NCBI GenBank assembly: GCA_905182865.1
Contig: CAJJCY010000004.1
Coordinates: 682,001 to 746,000, forward strand
Source of the DNA: an uncultured SAR324 cluster bacterium
Lineage (GTDB): Bacteria; SAR324; NAC60-12
Length of the DNA: 64,000 nucleotides
Direction: 5' to 3'
The stretch's first letter is position 1, and each line of letters starts with the position of its first letter. The notes beneath the pieces are model-generated. The model ran no database searches and was not told where the DNA came from. It saw only the letters and a program-made list of their open reading frames with translations. Both the position numbers and the translations under genes were made by a program. Positions 1-64,000 of this stretch are shown in pieces.

Positions 1-390
1 GCAACCACTAGAACCACAAAGATCATCGGTTAATCCGTTATCACCACTTGTAGTCCCATTATCCCAAACCCATGTGTTACTAGTGGCTATGTCATTAGCT
101 CCAATCCATGATTCACCATATGGAATGCGGAATATAGCTGTCAACCAGTCATTCTCTGCTTTAGTGTTTATTGTTGTAAGGTATCCTCCTAAAGCAGTTG
201 CAATGACTTTACCTTGTGCCCAAGTCGTGGCAGCACTTGTCAAAGCATAAGTGTGACCATTGAAGGTTTTCAAAACTTGTATATTTTGATCAAGGATAAC
301 ACTTGCAACAGAGGAGAGAGTTCCTGTTGTTAACAAGTTGACTTCATAATCCTGGTGTCCATCTGAAATTATGTCATCAACTCCTGTGAC
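1..390 (-). CDS. Fragment of surface protein: repeat end plus C-type-lectin-like domain, open at window edge
   Basis: Reading the minus strand from about 390 to 1 gives an uninterrupted frame. It begins with the end of a Calx-beta-like repeat (TVTGVDD, SDGHQDYEV) and then shows the hallmarks of a bacterial C-type-lectin-like domain: TWAQGKVIATALGGYLTTIN, then WIGAND and WVWDNG. In this family these are the early helix region with G-GYL, the WIG core strand and the WxW-type turn. The domain continues beyond base 1. C-type-lectin folds usually bind carbohydrate or protein ligands; the ligand here is unknown. There is no start codon of its own, so it is the downstream part of the broken gene starting at 4235. 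Confidence 0.6.
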
Positions 391-493
391 TGTTACTGTT
401 TGAGATGTTTCCAGTTGTTCGGCGTGAAAGTGAGGGTCGAAGGGTTGACGGTTGCTTCTAAGGTATTGCGACTTGCAACATCAACCGTAACAT

Positions 494-1213
494 CTATATC
501 ATTGTCCAGGTTATGCATCTCAACGATTGCACTTTTTGGGCATCGCAAGTACGAGTTATAAATGGAAAATCTGAAGAAGATTGAGGATTCAATGTTTCAT
601 ATGCTTTCCCCCCTGAATATGGATTACCATGACTTGTATATGGTAATCCTCCGACAATCTCAATGACATATTTAGTCCCTGAAACTAGCTCTGCCGGATC
701 ATCAAATTCAAAAAGTGTTAAATCTTGCCAATTACTTGAGTTACTAGGTCCACTGACAATTCCTCCTGATACTGAAAGCACCACACCATTGAAAGCCTGA
801 TTATAATCGTTATCAGTAACCCACTCCCTTATATTTAAATAAGCATCCTTGGCTGATGGATGAGTTGTATAGTAATTTTGAAATTCTACTGAAGTTAATA
901 TTCCATCAGATATAGCTGTAAAGCTTTGACCTTTCTGAGTTCCCGAAGTTCCTCCGGATGGAGATACATTATTAGAAGCATTAGTAGCACAATTAGTGAT
1001 TGCTGACAAGCTGATTTGATAGTCCTGATGTCCATCTGAATTTGAGTCATCAACTCCTGTTACTGTGACTGTTTGAGCTGTGTTCCAGTTATCCTCTGTG
1101 AAAGTAAGGCTTGATGGACTGACAGTTCCTTCTGCGGTATTACTGCTTGAAACTGCTACTGTAACATCTGTATCATCGTCAAGGTTGTGCAGTCCAACAG
1201 ATTGCACTTTCAC
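494..1213 (-). CDS. Fragment of surface protein: Calx-beta-like repeat and following beta-rich domain
   Basis: The fragment opens with the second half of a Calx-beta-like repeat: HNLDDDTDVTVAVSSSNT, then TVSPSSLTFT, NWNTAQTVTVTGVDD and SDGHQDY. This unit recurs in another frame at about 390-545 and in degraded form near 2560-2690. A beta-rich domain of about 150 residues follows (GQSFTAISDGILTSVEF, then FEFDDPAELVSGTKYVIEI), which resembles lectin-like sandwich domains of secreted proteins. The last 17 residues are out of frame; the neighbouring frame continues the repeat. It is part of the gene starting at 4235. Confidence 0.55.
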   Translation of the reverse strand: MKVQSVGLHNLDDDTDVTVAVSSSNTAEGTVSPSSLTFTEDNWNTAQTVTVTGVDDSNSDGHQDYQISLSAITNCATNASNNVSPSGGTSGTQKGQSFTAISDGILTSVEFQNYYTTHPSAKDAYLNIREWVTDNDYNQAFNGVVLSVSGGIVSGPSNSSNWQDLTLFEFDDPAELVSGTKYVIEIVGGLPYTSHGNPYSGGKAYETLNPQSSSDFPFITRTCDAQKVQSLRCITWTMI

Positions 1214-1452
1214 GCAGTTAATCTTCCACCCAGACGAATCTCTGAAATCTGTACTACATTATTTGCTTGACGTGTTGTTTCAAATACCAATTTATAATAC
1301 TGATATGCAGTACTATTATTGAATCTGACATTGGCATAATTAGTTTTACGAGAGGTCGGCGGGTTTAAACCAGCATTCGCAACTATCGAAGCCCAACTAC
1401 TTCCGTCATTTGATCCATACAGAGAAAAACTGGTTGGATCTCGTCCGTCCAC
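1210..1452 (-). CDS. Fragment of surface protein: F5/8 type C (discoidin)-like domain
   Basis: The 80-residue piece reads DPTSFSLYGSNDGSSW, later QYYKLVFETTRQANNVVQIS and EIRLGG. The order W/DP-x-SF-LYGSNDGSSW ... Y-YYKL ... QISEI-L is typical of the C-terminal two thirds of discoidin or F5/8 type C domains, which bind sugars or lipids. The first third is not readable in the same frame upstream. The stop-side end overlaps the next fragment by four bases in another frame, so this is one gene broken by an indel and not a separate protein. Confidence 0.5.
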   Translation of the reverse strand: MDGRDPTSFSLYGSNDGSSWASIVANAGLNPPTSRKTNYANVRFNNSTAYQYYKLVFETTRQANNVVQISEIRLGGRLTA

Positions 1453-1576
1453 ATCATTAGCAGTAGTTAAACCTAAAGTAGAAACAGTATATGTTGTACC
1501 TGAGTTAATGATTACGCCGGTACCTGCACCACCTGAATTATAACTCTTTGTTGAGGTGTTGCCGTCAAATGCCTTG

Positions 1577-2585
1577 TCAACACTTTCGCATAGTCATAAT
1601 CGACCCGCCAAAAATGGTATAAGCACTGCTGTTAAGGTTGTCAGTAATATCCCCTTCATCGGGAGAGTTGATAATTACATTATTACCAACGGTTACAAAG
1701 GTATTGTTTGCATAGATAACATCATACAGAGGAAAATATGTTGTGGTTGTTGTGGAAGTCTGAATTTCCCATGAGGCTCCATTATTCGTTGAGGTTAAAA
1801 TTTTTCCTGAAGCTGCTACTGCAACGAAAGTACTATTCCCGTAGGTAATTCCATTGATAGTAGTTGAATCTCCAGATGTTTTATTAAGCCATGTTGTTCC
1901 ATTTGTTGAGGTGAGGATGGTTCCCGATTCTCCGACCGCAACGAAAGTACCATTCCCGTAGGTAATTCCACTGAGATCTTTAAGAAGCCAATTGTATGTT
2001 GTAGCAGTCCATGAGGCTCCATTATCCGTTGAGGTGTGGATGATTCCATTTCCGTTGTTAGGTTTATCACCCACTGCCACCCATATGTTGTTTCCGTAGG
2101 TAATTCCATTGATATTTGCAGTTCCAGATGTTTTTTCAATCCATGAGGTTCCATTTGTTGAGGTGAAGATGTATCCTGAATTAGCCACTGTCACAAAGGT
2201 ATTGTTTCCAAAGTAGATACTATTTAAACGAGGGCTGCTGGTGGTTGATACATTTGTATTAGCCCATGAGGCTCCATTTAGAGGAGGTGAAAATTTTGCC
2301 ACTTGTGCCCACTTCCACAAAGAGATTGTTTCCATAGGCGACACCTTTAAAATCTTTGCTTACTCCAGAGTTAACATAATTCCAGTTAGTACCATTGTCC
2401 GTTGAATTATATGTCTTACCATCATTTCCCACTGCAACAAAGATGTCGTTTCCGTATGTGACACCATTCATTTGTACAGTTGGTGTGGTGTTAGCAGCAG
2501 CCCAATTGTCTGGAGGATGAATCTCGGAAACTCCTGCTGACAAGCTGATATTAGTATGCCTGGTGTCCATCTGAACTGTTGTCAT
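1577..2585 (-). CDS. Fragment of surface protein: YCF48/BNR-like beta-propeller repeats
   Basis: Two overlapping frames (2585 to 2259, then 2344 to 1577) encode at least six copies of a roughly 40-residue unit: NGITYGN-x-FVAVG-x-G-x-I-x-TSTNG-x-SW. Examples are NGITYGNNIWVAVGD and GITYGNGTFVAVGESGTIL. This is the signature of YCF48/BNR-type beta-propellers, secreted domains that usually bind sugars or proteins. One frame break lies between 2259 and 2344. The near-identical DNA of the repeats makes this stretch prone to slippage and to assembly collapse. It lies between the LamG-like region and the discoidin-like piece of the same broken gene. Confidence 0.6.
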
Positions 2586-2674
2586 CTATACCAGTAACTG
2601 TGACTGTTTGGGGGCTATTCCAGTTATTCGGTGTGAAAGTAAGGCTTGATGGACTGACAGTTCCTTCCGAATTG

Positions 2675-3445
2675 CTACTGCTGCTGACACTGACACTGAC
2701 ATTCTCCAGAAGGTGCGCTTTTCAGAGCAACACTGAATGTTGAAGTTGTACCATCTTCCTTAGTGTGACCGGAAATATTAGTGATGTTAAAGAGCTCACT
2801 GCTTGCATTACCATCGACCCAGTCAGCATCTGTCATATTTTTAAGGGTTCCAGTATATGAATTACTGCTGCTATCGGCCAAAGCAGTACCACTGCCATCA
2901 TTCATTTTGTAATATGCAACCAAGCCAGTTTCACTTCCGAAAGTTCTTTATTCATATTGGCTTGGATTTCTGCTTGGGTACGGGCGACATTCCAAATGCG
3001 GACTTCGTCCATTTTGCCGTTAAAATATTCATTATTACCAAAATTATCATATCCAATAGCAACACTGGCTGAACTTGCATGTATTAACATCCATGGGCAA
3101 CGAATCGGAAATAATTTCTAATTCACCATCAACATAAATAATTGAATCAGCTATATTAGGAGTTCCATCGTTAAAGAATGTAACGGCTACATGGTGCCAT
3201 TCTCCATCTCTTAAATCAGTAGACCCAATCTTATACCCGGAATTGACTTCTGCTTTTATCACGCCTGGGGCGCCATAACTGCCGTTGTTGATTCGTATCC
3301 CAAATTTTTGTCTGATTGTGTTCGCCCCCCACATAGTTAACGTCCCTGTATTTGAAGTTTTAACCCACAATTCCACCGTTCTAGAATTGGTTCCAGTCAC
3401 ACCTGTATAGCTTGAAACTTCTACAAAATCATTCGTACCCATCAA
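2675..3445 (-). CDS. Fragment of surface protein: LamG/concanavalin-like domain
   Basis: Three overlapping frames (3445-3047, 3090-2902, 2923-2675) read as one LamG-like domain. Visible are RTVELWVKTSNTGTLTMWG, DGEWHHVAVTF, IIYVDGELE, NGKMDEVRIWNVARTQAEI and VAYYKMNDGSGTALADSSSN. The order (sheet with W, DG-W-HVAVTF, YVDG, DEVRIWN-AR-qAEI, Y-mdeGsG--l-D-S) is that of concanavalin/LamG domains of bacterial surface proteins, which often bind glycans and calcium. An ISGHT-EDGTTSTF repeat follows. At least two indels separate the frames. Confidence 0.65.
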
Positions 3446-3489
3446 AATTCGAGTGCTTTGTTATGAACACAGTAGGAGCCGCTGGAGTT

Positions 3490-3850
3490 GCAGGAAATGG
3501 TGAATCATCCTTCAGTGCAACACTGAATGTCGAAGTTGTTCCGTCTTCTTAAGTGTGTACCGGACTGCAGCTGATAGCTATAGAAATTACTGTTGGTGCT
3601 GTGGGAGCTGCAGGAACTGCTGGAACTGGTGATTCATCTAAGTGCAACATTGAAAGTAGACGTTGTTCCTACTTCTGAGGTGTGACCTGAAGGGTTGCTG
3701 ATGTTGATAGAATTCACTGCTGGGAGCAGTTGGATCAGAAAGAACTGCAGTAAAAGGTTGATCATTCAGGACAACATTGAATGTTGAAGTTGTTCCATCT
3801 TCTACAGTATGACCTGAAATGTTGCTGATGGTATAGAAATCACTGCTAGG
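3490..3850 (-). repeat. Tandem Calx-beta-like half-repeats in the surface protein
   Basis: Several imperfect copies of a unit reading SNISGHTVEDGTTSTFNVVL lie here: near 3775-3840, near 3640-3710 (SGHTSEVGTTSTFNVAL), a damaged one near 3500-3590, and one further on near 2710-2800. Each encodes the first half of a Calx-beta-like domain. Frames change between copies, and the region 3445-3638 has no long open frame, consistent with collapsed or partly deleted tandem repeats. Confidence 0.55.
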
Positions 3851-4235
3851 TACTTTTGGAGCAGTAGCAGTTTTGGGTACACCTGAAGACAATGTCCCTG
3901 CATTGGTGAGAGTGCCTTCAAAATTTGCATTTCCGTTAATGTCTAATGTACCACCACTTTGGACTTCAACATTTCCTGATAATTGATCCTCCAAAACCAC
4001 TCCAAAATACTAAAGTCCCCTGACCAATGATATAGTCCAAGGCCAAATTCGATCCACATCCAGATTGATCACTGTTATTGTATGTACCAAATGTAGATTG
4101 TTCAGTGAGATCTCCGTCGGTGGTGGAAACACATTGGTTGGATGTCGCCTGCAGCATAGTAAACAAAGCTCCACCACCAAGCGCCAGAAGCACAAGCAGA
4201 TAACGTGGTTTCAGAATTTTGTTTAAAAATTTCAT
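3638..4235 (-). CDS. N-terminal part of the surface protein: signal peptide and autotransporter-like linker
   Basis: The start at 4235 gives MKFLNKILKPRYLLVLLALG followed by GGALFTMLQA, a clear signal peptide. The frame changes near 3970-4000. It continues as VEVQSGGTLDINGNANFEGT and LTNAGTLSSG, a G-T-L beta-helix-like linker common in secreted proteins, and then reaches the first ISGHT repeat. The start lies 32 bases after the stop of the lipoprotein gene on the same strand, so co-transcription is likely. Confidence 0.6.
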
Positions 4236-4267
4236 AAGGTTATGCTAATTACTTAAGAAAATGCCAT

Positions 4268-5976
4268 TTATTTACCGAATACAGAAGAATTTTGTAGGTC
4301 CCCAGTCCACTGCATCAAGGTTGAAGATAAATTGTCTCCAACAGAAACATTGTCTGAACGTACAATAGAGTTATTTTCCACTTGAATAAAAAATACCGCC
4401 TGCGGATTTAAGGCCGTTGAGTTATCAAGGCCCGGCTTAAAGTCATATGGTCCGTAAGTTATGTTATCGCTCAATCCAGGACCGGACAAAACAAGCTGAA
4501 AATTCTGCACATCTGGATCAGTCACGTCCTCAACATAAAACAGATAAGTTCCATTACCGACTTTTTGACCGTGTGTAGCCCAAATTTGTGTCTCATTGTC
4601 AGAAGGACTGGTTCCATCAATAAATTGGATCGTGTCTCCAGTTACTGAATATTTTTTATTGGCCGCATTGCTGTAAACCCAATAGCGCGGTCCCCTCGAA
4701 GTATTATCAAAACTGCCATTTGTTGTTTCTTCATTATATGTCCAATTCCGGAAAATAATATGAGTGCAGGTCCAGATCAAGTCCATCAGTCCAGGAAAGT
4801 GACAAACACATAGTATCTGAGTCAATGCAGGCATCATAACCAATTTACCCATTGTCAGAATTTTGGATTCATCATTTACAGTGAGAACTATTTGAAGTTC
4901 ATTTGAACCGTGAATCAAAGGCAAATATGAGGCTGTTAAAAATTCTGTAGTGTAAGTTACATTGTCTGTGCTTTCCGCCGTTTTTGTCCAAATGGAAAGG
5001 TCAACCGGCGGAGTAACATCAACAATAGTGTTTCCGGTTATCCGCTTGACCTGCATCAGGGAGATAATTTGGGTAACATTGTCTTTAAGATCATAGGGTA
5101 CATTCAGTACCAGAGTCCCGCTTGCCGTCGCATATGGAGAAGTACCCACTTGCGAAATACTCATGTTATCAAAACTTAACCAGTCAATATCTACATAGTT
5201 TGGCGTTAACTTAACATCAAGTGTCTCTGTCTCGCTGCTTACTAGAAATGCTTGATCTGCAGGAATAAATCCCATTATTTCAACATCATAACTATAAGAA
5301 TCGTAAACAACATTTGTAAACTCAACAGACTTGCTACCATTGTCTGCAGAGGTGATAGTGAATGATTTGTTATCCGTTAGCACACCAGACCCAGAATTGA
5401 GCTTGGCGGTTCCTTTACTGCCGGTAAAAATACCTATACTGCTAATACTGCTGATTTAAGTGTAACCGTTGAATAGGAAGTGGTCCAGAATTCAACTGAA
5501 ACAGTTTTAGCGATCGTTTCTGAATCAATCGAAAAAATACCGGATTCACCAAATCCTTCAGGTGCAGAGGTTCCTGCACCTAATTCATTGAGAGATAATG
5601 TCTCACGGTAAAAATAGAGGCATAGTTTGACTTGTGTATCAAGCGGTATCAACAATTTCACGTTTTGAGTAGTAATATCTACCAACGCCCGGCTATATTC
5701 TGAACCTGAATTCGCAGAACTGGACTCACATTTAACTGCAGGCATCAAGACGGCCAAAATGGTTACGGCATCACTGCTGGTCATACTGTGTTCCGATCCA
5801 TGCGTAAAATTTGGTGCCAGTTTTGAGTGTGCCGCTTTCCGATAAGACACATCGTCAAGGTTGATTTTCAGTGCAGCATAGCCGCTCGTTTCCGTTTCGA
5901 CATCTGCACAGGACACCACAAGCACAAAGACCAGCAGTGTAAAAACAAGGACGTGTATGTTGAAAAAAAACTTCAT
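4268..5976 (-). CDS. Lipoprotein with DUF2135/YfaP-like domain, one or more frame breaks
   Basis: Starts at 5976 with a lipoprotein signal whose lipobox LVVSC puts the lipidated cysteine at residue 23. The frame breaks near 5450, where an AGCAGTAT unit is tandemly repeated, a plausible slippage site. The next frame runs SSIGIFTGSKGTAKLNSGSG into the 371-residue second part. Within that part, bases of about 4745-4850 read better one frame over, giving DTMCLSLSWTDGLDLDLHSY, so two further indels seem to cancel out. The SW-DGLDLDLH core followed by GPRYWVY and NGTYLFYVED resembles DUF2135/YfaP domains, secreted beta-sandwiches of unknown role. It lies 21 bases after the FecR gene and just before the giant surface protein. 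Function unknown. Confidence 0.65.
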
Positions 5977-5997
5977 TTTATAATGTCTGTCAAGTTT

Positions 5998-6999
5998 CTA
6001 ACGATTAGTAAATGTCATGCTCAAGTTTAAGGTTTTGCTTGTTGCAGCATCAATTGCATTTTCTGCGTTTTCAACAATAGTTTCTAAGTCTTCTAATCGA
6101 TCCAACCGATCAAGTAATTCTCCATTAGTATCTGATTCTTCATCGAAGCGTGGAGTTTGATCCTCACTTTTCAACCGCTCCTTTATAGAACCAATAGGTT
6201 CAGACGGACCAAATTCAACTTCCTGAAAACTACCTGCACCATCCGCTTTAGCAATACTATCTCTTTCTTCAACAGAGACAGTCACAGGTACAGATGGTCC
6301 GGAACCTTCACGTACATGTGAAACCTCATTGGCCACCACCGGAATTTCATAATCCGGAACCTCCGGAGACGCCAGCGTAACTTCACCGGAAAGTGCCAGC
6401 AAATTTGTTGAATCTCCGCTGGTGGCAACAACAAACTCTGTCCCACGTACTCCCAAAATTGCCGAAACTGTGCGGACATTAAAACGCTTTTTTTTGCTGC
6501 GTTGTTTGGTTCTCACTAGTTTTGTCAGTTTCCCTTTAATAAGTTTTCCTCCCAACTTGGCAGTGAGTGTGTTTTCGGGAACTTTTTTATTTTCCTCGTT
6601 TTGATTCACCTCTTTCTCGTCTCCTGAAGACTCCGGAAGAGGTTTGACGCTGAAGTTACTTTTACCTGTCAAGAGGGCCACGCTGTTTTCTCCCTCCGAA
6701 AGGTCATCCAGTTTAAAAAAACTGTGAGAAAACAATTTCACTGTGTTATCCCTGTTTTTTAAGTAAACTGAGACTTGTGTATCTTTTCCAGTTTGTAAAC
6801 GGTCATTTGCCAACAGTGAATACGTTTCACCTGCTTTTTGTAAAATCATGCTTTTTCCGTTTCTAATCAACTTCACTATTCCGGAATGCAACTCCAAAGA
6901 ATTCTGTGCTCCTATTGCAATATTTTGTAGAAAAAACAAACCCACACAAACAGTTCCAATTAACCGAACTAATTTATTTTTTGAGATAATGAGTTGCAT
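5998..6999 (-). CDS. FecR-domain periplasmic protein
   Basis: About 333 residues from the ATG at 6999; a TTG 12 bases upstream is a weaker option. An N-terminal hydrophobic segment (LIGTVCVGLFFLQNIAIGAQ) looks like a cleavable signal. The FecR-type core follows: SGIVKLIRNGKSMILQKAGE, NDRLQTGKDTQVSVYLK and, after a charged lysine/glutamate-rich stretch, VSAILGVRGTEFVV with a second beta region. The C-terminal end is polar with a short coiled coil (LLDRLDRLEDLETIVENAEN). FecR domains of this stand-alone kind bind peptidoglycan or act as anchors; they are not restricted to iron signalling, and no sigma factor or TonB receptor is nearby. The context suggests an envelope component for the downstream lipoprotein and surface protein. 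Confidence 0.8.
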   Translation of the reverse strand: MQLIISKNKLVRLIGTVCVGLFFLQNIAIGAQNSLELHSGIVKLIRNGKSMILQKAGETYSLLANDRLQTGKDTQVSVYLKNRDNTVKLFSHSFFKLDDLSEGENSVALLTGKSNFSVKPLPESSGDEKEVNQNEENKKVPENTLTAKLGGKLIKGKLTKLVRTKQRSKKKRFNVRTVSAILGVRGTEFVVATSGDSTNLLALSGEVTLASPEVPDYEIPVVANEVSHVREGSGPSVPVTVSVEERDSIAKADGAGSFQEVEFGPSEPIGSIKERLKSEDQTPRFDEESDTNGELLDRLDRLEDLETIVENAENAIDAATSKTLNLSMTFTNR

Positions 7000-7275
7000 T
7001 TTATATTTCAAAGTTTAAATGGTTTGATAATAACTTCTGTTTTTTCCATATCCTTGCATTTTTAATATTAACTCTAACTTACACTTTACCTATACTTCCT
7101 TCCTCAAGAATTGAGCCATTATATTTTATTTCCAAATTACTTATTTAATATATTGTATTAATTAACTTTATTTCTTAATGTGTAATTAAATATTCTTGAA
7201 TTACAAGATTAACCATGTCCATTTATTAGACCCTTTTCTTTTCTTGTGACTATATTTTAATCATTAAAATTTTCT

Positions 7276-8526
7276 TCAAAACATCCAGATATACTGCACT
7301 GTTATTTGATTAGCCTTGTAGGATCGTGTCTCATCGTTGGAAGCCTGCTTAATTTGCTTCAGGTCTGCACCTGCTAGAGTCGAATTACTGAACGAATATT
7401 TAAAATTTAAAGTCATCTCATCTTTTTTGTTCTGCAAAACCAGATTTGATGCCGGATCAGCATTTTGGTATTGCTTATTATTATTTTGAAAATTAAAACC
7501 AAAAACCCACGGCGTCCATGAATATATTGTATTTACATTAAACAGTGTTGACTGAAAATCCTTGCTGGTATCTTCAAATTGTGTCGACTGTGAATCAATT
7601 CGCACCTGAAATCTAAAGTCTTCCCATCGCATTTTTGCTCCTAAAGATGCCAGTGTCAATGACCCGTCTTCTGAATTAGTTTTTACCTTATTCTGACTAT
7701 CAATCTGAATTTTCAGAGATCCAGAAAATTTGCTCCCCCAATCTTTTTTGCTGTCTAAAAAGAGAAAAAGTGACTGTAAATCTTCCCTGAATTCACCTGC
7801 TTTTTTAGGATCCGAAGGATTTGCATCCTTGACGCTGATTACGCTCTGACCCAACCCGGTTTTCAAATCAAGACCCAGCAGGTTTTTGTGCCTGTACTCT
7901 GTACTGTACTGCCGGAACAAAACTTCTTCAACAGCCAGGCTCCTGTTTTGGTGCCGGTCAAATTTGAGTACAGCATTTATGGAAACAGCTGATTCCTCAT
8001 TCAGTTCAAATGCATATCCGACCGACAGCAATAAATCATTTTTTGATGCACTTGTTAATGATTTACCTTCCTGGGTACTAAGAATATTGTCACTGTTTGT
8101 TTGCCCAAACATTACGACACCATTCAACGGAGGCTGTTTTTTCCTTTCCTTCTTTTGAGGTTCAAAAGTGACAATAAATTCCTGTTCACTCTGTCCTGTT
8201 TCTGTCTGTACATAAATCGTAAAAAGATTCTTCCCGGTTTTTAAATAAAAAGGAACTTCAATCTCAGCCCAGTCTGTATCCTCAGTTACCATTTGCGCAA
8301 ATCCGTTGACCTTGATCACCATGATTGGACTAAAAGTACTGACCTGAAACCGGAACCAACCCTCTGCAAGCACCTCTTTTCCCGGTGACGTGCGAAAAAT
8401 CAGAATTTCTTCAGGAACCTCCAAACTTTGCTCATTTTCATTCGTTTGCGCGTTTAAATAATTGATCCCCACCATAAATACAAACAACCAGATAAAAACG
8501 AAGGCCCGCAAATGCAAATAGTACAT
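7276..8526 (-). CDS. Predicted outer-membrane beta-barrel protein with N-terminal Ig-like domain
   Basis: 416 residues. A signal peptide (FVFIWLFVFMVGINYLNAQ) is followed by a small all-beta domain at residues of about 40-130, then a lysine-rich linker (KKERKKQPP). The rest is alternating amphipathic strands ending in YIWMF, a terminal phenylalanine typical of BamA-inserted barrels. No catalytic motif is seen and I recognise no named family. It begins 8 bases after the motB-like gene, so it almost certainly shares its transcript, and its outer-membrane location suggests a partner or exit point for the inner-membrane motor proteins. About 264-276 bases of AT-rich DNA separate it from the FecR gene, room for a second promoter. 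Confidence 0.7.
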   Translation of the reverse strand: MYYLHLRAFVFIWLFVFMVGINYLNAQTNENEQSLEVPEEILIFRTSPGKEVLAEGWFRFQVSTFSPIMVIKVNGFAQMVTEDTDWAEIEVPFYLKTGKNLFTIYVQTETGQSEQEFIVTFEPQKKERKKQPPLNGVVMFGQTNSDNILSTQEGKSLTSASKNDLLLSVGYAFELNEESAVSINAVLKFDRHQNRSLAVEEVLFRQYSTEYRHKNLLGLDLKTGLGQSVISVKDANPSDPKKAGEFREDLQSLFLFLDSKKDWGSKFSGSLKIQIDSQNKVKTNSEDGSLTLASLGAKMRWEDFRFQVRIDSQSTQFEDTSKDFQSTLFNVNTIYSWTPWVFGFNFQNNNKQYQNADPASNLVLQNKKDEMTLNFKYSFSNSTLAGADLKQIKQASNDETRSYKANQITVQYIWMF

Positions 8527-8534
8527 AGCTATCC

Positions 8535-10105
8535 TTAGCCTGCATTAGGTTCAGGAAAAAATTTTCTGGTTCGTTCTTTTTTAGTTGGACGAGTGAAAAT
8601 AAGTTCTACCCGTCGATTTGCTTTACGAGCTTTCTGCAATTCTCTACCGCTTTTTCGATTGCCGTTTTCACTGACATAAGATGTTTTGGGTCGGGTGTCA
8701 GCATATCCAGAAATTGCAATGCGTTCCGGATTAAATCCAACCTTTTCCATCATCAGTGCCGCAACATTTGTTGCCCGAACTGTACTCAGTTCCCAGTTAT
8801 TTTTATATCTTCCTTTTTTACTAAGGGGCACATCGTCAGTATGTCCATCCACCCTGATCGCATCCCCTTCCAGCTCATAACGATTTCGGATTTCATTTAG
8901 AAAACTGCTGAGCTGAACCTCAACTTCCTTCGAAATGGACGCACCTCCACTGAGAAACAAAAAACTGGAGGGCAGAGAAAGTATGCAGCGAGATTTACTG
9001 GCATTCAGCTCAAACGAAGAAAATGCCTCATTTTCTCTCAGGAAGCGATTGATTCCACTGCAATCTTTCATCTCCTGAGCACCAATGATGGTATTGACTT
9101 GTTTGGAAATTTTGCCAACATCCGCATTTAAAACAGAATTATCTTCCATCTCAATGATCAATGTTCGGGTTGCATACAAAGGCACTTCATCCTGGATGAC
9201 CTCTATTTCCACAGTCCCTTTTTCCGTGTAGGGATAGATCTCAATCGTTGCTCCATCCACGAAGCGGAAATCCTTCCTCTCTTTGGCAGTTCCAGCAAAC
9301 TTGAGTGGAATATCCGTTTTCACTCCACTGATAGGTGAAATATGTGCCGTTATATTTGAAATTCCTTTGTAAAGATCCCGACGCGCAATCTCAAAGGTTA
9401 CTGTAGGGAGGGGTTCATCATCCTGGATTATAATGCTCCTTGTTACAAAGTTCCCGCGTTCCACATCTCCCCGGAGCTTCCCTATTTGCACTAAGATTTC
9501 TTCAGGCTCCTCATACAGTTCATCGTTTACCAAGCACAGAGGGAAAGACGCCACATTCTCTCCTCCAGGGATTATGGCTAATTCCGCCCCTAAGACGTAA
9601 TCAAATTCTTGAATCTCTTTCGGATTTTTCGTTAATCCTTCACTTGTACACAGTTCCGGATCAACTGGGCCCCTCCTCGCGTTTCCTGCAAAAAATAAAG
9701 GGATCCTCAAATCTTCCTCTACTTTTTCATTGAGCAAAATCTCCACTTTCATGACACCCGCAGACTCTCCGACCTTTCCTGTGGCCATGCTTTCAATCAG
9801 GATCTGGGTTTTGTACAGACCGTTTGTTTTTGACCAAGAAGTGTTTCCAGTTTTTCCGTAAACATCTCTTTCGTATCAAAATACGTCCCTTTCATTGACG
9901 TAAAACCTTTGACAATATTTTCCGGCAAGCGACCCGTCAAATTACTTATTGTCTTTTCACTGACATTAAAACCTGTTTTAAGATCCACTTGTGGTTTATT
10001 AAACAGCGACAGATATACAAAAAAACAAAACAATAGGGTAATTAAGTCAGCGAATGTCATCATCCACTTCGCTTCTTTACTTCTGGTCTTCTTTTCTCCA
10101 AACAT
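8535..10105 (-). CDS. motB: MotB-like stator protein with inserted Calx-beta-like domains (one frame break)
   Basis: The N-terminal piece (10105 to 9797) has the MotB plug and single membrane helix: KEAKWMMTFADLITLLFCFF, in which Asp20 matches the essential ion-binding aspartate. The frame is lost near 9825, where a run of five As would need six. The other frame then reads TNGLYKTQILIESMATGKVG and stays open to 8535. The C-terminal OmpA/MotB peptidoglycan-binding domain is clear: VDGHTDDVPLS, NNWELSTVRATNVAALM, ISGYADTRP, ANRRVEL. Between the plug and this domain lie about 200 residues resembling two Calx-beta domains (FDYVLGAELAIIPGG, then FRFVDGATIEIYP), not a standard MotB part. About 523 residues in all. 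It follows motA by 88 bases and precedes the barrel gene by 8. Confidence 0.85.
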
Positions 10106-10193
10106 GTTTTCTTCTTATACGATTCACTTTTAGTACCTAGAGTTTCTGCCGACGTCAACAAGTTAAAACTAAGATCCTAGAACCATAACCCTC

Positions 10194-11056
10194 TCATCCG
10201 TACTGATCATCAAATTCGTCCCGTTTATGAGGAAGAAAATTGTGGAGTTCCTGAAGAATTGTGTATGGCGCTTCACGGCGTGCGATGCGATTTACGCTTT
10301 CACTAATCATTTCCAGCAAAATAAGATTGGATTCTTTCAGCTGCTTACGTTTTGATGCAATAGGCAATAAAACCATGTTAGAGAAAATCACACCGTAAAG
10401 TGTGGTCAACAAGGCCACTGCCATGGCTGGGCCAATCGATTTTGGGTCGCCCATGTTAGCCAACATCTGCACCAATCCGACAATTGTTCCAACCATACCG
10501 AATGCAGGTGCGGCGGTACCCATAAAATCAAATATTTCAATTTCTTCATCTGCACAGATGTAAAGAGAATCAAATTGGTTCAAGCTAGTATCAAAAGACT
10601 CTTCCTCAACTTGTTCCCGAACGATCAGTCCCTCTATCCAGCGGCGCATGAACGGATTTTCCAGGCTGCTGAGATCATCGTTGGTAATACGTTTCCCACT
10701 GTAACGTTTTTCTGCAATTATCTTGGATTTATCATAAATTTCCTGAGTTGCGGATTCAGCAACATCTGCTGCAAAAACCTTTGGAATGCTGCCAAAACTC
10801 CGTAAAGCCTTTTTGTATGGAAATGCAACAAAAGTAACCGAAATAGTGCCGCCAAAGACAATGAACAGCGATTTCAGGTCAAAAAACCGTAAGATTTGAA
10901 TAATGTACTTGTTTATTGACTCGGCATAACCAGCACTCTCAAGCCAGAGAGCTATATTAGAAAATTCAGCCGGCCATAGAATACCTGAAAGTATGAAAAC
11001 GTGCCGCCAATAAAGCCTAACAATGTACCTAATTTATCTGCGCTTTGTTGTTTCAT
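10194..11056 (-). CDS. motA: MotA-like stator protein (one frame break)
   Basis: Inner-membrane ion-channel partner of MotB. The start ATG at 11056 overlaps the stop of the FliG-like gene (ATGA), implying translational coupling. The first frame (MKQQSADKLGTLLGFIGGT) breaks near 10990 in a T run. The next frame is open to the end: HVFILSGILWPAEF, two early membrane helices, a cytoplasmic region, and the conserved C-terminal pair of helices GTAAPAFGMVGTIVGLVQML and AMAVALLTTLYGVIFSN. The proline and GT residues in APAFGMVGT and the LLTTLYG motif are those of MotA/PomA, distinguishing it from TolQ/ExbB. About 287 residues. No flagellar genes are adjacent. Confidence 0.88.
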
Positions 11057-12660
11057 GAATCCTTTTTCTCCCAAATTTTTCCAAGTTCGATATGAACATG
11101 TCGCATGAAAACATTCCGATGTAGATTCCTAAGCTGTTCTATCCGTAATTTAGCCTCTTCATCTTCCTCACGTTGTTTTTCATATCCCTGCAGTTGTTCC
11201 TGATAATATTTCCGTGTTTCTTCAGTATATTCCTTCATGATTTTTTCAGTTACTGAAGTATGAGAATCAAGTAGTAAGTACGGAACTGAAACCTTTGCTC
11301 CGGTACTTAATCGTGAACGTTCAAAACGCTCCATCACTCTTCCCACAAAAGCATCATCTATGATTTCGGTGCTTTCTAAATCTTCAAAAGAAAGGCTCCG
11401 CTCCCGAATTAGCTCCATAGCTTCGCTTGTATTTTTAGCTAATTCAGGATTCTTCTTTTTAAGTTCATCAGTACTCCCTAGAATATCGTTCCATTCCTCT
11501 GCACTTATCTGACCGGAAAGTTCTCCAATACGCCCTAGCCCATCAAAAGGCATGGGAAGATTTTTAGCAGACTCAGTCAGTTCATCTGCCAATTGCTGCA
11601 GATCACTAGGAGAAACGCTTATATCCTTCATGGTCAATACAATCCCCAAGGAATCCTCTACAGGCAGGCCCTTGAGAATATTAGCCATATCACTGGGGTC
11701 CATCTGACTAAAAACAATAGCCTGTTGATGGGGTTTAATTTCTTGCAGTAGATCAATACGAAGTTGTGGAGGCATCTTCCTGATGAACCCAAAGTAATCA
11801 ATTTTTTCTTCGTCATCCCCTGTATCTGCCTCCTCATCCGGAAGATCCAGTTCCTCTTCTTCGGCCTCTTCTTCAGGTGCCATGGCCTCAATGGCAGTGG
11901 CAACTTTACCCAAGGTGCCCTGCAGCGGATGTTCTTTTTCCTCTTTCTCACGGGTGCTGCGGGAGACAAAGAAAAACAATGCAAGTGTCAAAAGCAGCAA
12001 AACTCCGAGAGTTCCTATAATTGCCCATTGCACTGGTGTGATTGCATCAGTGCCTTCCGGTTTATATTCTGGAATCAACTGATCAACTCCAAGCATTTCA
12101 TAACCTGCAGGAAAAGTTGCACTGATTTCTGCCGCCTGCTTCAACTTCTCTTGTGCATTTACTGGTTCGTCACCATTCAAATCAGCCCTTGCTCCGACAA
12201 GTAAGTTTACATATTCAACCAGTTTTTCAGAAAAATCAGGACGTTCTATTTGCAATTTGTCCAAAACGATCGATTGTTCAAAACGATCCTGTGAGTTCAG
12301 TTCAGAAATTTCTGAACGAATACTCATTTCCACCTGATTCAAATTTACAGAATTGTTAACAGTTAAATTAATAATTCGATAACTAAACAGTGCTTGCACT
12401 TTATTTTCATCAGTTTTTATTTTGACTCCTGGTAGAAGATCACTATCTTTTTTGACAGGTTCATTATCCAGAACAGAATGCAGAATTACAGAAACATCGA
12501 TGTATTCTTCACTCAAAGATTTACGTAGAATTTTGTGGATGCGTTCCCTTATCTCAGGTTCAGGGCGACTGCGGCTTAATATTTCTGCATGCAGAATGTC
12601 GAAATTAAAAATTGTTAAAAGAATTATACATCCCGCAAAACTCAACAATTTTTTGTTCAT
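11053..12660 (-). CDS. Membrane-anchored FliG-like rotor protein with periplasmic domain
   Basis: About 535 residues from the ATG at 12660; ATG 12678 and TTG 12717 are also in frame. A signal sequence (NKKLLSFAGCIILLTIFNF) is followed by a periplasmic domain of about 180 residues, a membrane helix (AIIGTLGVLLLLTLALFFFV) at about residues 210-232, and an acidic linker rich in E and D. A cytoplasmic part follows that resembles FliG: PPQLRIDLLQEIKPHQQAIV with FSQMDPSDMANILKGLP matches the FliG middle-domain EHPQ-IA...LDP--AA-iL--LP pattern, and SLSFEDLESTEIIDDAFVGR matches the start of the FliG C-terminal torque domain. A charged coiled coil ends it. Normal FliG is about 330 residues and has no signal or membrane helix; this layout recalls FliF joined to FliG. 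Coupled to motA. The FliG match is by motif, so moderately sure. Confidence 0.72.
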   Translation of the reverse strand: MNKKLLSFAGCIILLTIFNFDILHAEILSRSRPEPEIRERIHKILRKSLSEEYIDVSVILHSVLDNEPVKKDSDLLPGVKIKTDENKVQALFSYRIINLTVNNSVNLNQVEMSIRSEISELNSQDRFEQSIVLDKLQIERPDFSEKLVEYVNLLVGARADLNGDEPVNAQEKLKQAAEISATFPAGYEMLGVDQLIPEYKPEGTDAITPVQWAIIGTLGVLLLLTLALFFFVSRSTREKEEKEHPLQGTLGKVATAIEAMAPEEEAEEEELDLPDEEADTGDDEEKIDYFGFIRKMPPQLRIDLLQEIKPHQQAIVFSQMDPSDMANILKGLPVEDSLGIVLTMKDISVSPSDLQQLADELTESAKNLPMPFDGLGRIGELSGQISAEEWNDILGSTDELKKKNPELAKNTSEAMELIRERSLSFEDLESTEIIDDAFVGRVMERFERSRLSTGAKVSVPYLLLDSHTSVTEKIMKEYTEETRKYYQEQLQGYEKQREEDEEAKLRIEQLRNLHRNVFMRHVHIELGKIWEKKDS

Positions 12661-12743
12661 AATACGAAAAATGTTCATGGATAATTTATTTTTTTTACTT
12701 GAAATAAATAATTCCAAAAGATTACAGTTTTTTTTACATTAAA

Positions 12744-12782
12744 TTAACATGTTAAATTAATATATAAACTCCAAATAATCAA
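12744..12782 (-). promoter_or_regulatory. Possible promoter and 12-bp palindrome before the FliG-like gene
   Basis: On the minus strand TTGATT (12782-12777) is followed after 17 bases by TAATTT (12759-12754), a fair sigma-70-type pair. The -10 region overlaps the perfect palindrome TTAACATGTTAA (12744-12755), which could be an operator. The area is very AT-rich, so chance matches are easy. Confidence 0.3.
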
Positions 12783-12784
12783 GT

Positions 12785-13600
12785 GTAAATACGATTGTTT
12801 TCATGTATTAAATACTGAATTAATTTAATAAACGGTATTGGAAATGCATCTGATTATTATGTAAGCCAAAAATAATATGTATCTGTTTCAACTGAATAAT
12901 AAGATTCAAAGATATAAGTAAAATATTCTTTGGAAAATTTACCCAGAAACTATGCTCTTGCTGACACTGTTTTTTTATGTAACTGATCTGAGTCTCGTGA
13001 GTTATTAATTATAATAAGATATTGATATTATTATTTTAATTTTCAAATTTAGGCTGAAATTGGATACTTGAAAAAGTGCTGGTATCGTATAAGATCCCTC
13101 ACATATGATTCGTATGACACTATAAAACTCGTGAGCGTTAAGATCTATTACTGTACAGCACAATGCGTTTTACCATTAAAACAACACTATTACCTTTATC
13201 CATTACTCAAAGTAGAATGTAGCTTAAGAAAAGAAGTTTCTGTCATCACTGACTTGGTCCGGGCTCCAGATCAAATATCTGCTTAAGTACAAGATTTGAA
13301 ACATTTCCCCTCGAATTCAGGGTCTATGCTGCGACTCCAACGGAATAACAATGGAAAGGTAATGTGGGCTACATTACACTTTCAAGCTTCTAAAACAATA
13401 GATCCCTGTCCACCGGTCAGGCTGAAGAGAAGCTTCAGGAATGAATTCTTTGAAAATTTTTAAATTTTTAACGTGACCATCAAATATACGTTGCAAAATA
13501 AATCCAATTAAGTTAGGCTAGGTCTGAATTTGACTTGTAAAAACAGCCAATTTATTTTAGAAATAGAATATCTTACAAAGATCTGCCTTAAACATTTTTA
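12785..13600. other. Long AT-rich intergenic region between divergent operons
   Basis: About 800 bases separate the minus-strand motor genes from the plus-strand pal gene. I find no convincing gene: the only open frame of note (13068-13286, plus) has unremarkable composition, no clear ribosome site and no recognisable motif. No tRNA-like T-arm or long hairpin was found. It presumably holds divergent promoters. Confidence 0.4.
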
Positions 13601-13611
13601 AGGGGTATAAA

Positions 13612-14582
13612 ATGCTGAAATATTATTTTATCTTATTTACACTTCTGACACTCATTGTAGCTGGTTGTAGTTTCTCTGATCCTGAGCCTGAAGAAGTTCA
13701 AGCACAAATGGACCAGGAACATGCCCGAATAACTGAAGAGCAGGAACGTCAACAGGAGGAAGAAGCAGAAAAACTGCTGGCACAGGAAGCTGCTGCTGCA
13801 GAAGAGTCAGCTGCAGAAGAAGCTGCTGCAAAAGAAGCTGAAGCCGCAAGACTTGCTACGGTTGAAAATGAGACTGCTTTGGATAAAATTGAAAAGTTAC
13901 TGAAGCCGGCGAGTATAGAAGTTATTCAACCGGAAGAGCCGATAAGTGAACCTGGTTTAATTAATACAATTTCTTCGGGGCTGAAAAATCTCCTGGGTTC
14001 ATCCGTTAAAGAACAACAAGAAAACCGAAAAAAGCTGCAGACAACGTTTCAGCTTCGGAAAAGAAGAGCAAAATCAAGTTTATGCCAAAATCACCTTTGG
14101 CTATCTTTTCCGCACAAAAACTGGTTTCCTGCAAAATAGTTCCTGAAAAGATGGAAGCTATTCATAAGCGTTTGCTGAAAATAAAGGATGTTAACATTGC
14201 CGAAAGTAAACTACGGGACAAGACAAATGACAAATTAATGCCGGTCATTCACTTTGACTTCGATCAAATAAAAATAAAACCGGCATACATAAAACTTCTG
14301 CGACAGCAGAGTTCGTGTGTCATGAAGGCCCTGAAATCCCGTAATGACATGATTATACAAATTGAAGGACATGCTGATGAACGTGGGAGTGATGAGTATA
14401 ACATGGCTTTGGGTCATCGCAGGGCCAATATAGTAGCTAACGCAATCAAGGCCTATCTTCCAGATTCATCACTAGCGAGAATCTTCAGTTTTGGTGAAGA
14501 ATTTCCGCTGATCCGTCTCTCCAACAAAAGCGCCTGGGGCAAAAACAGAAGGGTGGAATTTACCTTATTGCTAAAGCCATAA
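13612..14582 (+). CDS. pal: Pal-like OmpA-domain lipoprotein (one frame break)
   Basis: Begins after a good ribosome site (AAGGGG, 8 bases upstream). Lipobox LIVAGC, lipidated Cys19. A long glutamate/alanine-rich coiled region (residues about 35-85) is unusual for Pal and acts as a spacer. The frame is lost near 14030 in a run of six As where seven would keep frame. The next frame continues KAADNVSASEKKSKIKFMPK into the OmpA/Pal domain: VIHFDFDQIKIKP, IQIEGHADERGSDEYNMALG, RRANIVANAIKAYL, FSFGEEFP, NRRVEF. The GHADERGS motif is Pal-specific among OmpA proteins. About 323 residues. It should bind peptidoglycan at the outer-membrane inner face, with the TolQ/TolR homologues next in the operon. 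Confidence 0.85.
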
Positions 14583-14590
14583 ATACGTAA

Positions 14591-15271
14591 ATGGATTTTT
14601 TGACCCTCCCATTTACCACAGATTTTAGTAGTATTGCCTTTAGCGTACTTGCAATACTTTTGGGGTGTTCGGTGATTGTCTGGGTCACGCTGTTCATGAA
14701 GTTCTTCAAGCTCATTCGAGCAAAATATCTCCAAGCACGCGCACTAGAATTGCTGGAAAACACACAGCGTGTGAGTGAACTCCGCCTGCGTTTCAGCAAT
14801 ATGCCTAAAAATCCACTTCAGGAAATGTTCGCACTTGGCGACCGTGAACTGAAAATATTCCTGAAAACAAGTCCTGAATCAGACTACGGCCATCGTAGAG
14901 AATTGATGGACAGGCTTGAACGAATTCTTGAAGCTAGGATTTTGCTGGAAGAAAAAGATTTAAATGCAGGACAAGCCCTCCTAGCAACAATCGCTGCAAC
15001 TTCACCTTTTATAGGACTATTTGGAACAGTAATTGGTGTCATCAACACTTTCATGAGCATCGCGGAATTCAATTCAGTTGAACTGTCAGTTATCAGTCCC
15101 GGTATAGCAGAGGCACTTGTTGCGACTGCAGCCGGTCTGTTTGCTGCAATTCCTGCAACTTTAGGTTACAATTTGTTTCGTGCAACCATCCGTGGAATGA
15201 CTGAGACAATGGATTATTTTGCTCTTCAACTACTGCACCACCTCCAAAAACGTTTGTTACCAAAAAAATGA
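14591..15271 (+). CDS. tolQ: TolQ/ExbB-family proton channel protein
   Basis: 226 residues, 8 bases after pal. Three membrane helices: one near the N terminus (FSVLAILLGCSVIVWVTLFM) and two after a cytoplasmic loop (LLATIAATSPFIGLFGTVIG and EALVATAAGLFAAIPATLGY). TSPFIGLFGTV and the AL-ATA-GLFAAIPA motif with the conserved threonine and proline are the MotA/TolQ/ExbB signature. The short first helix and total length fit TolQ better than MotA. It forms the inner-membrane proton channel with TolR, whose start overlaps this stop by four bases. TolA and TolB were not seen nearby, so ExbB or an Agl-type gliding protein remain alternatives. Confidence 0.8.
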   Translation: MDFLTLPFTTDFSSIAFSVLAILLGCSVIVWVTLFMKFFKLIRAKYLQARALELLENTQRVSELRLRFSNMPKNPLQEMFALGDRELKIFLKTSPESDYGHRRELMDRLERILEARILLEEKDLNAGQALLATIAATSPFIGLFGTVIGVINTFMSIAEFNSVELSVISPGIAEALVATAAGLFAAIPATLGYNLFRATIRGMTETMDYFALQLLHHLQKRLLPKK

Positions 15272-15690
15272 GAAAATTTAGACATGCTAGAAGACTCCGC
15301 GGAGAACTTATGTCTGAAATCAACATTACCCCGTTTGTTGATGTTTTGCTGGTGCTCCTGATTTCCTTCCTCATTTCTGCACCGCTACTGACGCAGGCCA
15401 TTCAAATTCAGCTTCCTAGAGGTATTTTAAAAGAACGGGTACCTGTTTACAAAGAATCAATTCTTGCTGTTGTGAATAAAAAAAAGCAAATAATAATCAG
15501 TGATCAAATCTACTCTCTCAAAAGCCTGGCTAAATCTCTAAAAAAAAATACCAACGAATGGAAAAGGAACCAGCCTGTATATGTTCAAATGGATGAACGG
15601 GTGCCTTATGGAATTTTAATGGATTTGATGCTTTTGTTTAAAAAAGCAGGCTTTCCCCAAGTTGGACTTGTTTTTAAAAAAGAATCCTAG
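15268..15690 (+). CDS. tolR: TolR/ExbD-family protein
   Basis: 140 residues; ATG overlaps the tolQ stop (ATGA), so the pair is translationally coupled. A short basic N terminus (RKFRHARRLRGE) leads into the single membrane helix EINITPFVDVLLVLLISFLI, in which the aspartate of PFVDVLLVLL is the proton-carrying residue of TolR/ExbD. A periplasmic domain of about 95 residues follows, ending FKKAGFPQVGLVFKKES, close to the usual G-xx-vgLv end of the family. It should work with the TolQ homologue to power an envelope process. Confidence 0.82.
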   Translation: MRKFRHARRLRGELMSEINITPFVDVLLVLLISFLISAPLLTQAIQIQLPRGILKERVPVYKESILAVVNKKKQIIISDQIYSLKSLAKSLKKNTNEWKRNQPVYVQMDERVPYGILMDLMLLFKKAGFPQVGLVFKKES

Positions 15691-15742
15691 GTCAAAGTTT
15701 TCCGGCAGACTAAAATTATAAAAGTCCCCAACTAAAAGCTAA

Positions 15743-16885
15743 ATGAAATTAATGATGGTTGCCGGAGAAGTCTCCGGAGATGCCCATGGTGCAGGTTTGA
15801 TTCGTAGTTTGCGGAAAAACCATGACAGTGCTGATATTTTCGGTATTGGGGGTAAGAAGATGTTAAGAGAGGGGTTCCGTCCGTACTTTATGCTGGATTC
15901 CCTGCAAACACACGGTTTAGTAGAAGTCGTTCAGCATCTTCCAAGGCTTTATCAAACCCTCTGGAGAATGCGTCAAGCTTTAAAGGAAGAAAAACCGGAT
16001 GCATTAATTTTAATCGATTATCCGGGATTCAATCTTAAACTTGCAGCTTATGCCAAAAAAACAGGTGTTCCGGTAATCTTTTTCAACAGTCCCCAAATCT
16101 GGGCTTGGCGAAAAGGCAGATTGAATACCATCAAACGTGTAGTGGACAAAATGATTGTCCTCTTTCCTTTTGAAGAAAAAATTTATCAGCAAGCCGGCGT
16201 AGATGTAAAATGGGTTGGACATCCTCTGCTGGATGAAATGCAGAGCGAAATAGATTCAGGAGCAATCCGCAAACAGTTCGGACTACAGAACAACATCCTG
16301 CTTTTAGCAATTGCGCCCGGAAGTCGGCCAAGTGAAATGAGGAGACACCTTCCTACCCTGCTTGAAGCACTTCCGCAAATTCAACAAAAAATCGGTGAAA
16401 TTCAGTGCATACTGCCTGTTGCAGAATCACTAGACTTAAAAGAAATCAGGAAACTGACAGACAAATCATCCGTTCCAGTCACTCTGGTTCCGGAACAGTT
16501 TATTGAAACTATTCAGGCTTGTGATGCTGCAATAGTTGCATCCGGAACTGCTTCCTTGCAAACTGCACTTGCACTTAAACCATTCGTGATTGTTTATCAA
16601 GTTTCTCCGCTAACTTACCGGATTGCACGTTATCTGGCTGAAACTGAATATGTTGGTCTGGTTAATGTTTTGGCTGAAAAAGAAATTGTACCTGAATTAC
16701 TGCAAAACAATTTCACAGTCAGTAAAGTTACTGAGATTGCAGTTCGTCTCTTGCAGGATGAGGACTATCGTGCCACAATGATCAGCCAACTGAAATCAAC
16801 GCGTACAAAATTGGGTGAAGCGGGAGCATATGACAAAGCTGGACAGTGCATTGAAAATGTTCTGAGTGAAGAACCTGCCATTTAA
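15743..16885 (+). CDS. lpxB: Lipid-A-disaccharide synthase
   Basis: 380 residues, the usual length. LpxB joins UDP-2,3-diacylglucosamine with lipid X to make the lipid A disaccharide at the inner membrane (glycosyltransferase family 19). Motifs: MKLMMVAGEVSGDAHGAGLI at the N terminus, GIGGKKM, ALILIDYPGFNLKLA, SPQIWAWRKGR, VGHPLLDEM, LAIAPGSRPSEM and ASGTASLQTAL with FVIVYQVSPLTYRIAR. All are LpxB signatures. The gene shows that the organism makes lipopolysaccharide. It follows tolR by 52 bases, probably on the same transcript. Confidence 0.95.
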   Translation: MKLMMVAGEVSGDAHGAGLIRSLRKNHDSADIFGIGGKKMLREGFRPYFMLDSLQTHGLVEVVQHLPRLYQTLWRMRQALKEEKPDALILIDYPGFNLKLAAYAKKTGVPVIFFNSPQIWAWRKGRLNTIKRVVDKMIVLFPFEEKIYQQAGVDVKWVGHPLLDEMQSEIDSGAIRKQFGLQNNILLLAIAPGSRPSEMRRHLPTLLEALPQIQQKIGEIQCILPVAESLDLKEIRKLTDKSSVPVTLVPEQFIETIQACDAAIVASGTASLQTALALKPFVIVYQVSPLTYRIARYLAETEYVGLVNVLAEKEIVPELLQNNFTVSKVTEIAVRLLQDEDYRATMISQLKSTRTKLGEAGAYDKAGQCIENVLSEEPAI

Positions 16886-16914
16886 ATATTGCAAATCAAG
16901 AATCACTTAATTCT

Positions 16915-18414
16915 ATGAAAACTGCTAAATTATCACTCGATACCCACAATATTGCACATCACCTGACACAAACTTTGACTGGAGTTGAAGCAGTGAAACA
17001 GTTGTTTGAGGGACAGATGGGCATTGATGAGACAGTAATACGTCAGTTATTGAGCGCAGCGCTGCACCGAGGCGGTGACTTTGCTGATATTCACTTTGAA
17101 TACAGTACACGCAACTCTGTGGTCATGGAGGATGGCATCATCAAAAACTCTGCAGTTGCAGTGGTGTCCGGTGTTGGAATTCGAGTGGTTCAGGGTGATC
17201 AAACCGGCTACGCATACAGTGAAGATTTTGACCTGAAACCAATGCTGCATGCCGCACGAACTGCCTCAGCCATTGCTTCCAGCGGTGAGGTTTCTCTGAG
17301 TGAAAGTTTTCGATTCAATGAACTGGTTCCACCCGACTACTATCCGGTACTGGAAACTGTGACAGATTTAGAACTGGTGCAAAAGATAGACATGGTAAAA
17401 CGCACTGAAGCTGTCTCCAGAGCCTATGATGAGAGAATAATTCGAGTGACAGTATCCATGATGGATGCACTCAACCTGACACAGGTCGTAACATCTGAGG
17501 GTTCAATTTTACGCGATACACGACCGATGTTTCGAATGAATGTTCATTGCATTGCACAGGAAGATAACAATATCCAAAACGGTTCTTCTGGAATCGGAGG
17601 ACGAGTTGGCTTGGATTTTTTGAAGCAGAAAGACCATGCAGTGAATTTAGGGAAACAGGCTGCTTCAGAGGCAATTTTGCTTCTGGGCGCAAAACAGGCA
17701 CCTTCCGGATTAATGCCTGTTATTTTAGGACCGGCACAATCCGGGATACTACTGCATGAAGCAGTTGGGCATCCATTGGAGGCTGATTTCAACCGCAAAG
17801 GAACATCTGCTTACAGCGGACGTATTGGTGAAAAAGTAGCGTCTGACTTGTGTTCGATTTATGATTCCGGAACTATTCCACACGAACGCGGTGCATTAAA
17901 TTTTGACGACGAAGGAGTTCCTTCTGCAGAAAATATTTTGATCGAAAATGGAGTTTTGCGTAACTACATGCATGACAGGATCAGTGCCAAACACTACCGC
18001 ACCAATCCTACCGGAAACGGACGGCGGGAATCCTATGCGCATTACCCGTTGCCGCGCATGACATCAACTTACTTGGCGAATGGGGAATCTGATCCGGAGG
18101 ATATAGTAAGATCAATTAAAAAAGGGATTTATTGCCAGGAATTCAGCGGTGGACAAGTGGATATTTCTAATGGTGATTTTGTTTTCGTACCAACGGTAGC
18201 CTGGATGGTAGAAGACGGCAAAAAAACTGTTCCGATAAAAAATTTCACATTAATTGGAAATGGACCGGATGTAATGTCAAAAGTCAGCATGGTCGGCAAC
18301 GATTTTGCTATGAGTGAAGGAATCTGGACCTGTGGAAAAGATGGACAGAGTGTACCTGTTGGAGTTGGACTTCCAACTGTACTGGTTTCTGAAATGACAG
18401 TTGGAGGAATGTAA
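16915..18414 (+). CDS. tldD: TldD family metalloprotease
   Basis: 499 residues. TldD, usually with TldE/PmbA, forms a zinc protease that trims unfolded or modified peptides. The zinc-binding motif HEAVGHPLEAD (HExxxH) is intact, followed by GTSAYSGRIGEKV, MTSTYLANGESDPEDIV, the cysteine-containing IKKGIYCQEFSGGQVD and the C-terminal TVGGM. The N-terminal domain shows ADIHFEYSTRNSVVMEDGII. The first 40 or so residues extend a little beyond typical TldD. No tldE/pmbA partner was seen in the window. It is 29 bases after lpxB. Confidence 0.93.
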   Translation: MKTAKLSLDTHNIAHHLTQTLTGVEAVKQLFEGQMGIDETVIRQLLSAALHRGGDFADIHFEYSTRNSVVMEDGIIKNSAVAVVSGVGIRVVQGDQTGYAYSEDFDLKPMLHAARTASAIASSGEVSLSESFRFNELVPPDYYPVLETVTDLELVQKIDMVKRTEAVSRAYDERIIRVTVSMMDALNLTQVVTSEGSILRDTRPMFRMNVHCIAQEDNNIQNGSSGIGGRVGLDFLKQKDHAVNLGKQAASEAILLLGAKQAPSGLMPVILGPAQSGILLHEAVGHPLEADFNRKGTSAYSGRIGEKVASDLCSIYDSGTIPHERGALNFDDEGVPSAENILIENGVLRNYMHDRISAKHYRTNPTGNGRRESYAHYPLPRMTSTYLANGESDPEDIVRSIKKGIYCQEFSGGQVDISNGDFVFVPTVAWMVEDGKKTVPIKNFTLIGNGPDVMSKVSMVGNDFAMSEGIWTCGKDGQSVPVGVGLPTVLVSEMTVGGM

Positions 18415-18585
18415 TTCTCTTAAAAACTTAAATATAGAATTATTTTAAAAAAACCGTAGAAAATCAAAATGGCACTCTTTATTGTCATTTCTTGTCCTGA
18501 TCTTCACACAAATTTGAAATTTCACAACTAAGTACTGCAAGCTCAAGACGATCTAAAATATGTTCATCAAGGAGTGGTTGATAAT

Positions 18586-20058
18586 TTACCTTAGCCCACC
18601 AGATCCAGAACTTGAAACTGAAGTAGTAAGCTCGTTTGTTTCGACAAACAATTTTAGTTGTTTCGCTAAATGAGTGGTTTGGGATTTGATTTTCTTTAGT
18701 TGAGCAGATGCTTTTATCCAATCTTTAGAAAATCGTGCCATTTCAGCAAGTTTATTAAAACTAAAGCTATCGTCAGTTTTAACGTGCTTGCCCCATAAAT
18801 CTCCTAAACCCAGAGAGCCAGCCTTATCACTCATCCTGTCCATGAAGGACTGTTTGTTTTTAAATATATCAAACAGATCAATAGTGATGATCTTTTCCTC
18901 TCCAGACCCCTTACTTACAGGGCGTTTCATTTCTTTAAGTCTTAATTCACGAATCTTAATATCCTTGATAAATCTTTTACGGGCACTAGTCTGTAACTGA
19001 TATTCATCTTCATCATCAAAATGTGATTTTTCCATTTTGTTAATGACACGTATTACCTCCTCCAATTTTAATTTGACTACTACTAAAGCTTTCTCTTCAG
19101 TTGCAATTTTTCCTACTACCTGGTCTTCCTGCTTAACTTTCCTCTCTTCTTTCTTACTAATAATTGCTTTTTTGCGTAATGCAACTCTGATAGGAAAAGA
19201 GTGTTCAGTAAATTTCCATGAATTAAAAAAAACAATTTCAATATGTTCAAAGTCTGGCGAATTAAAAATGAATTCTTCAATATTGGCTTTGGCAAACTCG
19301 TCCTCAGCATGTGCTTTTCTAAACTCCTGAATCTTTTTTGAAAGTTCACTCGTAGACATAAATGAAAGGAATTTTCGTTTAAAATCAAGGGAAACAAGAC
19401 CATCAATTGTACGCTTTTCCATATCATCAATGATCATCACGTGAACCAGACCTTTCATCAGACCGTCTAAAACTGCTATTCCAGTGATTTTTTCAATAGA
19501 TGTACTGAGAATAAAGCCAATTCCTTTGTAGTAAGGTTTTTCAACCAGAGAAATTTTCTGCTCAAGACGGTTTTCTAAATTCTCAAACTTTTGTATCAAT
19601 TGCTGTTTGCCACGCAAAACGGCATCAATCAAAGCCAATTTGACAAAAGCCGGATGTTTCACTCGATCTATACTAGTTTGCTGAACTTCTTTGTAGCGCC
19701 TTATTAATTTTTTCTGCTTCACTGAATCACTAGGAGGCAGTTTTTCTACCTGCAATTTTGGCATACCAGGAACACGAAAGATTAAACCAAAACTGCTCGC
19801 ATCAGGAGTTTTACCTTTTGGAATATCTCCTGGATAACTTAAAATCCAGTGAAATTTTTTTTGCTTCTCTTCTGGATAATTCGTTTCATCAACTGCAACT
19901 GTTACACCTGAATCATGTAAGCGATCCACCAAAGACTTCATGTAAATTTTACGTAGATCTTTTCTGAGAAGCAGCAGGATTAGTTTCTCTTTATTCCCGT
20001 TGCCATCGTGATCCCGTTTGTTTTGTCCTTGTTCAACCATATTTGCATTACTCATCAT
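18586..20058 (-). CDS. Unrecognised lysine-rich cytoplasmic protein
   Basis: 490 residues, no signal peptide or membrane helix. I do not recognise the family. It begins MMSNANMVEQ, with a hydrophobic strand KLILLLLRKDLRKIYMKSLV reminiscent of a Rossmann-like start. It has a mixed alpha/beta first half (GIGFILSTSIEKITGI, GLVHVMIIDDMEKRTIDGLV), a long lysine/glutamate-rich helical second half and a C-terminal Ser/Gly tail (SSSGSGGLR). Its start overlaps the end of the upstream DUF2225-like gene by 11 bases, so the two are translationally coupled and probably work together. Composition does not look foreign. Confidence 0.7.
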   Translation of the reverse strand: MMSNANMVEQGQNKRDHDGNGNKEKLILLLLRKDLRKIYMKSLVDRLHDSGVTVAVDETNYPEEKQKKFHWILSYPGDIPKGKTPDASSFGLIFRVPGMPKLQVEKLPPSDSVKQKKLIRRYKEVQQTSIDRVKHPAFVKLALIDAVLRGKQQLIQKFENLENRLEQKISLVEKPYYKGIGFILSTSIEKITGIAVLDGLMKGLVHVMIIDDMEKRTIDGLVSLDFKRKFLSFMSTSELSKKIQEFRKAHAEDEFAKANIEEFIFNSPDFEHIEIVFFNSWKFTEHSFPIRVALRKKAIISKKEERKVKQEDQVVGKIATEEKALVVVKLKLEEVIRVINKMEKSHFDDEDEYQLQTSARKRFIKDIKIRELRLKEMKRPVSKGSGEEKIITIDLFDIFKNKQSFMDRMSDKAGSLGLGDLWGKHVKTDDSFSFNKLAEMARFSKDWIKASAQLKKIKSQTTHLAKQLKLFVETNELTTSVSSSGSGGLR

Positions 20059-21457
20059 CCAGATGGAAATGAGTCATTGCCTCCTTAGTAAGAATTGCAC
20101 GATCATCAAAAGTGGCTTTGAGTTTAGCTGAGCTCACTTTTAGTTCCTTAAACTCTTCAGTACCTTCTATAAGTTTTCCATCAGTGTCATAGTTGTCCAA
20201 AAATTTCATATACTGTCCAGCGGACTGTAAATCATTTAGGTAGATTTTAATCTGAAATAATAATACACATGTATGTAGAAGTTGGACGCCTTCCAGACTT
20301 TCAAAAATAGGTTCCAATGTATCAGTAGTTTTTTTCAAGTTTGCTTCAGCAGCATCCCTGTTCTTGGACTCCATCAACAATTCTGCTTGAGTCATCAGCA
20401 TTGAAGCTTTTTTACGGGCGGTGGTCCCTTTCATCTTGTCATTTGAAGCAATGCTGGCCATTTGTTCAAAGGTTGCAATTGCAAAATCATAGGAAAGAAT
20501 TCCCTGCTGTATGTCTCGTTCTTCCCCATAAAACGTATCTCCTATGTCCTGTGCTTTTTTCAGCAATGGTGCAATTTTTTCTTCCCAGCCTTTGCTAAAC
20601 TCTTCTACTGAAAATGTTGACTCAGATGTCTTCTGACGTTTAAAATGTTCTTTGTCATTACTGGAGAAACCACATTTGTTGCAGGAAGCAACTTGAATGA
20701 GATTAAAATCACAAAATTTCAACTGACCTGCAGACCTAACAAAAGAAGGTATTCCAAATATATTTGGATCAGTAATCATACTTTTGGAGTGTAGGACATA
20801 GAATTTTATATGTGGATTATCGCAAACATAACAATTCAAAAAACTACCCAATAGTGAATCTTTCTCTGTATCAAAAAATCCTCCGTCTGAAACTACAGCA
20901 TAATTTTCAGGATGCATAATCTGCATAATTCCATGATCTTCAAATAATCTTTGCTCAAAATGTGCTCGTACCAAATAAGTGCCTTCATCAAATTTAACCT
21001 GGTGTTGTTTTTCCATTGTGCAGCTAAGAGGATCCCAGTGTTCTTCATTTCCTTTTAATGGAAGTTGAGAATGGACATTCTTAAGAACATAAAGCATTAT
21101 TTTTACTTTTGGCATCAAGGCTTTTCCCAACCGAAATGTGACTCCAGTTTCATCAACTTTTGTCAAACTCACTTTAGTCGTTAAATTCGTTGTTTCTACA
21201 ATTGCTTGTGGGAAGTCCTTCTCAAGAAGTGAACGGGCACTTTTCCATAGTTTGTTCAAAATTTCATTATTAAAACCCAATAATCTTCCAGCTAAGAGGA
21301 AATAACTAATTTCTTTTGGAGATAAATCAGCATCTACGACCATCAACTGTGCAAGATATTTAAGCATCAGGAAAGCTTGCTTTGGGTCTATATCGAGGGG
21401 GGCCAACTCTGGAGGAATGCCATTTTTAATGATAACCATCAAATTATCAATTATCAT
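20048..21457 (-). CDS. DUF2225-like zinc-ribbon/TPR protein with TerB-like N terminus
   Basis: 469 residues, soluble. Residues about 30-75 (LKYLAQLMVVDADLSPKEIS) resemble the start of a TerB/DnaJ-like helical domain. A beta-rich middle part is followed by two CxxC pairs (CYVC at 209-212 and CNKCGFSS at 259-262), forming a probable zinc ribbon. A helical C-terminal half looks like TPR repeats (ARKKASMLMTQAELLMESKN, AEANLKKTTDTLEPIFESLE). Zinc ribbon plus TPR is the layout of DUF2225 proteins, function unknown. The gene overlaps a small TerB-like ORF upstream and the unrecognised gene downstream by 11 bases each, so it sits in a tightly coupled set. Confidence 0.65.
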   Translation of the reverse strand: MIIDNLMVIIKNGIPPELAPLDIDPKQAFLMLKYLAQLMVVDADLSPKEISYFLLAGRLLGFNNEILNKLWKSARSLLEKDFPQAIVETTNLTTKVSLTKVDETGVTFRLGKALMPKVKIMLYVLKNVHSQLPLKGNEEHWDPLSCTMEKQHQVKFDEGTYLVRAHFEQRLFEDHGIMQIMHPENYAVVSDGGFFDTEKDSLLGSFLNCYVCDNPHIKFYVLHSKSMITDPNIFGIPSFVRSAGQLKFCDFNLIQVASCNKCGFSSNDKEHFKRQKTSESTFSVEEFSKGWEEKIAPLLKKAQDIGDTFYGEERDIQQGILSYDFAIATFEQMASIASNDKMKGTTARKKASMLMTQAELLMESKNRDAAEANLKKTTDTLEPIFESLEGVQLLHTCVLLFQIKIYLNDLQSAGQYMKFLDNYDTDGKLIEGTEEFKELKVSSAKLKATFDDRAILTKEAMTHFHLDDE

Positions 21458-21615
21458 CTATTGCATCCAACTTTTCAAATTGGTGGGGCCTCCCGGATTT
21501 GAAAACCATTTCAGACTTTTCTGCATTGTCCATCAGCAACAACCATACCTGCAATAGAGTTAGCAAACCATATTTTTTCTTCCGCTGACATTTCATCTAA
21601 ATTTGGTAACTGCAT
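21447..21615 (-). CDS. Small TerB-like ORF, one frame break
   Basis: From ATG 21615 the frame reads QLPNLDEMSAEEKIWFANS then IAGMVVADG. One frame over it continues DNAEKSEMVFKSGRPHQFEK and LDAIDDN to a stop at 21447-21449. The whole would be about 56 residues and needs a one-base correction near 21525. ANSIAGMVVADG resembles the first helix of TerB-like domains, as does the start of the next protein. The stop overlaps the start of the DUF2225-like gene by 11 bases, which supports a real coupled reading frame. Confidence 0.45.
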
Positions 21616-21650
21616 GCTTTTTTTCTATAAAATTAATTTCTGACTTCCAT

Positions 21651-22307
21651 TTAAAAACCGTAGCTAAAGCCTATCAAATAACCAGTTGAACCAAGTCGTT
21701 GATCACCGGATCCGCTGCCGCTGGAACTGTCAATGGTCAATATTCCTGCCTCGGTCCAAAAGTCATCTAATATTTCCATTCCAATTCTGAATTCAGAGAC
21801 TAAAGAATTCCCCTGTTTACGCTGACTTCCAAGACTAAACTCTGTATTTGCTAGCCCCATGCCGGCACTTATTTTCCATGATTCAGACAGTAAATGCTGA
21901 GTTTTTGCAATGACACCCAGATGCCTGGTGCTGGATTTTGCACTGCTTCCGCTTGAACCAAACATCCGAAAGGATTGTTCTGAAAGGAAACCTTTTACTC
22001 CCCAACTGTCATTGTACCACCACTCGCCCCAAAAAACACGATTGCTCAAGTTCAGCTGATTGCGGAACGCACCGTAATGCGGTGTACCGAGTATCAGCAT
22101 ATCCAGGCCTGTCTGCCAGGTCGGTAATTTTCTGCCCACACCACCAAAAATTGTGGGAGTTTGAGAAGATTGTTTTTCATAAAGAGTAGAGATTGATTTA
22201 GGTTCAGTTAATTTAGTGGGATCTGCAGCCTGACTATTGCTGGTCAAAAGAATCATCAAACCCGCATAAAACAATCCTGAGTAATATTTAACATTTTTAA
22301 AATTCAT
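21651..22307 (-). CDS. Predicted outer-membrane beta-barrel protein
   Basis: 218 residues from the ATG at 22307; the longer frame to 22517 would overlap the upstream crotonase gene and lacks sense. Signal peptide KYYSGLFYAGLMILLTSNSQAA. The rest has alternating aromatic and polar strands (FWGEWWYNDSWGVKGFLSEQ, STRHLGVIAKTQHLL, SEFRIGMEILDDFWTEAGIL) and ends YLIGFSYGF, the terminal phenylalanine of outer-membrane barrels. An eight-strand barrel is likely. No named family is recognised. It starts 13 bases after the enoyl-CoA hydratase gene. Confidence 0.7.
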   Translation of the reverse strand: MNFKNVKYYSGLFYAGLMILLTSNSQAADPTKLTEPKSISTLYEKQSSQTPTIFGGVGRKLPTWQTGLDMLILGTPHYGAFRNQLNLSNRVFWGEWWYNDSWGVKGFLSEQSFRMFGSSGSSAKSSTRHLGVIAKTQHLLSESWKISAGMGLANTEFSLGSQRKQGNSLVSEFRIGMEILDDFWTEAGILTIDSSSGSGSGDQRLGSTGYLIGFSYGF

Positions 22308-22320
22308 TTTTTCTTTACAT

Positions 22321-23112
22321 CTAAGCCTCAGGATTCCAGACCGGTTTACGTTTGCTGAAAAAAGCATCGATCCCCTCTTTGATTGAATCAGATTCCCAGG
22401 CATTTGCCAGCTTTTCAATTGTAGCACTACGCACATCTGCCGGCTCTTTACCCCGCACTTCTGCGATGAGTCGCTTTGTAGCTGAAACTGCTTCAGGAGA
22501 ACAGCGCAGCAGTTCATTTATTTCTTTCTCAATGGCCTCATCCAGTTTATCAACAGAAACAGCTTTGGAGATCAAACCCAAATTAACAGCTTCTTCTGCG
22601 GAAAAACGATGTGCGTTTAACATAACACGCCTTGCATTTGACGGGCCTATACGTCGCAGGACAAATGGTGAGATCGTGGCCGGAATCAGACCCAGCACAA
22701 CTTCAGTCAATGAAAACAAGGCTCCTTCTACTGCAACTGCAATGTCACAACAGGCAATCAAGCCCACTGCACCTCCAAAAGATAAACCATTGATCCGTCC
22801 AATTAGTGGCTTGTTGAGTTGGTCCAGTTCTCCAAGCATTTCTGAGAGTTCCGTTGCCTCTGCTATCCTGTCCTCTCTTTTTTGTCCTGCGATTTCCTGC
22901 ATCCAGCATAGGTCCGCTCCAGCGCAAAAAGACTTACCGGAACCACTCATAATAACGGCCCGTATCTCTGGATCAGCATTTAATTTTCCAACAACTTTCC
23001 GTAGTTCACGTATCATCTCCAGACTCATTGCATTGTGAACATCCGGACGGTTCAGAGTCAAAGTGGCAATCTTGCGTTCGTCTATCTCTAAAATTAAGGT
23101 TTTATAATCCAT
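22321..23112 (-). CDS. Enoyl-CoA hydratase/methylglutaconyl-CoA hydratase-like crotonase
   Basis: 263 residues, full crotonase length. LTLNRPDVHNAMSLEM, then the oxyanion-hole motif SFCAGADLCWMQEIAG, INGLSFGGAVGLIACCDIAV and LTEVVLGLIPATISPFV with the expected catalytic glutamate. FCAGADL-WMQ and LTEV-LGLIPA-ISPFV are the pattern of AUH/LiuC methylglutaconyl-CoA hydratases of leucine breakdown, but none of the other leucine genes lies in the window, so the exact substrate is open. First gene of the minus-strand set running to 18586, 29 bases below a strong hairpin. Confidence 0.88.
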   Translation of the reverse strand: MDYKTLILEIDERKIATLTLNRPDVHNAMSLEMIRELRKVVGKLNADPEIRAVIMSGSGKSFCAGADLCWMQEIAGQKREDRIAEATELSEMLGELDQLNKPLIGRINGLSFGGAVGLIACCDIAVAVEGALFSLTEVVLGLIPATISPFVLRRIGPSNARRVMLNAHRFSAEEAVNLGLISKAVSVDKLDEAIEKEINELLRCSPEAVSATKRLIAEVRGKEPADVRSATIEKLANAWESDSIKEGIDAFFSKRKPVWNPEA

Positions 23113-23140
23113 TTTATTTTTGCTGAAATTACTTGAAACT

Positions 23141-23164
23141 AAAAAGTGGTATTATCCACTTTTT
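23141..23164. promoter_or_regulatory. Perfect inverted repeat, A5-hairpin-T5
   Basis: AAAAAGTGG, six-base loop TATTAT, CCACTTTTT: a perfect 9-bp stem flanked by A and T runs, so it would look like an intrinsic terminator on either strand. It lies 29 bases upstream of the crotonase start, in the 5' region of that operon, where it could be an attenuator, an operator, or a terminator for something upstream that I do not see. Confidence 0.5.
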
Positions 23165-23165
23165 A

Positions 23166-23787
23166 GCAATAACGGCAAGTTTTGCTGGAATCGGTTATAA
23201 GAAATGATTAACAGATGAGTTGAACCACCTACCTGCTCAGGAAGAACTGAGAGATGGTCGAAATAAGCTGAGTTTATTCTAATTTTGGAGACGGTTTGGT
23301 CGGTTGCGAACCATAATTTAGAGAGGTAGTTTGAAATACTATCCAGATTATTGGTGATGCTCGCTCCCGAAACTCCAACATTTTAGCCGGGTTGAAATAC
23401 TATTAATATTTATGTCAGGCCAAAGATATATTTAGTTATTTAAAATCCCTAAGTTGAGATCACTAAAATAAATCTTTTGATATCCGGAACTTGATCCGGA
23501 ATCCAGATCACCGTTTAACTTGATTACATTATTTAAAATATTTGGACAATTTCCGCGTCTATGCTGTACTTTGACCAGAATGAAAAACAAGCATAATCCA
23601 AAGAAGCTCAATTATTTAATCATGGGTTCACCTTGTTCAAAAAGGGGTTCAAACAACAGAAGTACAAAAGTTTTTTAGTACTTTTTAAGGCAACACCTTG
23701 AAGTTGTCATAATCAAACTATAATTTCTTTTTGATATTATTGAACAATATTTTTTTTCAGCATGTCCTAAGTATATGTTAAACTTTA
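23166..23787. other. Intergenic region without recognised genes
   Basis: About 620 AT-rich bases between the divergent crotonase and AMMECR1 genes. I see no open frame with coding character, tRNA or terminator beyond the hairpin at its left edge. A 10-base word TGAAATACTA occurs twice (about 23331 and 23393) without obvious meaning. Divergent promoters must lie here or near it. Confidence 0.4.
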
Positions 23788-24396
23788 ATGATAATTATTC
23801 TTATTTTTATACTGTTACAGCAGATTCATGTGACTACTCAATACTCCTCACAAAATAGAACAAGGCTTTTAAAGGTTGCTTGGGAATCGCTGGAACATTT
23901 TCTGATAAATGGACGACGAACTGAATTTACAACTGAAACTCCTGAATTGCAAACAAAGCGGGCAGTATTTGTGACTCTGAGGAAAAGAGATTCCGGAGAT
24001 TTGCGAGGATGTATCGGGCAGTCAGAACCGTGCTACCCTTTAATTGAAGCTGTATCCAGGACTGCAATTTCCGCTGCTGTGGATGATTCGCGTTTTCCTC
24101 AGGTTAAACTGAATGAGTTAGCAAATTTGCTGATTGAAATAAATGTACTCACGCCAATGTTCGTCATAACTCCTGAAAATGTGGTGGTTGGAAAACACGG
24201 ATTGCTGCTCAGTAAAGGATCATGCAGAGGGCTATTTTTACCGGAAGTTGCAGTTTCACAAGGCTGGGACCGCCTCACTTTTCTGGACGAACTGTGCCGT
24301 AAAGCAGATTTACCAAGAGGCAGTTGGAGGGATGCTGACGCTGAACTTCAGGCCTTTGAATCAGAATCTTGGGAAGATATTGAAAATGCTCTTTGA
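23788..24396 (+). CDS. AMMECR1 domain protein
   Basis: 202 residues if started at ATG 23788. The first 14 residues are very hydrophobic and unlike the family, so the GTG at 23830 (188 residues) is a likely true start. The AMMECR1 signature LRGCIGQSEPCYPLIEAV is intact, followed by AAVDDSRFPQV, LLIEINVLTP, GLLLSKGSCRGLFLPEVAV and WDRLTFLDELCRKADLP. AMMECR1 proteins are soluble and widespread, and their activity is unsettled; a conserved cysteine in RGCIG suggests chemistry. The gene overlaps pyrD by 11 bases, so the two are co-translated. Confidence 0.85.
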   Translation: MIIILIFILLQQIHVTTQYSSQNRTRLLKVAWESLEHFLINGRRTEFTTETPELQTKRAVFVTLRKRDSGDLRGCIGQSEPCYPLIEAVSRTAISAAVDDSRFPQVKLNELANLLIEINVLTPMFVITPENVVVGKHGLLLSKGSCRGLFLPEVAVSQGWDRLTFLDELCRKADLPRGSWRDADAELQAFESESWEDIENAL

Positions 24397-25543
24397 TTTT
24401 ATTTTTCGTCAGCTGCGCCCGCTTATTTTTTCTGGAGACGCCGAAACCGCACATGAACGGATGCTGACGATTGTTGAAAGCATTTCAAAAATTCCCGGGC
24501 TGATACCGTTTTTACAATGGCAATTCCTGGAGGAATATTCCGTTTTGCGGACCCAACTTTTAGGCAGATCTCTGCAAAACCCAATTGGACTTGCAGCAGG
24601 ATTTGACAAAGACGGACGGATTTATCCCGCGTTATTTGCCCTCGGTTTTGGTTTTGTGGAAATTGGAACGGTTACTCCATATCCTCAATCCGGTAATCCA
24701 CGTCCACGTCTCTTCCGTTTGCCTGAAGATGAGACATTGATAAACCGTCTTGGTTTCAACAATTTTGGTGCCCATGAAATGGCAGAATTACTTGTTTCCG
24801 CACCAAAGAAAATAATGCAGGAAGATTCTGATATTATTGATCTAAAAAGTGATTTTCCAGCAAATATTGTTTGCGGAATGCTCGGCATAAATATTGGAAA
24901 AAATAAAGATACCATTTTGGAAAATGCCACTGATGATTACGTTTCTTGTCTCAACACCCTCCATCCATTTGCAGATTATTTCACCCTCAATATCAGTTCT
25001 CCAAACACAGAGGATTTACGGAAATTACAGGGAAAAGAGGCTCTGCGTGTTTTACTTGATTCTGTCTGCGAACACCGTGATAACCTTGACCAGAATCATG
25101 TCCGGGAAACACCTCTGCTTGTTAAACTGTCTCCGGACCTGGATGATACTGAATTGGAAAACAGTATTCGTGTGATTAATGAGTTTTCAATTCAAGGCGT
25201 GATTATCGCCAACACGACTGTGAAACGTCCGGAACTAAAAAGCAAACATCGCTTCGAAAACGGTGGTCTGAGTGGAAAACCGCTGCAGAAACGCAGCACG
25301 GAAATGATAAGAAATGTGTTTCAGAAATTAGGAACAAAAATGCCGATTATAGGTGTTGGTGGAATTTTCAGTGGAGCAGATGCATATGACAAAATCAGAG
25401 CCGGCGCATCCGCAGTACAAATTTACACGGCACTGATTTACAAAGGTCCCGGACAGGTCCGTAAAGTAAAACGGGAACTGGCTAAATTATTGAACGAGGA
25501 TGGATTCACTTCTGTTTCAGATGCGGTAGGAGTGGACAGTTGA
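24386..25543 (+). CDS. pyrD: Dihydroorotate dehydrogenase, class 2 (quinone)
   Basis: 385 residues from ATG 24386; the frame is open further upstream but that part overlaps AMMECR1. PyrD oxidises dihydroorotate to orotate at the inner membrane using quinone. An N-terminal helix (MLFDFIFRQLRPLIFSGDAE) is the class 2 membrane anchor. NPIGLAAGFDKDGR, GFGFVEIGTVTPYPQSGNP, RLGFNNFGAHEM, INIGKNKDT, FTLNISSPNTEDLR (class 2 catalytic serine), LLVKLSPDLDD and IGVGGIFSGADAYDKIRAGA are all present. Co-translated with AMMECR1. Confidence 0.95.
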   Translation: MLFDFIFRQLRPLIFSGDAETAHERMLTIVESISKIPGLIPFLQWQFLEEYSVLRTQLLGRSLQNPIGLAAGFDKDGRIYPALFALGFGFVEIGTVTPYPQSGNPRPRLFRLPEDETLINRLGFNNFGAHEMAELLVSAPKKIMQEDSDIIDLKSDFPANIVCGMLGINIGKNKDTILENATDDYVSCLNTLHPFADYFTLNISSPNTEDLRKLQGKEALRVLLDSVCEHRDNLDQNHVRETPLLVKLSPDLDDTELENSIRVINEFSIQGVIIANTTVKRPELKSKHRFENGGLSGKPLQKRSTEMIRNVFQKLGTKMPIIGVGGIFSGADAYDKIRAGASAVQIYTALIYKGPGQVRKVKRELAKLLNEDGFTSVSDAVGVDS

Positions 25544-25553
25544 AACTGCCGCG

Positions 25554-26939
25554 TTATCTCTTTTGATGAATTATTTTCAGCATTTCAGTATTTGAAGTCA
25601 GCTTTAGCCTGGGACGCCCCTGCGCCTCTCCTGCTTCGGTTTCATGAGCATCAAGCAGCTTCCAGTCTGCAAATGAAACATAGTCTACTTTTCTTGATTC
25701 CAGCAGAGAAACAATGTCCGGAAGTACCACATTTTGACCGGCTTCCATTTTTTCTGCCAGGAAAGTCTCCAGCATGCGATGCACGGTTTCAACTGCATCC
25801 TGTTTATTGGTACCAATCACACCGCTGGGACCACGCTTAATCCAGCCGGCAACATATTCACGATTCCGGAGAGAATTGCCGTTTTCCGGATCTTTGACTT
25901 GTCCGCTTTCATTTGGTATCGTTCCGGATTTTTGATCAAAAGGCAGGTCCGCAAGTGGTTTTCCTAGATAACCGATTGAACGGAAAATCAGGCCTGCATC
26001 TTCTTCAATTTTATTTTCAGTTGCCTGGGGCCGCAAACTGCCGTCATCCTGTTTCACCAGTTGATTTAGTACCATACTTATTTTTTCAACCTTGCCGTCT
26101 CCAGAAATTTCAAGAGGTGAAGCAAGAAAGAGGAAATGTACCCGTTTCTTTTTTCTAGACAGTTTCTTCAATGAAATTTGTGTAAGTATTTCAATGTTTT
26201 TCTTTGTATCTTTGCTTGCTTCCGTTTCCAGAATCTTCTGGCTTTCTTCGTCCAACTCAAGGGAACCTCCCTCCAACATAACATCTGCATCATTCAATTC
26301 TAAAAACTCTCTGACTTCAACAGGTGTAAATGCAGCCTGCAGAGGACCACGACGCCCTACCAGCCAGATATTTTCAATTTGACTTTTACGCAGTGCCTCA
26401 AGAGCATAATCTGTAATATCAGTTGCAGCCAGTTCTTCCGGAGATTTTGCCAGAATTCGAGCCACATCCAGTGCAACGTTTCCCATGCCAATCACAAATG
26501 CATTCTTGACAGACAAATCAAACTTATATTCACGAAAATCTGGATGTCCATTATACCAGCCAACAAACTCAGTTGCAGAATGACTGCCCTCCAAATCCTC
26601 GCCCGGAATTCCGAGCGCACGATCGGATGAACTTCCAACTGAATAAATCACTGCATCATAGTGTTTAAGCAAATCCGACTGGTAAAGGTCACTCCCAAAT
26701 TCAACATTGCCAAAGAATCTGAAGTTTGGATTTTCCGCAATACGATTGTAGATTTTTGTAACAGATTTTATTTTCTGGTGATCAGGAGCCACTCCTCCAC
26801 GAACCAGCCCAAAAGGAGTAGGTAGTCGGTCAAACATGTCAACTTTTATTTCCCATGACTGCTGACGGAACAACTCCCCAGTTACATAAAAACCTGCAGG
26901 TCCGGAACCGATTACTGCAATTCCCCAGGATGTATCCAT
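25554..26939 (-). CDS. fprA: Ferredoxin/adrenodoxin-NADP+ reductase, FprA type
   Basis: 461 residues. FAD/NADP-binding enzyme that moves electrons between NADPH and ferredoxin. The FAD site AVIGSGPAGFYVTGEL, the family motif PTPFGLVRGGVAPDHQKIKS, the NADP site VIGMGNVALDVARILA, LVGRRGPLQAAFTPVEVREF, and the late REYVAGWIKRGPSGVIGTNK are diagnostic of the adrenodoxin-reductase family. The length is typical of the mycobacterial FprA type. Its stop lies 10 bases from the convergent pyrD stop. No ferredoxin gene is adjacent. Confidence 0.92.
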   Translation of the reverse strand: MDTSWGIAVIGSGPAGFYVTGELFRQQSWEIKVDMFDRLPTPFGLVRGGVAPDHQKIKSVTKIYNRIAENPNFRFFGNVEFGSDLYQSDLLKHYDAVIYSVGSSSDRALGIPGEDLEGSHSATEFVGWYNGHPDFREYKFDLSVKNAFVIGMGNVALDVARILAKSPEELAATDITDYALEALRKSQIENIWLVGRRGPLQAAFTPVEVREFLELNDADVMLEGGSLELDEESQKILETEASKDTKKNIEILTQISLKKLSRKKKRVHFLFLASPLEISGDGKVEKISMVLNQLVKQDDGSLRPQATENKIEEDAGLIFRSIGYLGKPLADLPFDQKSGTIPNESGQVKDPENGNSLRNREYVAGWIKRGPSGVIGTNKQDAVETVHRMLETFLAEKMEAGQNVVLPDIVSLLESRKVDYVSFADWKLLDAHETEAGEAQGRPRLKLTSNTEMLKIIHQKR

Positions 26940-27101
26940 TTCTTAAGTTTTTATATAGCCTAATTTAAATTAGAAACTGTCGTGAAAAGTCAAAAAACTT
27001 TTTATTTCAGACTTTCTGCGAAACCATCAAAATGATTTATAAAATTTTCAAAAAATATCTTTCCAGTGAGTACTGATACAAACAAAGCTCTCATTCAGCT
27101 T

Positions 27102-28064
27102 TTATTTTTCTGCATCAACAGCCCGAAGTAAAATTTCCTCACCGCCATTTTTCAGCATCCACTGTGCAACATCTTTTCCCAATTGCAGTGCATTTTGTCT
27201 TGGTCCACTTGCTTCATAACGTAATTGGATTTTTCCTTCAGAATCGCCAATAAAGGCCCTCAAAAACAATTCTTCTCCGTTCAGTATGCAATATCCTGCC
27301 AAAGGAAGCTGACAATTTCCTTCAAGTTCTGCCAGCAAAGAGCGCTCTGCAAGCAGGCAGTCCCAGGTAAGTGAATCATGAAGATGCTGAATCCTACTCA
27401 GCGTAACTTCATCTCCAGTTCGTGTTTCAATTCCAATAGCACCTTGACCAATTGCAGGAAGCATCCATTCAATCGGCAAAATCTCAGTGATTCGCTTCTC
27501 CAACTTGATCCGCTTTAAACCTGAAACTGCTAAAATCACTGCATCTACTTCTCCCTGATCCAGTTTTCTAAGCCGGGTTTCAACATTTCCACGCAAACTA
27601 ATGACAGTCAAATCCGGTCGATGATGCTGCAATTGTGAAGCACGACGCAATGAACTTGTTCCTACAACAGCACCGTCTGGAAAGTTATCGATACTTCCGA
27701 ATTTTGGACAAATCCAAGCGTCTCCAGGATCTTCCCGCTCTGCAATCACAGAAATACCAAGTCCCTGAGGTAAAATACTAGTCACATCTTTCATGCTGTG
27801 AACAGCCAGATCTGCACGTCCCTCAAGTAGAGCATATTCCAATTCTTTGACGAACAGACCCTTTCCTCCTATTTCTGAAAGTGGACGGTCCTGTATTTTG
27901 TCACCGGTAGTTTTGACAACTAATAACTCTACCGAAATTTCAGGATATTCATCAAGTATCCTTTGCTTCACCCACTCTGCCTGCCAGAGTGCAAGTGAAC
28001 TTCCACGAGTTGCAATTATTAAATTAGTTTGCTTGTTGTCGCTTGTCGAAAAAGCGTTAGACAT
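27102..28064 (-). CDS. hemC: Hydroxymethylbilane synthase (porphobilinogen deaminase)
   Basis: 320 residues. Joins four porphobilinogens into hydroxymethylbilane in tetrapyrrole synthesis. IATRGSSLALWQAEWVK at the N terminus, KDRPLSEIGGKGLFVKELE-like sequence (IQDRPLSEIGGKGLFVKELE), DLAVHSMKDV, GTSSLRRASQLQ, LRGNVETRLRKL, and LEGNCQLPLAGYC, where the cysteine of GNCQ carries the dipyrromethane cofactor. It starts 3 bases after hemA, the classic hemA-hemC pair. Confidence 0.96.
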   Translation of the reverse strand: MSNAFSTSDNKQTNLIIATRGSSLALWQAEWVKQRILDEYPEISVELLVVKTTGDKIQDRPLSEIGGKGLFVKELEYALLEGRADLAVHSMKDVTSILPQGLGISVIAEREDPGDAWICPKFGSIDNFPDGAVVGTSSLRRASQLQHHRPDLTVISLRGNVETRLRKLDQGEVDAVILAVSGLKRIKLEKRITEILPIEWMLPAIGQGAIGIETRTGDEVTLSRIQHLHDSLTWDCLLAERSLLAELEGNCQLPLAGYCILNGEELFLRAFIGDSEGKIQLRYEASGPRQNALQLGKDVAQWMLKNGGEEILLRAVDAEK

Positions 28065-28067
28065 GTG

Positions 28068-29381
28068 TCAGGATTTTACAATTTTAAGCCTGTGATGTTT
28101 TTCCGGCAACTTTTCCAGCTTTACTGGTGTTGGACTCAGATCAAATATTTTTGACACATATTCAAGGTAGAGATGTGCATCTTCATCGTGTGTAATTTTT
28201 TTCAGATTGCGGGATGGATCATGCAAAAGTTTTTGAATCAGCCTGTGGACCAGTTGTTCAACTTTTTTGCGCTCAGACTCAGGTATGTTTTTCAAATTCT
28301 TAAAGGATTTCACCATTTCTTCTTCAGCAATTGAATTGAATGCTTTACGCAAACTCCTGATTGTTGGAACTGCAGAAAGAGACTTAAACCAGAGTTCCAG
28401 CTTTATTAATTCATTTTCAATAATTTCTTCAGCCTTAATGGACTCCTTCTTTCGTTCAACCTGATTTTGAGAAACAAGTGTTTGCAAATCATCGATATCG
28501 TAACAAAAAGTTCCATTTAACTCATTTATTTCAGGATCAATATCCCGCGGTACCGCAATATCGATGAAGAACATTGATCTGCCCCTGCGTTGGCGTAAGC
28601 AGTTCTTAACCATTTCCTTAGTGATAATAAATTCACGTGCTCCAGTTGAACTGAGAATAATATCTGCTTGATGAAGATGTCGCTCCAGATGCTCAAATGG
28701 TACGGCCAATCCCTGAAATTTTTCTGCAAGTTTTGCTGCACTTAAAAAAGTACGGTTGGTAACAAAGAGTTCCGAAATTCCATTGCGCATGAAGTGACGA
28801 ACAGCCAGTTCTGCCATTTCACCTGCACCGACAACCATTACAGTCTGTTTTGAAAGATCCTCAAAAATATGCTTTGCCAGTTCCACTGCTGCATAGCTGA
28901 CGGAAACAGCATTACTGGCAACACTTGTTTCCGTTCGCACACGCTTTGCTGTAGAAAAAGCTCTAGTAAAAAGAGGATGAAGCAGTTTTCCCGTCAAGTC
29001 TGCCTCATTAAATGACTGAAATGCATCTTTCAATTGCCCAAGAATTTGCGGTTCTCCCAGAACCATTGAGTCTAAACTCGAGGCAACCCGGAAGAGGTGA
29101 CGTACTCCGTCTAAATTTTGTATGGTATAGACTCTTTCCATTAGTTCGTAAAGGTCCCAATACGACTCCAGCATCTCAATGATTTGATCAAGCTGCTTTT
29201 CTGCATTTACAAGATATAACTCTGTGCGATTACAAGTACTGAGAATTACAACTCCACCCAGGTTAAAACGGGTCCTCAACTGAAGTCCAAGCTCCACTTG
29301 CTCCTTTGGAGTCAAAGCAAGACTATCCCGGATTTCAACAGGTGTTTTTCTAAAATTCCAACCAATTACAGTAAAACGCAT
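28068..29381 (-). CDS. hemA: Glutamyl-tRNA reductase
   Basis: 437 residues. Reduces glutamyl-tRNA to glutamate semialdehyde, first step of C5 heme synthesis. N-terminal VIGWNFRKTPVEIRDSLAL, catalytic cysteine in VVILSTCNRTELYLV, SLDSMVLGEPQILGQLKDAF, NADPH-binding VMVVGAGEMAELAVRHFM, FVTNRTFLSAAKLAEKF, FFIDIAVPRDIDPEI and a C-terminal dimer helix. All key residues are seen. Upstream partner hemC is 3 bases away. A HemX/CcsA-like gene, often next to hemA elsewhere, lies far away at 52005. Confidence 0.96.
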   Translation of the reverse strand: MRFTVIGWNFRKTPVEIRDSLALTPKEQVELGLQLRTRFNLGGVVILSTCNRTELYLVNAEKQLDQIIEMLESYWDLYELMERVYTIQNLDGVRHLFRVASSLDSMVLGEPQILGQLKDAFQSFNEADLTGKLLHPLFTRAFSTAKRVRTETSVASNAVSVSYAAVELAKHIFEDLSKQTVMVVGAGEMAELAVRHFMRNGISELFVTNRTFLSAAKLAEKFQGLAVPFEHLERHLHQADIILSSTGAREFIITKEMVKNCLRQRRGRSMFFIDIAVPRDIDPEINELNGTFCYDIDDLQTLVSQNQVERKKESIKAEEIIENELIKLELWFKSLSAVPTIRSLRKAFNSIAEEEMVKSFKNLKNIPESERKKVEQLVHRLIQKLLHDPSRNLKKITHDEDAHLYLEYVSKIFDLSPTPVKLEKLPEKHHRLKIVKS

Positions 29382-29533
29382 GTTTAAAAGTGTTTTTGCA
29401 AAGTTGTTAAATTTTTCTTACTTAAAAAGTGACTAAATAAAATTAATTTACACTGAAAGGTAAATTGCTTTTTCTACTGAATAAGCGGATAATATAGTCT
29501 TGATGAATCAACTCAAGCAAGGAATATTTTTTC

Positions 29534-30100
29534 ATGGTTGTCTTTTTTTCCAAATGGCTTACTGCCAATCATTTAACCACATTAAGGGTAGTATTGGTAC
29601 CTTTTATTTACCTGGGTATTGTATTTGGGAAAGACGATCAGACGATTCTGTTCAGCACCTGGCTGGTCTTTTTATTTGCATGCCTGACCGACTACTGGGA
29701 TGGTGTGTTGGCCAGACATCAAGGACAAACAACAAAACTTGGCAAATTACTGGATCCTGTTGCAGACAAAATTTTGATTGGTTCCCTACTTGTTTTACTA
29801 GTAGGAATGGGAAGAGCACCAGCGTTACTAGCAGTCATACTGATTTCCCGCGAATTTATTATCAGCGGTTTACGCTCCATCGCTGCAACTGAAGGTGTGG
29901 TCATTTCCGCCAGTTCCGGAGGGAAACTGAAAACAATTTTTCAGATGTTTGCTGTAGGATTCCTTATAATTCACTTTCCCACATTCAGCATTCCATCCCA
30001 TGAAGTAGGAATCATTCTGCTCTGGATTTCTACAGCGGTTTCACTTTGGAGTGGATTTAATTATGTTGTGGCCTATTTTAGTGCTTCCCCTGAAAAATAA
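29534..30100 (+). CDS. pgsA: CDP-diacylglycerol-glycerol-3-phosphate 3-phosphatidyltransferase
   Basis: 188 residues, membrane protein with about five helices. Makes phosphatidylglycerol phosphate. The CDP-alcohol phosphotransferase motif is complete: DYWDGVLARHQGQTTKLGKL followed by LDPVADK (D-xx-DG-xx-AR-x8-G-xxx-D-xxx-D). ANHLTTLRVVLVPFIYLGI and ISREFIISGLRSIAA are PgsA-like. ATG 29534 has CAAGGA upstream. Divergent from hemA. Confidence 0.93.
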   Translation: MVVFFSKWLTANHLTTLRVVLVPFIYLGIVFGKDDQTILFSTWLVFLFACLTDYWDGVLARHQGQTTKLGKLLDPVADKILIGSLLVLLVGMGRAPALLAVILISREFIISGLRSIAATEGVVISASSGGKLKTIFQMFAVGFLIIHFPTFSIPSHEVGIILLWISTAVSLWSGFNYVVAYFSASPEK

Positions 30101-30433
30101 CTGCCAATCCGATTTTCAGTTTCAGTGAAGAAATAATCTCTCGTCTGGACATTAACTTTCCAACTGATATTATATAATGTGTCTGAACGATGTAATTAAT
30201 TTTATTGGAGAATAAGAAATTTCGATTATTAAATCGAAGATTTTAAACGAAGCTGTCATCTGTCAGCTATTCATTTTTTACATTATTTTTCAGACTTATA
30301 GCAAACAGCTCAAATCTGACAGCTAAGTCTTTATTCATTTTATAACGATTGAAACATTGATCAGCACCGGATCAAGATATTTTCGGTAAATCTCTATTTA
30401 GACAGAAAAGTTTTTAAGATCACAAAAAAATCT
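30101..30433. other. Intergenic region with hairpins before hslV
   Basis: 333 AT-rich bases without a recognisable gene. It holds a perfect 7-bp hairpin (TTCGATT-ATTA-AATCGAA, 30221-30238) followed loosely by GATTTT, a weak terminator candidate for pgsA. It also holds three relatives of one word: AGCTGTCA near 30249, TGTCAGCT near 30258 and TGACAGCT near 30318; the outer two are inverted repeats about 60 bases apart. These could be operator or mRNA-structure elements. Confidence 0.4.
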
Positions 30434-30958
30434 ATGACAACTATTCTTTGTGTTCGAAAGAAAAATCGTGTAGTGATGGCTGGAGACGGACAAGTCTCTA
30501 TGCAAAACACCATCATGAAACCTTCAGCCCGTAAATTACGCAATACCTTTGACGGAAAGGTCATTGCCGGATTCGCCGGTTCAACTGCAGATGCATTTAC
30601 CCTCTTTGAAAAATTTGACGAAAAACTGGAACAATACAACGGAAAACTTCTGCGCTCTGCAGTTGAACTGGCTAAAGAATGGCGTACCGATAAAATGCTG
30701 AGGAACCTTGAAGCCCTGCTGGCAGTTTCCAGTGCGGAAGCATCTCTGATTATTTCTGGAAATGGAGATGTGATTGAACCCGATGACGGTCTTATCGGAA
30801 TTGGTTCCGGAGGAATTTATGCTCTTGCGGATGCATTTAAGCTATTTTTCAATGATTCATCACTCCAAAAAATTGCAGAAAAATCTATGAAAATTGCCTC
30901 AGAACATTTGTATTTATACCAACAACCAGATTACTTACGAAGAATTGGATATTTATAA
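30434..30958 (+). CDS. hslV: ATP-dependent protease subunit HslV (C-terminal frame break)
   Basis: 174 residues as read. Threonine protease of the HslUV (ClpQY) complex. Thr2, exposed after removal of Met, is the nucleophile ([20 protein letters not shown]); [60 protein letters not shown] and [11 protein letters not shown] are family motifs. The last 20 or so residues ([14 protein letters not shown]) are out of frame: one frame over reads [20 protein letters not shown], the conserved HslV ending. The break lies near 30903. After correcting it I see no stop before the HslU start at 30963. Confidence 0.92.
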
Positions 30959-30962
30959 TCTC

Positions 30963-32303
30963 ATGGATTCTGCTCCTGAACTCAACATGACACCGCAAGA
31001 GACCGTTGACGCACTCGACCGTTATATTATAGGTCAGAATGATGCAAAAAAAGCAGTTGCGGTAGCTCTGCGTAATCGGTGGAGACGCCTGCAGCTGGAT
31101 GAAGATTTGAAAGACGAAATTTTGCCTAAAAATATCATCATGATCGGTCCAACTGGAATAGGTAAAACTGAAATTGCACGACGACTAGCTGGTGAATGCT
31201 CCTTTTGTGAAAGTTGAAGCAACAAAATTTACTGAAGTGGGTTATGTGGGTCGTGATGTTGAGCAAATGATCCGTGATTTGGTTGAATCTCTTGCATATG
31301 GTTTTATAAATGCACCAAAGACAATTGAAGAAGCCAAAGAAATGGTTGAAGAGCGTTTACTGGATCTGCTGCTGCCTCCCTTAGAAAGTGATAAAGATGC
31401 TTCTGAAGGAAAAACTTCAACAAATCCTACTCGTGAAAAATTTCGTAAAAAACTTCGCTCTGGAGTTTTAGATGAGCGAATGGTTGAACTGGATGTTTCA
31501 GAACGGCCTTCAGGGGCAGTTATGGAGTTTATGCCTGTTTCCATGAATGACAATATGGATATGAATATCCGTGATATGCTCTCAAACATGATGCCCAAAC
31601 AATCAAAGCGTCGGCGAGTCAACATTGAGGATACAAGAAAAATATTGCAGCAGGAAGAGGTCAGCAAACTCATCGACATGGATGAAGTCATCCGGGAAGC
31701 GGTAATAAGAGTTGAACAGAGTGGAATTGTTTTTTTGGATGAGATTGACAAAGTTGCTTCACGCCAGATAGATCTGGTGGAGATGTTTCCAGAGAAGGAG
31801 TACAACGGGACTTACTGCCGATTGTTGAAGGTTCGACCGTAAACACCAAACACGGACCTGTTCAAACCGATCACATTCTGTTCATTGCCGCAGGTGCATT
31901 TCATCTATCAAAACCGTCTGATATGATTCCGGAACTACAGGGTCGTTTTCCAATTCGTGTTGAACTACAGTCACTCAGTAAAGACGATTTTGTCAAAATT
32001 CTAACAGAACCAAAAAACGCACTGATTGTTCAGTATACTGCCTTGATGAAAACAGAAGGTGTTGATTTAAAATTTACAAAAGCCGCCATTGATACTATTG
32101 CGGAAATTGCCTGCCAAATCAACGAAGATTCGGAAAATATCGGTGCACGCCGGCTGCATACTGTAATGGAACAATTACTCGAAGAAGTTAGTTTTACTGC
32201 CCCGGATTTAAATGGACAGAAAATATCTGTTACTCCGGAATATATTCAGAGCCGACTGTCAAACTTGTTGAAAAATCAGGATTTGAGTCGTTATATTTTA
32301 TAA
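30963..32303 (+). CDS. hslU: HslU AAA+ unfoldase (two frame breaks)
   Basis: ATPase partner of HslV. N-terminal [20 protein letters not shown], Walker [16 protein letters not shown], then a break near 31187 where several bases seem missing. [20 protein letters not shown] and DVEQMIRDL follow in a second frame, which also carries the I domain and Walker [16 protein letters not shown] second break near 31765 shifts to a frame reading [40 protein letters not shown] and [20 protein letters not shown], with sensor [18 protein letters not shown] and the C-terminal SRYIL tail that enters HslV pockets. About 446 residues in all. Conserved residues survive around both breaks, so sequencing indels are the likely cause. 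Confidence 0.93.
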
Positions 32304-32343
32304 AATAAAACCCTAAAGAGTTGTAACTTATAGAGAAAAAACT

Positions 32344-33255
32344 TTGGATTATCCTACTTTGCTGCTTAAATTAGAAAATCAGTTGCAGTCTCTTCATAAA
32401 AAAGGTTTCCATTACATGAACATTGAAGCTATGCCCAAGGTTGAACTCAGGCGTCTGCTTGACGGTTTGGGCGAGATACTGGATTCTCCAACTGAAGATG
32501 TAGACAAACGCTCCAAATACAACTTTTCGGTTTTAGCGGCAACTCAGCCTGCAGTCAAAATAAAGCACGAAAATGCTGATTCCAAATTATTCCCTCCGTC
32601 AACAGGCATAACTGATCTTCAAGAAAAATTGTCAGCGGCAAAGCAACAAACTGTCTTAGAGGCTTTCAAACAAATAATACCTGAGCCGGAAGCAGAATTA
32701 AAAGTAAATTCTCTTTCAGAGTTGGCAGATAAGTATAAATCCTGTCAACGTTGTTCATTGGGTAAAACCAGAACAAATCTGGTATTTGGTAATGGTTCGA
32801 TTAATTCCAGGGTGATTTTTCTAGGAGAAGGCCCCGGTGCAGACGAAGACGCTCAAGGTCAGCCCTTTGTAGGACGTGCCGGTAGGCTGCTGACCAAAAT
32901 GATCAATTCAATAGGAATTGAACGCGATGATGTTTATATTACAAATATTGTCAAATGTCGCCCTCCGGAAAACAGGAATCCTACTCCTGCTGAAATTTCA
33001 TGCTGTCTCCCAATTATCAAACAGCAACTTGAATTATTGAATCCAAAATTAATCGTCACTCTTGGGAATATTCCAACTAAATCACTGTTCCAAGATTTAC
33101 CCGGAATCACCAAGGTACGTGGTATAATTATGCAATATGAAAATTGGAACGTGCTGCCCACCTTTCATCCTTCTTACCTCTTACGAAACCGTTCTGCAAT
33201 GACTCTGGCATGGGAGGATTTTAAGAAAATACCAGAACTGGCTTTTCATTCGTGA
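32344..33255 (+). CDS. Uracil-DNA glycosylase, Fe-S (family 4/5) type
   Basis: 303 residues if started at TTG 32344; ATG 32416 would give about 279. Removes uracil from DNA. The first 130 residues are a low-complexity, poorly conserved extension; the catalytic part starts with CQRCSLGKTRTNLVFGNG. GEGPGADEDAQGQPFVGRAG, GRLLTKMINSIGI, VYITNIVKCRPPENRNPTPA, CCLPIIKQQLELLNPKLIV, LGNIPTKSL and LPTFHPSYLLRN are family motifs. Four cysteines (CxxC, KC, CC) are available for the 4Fe-4S cluster. It lies 40 bases after hslU. Confidence 0.9.
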   Translation: MDYPTLLLKLENQLQSLHKKGFHYMNIEAMPKVELRRLLDGLGEILDSPTEDVDKRSKYNFSVLAATQPAVKIKHENADSKLFPPSTGITDLQEKLSAAKQQTVLEAFKQIIPEPEAELKVNSLSELADKYKSCQRCSLGKTRTNLVFGNGSINSRVIFLGEGPGADEDAQGQPFVGRAGRLLTKMINSIGIERDDVYITNIVKCRPPENRNPTPAEISCCLPIIKQQLELLNPKLIVTLGNIPTKSLFQDLPGITKVRGIIMQYENWNVLPTFHPSYLLRNRSAMTLAWEDFKKIPELAFHS

Positions 33256-33313
33256 GGCGGTTCAAACAGCAGATATTCAATTTTCAACAATAGTCCACAG
33301 ATAAACATTTATA

Positions 33314-34588
33314 ATGATTGATTTGCAACCTGTCAAGGGTACGAGGGACTTCTTTCCGGACGAAATGCGTTTACGCAACTGGCTATTTGAAGTGTGGCGT
33401 AATGTCTCTGTTCAGGCAGGATTCGAAGAATATGATACTTGTGTGCTAGAACATGAAGAGCTTTATATTCGCAAGGCCGGAGACGAAATCAGTAAGCAAC
33501 TTTACAGCTTTGAAGACAAGGGTGGACGGCGTTTAAGTTTGCGTCCCGAAATGACTCCTTCATTGGCTCGTCTGGTGCTTCAGCACAAAAAATCATTGTC
33601 CTTTCCAATAAAGTGGTTTTCAATGCCGCAATGTTTCCGCTATGAGCGCATGACAAAAGGGCGGAGGCGCGAGCATTTTCAGTGGAATGCAGACATCATT
33701 GGACAAGCTGATATTGTGGCTGAAGCAGAAATTCTGATGCTGTTGATTTCTGCATGCGAATTAATGGGACTTTCAGCAAAAGAAATCCGTGTGTTTATCA
33801 ATGACCGCCGGATTCTGAACTCGATTCTAAATCAAATTAGTGTACCTCATGAAATGCACAGTGAAGTACTTGTCATAATGGATAAGCGCGATAAAATTTC
33901 CATAGAAGCACTGTCAAAATTGCTGCAGGATATTGGAATGTCCACAACTCAGGTGGACCAGTTAAATGAATATCTATTAAAATCAGACTTGATTGAATTG
34001 AAAAAAAACCTGAATGACACTCAGGGTATTGACGAATTGCAAAACTTGATGGAAATGATGGAAAAAGCAGGATTCAGTGATTATCTGCAATTTGATATTT
34101 CCATCGTCAGGGGTTTATCTTATTACACAGGTGCAGTCTTTGAGGTTAACAGTCCAGCAAAACAACACCGGGCTATTTGCGGCGGCGGACGCTACGATTC
34201 CCTGCTCTCGACATATGGCGGTGAAATTGTACCTGCAGTCGGATTTGGGTTTGGAGACGTGGTGGTTTTAGACGTACTTAAAGATTTGGAGCGCTTTCCT
34301 GAATTACCACGGAAACTGGATTACACTATTATTCCATTTGCCAGAGAACAGGTGGGTACTGCTCTCAATATTGCAGCAATACTGCGGAAGAATGGTTCAA
34401 CTGTCGACTGTAACTTTAGCATGAAAAAAATGAAAAAAACTTTGCAGCAGGCTGGTGAGTCTGGAGCAGCAAAAGCGATACTTCTCTTTCCGGATGAGTT
34501 AACTGAAAACAAGGTGGTAATCCGGGATTTGAGGCTTCATGAACAGAAGCCAATTAAGATAACCGATCTACTTTCTTCTGGGGAGTGA
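33314..34588 (+). CDS. hisS: Histidyl-tRNA synthetase
   Basis: 424 residues, normal length. Class II synthetase charging tRNA-His. PVKGTRDFFPDEMRLRNWLF at the N terminus, LSLRPEMTPSLARLVLQHKK, motif 2 CFRYERMTKGRRREHFQWNA, HisA motif GLSYYTGAVFEV, CGGGRYDSLLSTYGG and motif 3 VGFGFGDVVVLDVL, followed by the anticodon-binding domain. Its stop overlaps the GTG start of lspA. Confidence 0.96.
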   Translation: MIDLQPVKGTRDFFPDEMRLRNWLFEVWRNVSVQAGFEEYDTCVLEHEELYIRKAGDEISKQLYSFEDKGGRRLSLRPEMTPSLARLVLQHKKSLSFPIKWFSMPQCFRYERMTKGRRREHFQWNADIIGQADIVAEAEILMLLISACELMGLSAKEIRVFINDRRILNSILNQISVPHEMHSEVLVIMDKRDKISIEALSKLLQDIGMSTTQVDQLNEYLLKSDLIELKKNLNDTQGIDELQNLMEMMEKAGFSDYLQFDISIVRGLSYYTGAVFEVNSPAKQHRAICGGGRYDSLLSTYGGEIVPAVGFGFGDVVVLDVLKDLERFPELPRKLDYTIIPFAREQVGTALNIAAILRKNGSTVDCNFSMKKMKKTLQQAGESGAAKAILLFPDELTENKVVIRDLRLHEQKPIKITDLLSSGE

Positions 34589-35118
34589 AAAATTTGGCTA
34601 TTTCAGAATCAATTTTTTTAACTTCTTTGAGGACCAACTGGATTATAATGATCATCTTTTTGGGCTTGGATCTTAGTTCAAAAATATGGATCAGGTTAAA
34701 CGTACCTCTGTATGAAACAACCGAGCTACTGATAAATTTCTTAGACTTGACCCACGTACAGAATCGTGGAGTAAGCTTTAGTTTATTAGCAGACTTATCT
34801 GATTCTTTTCGAGTTCCTCTCCTGGTTGGAGTGTCATTGCTAGCTGTTGTAGCAATGCTGTATTATCAAACACGCTACTGGAGCGAACTTGATTTTTTTA
34901 CACGGTCAGGATTAGTCTTGGTATTACCGGGTGCGACAGGGAACTTGATTGATCGTGCAGTTTATGGCTACGTAACTGATTTTCTGCATTTTCACTGGTA
35001 TGAAACCAGTTTTTTTGTCAATAACCTTGCGGATTGCTTCATCAGTCTTGGTGTAATTTTTTTCATTGTTCCACTTTTGTTTTCGAAAAATGGAAGCCCT
35101 TCATCAAACTCAGCTTAA
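34585..35118 (+). CDS. lspA: Lipoprotein signal peptidase (signal peptidase II)
   Basis: 177 residues from GTG 34585, overlapping the hisS stop by 4 bases; ATG 34648 is a shorter alternative. Aspartyl protease with four membrane helices that trims lipoprotein signals. LGLDLSSKIWIR (the family D-xx-K), THVQNRGVSFSLL (NRG-aF), LPGATGNLIDRAVYGYVTDF (GA-GNliDR---GyV-DF, first catalytic Asp) and VNNLADCFISLG (N-AD, second catalytic Asp) are intact. It serves the many lipoproteins in the window. Confidence 0.95.
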   Translation: MKNLAISESIFLTSLRTNWIIMIIFLGLDLSSKIWIRLNVPLYETTELLINFLDLTHVQNRGVSFSLLADLSDSFRVPLLVGVSLLAVVAMLYYQTRYWSELDFFTRSGLVLVLPGATGNLIDRAVYGYVTDFLHFHWYETSFFVNNLADCFISLGVIFFIVPLLFSKNGSPSSNSA

Positions 35119-35125
35119 TTCATTT

Positions 35126-35438
35126 ATGCTTGGTAAAATAAAATTTGTGCTGATTTTTTCTACACTTTTTTTGTCATCGATGGTTTTTGCTGACGGAGGT
35201 CTTGCTAAAGAGGAAACACGATATATCAAAGGCCTCAACAGTTGCGCCGTATGAGTATATAGACATCTTAGGTGCAAGTTTGGGATACACCTCTTACTCC
35301 TCCTCATCCTCCATCACTTTAGGTGCAATTTACACTTACGGATCCGGCAAAGCCTGGTTGTATTCAGGGAGCACAACATCAAGAAACATGAAGCGTGATT
35401 CACTCACCCTTTTATTTTCAGCAAGTTCAAGTCTATAA
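35126..35438 (+). CDS. Small secreted protein candidate, one frame break
   Basis: ATG 35126 opens a clear signal peptide (LGKIKFVLIFSTLFLSSMVF then ADGG) but stops after 43 residues. One frame over, from about 35235, it reads STVAPYEYIDILGASLGYTS, then SITLGAIYTYGSGKAWLY to a stop at 35438. Joined, this is a protein of about 103 residues, serine/glycine-rich after the signal. No family is recognised. It sits between lspA and the convergent pyruvate kinase gene. A pseudogene is possible. Confidence 0.4.
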
Positions 35439-35462
35439 GGCTCCGCTGCAACTGCATCATTG

Positions 35463-36863
35463 CTAAACTGCAGGAATTGTCCTGATCTGCAGGGTTGTAC
35501 AATAGCCTTCACCAGTGAGGATATTGGCCAGAACAACTACCTGCTCTTCAGTAGCATAACCTTCCTTTACCTGGAGAATTCCCAAAGCTTTCTGTATTGT
35601 GTCTTCCGGATTTTTCCGGAATTCCATCAGGAAAGGATAGACACTCCTGTAGAGCGTCATTGAAGAAAATACTTTAGAATTATTAGTGAATGAGTAAAGC
35701 CCAATCTCGAAGGGACGCAAATTTGATAGATATTCTGCACCTCGTCCATTGCGGGTGATAACAACAATGGCGCGTATTTTTAATTTTGTGGCAATTTGGA
35801 TTGCAGCTTCAGCAAGGTGTTGACCTTTAGACTTTTTTATCAATTTTTCAGTATAATTCACACCGGGATAATTTTCTGTACGCCTTGCAATCCGTACCAG
35901 AGTTTCTACCGAACGTACAGGATATTTACCGACAGAAGTTTCTCCGGAAAGCATAATTGCATCTGTCTGTTCAAAAACAGCATTAGCGACATCAGTAACT
36001 TCCGCTCGCGTTGGTACTGGATTTTTAATCATTGATTCCAGCATATGAGTTGCCACTATTAAACGCTTTCCATATTTAGCACACAAATAAGCAATCCGTC
36101 TTTGAATTTCCGGAACCTCTTCCAGCTCAACTTCAATTCCTAAATCGCCACGGGCAACCATGATGCCATCGCTGACAGCTAGAATGTCATCAATGTTATC
36201 TAAGCCTTCTTGGTTTTCAATTTTTGCAATAAGCTTAATATTCTTAGCATGCACTCCAAGTGAAGCCCTCACATCCCGAATTGTTTCCGAACTACGCACG
36301 AAAGACAGAGCAATGACGTCAACTTTTTGTTCAATTCCAAAAAGGATATCCTGTTTATCTGTTTCTGTAATTCCAGGAAGTTTAACGATTGCTCCCGGCA
36401 AATTCACATGTCTATGGGCCTTAACGACACCGCCGTCAATCACTTCACATTCAATCCCTTTTTTGTTTTTACCACAAACTTTTAAACTCATCAAACCTCC
36501 GTCAAGGGAAATACAACTTCCCTCTTTCATATCATCTTTTAAATCAACATAGTTGACAAAAAGTGTCCCTTCTGACTCTTCATTTGGAGGAACAGTGACA
36601 CACACACGTTTTCCGGAAATAAGCGTTATTTCCTTATCGCCGGTCCTGATTTCAGGACCCTGTGTATCAAGCATAATTGCAATTGGGTATTGTCTGTCCT
36701 TATTCAAATTTCGAATTTGCTCAATTATTTTTTTATGAGATTGATGTGTTCCATGGGAAAAATTCAAACGCGCAACATTCATTCCTGCCTCAGCCAATTC
36801 CGCCAGATTTTTAGGAGAATCACTGGCAGGACCAATGGTGCAAATAATTTTTGTACTTAGCAT
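35463..36863 (-). CDS. pyk: Pyruvate kinase
   Basis: 466 residues. Makes pyruvate and ATP from phosphoenolpyruvate and ADP. TKIICTIGPASDSPKNLAEL, GMNVARLNFSHGTHQSHKKI, AIMLDTQGPEIRTG, DKQDILFGIEQKVDVIALSF, LIAKIENQEGLDNIDDIL, the catalytic stretch GIMVARGDLGIEVELEEVPE, ATHMLESMIKNPVPTRAEVT and AIMLSGETSVGKYPV are all present, as is a C-terminal domain (IVVITRNGRGAEYLSNLRP). Nothing unusual. It ends 24 bases from the convergent small secreted protein. Confidence 0.96.
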   Translation of the reverse strand: MLSTKIICTIGPASDSPKNLAELAEAGMNVARLNFSHGTHQSHKKIIEQIRNLNKDRQYPIAIMLDTQGPEIRTGDKEITLISGKRVCVTVPPNEESEGTLFVNYVDLKDDMKEGSCISLDGGLMSLKVCGKNKKGIECEVIDGGVVKAHRHVNLPGAIVKLPGITETDKQDILFGIEQKVDVIALSFVRSSETIRDVRASLGVHAKNIKLIAKIENQEGLDNIDDILAVSDGIMVARGDLGIEVELEEVPEIQRRIAYLCAKYGKRLIVATHMLESMIKNPVPTRAEVTDVANAVFEQTDAIMLSGETSVGKYPVRSVETLVRIARRTENYPGVNYTEKLIKKSKGQHLAEAAIQIATKLKIRAIVVITRNGRGAEYLSNLRPFEIGLYSFTNNSKVFSSMTLYRSVYPFLMEFRKNPEDTIQKALGILQVKEGYATEEQVVVLANILTGEGYCTTLQIRTIPAV

Positions 36864-36907
36864 TTTATGTTTTCTTTGATTGTAATCCGGCAGAATTAAG
36901 ATATTAT

Positions 36908-38380
36908 TCAGTCTATGTATTGACCGTCTCTGAAACGTTTATACTGAAGATACTCTTGAAAAATATAGGGTTTATAGATCGATTTTCCTAGGAGGATTCG
37001 AATACATTCCTGAATGCCTTCAATGATAGACGGGTGAGGATGGATCAATTCTGATAATTCTTCAATACCCTTATTTGTGGCAATAAGTAAAGCAACAGCC
37101 TGAATTGCACTGGATGCATGTTCACCAACTGCACGTAAACCGAGGACTTTCATTTGATCGTCATCTGTTACAAGGATTTTAAAAAAACCCTGAGTGTTGC
37201 GCATGGCAATAGCTCTTGGAATACAGCGATAATCAAAGCTGGCAACTCGATAATCCAGTTTAGATTTTTGAGCCTGCTGTTCATTCATGCCCACTCCTGC
37301 AACCTCAGGATTGAGGAACATGATTGTTGAAATATTTTCGTAGATCATTGATCTTTTTGGCTTACCGTAAATTTTTTCAACAGCATGACGTCCTTCCAAT
37401 TCACCTACATTAACCAGCGCAATATCTGCAGTAATATCTCCTGCTGCATAAATGTTGGAAATACTGGTTTGTGTGTCATTATCAATAATGTGTCCTGATT
37501 CACTCAGTTCCATTCCTATTTCGTGCAAACCGGTATTTTCAATATTCGGTACACGTCCTACCGAAACCAAAGCTTTTTCTGCCTGAAAAACCTCTTTCTC
37601 TCCATTCGGATGCTTAAGAACATATTCAACCCCTCCATTCGTAATTTCCATTTTATCAAGTTTTGATTCATGGTGAATGAGCACTCCATTGGCCTCTAAA
37701 TTTGCTTCTATCACCTTGGCCAGGTCCGGATCTTCAAAAGGTAAAATCCGATCTTCTTTGGAAATAATATGAACTTTTGTTTTTCGGAAATTGGAAAAAA
37801 TAGTGGCAAACTCACAGCCGATTACTCCTGCTCCTAGAATTACGAGACTCTCGGGAAACTCTTCCAGCGAACTGATGCCATCGCTGGTCATGATGATTTC
37901 CTCGTCAATTGTAATTGAGGGGATTTTACGTGGACGACTTCCGGTAGCTATTATGATATTTTCCGCATTTACCTTTTCTGTACCGGAGTCGGTTTCCAGC
38001 TCAATTTCACTTGAACTGATTAAATGAGCACTTCCTTTGATGTAACGAAAACCTTCCGGACGTTTTTGAATTACCAGTCTGAGGTGTTCTTCTAGCTGAT
38101 TTGAACGTTCACTAACCGCATCATTCACTTCATTCAGCACATTGTGAAAATGCACAACCGGTTCTTCAAACCCGTAGTGAATCATTTTTTTACTGAATGA
38201 AGCAAATTCTTTGGATATTTCCCAAAATGTTTTTGAGGAAAGTGCTCCATCATATATTCCTGCACCGCCAATTCGGTCCCGTTCAACAAGTAAAACACTT
38301 TTATCAAAATCAACTGCACGCATGGCTGCAGCATAGCCGGACGGTCCACCGCCAATTACACACAGATCATATTTTTCCAT
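36908..38380 (-). CDS. Class I flavin disulfide-reductase-like protein lacking redox cysteines
   Basis: 490 residues, FAD/NAD(P)-binding, related to soluble transhydrogenase SthA and dihydrolipoamide dehydrogenase. Seen: FAD site CVIGGGPSGYAAAMRAV, second GxGxxG motif LVILGAGVIGCEFATIF, VSVGRVPNIENT, NIYAAGDITADIALVNVGE and a C-terminal HPHPSIIEGIQECI. The place where the family has GGxC(xxxx)GC/T-IPSK reads GGAGIYDGALSSKTFWE: no cysteine at all, and the IPSK proline is also changed. It therefore cannot be a disulfide reductase; transhydrogenase or another hydride-transfer role is possible (SthA keeps only one of the two). It lies 45 bases after pyk on the same strand (downstream gene is pyk). 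Function uncertain. Confidence 0.85.
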   Translation of the reverse strand: MEKYDLCVIGGGPSGYAAAMRAVDFDKSVLLVERDRIGGAGIYDGALSSKTFWEISKEFASFSKKMIHYGFEEPVVHFHNVLNEVNDAVSERSNQLEEHLRLVIQKRPEGFRYIKGSAHLISSSEIELETDSGTEKVNAENIIIATGSRPRKIPSITIDEEIIMTSDGISSLEEFPESLVILGAGVIGCEFATIFSNFRKTKVHIISKEDRILPFEDPDLAKVIEANLEANGVLIHHESKLDKMEITNGGVEYVLKHPNGEKEVFQAEKALVSVGRVPNIENTGLHEIGMELSESGHIIDNDTQTSISNIYAAGDITADIALVNVGELEGRHAVEKIYGKPKRSMIYENISTIMFLNPEVAGVGMNEQQAQKSKLDYRVASFDYRCIPRAIAMRNTQGFFKILVTDDDQMKVLGLRAVGEHASSAIQAVALLIATNKGIEELSELIHPHPSIIEGIQECIRILLGKSIYKPYIFQEYLQYKRFRDGQYID

Positions 38381-38607
38381 TGAATAGATTTTTATTATAA
38401 TTACTTGGTGAAATTAGAACAAGATTGCAGCCCTGCTACACTGCTATTTATTCTGAAGTTTCCTGTACCAAGGTACAAAGATCTTGAACTGCTAAAAATT
38501 GGGGAAAATAAGGGAAAAGAGCCACGTACACTCAGTGCCTGATTAAATTTATGTAGAAATTCAAGCTTGATCGATTCACTGACAATTAACTATAACAGAG
38601 TTAATTA

Positions 38608-40248
38608 TTAAATTCTTTGACTTCGTTCTTTTATTTCGTGATTTAAAATACGATCATTTTCCGAATAATCTACCGGCAACTCAACAATATGAACTCCCGG
38701 AGTATCATTGCATTTTTTCAAAAGTGGAACAAAATCTTCTGTTTTTTCCACTCGATATCCGTTTGCGCCATGACATTCTGCAAACTTGACAAAATCCGGA
38801 TTGCCGTATTCCAGACCAAAATCTTCAAATCCCAAATTTGCCTGCTTCCAGCGAATCATTCCATAAGAGTTATCCAGTAAAATCAGGCAAATCAAATTCA
38901 TTTTGAGACGCACCGCCGTTTCCAGTTCCTGGGCATTCATCATGAAACCACCATCTCCGCAAATCGCCATCACTTTGCGTTTTGGAAAAACCATGTGCGC
39001 ACCCATTGCAGAGGGTAATCCGGCGCCCATTGTGGCCAATGCGTTGTCGAGCAAAACGGTGTTAGCTTCATGAGCTTTGTAATTACGCGCAAACCAAATT
39101 TTGTAAACACCATTGTCCAGTGCAATGATTCCGTTGGAGGGCATCGCTTCACGTACATCTGCAACGAAACGTTGAGGCAGCATGGGGAACCGCGGATCAT
39201 CTGCACCTTCAAGGAGGTGTGCATCCACAGCTTTTTTGACCTTTAATGAATAAGAAAAATCCCAAGAACCCTGCGGCATGATTCGCTCATTGATTTGCCA
39301 GATGCTGTTTGCAATATCACCTATAACTTCCAGCTGAGGGAAATAAACCGGATCTACTTCTGCTGTTAAAAAATTAATGTGAATAACCTGAAATGAATCC
39401 TGTTCCATGATAAAAGGGGGTTTTTCAATATCGTCGTGTCCCACGTTTATAATCAAATCCGCTTTCGCTATGGCACGGTGCAAAAAGTCATTAGCGGACA
39501 GTGCTGCGTTTCCCAAAAATAAGGGATCACGTTCGTCTAATACACCCTTTCCCATCTGTGTACTGATAAAAGGCATTTGGGTTTTATCCACAAAAGCCCG
39601 TAACATTCTTGCCGGCATTTTCCGGTTGGAACCAGCTCCAATCAAAAGCAGCGGATTTTTTGCTTTTTCAATCATTTCCACTGCCTGCTTGATAGCTTTT
39701 CCTTCTGCTACTGGGCGACGAGCACGGCTGCACGGCAGTGGCTGGACTTCAGCTTCCTCTCCGGCAACATCTTCCGGCAACTCTAAATGTGCTGCTCCAG
39801 GACGTTCTTCCTGGGAAATCCTGAATGCTTCCCTAATCATAGAAGGAATATTGTTTCCGCTCACAATCGAATGTGTATATTTAGTCAATGGGCGCATCAT
39901 TTCGACTACATCAATAATCTGGAACTTACCCTGCTTGCTGTGTTTGACAGGTTTTTGTCCTGTAATCATCACCATCGGCATAGCTGCAAGCTGAGAATAT
40001 GCTGCTGCAGTCACAAGATTCGTGGCTCCCGGTCCAAGAGTGGACAGTGCGACTCCTGACTTTCCGGTGAGCCTTCCGTAAGTGGCTGCCATGAAACCGG
40101 CTGCTTGTTCGTGTCGAGTCAGGATCAGCTTGATTGACGAGTCTTTGAGTGAATTAAGCAAATCCAGATTCTCTTCACCTGGAATGCCGAAAATATATTC
40201 CACCCCCTCTTCTTCAAGCGCTTTTACAAATAAATCAGATGCTTTCAT
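38608..40248 (-). CDS. alsS: Acetolactate synthase, catabolic type
   Basis: 546 residues. Thiamine-diphosphate enzyme joining two pyruvates to acetolactate. Catalytic Glu in LTRHEQAAGFMAATYGRLTG, GPGATNLVTAAAYSQLAAMP, MVMITGQKPVKHSKQGKFQI, and the ThDP motif GDGGFMMNAQELETAVRLKM ending in LLDNSYGMIRWKQANLGFED. LDNSYGMI-WKQ and the absence of a regulatory subunit gene match the AlsS/catabolic type, which works without IlvH. No acetolactate decarboxylase gene is adjacent, so the product may enter another route. A 67-base gap separates it from the FMN protein. Confidence 0.9.
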   Translation of the reverse strand: MKASDLFVKALEEEGVEYIFGIPGEENLDLLNSLKDSSIKLILTRHEQAAGFMAATYGRLTGKSGVALSTLGPGATNLVTAAAYSQLAAMPMVMITGQKPVKHSKQGKFQIIDVVEMMRPLTKYTHSIVSGNNIPSMIREAFRISQEERPGAAHLELPEDVAGEEAEVQPLPCSRARRPVAEGKAIKQAVEMIEKAKNPLLLIGAGSNRKMPARMLRAFVDKTQMPFISTQMGKGVLDERDPLFLGNAALSANDFLHRAIAKADLIINVGHDDIEKPPFIMEQDSFQVIHINFLTAEVDPVYFPQLEVIGDIANSIWQINERIMPQGSWDFSYSLKVKKAVDAHLLEGADDPRFPMLPQRFVADVREAMPSNGIIALDNGVYKIWFARNYKAHEANTVLLDNALATMGAGLPSAMGAHMVFPKRKVMAICGDGGFMMNAQELETAVRLKMNLICLILLDNSYGMIRWKQANLGFEDFGLEYGNPDFVKFAECHGANGYRVEKTEDFVPLLKKCNDTPGVHIVELPVDYSENDRILNHEIKERSQRI

Positions 40249-40315
40249 AATTTTTTTGGTTATCAGTTATCTATTTCAGTGCTGCATTTCACAGTTTTCA
40301 GCGGGTGCACATTCC

Positions 40316-41899
40316 TTAATTTGTTGCAGTAAAACTATCAGAACGTGCTGCATCACAAGCACGTGCATAGCTTTCAGGCTTGGTGTCCTGGAGCAGTGAG
40401 CCAGTCTCGATGTATTCGTAGATTTCAGAAAAATTCCTGATTTCATAGGCCTCGATTCTGCGCATCAAGTGCCATGGTCTTAATTCTTCTGCTTTTTCCA
40501 GACCCATTGCGCCCATGATTTGACAGGCACTAACCACAGTATTGCGATGATAATTATTGACGCGCTGACTTTTTTCTTCCGGAACAAGTGCACCAACCAG
40601 GCTGGGATTTTGTGTTGTCACACCAACCGGACAAAGGTTTGAGTTACACTTACGGGCCTGAATACAGCCCAACGCCATCATCATTGCTCTGGCTGAGTTA
40701 CAAAGATCTGCACCTAAAGCAAGTCGCTTGACCAGTCCAAATCCGGAGGTCATTTTTCCACTGCTGATAATTTTAACCTTTTTACGTAAATCAAAGCCGA
40801 CCAAAACGTTATGCACAAAAATCAAGCCTTCAACAAGTGGAGTTCCGATATGATTAGAAAATTCCATCGGAGCAGCACCAGTCCCCCCTTCACCACCATC
40901 AACTGAGATAAAGTCCGGAGCAATTCCTGTTTCGTGCATGGCTTTGCATATGGCAATAAACTCCCTGCGTTTTCCTACACACAACTTAAAACCTATTGGT
41001 TTGCCTCCGGATAATTCCCGGAGTTGGGTAACGAAATCTATAAATTCAAGAGGATTTGTGAAGGCATTGTGTCCGGGAGGAGAATCCACATCCTTCCCCA
41101 TCGGCACATCCCGAATTTTAGCAATTTCCTGAGTCAGTTTGGCAGCAGGCAGGATACCACCATGTCCTGGTTTTGCGCCTTGCGACAACTTAATTTCGAT
41201 CATCTTAACTTGTTCTTTCTGCGCATTTTCACTAAAAGTATCCGGACAAAATTTGCCATCTTTGTCACGGCAACCGAAATATCCGGTTCCAACCTGCCAA
41301 ATCAAATCACCACCCATTAGATGATGTGGGCTGATTCCTCCTTCTCCCGTGTTGTGTGCAAAACCGCCGATCTTAGCTCCTTGATTGAGTGCAATCACAG
41401 CGTTTTTGCTCAGTGCACCAAAGCTCATTGCTGATATATTGAGGAGGCTGGCAGAATATGGTTGCTTGCAGTCTGGGCCTCCAATCATGACTCGCACATC
41501 CGCATGCCCAATTTTTTTTGGACTGAGAGAGTGGTTGACCCATTCGTAGCCGGTTTCATAAACATCTTCGACTGTACCAAAAGGAATCGTATCACGCGTG
41601 TTTTTTGCTCGGGCGTAAACGACGCTTCGCTGTTCTCGACTAAAAGGACGTCCGCTTGTATCGGATTCCACAAAATACTGGTACATTTCCGGACGAATCT
41701 CTTCCAGTAAAAAACGCATGTGTCCCAACACAGGAAAATTTCGCAGAATAGAGTGGGATTTTTGAGTTATGTCATGCAGGCCGAGCAAAATTAGCGGCCC
41801 GAAAATAACCATCGACCAGAGAACTTCAGGAAGATAAAAAAACGAAACCACATTAATGGCCAGAATGACCACAGTGGTTTGCAGAAAAAATGTGCGCAT
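40316..41899 (-). CDS. FMN-binding glutamate-synthase-like protein with membrane anchor
   Basis: 527 residues. Two N-terminal membrane segments (TTVVILAINVVSFFYLPEVL and WSMVIFGPLILLGLHDI), then the glutamate synthase FMN/Fe-S domain: LLNISAMSFGALSKNAVIAL, GGFAHNTGEGGISPHHL, MIEIKLSQGAKPGHGGILPA, DSPPGHNAFTNPLEFIDFV, ISVDGGEGGTGAAPMEFSNH, IISSGKMTSGFGLVKRLALG and CIQARKCNSNLCPVGVTTQN with cluster cysteines. It lacks the glutaminase half of GltB, so it cannot make glutamate alone; the substrate of these stand-alone proteins is not established. Probably same transcript as alsS. Confidence 0.88.
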   Translation of the reverse strand: MRTFFLQTTVVILAINVVSFFYLPEVLWSMVIFGPLILLGLHDITQKSHSILRNFPVLGHMRFLLEEIRPEMYQYFVESDTSGRPFSREQRSVVYARAKNTRDTIPFGTVEDVYETGYEWVNHSLSPKKIGHADVRVMIGGPDCKQPYSASLLNISAMSFGALSKNAVIALNQGAKIGGFAHNTGEGGISPHHLMGGDLIWQVGTGYFGCRDKDGKFCPDTFSENAQKEQVKMIEIKLSQGAKPGHGGILPAAKLTQEIAKIRDVPMGKDVDSPPGHNAFTNPLEFIDFVTQLRELSGGKPIGFKLCVGKRREFIAICKAMHETGIAPDFISVDGGEGGTGAAPMEFSNHIGTPLVEGLIFVHNVLVGFDLRKKVKIISSGKMTSGFGLVKRLALGADLCNSARAMMMALGCIQARKCNSNLCPVGVTTQNPSLVGALVPEEKSQRVNNYHRNTVVSACQIMGAMGLEKAEELRPWHLMRRIEAYEIRNFSEIYEYIETGSLLQDTKPESYARACDAARSDSFTATN

Positions 41900-42041
41900 A
41901 GGGGAAAGCCTCAGATGATTATGTGGATCAAAACTTAGCGAATTGTAACTATACTTGCTCTAAGTATTACAAAACTTTTACAGGAAACCTATCATAAAAT
42001 GCATAAAATGCAAGTGTTACTCCACTTGAAAATATCGCAGA

Positions 42042-42989
42042 TTAACCACCGATACGAGACATGACAAGAGGAGAACCAGTGAATGCTGCATCTTGTTTGT
42101 AGGAAATCGATTTTTGGACAAGTTTTTGGAGAGGTTCTTGCGGATCTGAATGTTCCAATAAATGACGAATTGAGAGCGGTGCAGGATTACTCAGGCAACC
42201 GATGAGTTGGCCGTTGGAAGTCAGGCGTAAACGGGAACAAGTGGAACAAAAAGGTGCGCTGTTGTTTGGAATAATTCCAAAATACCCTCCAGTGACCCCA
42301 TAGCGAAGTGAAGTTGAGTCAACTTCTGCTGAAACAGGCTGCACAGTATAACGTGTAGAAATTCGCTCCAGAATTTCATGCATTGTCACTAATTTAAAAT
42401 CATCTTTTTTATAAAGCGGGCCCATCGCCATCAACTCAAGGTAGCGTATTTCAACTCCTTGTCTAACACCATATTCAAGCATTTTAACGATTTCATCTTC
42501 ATTTTCACCCTTGACTACTACCATGTTGACCTTGACGCGCAGTCCAAATTTCATACATTCTTCAATTCCTTCCAGTGTTTTATGTAGTTTCCCAACTCGA
42601 CCTAAACGTTTAAATTTTTCCGGCTCAAGGGAATCAAGACTCAGGTTAACGTGTTGGAGACCTGCTTCAACAAGTGCTTTAGTTTTTTTGGCCAGCAATT
42701 GACCATTTGTGGTCATTCCGATGTTGCCAATACCCATTTCTCGAATACCAGAAATCACTTGAATCAAATTTGGGTAAAGAAGAGGCTCTCCGCCAGTCAG
42801 ACGCACCTTTTCAATTCCGGCATGTTCTTTAAGCATCCGGACAAGTCTCAACATATGATCTGCACTCAACTCATCAGGTATACGCCTGTGATCACTCAGG
42901 CTGGTGACACAGTAAGTACAGGCCATGTTGCAGACCTCTGTGAGAGAAATACGAAGTTTATTAATATTGCGACCGTGAAGGTCAATCAT
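42042..42989 (-). CDS. moaA: GTP 3',8-cyclase MoaA
   Basis: 315 residues from ATG 42989; the longer frame to 43007 begins inside the ribosome-binding site (AAAGGAG, 7 bases before ATG 42989) and is rejected. Radical SAM enzyme making cyclic pyranopterin precursor for molybdenum cofactor, with MoaC. RISLTEVCNMACTYC gives CxxxCxxC for the SAM cluster; VRLTGGEPLLY, GMTTNGQLLAKKTKALVEAG and NLSLDSLEPEKF follow. The second cluster site is FCSTCSRLRLTSNGQLIGCL, and the tail SRIGG is the MoaA GG ending. No other molybdenum gene is in the window. Likely controlled by the RNA element just upstream. Confidence 0.95.
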   Translation of the reverse strand: MIDLHGRNINKLRISLTEVCNMACTYCVTSLSDHRRIPDELSADHMLRLVRMLKEHAGIEKVRLTGGEPLLYPNLIQVISGIREMGIGNIGMTTNGQLLAKKTKALVEAGLQHVNLSLDSLEPEKFKRLGRVGKLHKTLEGIEECMKFGLRVKVNMVVVKGENEDEIVKMLEYGVRQGVEIRYLELMAMGPLYKKDDFKLVTMHEILERISTRYTVQPVSAEVDSTSLRYGVTGGYFGIIPNNSAPFCSTCSRLRLTSNGQLIGCLSNPAPLSIRHLLEHSDPQEPLQKLVQKSISYKQDAAFTGSPLVMSRIGG

Positions 42990-42994
42990 GGAGG

Positions 42995-43092
42995 TTCTCC
43001 TTTCCAAAGCCGGGAGGCAGATCAGTTTTCCAACCTACCCTATCGTTCGCCAAACCGTGACTACCGCGTTAGGTTTTGGCGAATCGGAGATT
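42995..43092 (-). promoter_or_regulatory. Molybdenum cofactor (Moco) riboswitch candidate
   Basis: Read on the minus strand, the moaA leader has AUCUCCG at its 5' end (43091-43085) able to pair with GGAGA at its 3' end (about 42997-43001), closing the element over the moaA ribosome site. Inside is a 9-bp hairpin CGCCAAAACC (43081-43072) with GGUUUGGCG (43056-43048). The conserved-looking stretch GCCUCCCGG and GGAAAGGAGA matches my recollection of Moco RNA motifs, which sit before moa operons and control translation. Structure pairing is seen directly; family assignment is from memory. Confidence 0.62.
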
Positions 43093-43334
43093 AATAAATT
43101 ATTGAATTCTAATTTGTAACGTTGAGACTATTTCAGTTGTAGTATTTAGTCAAGCTCTATATTAGAAAAATATTTTGATTATTAAACTGAAATTTGCTTT
43201 TATTTGGCAGGTCTTTTAAAATACAATTAAATAATTTGAATTAAACAACTTCAGGGTTAAAAGGTAATCCACTCAATTTACAAGACCGGCAACATTATTC
43301 CTGCTTATATCAAAGCTCAATCAATTCACATCAA

Positions 43335-44126
43335 ATGACCAAAAAAAAATGGGGCCAAAATTTTCTTATCCACAATAACGTAGCCGAGACTATAGTAGAG
43401 GCTGCAGAAATTAACAATGGAGATTCGATCCTGGAAATTGGTCCCGGCCGTGGAATGCTGACACGTTCGTTGCTGGAAAGAGGTGCCCAAGTCACTGCAG
43501 TCGAAGTTGATCCAGCATTGTGTGAAAAATTAAGAAAACAATTTGAACACGAGGCAAGATTTACTTTAATTGATCAGGACATAATGAAAGTATCTCCTGA
43601 AGATTTGGCTAAAATAGTTAGTGCACCTGCAAAAGTAGTCGCAAATTTACCATACAATATTGCCACTCCATTAATATTACGAATGCTCTTCGTTCGAAAA
43701 GCATGGGAGTCACTGACAATAATGGTGCAGTTGGAGGTAGCAGAAAGAATTTGTGCATCACCTGACTCTGGAAAAATTTTTGGGCCATTGTCTCTGGTTG
43801 GAGCCCTGGGTTTTGAAAGAAATATTATAAAAATTATTTCTCCAGACTCTTTTCGTCCTGTACCAAAAGTTGATTCGGCAATAATCCAACTTATACCTCA
43901 TAGTTCCAGTCTCACACACGAAGAAGAAAAACAGTTTCTCAAGTGGAGTCATCTTCTGTTTCAGCAGCGCCGTAAAACCTTGCTGAATGGAATTCGCCGG
44001 CATTTCCCGGAATGGTTTCAAAACTGTGAAAATTCACTTCGTGAAAAGTATGGTCGCCGCCGACCAGAAACCCTCGATTTTTCCGAATGGCTGATGCTCT
44101 TCAGTGATTATTTGCAAAAAATATAA
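43335..44126 (+). CDS. rsmA: 16S rRNA dimethyladenosine transferase
   Basis: 263 residues. Also called ksgA. Dimethylates two adenosines near the 3' end of 16S rRNA. KKKWGQNFLIHNNVAETIVE, SAM-binding ILEIGPGRGMLTRSLLERGA, VEVDPALCEKL, catalytic NLPYNIATPLILRML, MVQLEVAERICASPDSG and SFRPVPKVDSAIIQLIP are all present. Divergent from moaA across a 240-base gap. The next gene starts one base after this stop. Confidence 0.96.
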   Translation: MTKKKWGQNFLIHNNVAETIVEAAEINNGDSILEIGPGRGMLTRSLLERGAQVTAVEVDPALCEKLRKQFEHEARFTLIDQDIMKVSPEDLAKIVSAPAKVVANLPYNIATPLILRMLFVRKAWESLTIMVQLEVAERICASPDSGKIFGPLSLVGALGFERNIIKIISPDSFRPVPKVDSAIIQLIPHSSSLTHEEEKQFLKWSHLLFQQRRKTLLNGIRRHFPEWFQNCENSLREKYGRRRPETLDFSEWLMLFSDYLQKI

Positions 44127-44127
44127 A

Positions 44128-45624
44128 ATGGATCTTGTTAAGACTTTAAGAAACGCTGAAATAAGTGTGGCAAATTATAGACTCTTTTTGCTTCAAATAT
44201 TTATGAGGTTATGCCTCTTTGTCTTACTTTTTACATTTCTTTTTGTTGGAGTTAGCAGGGGGTTTGAAACGGTTGATTCTCTTGACTTTTCCGGTAGCGG
44301 CCCCTTGTTTCTTTCAGACAAACAAATTCAGGAAGATTTAGTGCAGGCAGAACGCCTTCTGCAAGATAACTATGTTCTTTATCCCATTCTTGAGCAGAAA
44401 GGTGTCGACTGGAAATCAGCCTTTAAGAAATTAGAAGACCACTTATTGCCAGATATAAATCCTATACTGACACACCATTTTCAAGAACAACTGATAAAAA
44501 CTTTGGAGTTTACAGAAGATTCTAATATACAGGCAGATCTGTTCTTAAAAAAACGACATTACGTTCAGAGGATTGAACCAAAAGTTGCATTTTACACAGG
44601 AATTCGTATGGCACAACAACAGAAACGCTTCAGTGTTTTACCCTCTTTGAAGCACCCAAATAAAATTGTTAATCACTGGTTTATCGACTGCAAAACAACT
44701 ATGGAGGTGTTTTTCCCCATCTTACCGGAAAGGCAGACTGAAAAACTTTTTATGTTAGGGCAACAGGCAAATCACCAGCTTCAACCTCTGGATTGTGCAT
44801 TTGAAAATGATTCTGGTGAAAAACAAGAAATCATGCTTCCGCTAATTTTTCCAACAGCAGAACTAAATAGACAGGAAATGCCTGTATTTGAATTTACAGG
44901 CGGGAGGACACCATACATCCGCTGGTACAGGGACGGTAACCCCGAAGAGAGTGGAGTCAAGCAATTCCTTAAACTTGCCAGAAAACTACAGAATACCCCT
45001 ACACTGATTATTGATGTACGAGGTAATGCTAACGGTAGTTTTGCCTTTATTGAAAAGTGGCTCAAGGATTTTACCAGTAATCATTGGAAAAATGTGATTG
45101 TACGGGAACAGCAAACAATCCCTATTTTAAAAGGACTGCTGAATCGAGTTCAATGGAATCTGCATCATTCTACTGCACGTTTGTTGGTAGGAAAAGATCA
45201 ACTGGAACAAAAGCTCCAGCAGTTAAAGGCCCTTATATTTCATTTCAGGGAGAAAAAAATTACTGAAAAATGGGTGGAAACCAAGTTCATTTTCAACGGG
45301 AAAAAAGATGCACCCAAGATGAACACTCGCCTGATAGTTCTGGCCAACCAGCATTGTGGAAACGGCTGTCAGTTTCTGTCTGCCTTAACCAAACAAATTA
45401 CGGATGGGATTCTCATTGGAACAAATACGGGGCCCTTCCCCAAAAACACTTCCGGTCCAATTTTTCAGCTGAAGCATTCCCGCATCATGCTGTCATTCAG
45501 CCACAGGATCCACTTGAATCATCAACTGGAACCAGTTTCTCCTTCCGGATATCTTCCGGATTACTGGTTGTTTCCACCAATGGGATTAACGGAAATCATG
45601 CGCTTTGTCAGAAAAAAAAACTAG
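44128..45624 (+). CDS. S41-peptidase-like secreted protein with altered catalytic site
   Basis: About 498 residues from ATG 44128, directly after rsmA. N-terminal membrane or signal segment FMRLCLFVLLFTFLFVGVSR. The C-terminal half looks like C-terminal-processing peptidase S41: TPYIRWYRDG, TPTLIIDVRGNANGSFAFIE, then LIVLANQHCGNGCQFLSALT, GILIGTNTGPFP and the late YLPDYWLFP. In active S41 enzymes the fourth region reads N-xx-xxS-A-xE with serine nucleophile; here the aligned residues are N and Q (CGNGCQ), so it is probably inactive. It may bind peptides or envelope proteins. Followed after 130 bases by an acyltransferase gene. Confidence 0.65.
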   Translation: MDLVKTLRNAEISVANYRLFLLQIFMRLCLFVLLFTFLFVGVSRGFETVDSLDFSGSGPLFLSDKQIQEDLVQAERLLQDNYVLYPILEQKGVDWKSAFKKLEDHLLPDINPILTHHFQEQLIKTLEFTEDSNIQADLFLKKRHYVQRIEPKVAFYTGIRMAQQQKRFSVLPSLKHPNKIVNHWFIDCKTTMEVFFPILPERQTEKLFMLGQQANHQLQPLDCAFENDSGEKQEIMLPLIFPTAELNRQEMPVFEFTGGRTPYIRWYRDGNPEESGVKQFLKLARKLQNTPTLIIDVRGNANGSFAFIEKWLKDFTSNHWKNVIVREQQTIPILKGLLNRVQWNLHHSTARLLVGKDQLEQKLQQLKALIFHFREKKITEKWVETKFIFNGKKDAPKMNTRLIVLANQHCGNGCQFLSALTKQITDGILIGTNTGPFPKNTSGPIFQLKHSRIMLSFSHRIHLNHQLEPVSPSGYLPDYWLFPPMGLTEIMRFVRKKN

Positions 45625-45753
45625 CCCTCACTACCTTGTTTAAAATTCAGAAACTTGATTTTCTCTTGATTTTCAGTCACCATCAATCTGTATTTTATTT
45701 AAAAAAAAGTCCTGATAACGCAACTTTAATATACCAGCTATTTCAATCTACAG

Positions 45754-46750
45754 ATGGTAAAGCTATTGACACATTTTTTAAGGATTCCAATTTTTATTTT
45801 TTTGTTCGTTCTTAATACCTCGTTCCACGGAACTCTTGTCAGCCTATGCGCTCCAATTAAATTTGTGATTCCACTGTCGGGTTGGCGCCGTTTTTGGGGC
45901 AGAGTTTCTTATTGGATTTCCGGAGGTTTTATTATCACAAACAATTTTCTTTTGAAAGAATTTTATCATCTTGAATGGGATATTGAAGGCCTGGTTAATT
46001 TGAGAACAGATGGGACTTATCTGCTTAGCACCACTCATCTGTTCACTACTTGAGATTCCTGAGTCTGCACAGGGAATTTTTTTAAAACAAATTCCATTTT
46101 TGCTCTTCTTTATTAAGCAGCAACTGCTGTGGATTCCTTTCCTGGGTCAGGCGCTTTGGGCCCTGGAATATCCAACTATGAAGCGTTATTCCAAAGAAAC
46201 TCTAAAAAGTCATCCAGAATTACGTGGCAAAGATTTGGAAACTGCTAAACTTTCCTGTAAGAAATTACGGGGACATCCAGTGACTATTTTGAATTATGCA
46301 GAAGGTACTCGCTTCACTCCGGAAAAACACGCCAGAACTAAGTCATCCTTCATTAATTTACTCAAACCTAGGGTTGGTGGAATACACACAGTTTTGAGTA
46401 GTTTAGGTGACGAAATTACATCCATACTCAATGTCACACTAGTATATCCCGGTCACTCCTCTCCTAATTTTTCTGATTTGCTGTTTGGGAGGGTCCACAA
46501 AATTGTGGTTAGAATTGAATCCTTGAAGCTTGGAGAAGGAGTGGTACCGACACTGGAAACAATCCGAGGAAAAGGAGGTTCATTGGCAGTTAGGAACTGC
46601 CTGAAAGAACTTTGGAATGCTAAAGATAACTTCATCAGCAAAATCCATAGTGATGCAGAACTAAATGCTGAAACAACTCAGCCCACAAGGGAAGCATTTT
46701 CCACAGAATCAGTTGGTGTCAGCAGCACCACTCCTTTTTCTTCAGAATAG
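45754..46750 (+). CDS. Lysophospholipid (1-acylglycerol-3-phosphate) acyltransferase, YihG-like, frame-disrupted
   Basis: PlsC-superfamily membrane acyltransferase. First frame (45754-46053): N-terminal helix and FWGRVSYWISGGFIITNNFL, DIEGLVNLRTDGTYLLSTTH, where the family has ...YLLISNHxxxxD. The frame breaks inside or just after this motif, near 46030-46050, so NHxxxxD is damaged. The second frame continues FLKQIPFLLFFIKQQLLWIP, FLGQALWALEYPTMKRYSKE, HPELRGKDLETAKLSCKKLR, NYAEGTRFTPEKHA and LLKPRVGGIHTVLSSLGDE, all typical of the YihG-type group. About 332 residues. The last 73 bases overlap the convergent csaA gene. Sequencing error or true loss cannot be told apart here. Confidence 0.75.
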
Positions 46751-47013
46751 GCTCCTAGTACCAACACCTCAGATTTAAATCCGGCGACACGTTTTGCAGG
46801 AAAATTCAACACTGCCGATATTTGCAGGCCTACTAATTCATCTGGTTGGTAATTTTCAGTAATTTGCGCAGAACTTGTTTTAATCCCCAGTGGACCAAAA
46901 TCTATGCGCAGGATATAGGCAGGATTTCGTGCCTTTGTATTGAGAGTTGCTTCCAGAATAGTTCCAGTCCTGATCTGAATACGTAAAAAGTCTTCAAAGT
47001 TAATTTCTTCCAT
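46678..47013 (-). CDS. csaA: CsaA-like tRNA-binding protein/chaperone
   Basis: 111 residues, full length for CsaA. A small OB-fold protein of the tRNA-binding (EMAP/Trbp111) type reported as an export-linked chaperone. INFEDFLRIQIRTGTILEAT (with the family D-F-k-dIRvG start), ARNPAYILRIDFGPLGIKTS, SAQITENYQPDELVGLQISA, VLNFPAKRVAGFKSEVLVLG and GVVLLTPT. The 3' end overlaps the convergent acyltransferase gene. It follows the ydiJ homologue by 30 bases and likely shares its transcript. Confidence 0.92.
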   Translation of the reverse strand: MEEINFEDFLRIQIRTGTILEATLNTKARNPAYILRIDFGPLGIKTSSAQITENYQPDELVGLQISAVLNFPAKRVAGFKSEVLVLGAYSEEKGVVLLTPTDSVENASLVG

Positions 47014-47043
47014 TTAATTTTTGGATCTGGATGTAAAAATAAG

Positions 47044-50000
47044 TTATTCATTTTTAAATGAATTTACCGAGATAATTTCTCTTAAAAGTGCCTGTAACGG
47101 ATGCAATGGTCGAAAACCTTCAAAACGCTTCACCTGACTGCGGCAGGAAAAACCGCTAACCAAAATATTCTGTTGTAATAATGGATCCTCCGGAATCTTT
47201 TTGCTCCAGCTTAAATTGTAAATTCCACGTGATTCTTCAAAATGATCAGTTTCGTGTCCGTATGTTCCAGCCATGCCGCAACAACCTACCGGAATCAACT
47301 CCAATGACAAACCAAATGCTTCAAAAACATCCTGCCATAATTCCTGTGAAAGCTGTGCTCCAGTTTTTTCTGTACAATGTCCCAACAACTTATATTCTTG
47401 TATTTTTTTACTTATTTGATCAGGCTTCATAGTAAGTTTTTTTAATTTTTTTACTAAGAATTCTTGTGGCAGCAGAACCTCAAACGGCAACTTATTTTTT
47501 CCGAAAATTTTCACAATTCAGCCATCAGGTCACAGACGCCGACATCGCCTTTGGAGCAGTCCGAAGCGTAATTCCGCATCGAGCTGCATACGACAGCCAA
47601 TTTGTGTTTTTCACTACAACTTTACGGAATTGTTTCAGAAAGCCTTTAACATGCAGTGGTTTTCCGTTTGGACTAAACGGGGCAACGTATACTGTATAGT
47701 CAAGTTGTTTTAACAGTTCATAAAAATCCATAACAACTTGGGATTCATAAAACGAAGTAAAAGCATCCTGCAGCAGAATCACACTTTGCTCCAATTCTTC
47801 CGGCGTTCTCAAAATTAACTCGTCCACGTCAAATGCAGGAGCCTCAGCCTTCTGCAGGAGTCTCCTGACAGATTCTGGACTGTATATCGGCAAATCTCTT
47901 AAACCAATTAGATTTTTCAGCAACATACGGCTCAGCGACCAACTGAGTAATGCGTTTGTCAGCAACGGCATTTGGGAAAATAAACGGCCAAAGCTCTCAG
48001 TTGATCCAACCAAATAATCTTTGAGTGGACGCAAATAACGTCCATGATAAAGGTCAAGAAATTTTGAGCGGAATTCAGGAACATCAACATGCACCGGACA
48101 CTGAGTAGCACATGCTTTGCAGGCTAAACAACCTGCCATAGACTCATAAACTTCATGTGAAAAATCGGACTCACCATGTTTTTTACGCCATGAATTCTGA
48201 ATTTTATTGAGAAAATTATACAGAAAACCGAGAGGCTTTTTTCCTGAAACTCCTGACTGTTGATTCACAGAAAGCAAGCGTAACCATTCTCGCATCATTC
48301 CTGCTCTTCCCTGTGGAGAATGAAGACGATCACGGGTAATTCTTGAAGACGGACACATAACGTTTTCAGGTGAGTAATCGAAGCATGCACCGTTACCGTT
48401 ACAGTTGATTGCAGACTCATATTCCTTTAGTAATACCGGAGCAATTTGACGGTCTTTGTGTCCGCGGAGGGGCCCCTCAATCGTGACAACTTTGTCATCA
48501 TGAGAAAGTGGTGTTACAATCTTTCCTGGATTAAGTCGATTATTTGGATCAAACGCTTCCTTGATACGTCGCAAATCCTGATGAAGTTCTTCTCCAAAAA
48601 ATTCTGCTGTGTATTCACTGCGGAAACCGCGTCCGTGCTCACCCCACATAACACCATCATATTTTTTCACAAGTTCAACTACTTTATCAGAAAGCTCCCT
48701 GATCCAACTTTCTTCTTCCGGATTTTTCAAATCCAAAGCCGGACGGACATGCAAACACCCAACATCCACATGACCAAACATGGCATAATCCAAACCATAC
48801 GATTCGAGCAGTGTCCGGAACTCCCGTATGTAATCAGCCAGGTTTTCCGGTGGAACTGCAGTATCTTCCACAAACGGAAGCGGCTTCCTCTCACCTTTTG
48901 TGTTGCCTAAGAGACCAACACCTTTTTTTCGCAAACTCCATAAATTACTAATTTCCTGTGGATCAACGGTACGGTAATAACCAGTTGCTTTTCCAGATTT
49001 ATTGTTCGTGGCATCAATGGTTTTGCAAAGTTCCGTAACCTGTTTTTCCAGATTATTTTTGTCGCTGCCACAAAATTCAACCAGGCTGATTGTCCGTGTT
49101 GGGCGTTTTTTCCTTCCGGACTTTCCTTTTTCGTCTGCAACAAAATCTTTTATTTTGAACTAGTAAGGCTAATCTACACTTCCTTGAAATTCGATAAGCT
49201 CGAGTAATACTCCTATTGCAGCCGGATCAAACTTAAGCAGCATTTCTGCATCACTAAGTGCATCATCAAATGTTTTATATTTAACAACAAGTAAAATTTT
49301 GTGTTTCGGTAGCGGAGTCAAACGAAGTTTAGCCTTGCTGACAACAGCCAATGTTCCTTCTGAACCAGACAGCAAATAATTTAGATTGAAATTGTTTTCC
49401 GAATTTCCATAAACTTTTGCCAGGTTGTATCCCGTCATAAAGCGGCTCATTTTTGGAAAAACTTCTTGAATAAGATCTGTTTTCTCTGAAACAACTTTAT
49501 CAACAATCTTAAAAATGTTGGCAGATATTCCAGGTTTTTTTTTGTATTCGCTCAGTGCTTCAGGTTCAAGCGATACCGATTCTAAAACTTCTCCATTGGA
49601 AAGAACACAGGTTAACTCTAAAACATGATCGCTAGTGCGTCCGTAAATGCGGGAACCTTTTCCACAAGCATCGGTATTGACCATCCCACCCAAAGTAGCT
49701 CTATTACTTGGAGATAAATCTGGAGCAAAAAAGACTTTGTTTGGAGCAAGATGTTCATTGAGCTGGTCCAGAACAACCCCGGGCTCAACACAAACCCAGC
49801 CTTCCTTGAAATTCGATTCAATAATTCGATTCATGTAACGTGAACAATCCAGCACAATGCCTTCTGTCAGCGACTGTCCGTTGGTACCTGTACCTCCACC
49901 GCGGGCAGTGATTTTGATCCTTTTACTAAAACGTTTGCAAAAGGCATTGTTTCATTAAAGTCCTGAATGCCTGTAACAAACAACTGCCTCTTTAATCCAA

Positions 50001-50144
50001 ATGCATACTGTTGTCTGTTGCAGTTACGAGGCGGGATCCATTATCGTGATGAATATCTCCGGAAAATTCACTCTTACTTAACACCTCAAGAAAATTTTGT
50101 ACAAATTTTGGTGTACTTTCAGAGAGACTGAGGCGGGGAATCAT
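47044..50144 (-). CDS. ydiJ: YdiJ-type FAD/Fe-S D-2-hydroxyglutarate dehydrogenase, several frame breaks
   Basis: Five pieces on one strand line up in order along E. coli YdiJ (about 1,018 residues). N terminus from ATG 50144: IPRLSLSESTPKFVQNFLEV, then TARGGGTGTNGQSLTEGIVL (FAD-binding PP-loop), RATLGGMVNTDACGKGSRIY, ILSG-like LLSGSEGTLAVVSKAKLRL, KKGVGLLGNTKGERKPLPFV, MFGHVDVGCLHVRPALDL, WGEHGRGFRSEYTAEFFGEE, NCNGNGACFDYSPENVMCPS, the ferredoxin site CLACKACATQCPVHVDVPEF, and VGCCGMAGTYGHETDHFEES. Frames change near 47520, 49150, 49930 and 50000. All cofactor residues are kept, so indels in the sequence are likelier than decay. YdiJ oxidises D-2-hydroxyglutarate; D-lactate is an alternative. 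Confidence 0.85.
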
Positions 50145-50175
50145 TGTGTAATAAAATTTAAAAAGTTTTCCAGTG

Positions 50176-50988
50176 TTAATCTTTGAATTCCGGAGTCCGT
50201 TTTTCCATCAAGGCCATAACCGATTCTTCCAAATCAGTTGAAAGCAGCATGGCTGAGTTCCATGTAGCCACATACTTCAGACCGTCTGCAACAGAATGAT
50301 CGCGGGAATGAAGCAGCATTTCCTTAACTCCACGCAAGGCCAAAGGAGATTTAGACGCAATTTGCTCAGCAATTTTGCGGACTGCTGAAATCAATGTTTT
50401 CTGATCATCATAGCAGCGATTGACTAAACCTAATTCGCGGGCTTCTTTGCCGGAGAACTTACGAGCTGTATAAGCTAATTCCCGGACTATTCCCTGTGGA
50501 ATTAAGTGAGGCAGACGTTGCAAAGTACCAACATCCGCGGTAAGTCCAAGATCAATTTCTTTGATTTGGAAAACTGCGTTGGATGTTGAATAACGCATAT
50601 CACAAGCACTGATCAAATCGATTCCACCTCCAATGCATCCGCCGTGAACTGCTGCTAGCACGGGTTTACTACACTCTTCTATTTGAGTAAAGGCTTCTTG
50701 AAGTTTTAATATTTTTTGTCGTAAAAAATTACGCTTTCGTCCTTCACATTCATATTCCTCAACTTCCCGGCCAATAGACTGTAAAAATCCAAGGTCAATT
50801 CCTGAGGTAAAATGATTGCCGACTCCATGGAGAATGCAAACCCTAACTGCATCGTTTTCGTTTAACTCATTAAAACAGTTTCCGAGCGCAAACCATAATT
50901 CTTCATCGAGGGCATTTGCCTGGTCAGGACGGTTAAGTTTTATTTCTGCAATTGACGCATCTATTTTAATTAAAAGTGAATCCGGCAT
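50176..50988 (-). CDS. Crotonase family, dienoyl-CoA isomerase (ECH1)-like
   Basis: 270 residues. LNRPDQANALDEELWFALGN, GVGNHFTSGIDLGFLQSIGR, AVHGGCIGGGIDLISACDMR, VFQIKEIDLGLTADVGTLQR and the tail EKRTPEF. The acidic residues in KEIDLGLTADVGTLQRLP match the catalytic Asp/Glu of delta3,5-delta2,4-dienoyl-CoA isomerase, used for breakdown of unsaturated fatty acids. No fatty acid oxidation genes are next to it. It ends 31 bases before ydiJ and begins one base after the synthase-like gene's stop, so these are one operon. Confidence 0.87.
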   Translation of the reverse strand: MPDSLLIKIDASIAEIKLNRPDQANALDEELWFALGNCFNELNENDAVRVCILHGVGNHFTSGIDLGFLQSIGREVEEYECEGRKRNFLRQKILKLQEAFTQIEECSKPVLAAVHGGCIGGGIDLISACDMRYSTSNAVFQIKEIDLGLTADVGTLQRLPHLIPQGIVRELAYTARKFSGKEARELGLVNRCYDDQKTLISAVRKIAEQIASKSPLALRGVKEMLLHSRDHSVADGLKYVATWNSAMLLSTDLEESVMALMEKRTPEFKD

Positions 50989-50989
50989 A

Positions 50990-51943
50990 TCAAATCATGG
51001 AATATTGAGTTAATGGTTGAAGTTGTGCAGAATCTAGTTCCAACCGTTCGAGACATTCTTTTGCTTCTCTCAATTCTAGCTCTGCTTCAGAGTGAACTTT
51101 TTCTGACACTTCATATTTTTTGAACAGATACCCCAGCTTTGTGAACATTTCCGGAACATCAAATTCATTCAGCAATTTATCAGACAATTCCATAGACTCA
51201 TTTGGCGGCATACAATCGTGAAGCAAAGAGCAGAGTGGTGACCACAAATCCTGTTTTTTTAATTTTTGCTGAAAAAGCTTTTCATCTTCAACTGCCGCCA
51301 ATTCAGTTTTTAACTGGACGGCCATTCCCACATGCATACCAAAGTCAAACAATGTTGAAGCTGTTGCTTCAGAAGACTTACCCCAATAAGCAGCACTTTG
51401 CGCACCAGCACCAAACAAGCCTGCTATTTTGTCTCGTGTAACTCTGCGCCAGTGTTTTGGAGTTGCAGTAAGAGGTGGTTCCGAAACTTCTAGTACCTGT
51501 CCTCGTGCAATGTTTTGGGTAGCCAGTGAAACGCATTCCAATACATCCAAATTACCCACTTTTACCAAAATTTGAAAAGAGATGGACAGTAAATAATCAC
51601 CCAATAAAATGGCTGCTTCACTACCCCATAAATTTTGTACTTGCTGCAGGTGACGTCTGGCTTTTTCTGGTTCCTTAATGTTTCGATGCAAGGCTGATGC
51701 AGTATGTAGATATTCCAAAGTACTCCCGATGTCTATGATATCATCATCCGGATCATCAAAGAGACTTGCACTTTGCAACAGAACCAGTGATCGAGTTTGA
51801 TTGTTGTGAGGAGTCACCATGTAGTGTGCAATATCTGTTAAAAAAGGAAGAGATACACCCAAATTTTTTTTCACTGCATTTTTAACCAACTGTAAATTTT
51901 TATTGCAGTCCAACAAATTATTTTCGTAAGGGACCTGTTTCAT
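50990..51943 (-). CDS. Polyprenyl-diphosphate-synthase-like pseudoenzyme
   Basis: 317 residues, same helical layout as isoprenyl diphosphate synthases: TRSLVLLQSASLFDD, IGSTLEYLHTASALHRNIKE, WGSEAAILLGDYLLSISFQI, RDKIAGLFGAGAQSAAYWGK and FGMHVGMAVQLKTELAAVED. In active enzymes the first aspartate-rich motif follows LHxA-L-H as DDxxD; here it reads HRNIKE. The second (Q-xDDxxD after the lG-AFQ motif) reads QLKTELAAVE. Both magnesium-binding sites are gone while the scaffold, including WG---A-LLGDYLL, is retained. An intact synthase partner might be elsewhere; some family members have a noncatalytic subunit. It follows the HemX/CcsA-like gene by 61 bases. Confidence 0.75.
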   Translation of the reverse strand: MKQVPYENNLLDCNKNLQLVKNAVKKNLGVSLPFLTDIAHYMVTPHNNQTRSLVLLQSASLFDDPDDDIIDIGSTLEYLHTASALHRNIKEPEKARRHLQQVQNLWGSEAAILLGDYLLSISFQILVKVGNLDVLECVSLATQNIARGQVLEVSEPPLTATPKHWRRVTRDKIAGLFGAGAQSAAYWGKSSEATASTLFDFGMHVGMAVQLKTELAAVEDEKLFQQKLKKQDLWSPLCSLLHDCMPPNESMELSDKLLNEFDVPEMFTKLGYLFKKYEVSEKVHSEAELELREAKECLERLELDSAQLQPLTQYSMI

Positions 51944-52004
51944 TATTAACTGATTTCTAATTTCTGACTTAATTTTTGATAATTAATGGTAATTAAATTA
52001 ATGT

Positions 52005-52835
52005 TTACTCTGCAATGTTCAATCTTAACATTTCTACAATCAATGACATCAGTGCCAAAACAAATCCTACGACACACCAAATTGTGAGCCAGCGTGAACG
52101 AACTGCATGCAGTTGGCGAAACAGCAACAGTGTTGCAAAGACGCACCAGGCACTTACTGATGAGCCAAAACGCAAATTGGCTAAAAGTGAATGATCATTT
52201 GAATTAATTAATATTCCCAGCATGAGACCAATACTCAATGCCAAAAAACCCCACAAAATCCCCTGCCAACTGAGACGGTCCAGAGTACCAAGTGCAGGAA
52301 AACGAAGCGTTAATGATGACATAAGTTTGGTTTTGAGATGGTGCTCCTGATAAAGAAAAATGATGCTTGCCACACATGCAACTCCTAACATTATATCTCC
52401 TGCCAGGAGAATGATAATATGTGATCCAAGCAAAACATGATAAAACCAGGTTTGCTCTAAAAACAACGAGCCTGTCGACATTTGTCTTTGGGAAATAATG
52501 AGAGATAAACCAAGCAGCAGGATTACAAAAAAACGGACAATTGACGTGTTGACCAGACTTGGCAGACGCTCTGGGAAAGCCTGTACTCCAACCATACTCC
52601 CCCATGCTGCTACGCTGAGGATATCACTCACAAAAGTAGAAGGCCATACTGCTTTCGTCCATAACAATCCCAGTAAAGTTACCGTATGAATTAACCAGGC
52701 CGTGCGCATACCTGTGACATCAGTCCATACCTGAAACCTGGAACCTGAAGGTTGCACAAGGTTTGAAGGAAAAAGCCCTGAAATCCAACTAATGATGTAA
52801 AGCAACAATGCTCCCCATGTACCTGCAATCAGCAT
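52005..52835 (-). CDS. HemX/CcsA-like multispanning membrane protein
   Basis: 276 residues, about eight membrane helices. It resembles the cytochrome c assembly family: WLIHTVTLLGLLWTKAVWPS, FYHVLLGSHIIILLAGDIML, CVASIIFLYQEHHLKTKLMS, LGTLDRLSWQGILWGFLALS and IGLMLGIL. The conserved histidines before helix pairs and LD-L...GF--L--G---G match CcsA/HemX. The WWD heme-handling motif of CcsA is not seen, favouring the HemX branch, which is usually near hemA; here hemA is 23 kb away. First gene of the minus-strand set down to csaA. Nothing recognised in the 215 bases upstream. Confidence 0.75.
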   Translation of the reverse strand: MLIAGTWGALLLYIISWISGLFPSNLVQPSGSRFQVWTDVTGMRTAWLIHTVTLLGLLWTKAVWPSTFVSDILSVAAWGSMVGVQAFPERLPSLVNTSIVRFFVILLLGLSLIISQRQMSTGSLFLEQTWFYHVLLGSHIIILLAGDIMLGVACVASIIFLYQEHHLKTKLMSSLTLRFPALGTLDRLSWQGILWGFLALSIGLMLGILINSNDHSLLANLRFGSSVSAWCVFATLLLFRQLHAVRSRWLTIWCVVGFVLALMSLIVEMLRLNIAE

Positions 52836-53050
52836 TTTTTTATATTGGTGATCTAATTTTGCTCAAGTGAGAACTTAACTGAATTGAATTGAGATCTCTC
52901 TACAAGAAAACGAATTTTCCCAATATTTTGCCTGCAAACTTGACACAAAAACTAGGCTAAAAGAAATCCTTAATTTTGAGAAACTTACGGAGAAAGAAAG
53001 TTAAGAGTGTATCTCTGTTACAGACTCCAGTCAATCAGATTTTTTGAGTT

Positions 53051-54340
53051 TCAGGGGCAGGAGAGATTTCCGGAATAAAGTTTTCCGGAAATCACAGCTA
53101 ATTTTTTAATGACAGGTAGTGTAATTAGGATGTCAAGTTTTGAATCATTATCGACATCTGAAATTACAATTGCGGCAGGTGCAGATCCGTCTTTTACCGT
53201 GGTTGCAGCAAAGGATGTTGCTGAACCGTAGCCAGTACTGGAAGATGTGTCGCTGAGTGTCAATGAAAAGTCGCCAGTGAGGAGGGAAACTCCGTTAGTA
53301 CTGACAATAAAATGATGTCCAACCAGGAAATCCATTTTACTGTCATTATTAAAATCTGCTGCAGCCAATGCACCCGGACCTCGTCCTGAACTGATTGTAA
53401 CAGGTGTATCAAATTCTCCTGTTTCCTTTCCATAAATCAAGGAAAGAGTGTTGTCGCCAGAATTACTCACTGCCAGATCTTGTTTACCATCACAGTTCCA
53501 GTCTCCGGATATCATGCCCGTTGGCAGACTTCCAACTGTGTAGGTAGTAGTTTGTTTGCTGAAAGTTCCAGTTCCGCCGTTGAGCCAGATTTGAACAAGG
53601 GTATTGTCTCTCAATAAAACAGCCAGATCGGTATCATTGTCACTATCCCAATCACCACCTGCAATCTGAATTGGATGCACACTGACAGACAGAGTTTGGG
53701 AAACCGAAAAAACACCACTGCTGTTTTGCAGGATTGAAACGCTGCTATTATCGCGATTTACAACAGCCAGATCAATTTGATTGTCATTGTTCCAATCTCC
53801 AGGAATGAGATTGATGGGCACATCTCCAACAGTGACACTACCGTTATCAGTAAAATTTGCACTACCGTCATTTCGCAATAATTTAATTTTGTCCTCACCA
53901 GTATGCGTGACCACCAAATCACTTTTGTTGTCTCCATTGAAATCTGCTGAAATAACATCCTGCCTCCATTCTGCAGTAACAGGAGTGATGGTACTGGATG
54001 TAAAGGGGAAGCGACTGCTGGATGAAGAGTTTTTTTGAAAGAGAGTTAAGGTTCCGTCTTCAGTCGTTGAAATCCCGTTTTGCTTCCGGGAACTGGCTAC
54101 AATATAATCCGTTTTGTTGTCATCATTGAAATCCGCAAAGGTAATACCAAGAGGATTTTCTCCTGCATCAAATTCCAGTGGTGACTCAAAAACAGTTCCG
54201 GAAACGACTGAAGGACCAGTGTTGTTTTTAGTCGGTGAATCAGAAGAATTGCATCCAGCGAATAATAGTGTTCCAAAACTTACCAGCAGAAACGAAAATA
54301 TGTGCCACAAATAATTCTCACTAAATTGATTATTGCTCAT
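53051..54340 (-). CDS. FG-GAP/VCBS repeat lipoprotein
   Basis: 429 residues. Lipobox LLFAGC, lipidated Cys30, then an Asn/Ser-rich linker and about seven FG-GAP/VCBS repeats of roughly 50 residues with calcium-binding loops: ITFADFNDDNKTDYIV, VISADFNGDNKSDLVVTHTG, LIPGDWNNDNQIDLAVVNRD, IAGGDWDSDNDTDLAVLLRD, MISGDWNCDGKQDLAVSNSG, LAAADFNNDSKMDFLVGHH, VISDVDNDSKLDILI. These form a beta-propeller. Such surface propellers often bind proteins or glycans. Its start overlaps the stop of the EAL-like gene by 11 bases, coupling the two. Confidence 0.85.
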   Translation of the reverse strand: MSNNQFSENYLWHIFSFLLVSFGTLLFAGCNSSDSPTKNNTGPSVVSGTVFESPLEFDAGENPLGITFADFNDDNKTDYIVASSRKQNGISTTEDGTLTLFQKNSSSSSRFPFTSSTITPVTAEWRQDVISADFNGDNKSDLVVTHTGEDKIKLLRNDGSANFTDNGSVTVGDVPINLIPGDWNNDNQIDLAVVNRDNSSVSILQNSSGVFSVSQTLSVSVHPIQIAGGDWDSDNDTDLAVLLRDNTLVQIWLNGGTGTFSKQTTTYTVGSLPTGMISGDWNCDGKQDLAVSNSGDNTLSLIYGKETGEFDTPVTISSGRGPGALAAADFNNDSKMDFLVGHHFIVSTNGVSLLTGDFSLTLSDTSSSTGYGSATSFAATTVKDGSAPAAIVISDVDNDSKLDILITLPVIKKLAVISGKLYSGNLSCP

Positions 54341-55322
54341 CGATCAAGCCTTTGTAAAAGAGACCATACTTGTCATCATGATAATCCTGAATCAAACCAA
54401 AATATTTATTCCATGGCGGAACCGGTATACGTTCCCTGCTTTGGAAATAAAGCACTGTGTCGATTTGTTTCCAGCGCTGTTCAAAAAATACTTTTAATGG
54501 AGAAGTTTCTGAAAGTGCTGATAAGGGTATCTCAAATAAGTGCACCAAGTGCATATTCTTCAAAATGTAAAATAATTTTTTCTCCATAACCTGACAACAA
54601 CTGCTCTCCAGGTTTGCAGTCGCTTCAAAATCAATCTTGACCCAGTCTGCTAAATCCAGCAATTGATGATGTACATTAATATTCATTTTATTTGTATCAT
54701 CCAGAGCTAAGCGAATATCCAGGTCATCCGCAAGCGCACGAATGGTTGTTAAGTAGTCTTCAGTGATTTCTTCATTGATTTCAAAATAAAACATTTCCTT
54801 ATATTCTGGAAACAACTCCAGTAGAGTTTTAAGAGTACGAGGATAATTCAGATAATTTGCATCAACATTTTGTGAAAATGTAAGCGAGGGCATGATTTCA
54901 CGATCACGCTCCATTTGTTGACGGAGAAGGCGAACGGTCAGAAAAGTAGCAATCAGTGAAGCAAAGCGGACAAGAACAGAAGGTATTCCCAATTCTTGTG
55001 AACGCTCTACTATTTCTCCAAAACTATTGCCATCTCTGTCGATTGCCAACAACTCGAAGCCGCGTGTGGTTGTATGTAAAGGCTGTGGGGCAAGTTCATC
55101 GATGGCTTCTGCTTTGACCGTAATCCACTTCAGGTAATTCCTGGCACGATCTGTCAGGTCTTCCCATTCATGTTCTGTCACCACCCCCAAAACTTTCATA
55201 ATAATTTCAGGAAAACATGGTGCCGGAAGACATTCCGGAGCTGCTACAACTGTCTGACTGGACAATACCGACTGTTTCGTCAAACTGTCAACATATTGTT
55301 GCAGTTCTTCTACGTTTTGCAT
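54330..55322 (-). CDS. Degenerate EAL-domain protein
   Basis: 330 residues from ATG 55322; the frame is open to 55403 without better support. Soluble. The C-terminal two thirds follow the EAL phosphodiesterase fold: LTFSQNVDANYLNYPRTLKT, MFYFEINEEITEDYLTTIRA (place of EITE), LDIRLALDDTNKMNINVHHQ (place of ALDDFG) and LADWVKIDFEA (place of KID). The DDFG is changed to DDTN. The initial E-A-L/LVR metal motif is not seen, and after KID there is no EGVE or QG motif. It is unlikely to cleave cyclic di-GMP, but could bind it or proteins. Coupled to the downstream lipoprotein. Confidence 0.7.
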   Translation of the reverse strand: MQNVEELQQYVDSLTKQSVLSSQTVVAAPECLPAPCFPEIIMKVLGVVTEHEWEDLTDRARNYLKWITVKAEAIDELAPQPLHTTTRGFELLAIDRDGNSFGEIVERSQELGIPSVLVRFASLIATFLTVRLLRQQMERDREIMPSLTFSQNVDANYLNYPRTLKTLLELFPEYKEMFYFEINEEITEDYLTTIRALADDLDIRLALDDTNKMNINVHHQLLDLADWVKIDFEATANLESSCCQVMEKKLFYILKNMHLVHLFEIPLSALSETSPLKVFFEQRWKQIDTVLYFQSRERIPVPPWNKYFGLIQDYHDDKYGLFYKGLIDEQ

Positions 55323-55485
55323 CAGAGTGTTTTTCCCGGGGAACTTATGCCTGAAGTTAAACTCACACGATTGTAATTGAGCAAAATTACCCAACTTTAT
55401 CAAGAACCTGAAATTCTTAAATGTTCATGATGATTAACATCTAATCCAGCAGGTCCAAATTAAGATTTAATTATTATATTACCTG

Positions 55486-56904
55486 CTATGTTGACGAGTC
55501 TCCTGCACCCAAAGCCAAATTGGCAAATTTTGTGTACTGCCCAATAAATGCCAGTCGTTTCATACCAATTTCACCATTTCGATGTTTTGCAATGCTTATT
55601 TCAGCAATACCCTTGTCCTCAGTATCTTCGTTGTAGACCTCATCACGATAAATAAAAACTAATCAGGTCTGCATCCTGTTCCAATGCACCAGACTCTCTC
55701 AAATCGGACATCATTGGACGCTTTTCTGTACGTCTTTCCAAGCCTCGGTTCAACTGTGAAAGAACAACCATCGGCAGCGAAAATTCTTTGGCCATGGCTT
55801 TCATAGTTCGTGAAATTTCTGATATTTCCTGTTCCCGCGAAGGATTCCGTATATTACTCTGCATCAGTTGCACGTAATCAACAATAACAAGTCCCAGTGC
55901 AGGATATTCTTTTTTTGCCTGCCGAATCACTTTTCTTATATAGTTCGGAGTTACTGCGGACCTGTCATCTATCAGCAAAGGTGCTTCCATCATACGAGTA
56001 GTACCTTCCATCAGTTTATCCCAGTCCTCCTGTTCAAGATCACCAACCAGCAATTTCCTATTATTTACTTTTGCTTCACTGCAAATCAGGCGCATGGCAA
56101 TGTGTTCCTTGGGCATTTCCAAGCTAAAAATAAGTGATGGAATATTAGCATGACCTGAAGCATAAAGTGCCATATTAATGGCAAGAGCTGTTTTACCCAT
56201 TGAAGGTCGAGCTGCAAGAATGATTAAATCAGAAGGTTGCCAGCCAGATGTTACCACATCTAGTTTGGTAAATCCTGTTGCAACTCCACTTAAACCTTCT
56301 TGCTTTGAGATATGCTCTATTCGTTCGATAGCTGTTTTAACTAATGATTGAGCTGAGTCGTAATTTTTCTTAATACGTGAATCGATAGACTGCAATCGAT
56401 CGGTTGCCTCAGTAATAAAGTCAGAAATGTTTTCAGCATTTTCCTCTTGACCTCGTTTTGCAACTTCATGAGCAGTTAAGATAATATCCCGAAGTTGTCC
56501 CTTATCTCTCACAATACGGGCATAAAACTCAGCATTTTCGGCAACAGGAGTTTTCTGTGACAGTTCATTCAAATAATCTACTCCGCCAGTTTGTTCGAGT
56601 AGATGTTTGGATTATACCAATGAAGCAATTTTTTTGTTTCATGCAACAGCACTCGTTTTCTTTTCAAGCTTTCCTGCATGGCAGCAAAAATATAATGATT
56701 GGCGGGAGAAAAAAAATCGTCTGTTGTGAGGATATCTAGAATTTGCAGCATGATTGAGTTCTGAATAATTATTGCACCCAGTACAGCTTGCTCTGCCATC
56801 TTGTCATGTGGAAGTAATTCTCCAAGATCAACAGTTTGCGGGCGCATTTTTTTTGTACGCTCAAAAACCCTGGTTTTTTCAGATTTATTTTCAGAAGACA
56901 ACAT
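55486..56904 (-). CDS. dnaB: Replicative DNA helicase DnaB (two frame breaks)
   Basis: N terminus from ATG 56904: LGELLPHDKMAEQAVLGAII and IFAAMQESLKRK. A break near 56610 shifts to SKHLLEQTGGVDYLNELSQK. The RecA-like domain is intact: SGVATGFTKLDVVTSGWQPS, Walker A LIILAARPSMGKTALAINMA, LIFSLEMPKEHIAMRLICSE, LVIVDYVQLMQSNIRNPSRE (Walker B), KEFSLPMVVLSQLNRGLERR and SDLRESGALEQDADLI. A second break near 55662 (one extra A) shifts to FIYRDEVYNEDTEDKGIAEI and AKHRNGEIGMKRLAFIG, ending 55486. About 472 residues. Essential gene with conserved sequence on both sides of the breaks, so indel errors are likely. Last gene of the ribosomal-protein operon; no intein. Confidence 0.94.
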
Positions 56905-57037
56905 TGATACTCATGGTATGGAGAGGGCGATCAAAGATCTGGAGGTGGTTGGGCTGAGACAGTACCCAACTGATAAATTAAAGTGCCAAAGACTCAATAT
57001 AGGTCTGAACCTTTAGCTTTGAAGTTAAAATCGTAAA

Positions 57038-57616
57038 CTACTCATCAGTTTCGTGTTCTTCAAGCCCTTCAAGCTCTTCAAGTTTTTCAAGTTCTTCACT
57101 GTCAACATTTTTTTCATCAGCATTTTTATCTTTCGGTTCGTCCACAGCAACTGTTTTAACGGCAGACTCGTCTGAATCTCCAGTCACCTTGATTTGAATG
57201 TTTACTGAAACTTCGGAATGAACTCGCACAGTAAATTCATGGAGGCCAATGTTTCGAATGGGCGAATTTAATAGTATGGACCTTCGTTCAACATCAAATT
57301 CTTTTTCTTTCAACAATTCTTTCAGGTCCCTGTTGGTGACTGAACCAAACAATTTACCTCCAGGACCGGATTTACGGACAACTTCCAGTTTAACAGTTTT
57401 AAGTTTTTCTGCCTGTTCGTTTGCCAGTTCGATTTTTCCTTCACGCAACTTGTTTAAATGCTGTATCCGGTGCTGTAATTCTTTGGAGACCCTGCCGGTA
57501 GCCAAAAGAGCGATTCCCTTTGGAAGGAGGTAGTTACGACCGTAACCAGATTTAACATCTATTGTGTCACCTAAAGACCCTAAATTGGGTACGTCTTCAG
57601 TTAGTATCAACTTCAC
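57038..57616 (-). CDS. rplI: 50S ribosomal protein L9 with acidic C-terminal tail
   Basis: 192 residues. L9 normally has about 148. The first 147 fit: MKLILTEDVPNLGSLGDTID, VKSGYGRNYLLPKGIALLAT, the long connecting helix (LREGKIELANEQAEKLKTVK), RKSGPGGKLFGSVTNRDLKE and VRVHSEVSVNIQIKVTGD. The last 44 are an added glutamate/aspartate-rich tail (EELEKLEELEGLEEHETDE). Between rpsR and dnaB, the standard neighbours. Confidence 0.95.
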   Translation of the reverse strand: MKLILTEDVPNLGSLGDTIDVKSGYGRNYLLPKGIALLATGRVSKELQHRIQHLNKLREGKIELANEQAEKLKTVKLEVVRKSGPGGKLFGSVTNRDLKELLKEKEFDVERRSILLNSPIRNIGLHEFTVRVHSEVSVNIQIKVTGDSDESAVKTVAVDEPKDKNADEKNVDSEELEKLEELEGLEEHETDE

Positions 57617-57676
57617 GATATTTCCTTTTTTTCAATCTCTTAGTTTTTGTAATTTTTGGGGATTCTTACCCACACT

Positions 57677-58015
57677 TCATTCAGGTCGTTTAGAATTTGT
57701 GTAACTGGAAAATTTTCGTTCAACATTAATTTGTTGAGGCACATAACCTTTCATTGGTGAAAGAAGAGCCAGGTTGCGTGCACGTCGAATTGCGGTTTTT
57801 AACTTTCTCTGATTTGCCGCACATACTCCGGAAATGCGGCTTGGAACAATCTTTCCACCCTGAGTCACATAACTTTTTAACAACTCAACATCTTTATAAT
57901 CAATTCTCTCTATTCCGGCATCCTTGAACGGGCAGGATTTGAGCTTACTGCGAAGCAGAATACTTGTGGGTATACGTTTACGACGTAAATGTGATCTTTT
58001 TCGTTTTTTTAACAT
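57677..58015 (-). CDS. rpsR: 30S ribosomal protein S18
   Basis: 112 residues, longer than the usual 75 by a very basic N-terminal extension ([20 protein letters not shown]) and a C-terminal extension. Core: [40 protein letters not shown] and [19 protein letters not shown]18 binds S6 on the 30S platform; rpsF is next upstream, as is usual. Confidence 0.95.
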
Positions 58016-58072
58016 AAATAATTTTCATGAAAGTTAGGGTCTGCTTTGATAAATTCTGACTGGAATAGTATT

Positions 58073-58624
58073 TCAACCATCTACAGATTCAGTTTCCACT
58101 TCTTCAGCATCTTTGTCAGATTTTTCTATTTTAACTTCTGATTCAGCGTCAACTTCTTTAACATCTTCAGTTACATTCTTTTCATTCTCTGTAGCTGTCT
58201 CAGCTTTTTTTGGAGATTCTTTTTTAACTTTGGCAGATTCTTCTGTAATTTTCTCAGATTCCTTTGGAGTTTCATTATTTTCTGTAGTATCCTCCTTAGG
58301 CGGAATTAAGGTTTGTAAAAATGCTGCCTCTGTATCAATGTCATCAGTCTTTATAATTTGATGACGCAAAACATCATCAGAATAACCAATTTGGCGCTGT
58401 AATTCGTCAATTGTTTTTCCTGTACCTGTGAAGTACCAGGCATGATAAACACCAAAGTCATTGCCTGATATTTCGTAGGCCAGACGACGGCGTCCCCAAA
58501 CATATTCATGAATAAGCTTCCCTCCGGATTTGGTGAGAATCTTTTTATAATTTTTCAGCACAGATGCCAAATCATCATTGTTGAGTGATGGATCTGTGAT
58601 GAACACAAGTTCATATCCTGTCAT
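58073..58624 (-). CDS. rpsF: 30S ribosomal protein S6 with long charged tail
   Basis: 183 residues; typical S6 is about 100-135. The core is normal: MTGYELVFITDPSLNNDDLA, HEYVWGRRRLAYEISGNDFG, VYHAWYFTGTGKTIDELQRQ and SDDVLRHQIIKTDD. About 75 residues follow in a Lys/Glu/Thr-rich tail with no fold expected (KESEKITEESAKVKKESPKK). E. coli S6 carries a glutamate tail added after translation; here a tail is encoded. Its leader contains a short UCC-GAAA-GGA hairpin overlapping the ribosome site, where S6:S18 feedback could act. Confidence 0.94.
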   Translation of the reverse strand: MTGYELVFITDPSLNNDDLASVLKNYKKILTKSGGKLIHEYVWGRRRLAYEISGNDFGVYHAWYFTGTGKTIDELQRQIGYSDDVLRHQIIKTDDIDTEAAFLQTLIPPKEDTTENNETPKESEKITEESAKVKKESPKKAETATENEKNVTEDVKEVDAESEVKIEKSDKDAEEVETESVDG

Positions 58625-58701
58625 TTATATTCCTTTCGGATTATCGAATAATGTCAATAAGTCCACTCAAGTGAACAAGGAAACAGCAAAAGTTTTTTAC
58701 C

Positions 58702-58729
58702 TTTGCAAATAAACATTTGCAAATAAACA
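58702..58729 (-). repeat. Perfect 14-bp tandem duplication
   Basis: TTTGCAAATAAACA occurs twice in a row, between the ychF stop and the rpsF start. The unit contains the palindrome TTTGCAAA. It may be simple slippage; no function is evident. Confidence 0.6.
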
Positions 58730-58733
58730 AATG

Positions 58734-59825
58734 CTATACGTTAAAACGAAAGTGCATGATGTCTCCGTCCTGCACTACATAATCCCGGCCTTCAAGACGC
58801 CAGCGTCCGGCATCCTTGACAGATGATTCCGACCCCAATTGATCGATGTCATCAAAATGAAAGACTTCGGCGCGGATAAAGCCTTTTTCAAAATCTGTAT
58901 GAATTTTACCTGCAGCCTCCGGAGCAGTAGAACCTTTCCGAATCTCCCAAGCCCGTACTTCCTGTTTTCCTGCAGTGAAATAAGTGATCTGCTCAAGCAT
59001 CCGGTATCCGGAATGCGTCAGCCGATCCAGTCCGGAACTGTCAATTCCCAACTCTTCCATGAAAAGCTTTGATTCATCTTCATCCATCTCTGAGAGCTCT
59101 GATTCGACCTGCGCGCAAATCGGAATAACTTCCACCCCCTCTTCATCGGCTAATTCCTGCAGCTGCTGCTCACGAATTTCCGGATTATTGAGTCCATCTT
59201 CTGAGATATTTGCAATGTAGAGATAAGGTTTCAGAGACAACAAACTTAATTCATTAATCAGTTCCTTTTCATCCTTACTCAAACCCATTTTGCTCGCCAG
59301 TAAACCATCATCCAAATGATCCCGCAGTCGTTCAAAAATTTCCAACTCTACTGCCAAAACACGGTCACCTTTAATCTGGCGTTGGAGTCGTTCTATTTTA
59401 CGTTCTACCTGCTCCAAATCAGATAATATCAACTCAGTCTGTATCACCTGTACATCACTAACCGGATCAAGTCTACCGTCTACATGTACTACGTTTTCAT
59501 CTTCAAAGCACCGCACCACATGTGCAACTGCGTCAACCTGTCTAATATGGCTCAGAAACTGATTTCCCAAACCTTCACCATGACTTGCACCTTTGACAAG
59601 TCCTGCAATGTCCACAATTCCTGGCGGTTGCAGGATCACTTTCTCAGGATGACCAGTTCAGTCAAACGGATCATTCTAGGATCCCTTATCCGGACGATGC
59701 CTATATTCGGATCAATTGTACAAAACGGAAAGTTTGCAGCTTGCTGCCTTACTTTCAGTAAAACGATTAAAAATGGTGGATTTCCCAACATTTGGCAAAC
59801 CTAAAATCCCTACTTCTAATGCCAT
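58734..59825 (-). CDS. ychF: Redox-regulated ATPase YchF/OLA1 (two frame breaks)
   Basis: Obg-family ATPase associated with ribosomes. ATG 59825: MALEVGILGLPNVGKSTIFN (Walker A). A break near 59745 (one extra A) leads to AANFPFCTIDPNIGIVRIRD, and a second near 59655 to PEKVILQPPGIVDIAGLVKG, then ASHGEGLGNQFLSHIRQVDA, HVVRCFEDENVVHVDGRLDP, YLYIANISEDGLNNPEIREQ, VIPICAQVESELSEMDED and the C-terminal TGS domain FFTAGKQEVRAWEIRKG-like (TYFTAGKQEVRAWEIRKGST), ending DGDIMHFRFNV. Length about 364 residues. Conserved residues on both sides of each break. Operon with pth and the ribosomal proteins. Confidence 0.94.
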
Positions 59826-59873
59826 TTGTTTCCGGAAACTTAATGCGTTTTGTTTAAAATGCTTTGCAGTGCC

Positions 59874-60443
59874 TTATGCCAATTCCGGAGCAGAAAAAGA
59901 AGTGTTCTCAAACTGAGAAGTTACCAAAAATCCGACCAGTTCCACCAACACCTGGTCCATTACACTTTGAGCAAGCTTTGCTTCAGCTTTTGACCATTGT
60001 CCCAAAACATAACCAACAACATCTTGTTTCCCAACAGGCCGGCCAATACCAAATCTGACTCTGCGGAATTTACTATTACCCAATGAGTCGATAACGGATC
60101 TCAGGCCATTGTGTCCACCATGTCCACCACCGTCCCGAAAACGAGCCGTCCCCGGCGGCAAATCCAAATCATCTGAAATAATGACAATGTCCTCTGCAGG
60201 AATTTTATAAAAACCAGCACATTCCGCTACAGCCAATCCAACTCTATTCATGAAGGTCTGAGGCTTGATCAGTATGCAAGCCTCACCTTCAATCGATGTT
60301 CTACAAAACTGGCTATGAAATTTTTGCTGGAATCCGGAAACCTCCAGCTTTTCCATGAGTAAATCAAGAACCTGAAACCCAACATTATGCGGCGTTCCTT
60401 CGTACTCCCTGCCAGGATTACCCAAGCCGGCCACCAGTTTCAT
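59874..60443 (-). CDS. pth: Peptidyl-tRNA hydrolase
   Basis: 189 residues from ATG 60443; the codon 9 bases upstream is also in frame but the family begins with this KLVAGLGNPG. Frees tRNA from stalled peptidyl-tRNA. MKLVAGLGNPGREYEGTPHN (Asn at catalytic area), VGFQVLDLL with the catalytic His in TPHNVG, ILIKPQTFMNRVGLAV, VIISDDLDLPPGTARFR, GGGHGGHNGLRSVIDSLG and VRFGIGRPVGKQDVVGYVLG are all present. rplY-pth-ychF is a common order. Confidence 0.95.
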   Translation of the reverse strand: MKLVAGLGNPGREYEGTPHNVGFQVLDLLMEKLEVSGFQQKFHSQFCRTSIEGEACILIKPQTFMNRVGLAVAECAGFYKIPAEDIVIISDDLDLPPGTARFRDGGGHGGHNGLRSVIDSLGNSKFRRVRFGIGRPVGKQDVVGYVLGQWSKAEAKLAQSVMDQVLVELVGFLVTSQFENTSFSAPELA

Positions 60444-60477
60444 CCCCACCATTTCCTGTTTCAGAACTTGCTAAATT

Positions 60478-61146
60478 TCACTCTTCCTCTGTTTTTTCAT
60501 CCTTAACAGAATCTTCACTACCTGCTTCTTCACCCTCTACTGCTTCTGCAGCGTCTACAATCAGTTCTTCCTCTTCTTTTGCACGTCCAACAATTGAAAT
60601 GACAGCAAAATTCTCATCTGTTCCAACAGTAACATTTTCAGGCAACTTTACATCTTGAATTCTAATAGAATCACCTAATTCCAAACTGGAAGAATCCACT
60701 TCCACAAAAGAGGGGATATCTGCAGGAAGACAGCTAACAGGCATCTCCCGGACAACCATCTGCAAAACTCCACCACCTTTAACTCCTGGTGATTCACCAA
60801 TAACATGTATTGGTATCCGGACAATTTGCGGCTTGGCTTCAGGCAGTTCCCAAAAATCAATATGAGTGATTTGGTGTTGATAAGGATGCTTCTGAATTTC
60901 CCTCAGCATAACCTGTGCAGTCCAGCTTTCTCCACTTGCCGAATCTGTTACATTGATTGGAACAAGCTCGTGCATTCCAGACATTTTTTCGAGCAGGTGA
61001 CGGGTTGATTCTTCTCCCATTTCCAGCAAAATGTTTCCACGAGGACCGTAGAGTACTGCCGGGATATTTCCAGCCTGACGTAACTTTTGATTGGCCGACT
61101 TTCCTTTTTTACTACGAATACTCGCTGATAATTGATTTTGTGTCAT
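60478..61146 (-). CDS. rplY: 50S ribosomal protein L25, CTC type
   Basis: 222 residues. N-terminal L25 domain binding 5S rRNA: SASIRSKKGKSANQKLRQAG, NIPAVLYGPRGNILLEM, REIQKHPYQHQITHIDF. The CTC domain follows (IPIHVIGESPGVKGGGVLQM, REMPVSCLPADIPSFVEVDS, LELGDSIRIQDVKLPENVTV), then a roughly 35-residue acidic tail (AAEAVEGEEAGSEDSVKDEK). First gene of the operon ending with dnaB. Confidence 0.95.
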   Translation of the reverse strand: MTQNQLSASIRSKKGKSANQKLRQAGNIPAVLYGPRGNILLEMGEESTRHLLEKMSGMHELVPINVTDSASGESWTAQVMLREIQKHPYQHQITHIDFWELPEAKPQIVRIPIHVIGESPGVKGGGVLQMVVREMPVSCLPADIPSFVEVDSSSLELGDSIRIQDVKLPENVTVGTDENFAVISIVGRAKEEEELIVDAAEAVEGEEAGSEDSVKDEKTEEE

Positions 61147-61193
61147 CTCTACTATCCATCAATAGGATGGTTTACTAAAAAAGTTAAACAATG

Positions 61194-61222
61194 AAATTAA
61201 CCTGAAATAACTAATCAGTCAA
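61194..61222 (-). promoter_or_regulatory. Candidate sigma-70-type promoter of the rplY operon
   Basis: Minus strand: TTGACT (61222-61217), 17-base spacer, TAATTT (61199-61194), about 48 bases before the rplY ATG. A 5-bp stem CCATC/GATGG lies between it and the start. Good spacing and -35 match; the -10 is only fair. Confidence 0.5.
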
Positions 61223-61646
61223 TGTAATTCTTCAGCAAGGAAAAGAAAGTTTTAATATTATGAATAATATTTTTAATACTTGAGTACAATCAACGGACCT
61301 TTATTCTTGAGTTTTGCACTGCAAGGCTCTAACTTAACAGGGATTGTGCGTCAAGTATATCATCATAAATAAAACAATTCGAAACAAATCTGCAGAATAC
61401 ACTCCATTTGTACCAAGTTTGAAGTAAAACAAGAGTCTACAGCACATGTACTGGAAGAGTCTTTTGCGGTAATAGTCACTTAAATGGCTTATCTTAAACA
61501 AACTTTGAGCCAACGAATGGAGTTTGGAAGACTTGTTTAAAATATGCCAGATTCATATTTTGAAGAATTAGACGCCCGATTACCGGCCTGGGATCCCGTT
61601 GCTTTTGCTTTAACCCATAATAACAGATGGGCATGCTAGAATTCCC
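61223..61646. other. Intergenic region with no recognised gene
   Basis: About 420 AT-rich bases upstream of the rplY promoter. The only curious frame is 31 codons on the plus strand (61544-61639, PDSYFEELDARLPAWDPVAF then ALTHNNRWAC) ending just before the small lipoprotein; it could be chance or a leader. No tRNA or strong hairpin was seen. Confidence 0.35.
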
Positions 61647-61865
61647 ATGAAGAAAAGTACTATGAACTGTAGATGGATTTGGATTATTTTGATACCAATC
61701 TGGCTGGTGGCCTCCTGTGAAACCAGACTGAATATATTTTATGTAAAAGCCGGAGATCCTGAAGAACTCAAAATTAGCGCTTTTGAACGTTGCGGAAGAC
61801 ACTACCGTGTACTCGGATACGAGGACGACACGGCACGAATAGAGTGTCTGAAAAAAACTAATTAA
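61647..61865 (+). CDS. Small lipoprotein candidate
   Basis: 72 residues. A short basic start (MKKSTMNCR), hydrophobic stretch WIWIILIPIWLVASCE with lipobox LVASC and lipidated cysteine at 24, then about 48 polar residues with two cysteines (ERCGRHYRVLGYEDDTARIE then CL). No family is recognised. There is no good ribosome site, and a 102-residue frame on the other strand (61802-61494) competes, but the lipobox makes this strand likelier. Confidence 0.45.
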   Translation: MKKSTMNCRWIWIILIPIWLVASCETRLNIFYVKAGDPEELKISAFERCGRHYRVLGYEDDTARIECLKKTN

Positions 61866-62142
61866 AGAGGGTTTAAATAATCAGATTCCAAAATATCCAT
61901 TACAGAAAAATATCCTAACGGCAAGACCCATATTATGTGTAAAATCGCAACAATTGTAGCAAGTGTATTCCCATCCATTGCCATTCTCCTTAATGATTTT
62001 TTTTGGAAAGTGATAAATACTGAAATATCAAATTATTTAATTTTTATTCCTCTGTCATTTTGCTTTTCAATAAATATCAACAAAACAAAAGTGCAAACGA
62101 AAATAGCACATCATATAAATCAACACAAGTCAAAATTTGTGA

Positions 62143-63252
62143 CTATCCATTAGAGTAGATTCTGGGAATACGATCACTCAAATTTGTCAAAATTTCATAT
62201 GGTATCGTTTCTGCCCACCCGGACATCTCTTCCACAGTTATACTCTGACCGACCTGTTCTCCAATTAAAACTACCTCATCTCCTACTTCAAGTGTCTCAT
62301 TATTGGAGTTGACCATAAACTGATCCATACAAACCCGTCCTATGATAGCCCGCCGTTTTCCACGGATTATTACTTCACCATGATTTGAAAGGTGACGCCG
62401 AAAACCATCGCCGTAACCCAGCGGAATAGTGGATATTTCTGTGGATCCGTCAGAAGTCCAGGTTGATCCATAACTGACTGAGAATCCTTTTGGAACAGAT
62501 TTGTGAAAAGAAACCTGAGATTTAAGCTGGAGAGCCGGACGCACATCCAGAACATGCGGACTTGATGAATCTGGGTATACTCCATAAAGTAAAATTCCCG
62601 GCCGGATGAGATCCAAGTGAGACTGAGGGAAATAAAGCACGCCACCTGAATTAGCAAGATGTCGCAAAGGAACCGGTGCATCAAGCCGCTCAAAAATTGA
62701 TACTGCTGTTAAAAACCGGTCAACTTGTTCCAGAGTCATCGGATCTTCCGGATCATCTGCACAGGCTAAATGCGAACACACACCTTTAACTGTCAGATGC
62801 TGTGAACGTACTGCTTCTTCAATAAAACCTGCTGACTCTTCCGCAATGATTCCAATCCGCCCCATTCCGCTGTCAAGCTTAAGATGCACTATTGCCTGCT
62901 GACCTGAAGATTCACAAATTTTATCTGTTTTGCGTAATAAATTCAGAGAAGAAATAAAAAATTCTAAATTCCATTTCAAATACTCCGGAATCTGTTTTAA
63001 CAATACACCCCCAAAGACCACAATCGGCAAACTTATTCCGGACTCACGTAATATTATTCCTTCTTCCAGCAGAGCTACACCCAGACAATTTACTCCATGT
63101 TTTTCATAGAACTGTGCAACTCTCAATATTCCATGTCCGTATGCATTCGACTTTACGACTGCCATCACAGGACGATTATGTGTGTGTTTTCGAATCTGCT
63201 CCAGATTATATTTTAAATAATCCAGATTGACTTCTATGAAGGTGGGCCTCAT
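62143..63252 (-). CDS. alr: Alanine racemase
   Basis: 369 residues. Pyridoxal-phosphate enzyme giving D-alanine for peptidoglycan. PTFIEVNLDYLKYNLEQIRK, catalytic lysine in VMAVVKSNAYGHGILRVAQF, HLKLDSGMGRIGI, GVCSHLACADDPEDPMTLEQ, NSGGVLYFPQSHLDLIRPGI, catalytic tyrosine in FSVSYGSTWTSDGSTEISTI, PLGYGDGFRRHLSN, IIGRVCMDQFMVN and EVVLIGEQ. Nothing missing. The 3' end touches a small unlikely frame on the other strand. Confidence 0.96.
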   Translation of the reverse strand: MRPTFIEVNLDYLKYNLEQIRKHTHNRPVMAVVKSNAYGHGILRVAQFYEKHGVNCLGVALLEEGIILRESGISLPIVVFGGVLLKQIPEYLKWNLEFFISSLNLLRKTDKICESSGQQAIVHLKLDSGMGRIGIIAEESAGFIEEAVRSQHLTVKGVCSHLACADDPEDPMTLEQVDRFLTAVSIFERLDAPVPLRHLANSGGVLYFPQSHLDLIRPGILLYGVYPDSSSPHVLDVRPALQLKSQVSFHKSVPKGFSVSYGSTWTSDGSTEISTIPLGYGDGFRRHLSNHGEVIIRGKRRAIIGRVCMDQFMVNSNNETLEVGDEVVLIGEQVGQSITVEEMSGWAETIPYEILTNLSDRIPRIYSNG

Positions 63253-63307
63253 AAAACATGAATTTTAGATGAAATAATAATTGGGATTTTTTTACACAAT
63301 GATGCCA

Positions 63308-64000
63308 TCACTTTTGGGAACTGTAAAAGACAAAAAGGACACTGCAGAAAAGTTCAAAATTTTCCAATTCAACATCATTACTGATTTTTTCGAGGGTGGT
63401 ATTTAAATCATTATTACTGCGGATTTGGCTAAATGCCTGATAGAAACGAACTCGAATTTGGTGTTCCACAAATAAAGGTACGATCTCATTGATAATCTGT
63501 GCAAGTTCACCAGGATCTTCACTGAGACGTTTCAAAACATGACAGAAAAAACCATGAATATAAACATCCAGCTTACGTTTGTTTTCTTTTAATTTTTTTC
63601 TAGGCAAATATTCAGAGGAAACAATTTTCAATTTCCTCTCACTTCCAACTTTTTCAGACTCACCATCTTCATCCGTAGAAAAGGTTGGGTTTGCACCCGA
63701 GAGTTTTCTCTTACGGTGTGCAGAAATGTTTAGAGGATATTCCAGCGAATATGGTGATTTTTTTTCTAATTGTTGAAAAAGACTTTGTGCTTTTATGGGA
63801 TCCAATTGAATTTTATCTGTTTCCGCAGCTAGTATTCCAACCATAAACGGATTCTTGGGATTACTGTATACATCATAGGTTTCTGCACCAAAATCATAAG
63901 GGAGAGATTTTGTTCCTTTAATGTTTTTTGGATTCTGCTTTAATATCAGTGGCTGAAGAGGAACAGATTTAACTGTTCCAGTTGTATTCTCAATCCTTGC
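63308..64000 (-). CDS. Unrecognised protein, N terminus beyond window edge
   Basis: The frame is open from base 64000 leftward to a stop at 63308, giving at least 230 residues. Just inside the edge it reads TKSLPYDFGAETYDVYSNPK and NPFMVGILAAETDKIQLDPI, then a Lys/Glu/Ser-rich middle (SSEYLPRKKLKENKRKLDVY) and a helical end (LAQIINEIVPLFVEHQIRVR, FELFCSVLFVFYSSQK). The start codon lies outside. No family is recognised. It lies 55 bases upstream of alr on the same strand and so may be cotranscribed. Confidence 0.7.
   Translation of the reverse strand, partial: ARIENTTGTVKSVPLQPLILKQNPKNIKGTKSLPYDFGAETYDVYSNPKNPFMVGILAAETDKIQLDPIKAQSLFQQLEKKSPYSLEYPLNISAHRKRKLSGANPTFSTDEDGESEKVGSERKLKIVSSEYLPRKKLKENKRKLDVYIHGFFCHVLKRLSEDPGELAQIINEIVPLFVEHQIRVRFYQAFSQIRSNNDLNTTLEKISNDVELENFELFCSVLFVFYSSQK

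Follow-up and report, generated by a model that had tools for sequence, protein, structure and literature searches.

We know of no FliG-type rotor for GldLM, the motor of Flavobacterium gliding, and of no FliG-like part for the AglRQS-Glt apparatus of Myxococcus gliding. In the GldLM-SprB system, which belongs with type 9 secretion, an ion-driven motor of the 5:2 type is tied to a giant mobile surface adhesin (PMC9389320). AglRS has been assigned to the generic group rather than to the flagellar-type one (PMC12505986). According to a 2025 survey, 11% of non-motile species carry rotor proteins but lack filament proteins, and the survey raised the question of whether such rotors serve some other purpose (PMC12199754). 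The searchable literature, with preprints and most subscription journals outside the search, yielded no account of a non-flagellar MotAB with a FliG, in agreement with a preliminary description of the DNA studied here, which had held that non-flagellar stators have no known FliG-like partner.

Here, we analyzed a 64,000-nucleotide stretch of DNA (the window) from a 3.2 Mb genome in five contigs, the closest named records of which are SAR324 / Lambdaproteobacteria. An operon in the window resembles the flagellar motor core in its MotA/PomA-type stator, the Asp residue and OmpA domain of its MotB, its FliG_M and FliG_C domains and, within its wider family, a FliF-like periplasmic domain. In contrast to that core, the operon is without FliM/FliN, export gate, rod, hook and filament genes, its rotor would be one membrane protein in which the FliG torque charges are not conserved, and it runs into outer-membrane and adhesin genes. 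With AglRQS-Glt it has in common a MotAB-related motor apparently used across the envelope. The likeness to GldLM-SprB, a motor linked to a giant adhesin, is for the window operon a lead from the genes alone, whereas no gldK/N or sprA-type genes were seen with the operon and its MotA is PomA-like. A further SAR324 gene cluster, designated cluster B, has a related MotAB, a FliF-like periplasmic domain and a membrane-anchored FliG, but comprises a number of individual periplasmic proteins as well as TPR parts, a short MotB without the Calx-like insert, and no window-type OMP, FecR or adhesin genes. The anti-phage system Zorya (ZorAB) also contains MotA/MotB homologues. However, the similarity is confined to the OmpA domain of the window MotB, which scores to ZorB, and a marginal ZorA score, and no ZorC/D/E genes were seen with the operon; a role in Zorya defence was therefore ruled out.

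The operon and its copy in the window

The operon reads on the minus strand from position 12717 to position 1, with the following features.

11053..12717, minus strand: FliG-like putative membrane rotor protein, 554 aa, conserved start at 12678; assigned by sequence, profile and fold
10194..11056, minus strand: motA, stator A subunit of PomA/MotP-like type; lacks one base near 10998
8535..10105, minus strand: motB, one gene, with a transmembrane helix bearing the Asp, a Calx-beta-like insert and an OmpA domain; one G missing near 9819
7276..8526, minus strand: outer-membrane beta-barrel (OMP), 416 aa, Porin_4-like, C-terminus ...QYIWMF
5998..7011, minus strand: exported FecR-domain protein, conserved start at 6999
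4268..5976, minus strand: lipoprotein, ~560 aa, all-beta model; an indel near 5454 splits the frame into two ORFs
1..4235, minus strand: start of the giant surface protein, with LamG/ConA-like domains, a C-type lectin and beta-repeats; frame-broken in the assembly

All seven parts named in the preliminary description were thus found on one strand between positions 1 and 12717, and the tight spacing that it reported was re-measured with identical values. The FliG-like gene and motA overlap by 4 bases (ATGA, 11056-11053), and gaps of 8, 21 and 32 bases separate motB from the OMP gene, the FecR gene from the lipoprotein gene, and the lipoprotein gene from the adhesin (ATG at 4235), respectively. 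The gaps between motA and motB (88 bases) and between the OMP and FecR genes (276 bases) are wider. Tol-type genes, lpxB and tldD flank the operon on one side, and the remainder of the adhesin on the other. As previously described for the operon stretch, flagellar genes are absent, including those for the export gate (FlhA, FliP), rod, hook and filament; none occurs in the window, and no flagellar cluster adjoins the operon. Flagellar genes are present elsewhere in the genome, with flhA and fliP on other contigs. The window also contains, at 42981-43101, a riboswitch for the molybdenum/tungsten cofactor (RF01055, 63.5 bits), which lies upstream of a gene resembling moaA.

In the window copy, the frames of motA, motB (a G lost from GGG) and the lipoprotein gene are broken at the positions listed above, and that of the adhesin is broken many times. 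The breaks are single-base indels that are missing from the relatives, as seen from their intact single ORFs and from base-level comparison, and the motor genes are intact in the genome G001, whose FliG-like protein is 96% identical to that of the window. A single-base indel was also found in flhA of the window genome, and other core genes of the assembly are likewise affected. Since the relatives are intact and flhA of the same genome is broken too, the breaks are likely to be assembly errors, and programmed frameshifting was ruled out by the intact frames of the relatives. The plug, Calx-like and OmpA parts of MotB belong to one 523-aa gene, and the ORFs 5434-5976 and 4268-5383 to one lipoprotein gene. 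In addition, a motA patch of ~170 bases (10420-10590) is unlike all relatives and reads PomA-type (GLVQMLANMGDPKSIGPAMAVALLTTLYG), which would reflect either mosaic assembly or recombination; gene conversion from the genome's own flagellar MotA was rejected, as no DNA match was found.

For the FecR-domain protein, the nearest named models are the Leptospira surface proteins Lsa33 and LipL45, and a fold search with the lipoprotein returned generic Ig-like beta matches only. The adhesin of the window genome extends ~41 kb beyond 4235, past the window edge, and its parts include LamG and PKD domains as well as, in this genome, a C-type lectin domain. In the relative G004, the adhesin is an intact single frame of 9,479 aa (46328 to 17889 on contig C3; loci L037 1-6329, L196 and L198 14890-18999, equal to G004:C3 17889-46328), which lies directly downstream of the motor genes and is, to our knowledge, among the largest bacterial proteins.

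The FliG-like protein and the stator

The first protein of the operon consists of an N-terminal signal or transmembrane segment, a periplasmic domain (residues ~45-200), a transmembrane helix (228-254), and cytoplasmic FliG_M and FliG_C domains. In profile searches, residues 308-523 matched TIGR00207 fliG (E=3.8e-6), and PDB FliG chains matched the protein with E=1.9e-5. Among 12 homologues, FliG_M was matched in 11 and FliG_C weakly in six, the FliG_M and FliG_C sequence scores being under the curated single-family cut-offs and backed by fold and profile comparison. FliG_N was also matched weakly in six of the 12, and the window protein has its own transmembrane helix instead. In a fold search with the AlphaFold model, which is weak (pLDDT 54), the best 13 PDB matches were all FliG, and the single domains fitted 4fq0 FliG_M (TM 0.83, 1.5 A), 1qc7 FliG_C (TM 0.64-0.71) and the MotAB-bound FliG_C 8ucs_H (TM 0.69). 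These profile, homologue, PDB and fold matches indicate that the FliG assignment exceeds chance. MgtE_N also scores on the protein; yet no MgtE pore follows, and the FliG fold matches rank well above MgtE, so that the reading as an MgtE transporter was rejected.

Comparison by hhalign related the periplasmic part to the FliF-like P3 family of cluster B (96%, E=1.7e-9) and the cytoplasmic part to the cluster B FliF/FliG fusions (98%, E=7e-13). Profile comparison of the window protein's periplasmic domain with flagellar FliF gave no significant direct match, and its link to FliF therefore runs through the relatives. In the model, which has low confidence here, the periplasmic part is predicted to follow a helix-strand-strand-helix order as in ring-building motifs. 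Judged from these alignments, the protein resembles a periplasmic part of the P3 type fused to a FliG part. The charges of the FliG torque helix are not conserved: K264, R281, D288, D289 and R297 are replaced by L, E, E, Q and K, respectively.

PomA and MotP, both of the sodium type, are the nearest kin of the operon's MotA (E=4.6e-37 for PomA versus 0.0055 for exbB2), a kinship from which sodium drive may be suspected. The ion-binding Asp of MotB is kept (D in TFADLITLLF), as are the equivalents of the MotA channel residues P173, T209 and P222. R90 and E98 of MotA (E. coli numbering) are Y/F and N in the window system, and are kept as R and E in all of the SAR324 flagellar MotA aligned. In a MotA tree of 50 rows, the flagellar MotA of the same SAR324 genomes grouped in its own clade (97/97), apart from that of the non-flagellar MotA (91/89), inside which the window-system MotA was monophyletic (100/100); the split of MotA from ExbB/TolQ was 100/100. 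MotA R90/E98 and FliG R281/D288/D289 changed together in the SAR324 non-flagellar systems, whereas both sets are retained in the flagellar pairs, as they are in L171/L172, a pair from outside SAR324. We read this pattern as a MotA-FliG interface that would be matched but altered in the SAR324 non-flagellar systems; alternatively, the changed contact residues could represent a different kind of stator-rotor coupling. In the genome's flagellar-type locus (L047 8007-10187), two motB genes stand in tandem behind motA.

Distribution within and outside SAR324

The order FliG-like, MotA, MotB, OMP is kept in the ten relatives with enough sequence, and FecR and the lipoprotein in seven and six, respectively. 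This set spans three genera, one of which (g8) carries the operon at another genomic site with ~49% identity. The operon was found in 11 of the 17 genomes of the window's genus, its own included, and in two other genera, some of the MAGs being incomplete. The conservation of gene order, a point raised in the preliminary description, thus extends through FecR and the lipoprotein to the adhesin in SAR324 relatives, and the operon is real and conserved. Two genomes, G041 and G042 (L102 6641-8461, L103 8023-8883), contain FliG-like proteins without an adjacent stator, beside efflux and phosphate-transport genes.

Cluster B, found in three families, has the order MotA-MotB-P1-lipoprotein-P2-P3-FliF/FliG fusion, and FliG_M and FliG_C are present in all ten members of the fusion. 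P2 resembles the FliF C-terminal domain, the YscJ_FliF_C match being weak in cluster B, and one periplasmic domain is common to P2, P3 and the fusion. A third type, a MotAB/FliG-fusion cluster, occurs in G021 (L101, G021:C11, 5151-18001); it lies just upstream of contractile-injection-system-like genes (tail-sheath-like, tube-like).

In a strict search of 331 non-SAR324 genomes, related modules were found in at least eight: three with separate MotA-MotB-FliF-like-FliG, three with a FliF/FliG fusion near MotA/MotB, and two with a fusion and no adjacent MotAB. FliF_C (YscJ_FliF_C) scored above the cut-off in the looser relatives L171, L173 and L174, and FliG_C was strong in L173 and L174. Neither FlhA nor FliP was found in five of the outside genomes with modules (completeness 86-98%), and four of these five have MotAB beside or near the rotor gene. 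In L174 and L175, from genomes without FlhA or FliP, the fusion is followed by MotA, two MotB genes unlike each other and a gene resembling histidine kinases, and a PorV-like outer-membrane gene adjoins the fusion in L173 and L174. The outside modules are looser relatives, which would support the class and not the exact window system, and the sequence comparisons place the window system as one variant of a wider MotAB + FliF/FliG family.

FlhA is present in 51 of 52 SAR324 genomes, the sole exception being an incomplete genome, and the window genome has its own FliF, FliG, FliP and MotA/MotB elsewhere. Since the host is flagellated with motor genes of its own, the window system would be an extra motor. 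Therefore, of the suggestion that such a set occurs in genomes without flagellar genes, the part that stands concerns the looser relatives in the five genomes without FlhA and FliP; the window variant itself was not seen in genomes lacking flagella.

A candidate envelope motor and alternative readings

The operon combines motor gene content and homology with a conserved gene order and a separate stator lineage, and is likely to represent a distinct non-flagellar stator-rotor gene set. Its identity as a motor is well supported; ring formation, rotation, the torque path and the adhesin as load are what we infer from it. We propose that the operon probably encodes a dedicated non-flagellar, ion-driven envelope motor, composed of MotAB and a FliF/FliG-type rotor, that would deliver torque to the envelope. 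The stator would be built from MotA and MotB, five A to two B as in their family, and held to peptidoglycan through the MotB OmpA domain. The FliG-like protein, which we think rather likely to form the driven ring, would sit in the inner membrane through a helix of its own, a single chain thereby covering both the FliF jobs of ring and membrane anchor and the FliG job of contacting the stator. Driven by ion flow, the stator would turn against this protein's FliG domain, and the ring would transmit torque by way of its periplasmic domain to the FecR, lipoprotein and barrel proteins, whereby the giant surface protein would be moved or tensioned. Torque is probably passed on to the adhesin; that the giant surface protein is the load of the motor is a tentative assignment, and surface motility or adhesin drive, as put forward in the preliminary description, has the shared operon as its sole basis. 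The adhesin may merely be co-transcribed with the motor genes.

The sharing of the operon with OMP, FecR, lipoprotein and giant secreted protein genes, the Tol-type genes that adjoin it in the window's genus and the loss of the FliG torque charges would also fit an energiser of the TolQR/ExbBD type, in which MotAB, by pulling on periplasmic and outer-membrane partners, would serve adhesin export, loading or release, and the FliG-like protein would regulate or act as a scaffold instead of as a rotor. We consider this unlikely, because MotA falls with flagellar-type stators and not with ExbB/TolQ, MotB carries a peptidoglycan anchor, both FliG_M and FliG_C are retained, and MotAB + FliG recurs outside SAR324. 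Slightly less likely again is a flagellar accessory, in which the extra stator and a ring of the FliG-like protein would surround or sit on the flagellar motor and contribute torque, sensing or a scaffold. The window operon lies away from flagellar genes, takes its stator from a separate MotA clade with contact residues unlike those of the flagellar pair, and continues into outer-envelope and adhesin genes, and looser relatives of it are found in genomes that have neither FlhA nor FliP, all of which argue against such an accessory; pointing towards it are the presence of FlhA in all SAR324 genomes tested but one and the position of cluster B within the window's genus, near fliOPQ in G016 and ~10 kb from fliP in G000 (C1 573-577k and C1 585k, respectively). 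Finally, the broken frames of motA, motB, the lipoprotein and the adhesin might suggest decaying or mis-assembled remnants without function. This is very improbable and largely refuted by the intact genes and kept order in about ten relatives, and the same kind of indel hits other core genes of the assembly.

The occurrence of related cores in bacteria without flagellar export genes suggests that the flagellar rotor serves other purposes as well. It is quite possible, if short of probable, that MotAB and a ring of the FliF/FliG type make up a rotary machine in its own right, employed by several flagellum-less lineages, with one SAR324 version incorporated in an envelope apparatus for moving a surface protein of about one megadalton. 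Conserved MotAB + FliF/FliG operons in flagellum-less genomes provide a concrete, testable answer to the question asked by the 2025 survey (PMC12199754). Such operons bear on the origin or dismantling of the flagellum, and offer a candidate means of powering giant surface proteins in a marine lineage.
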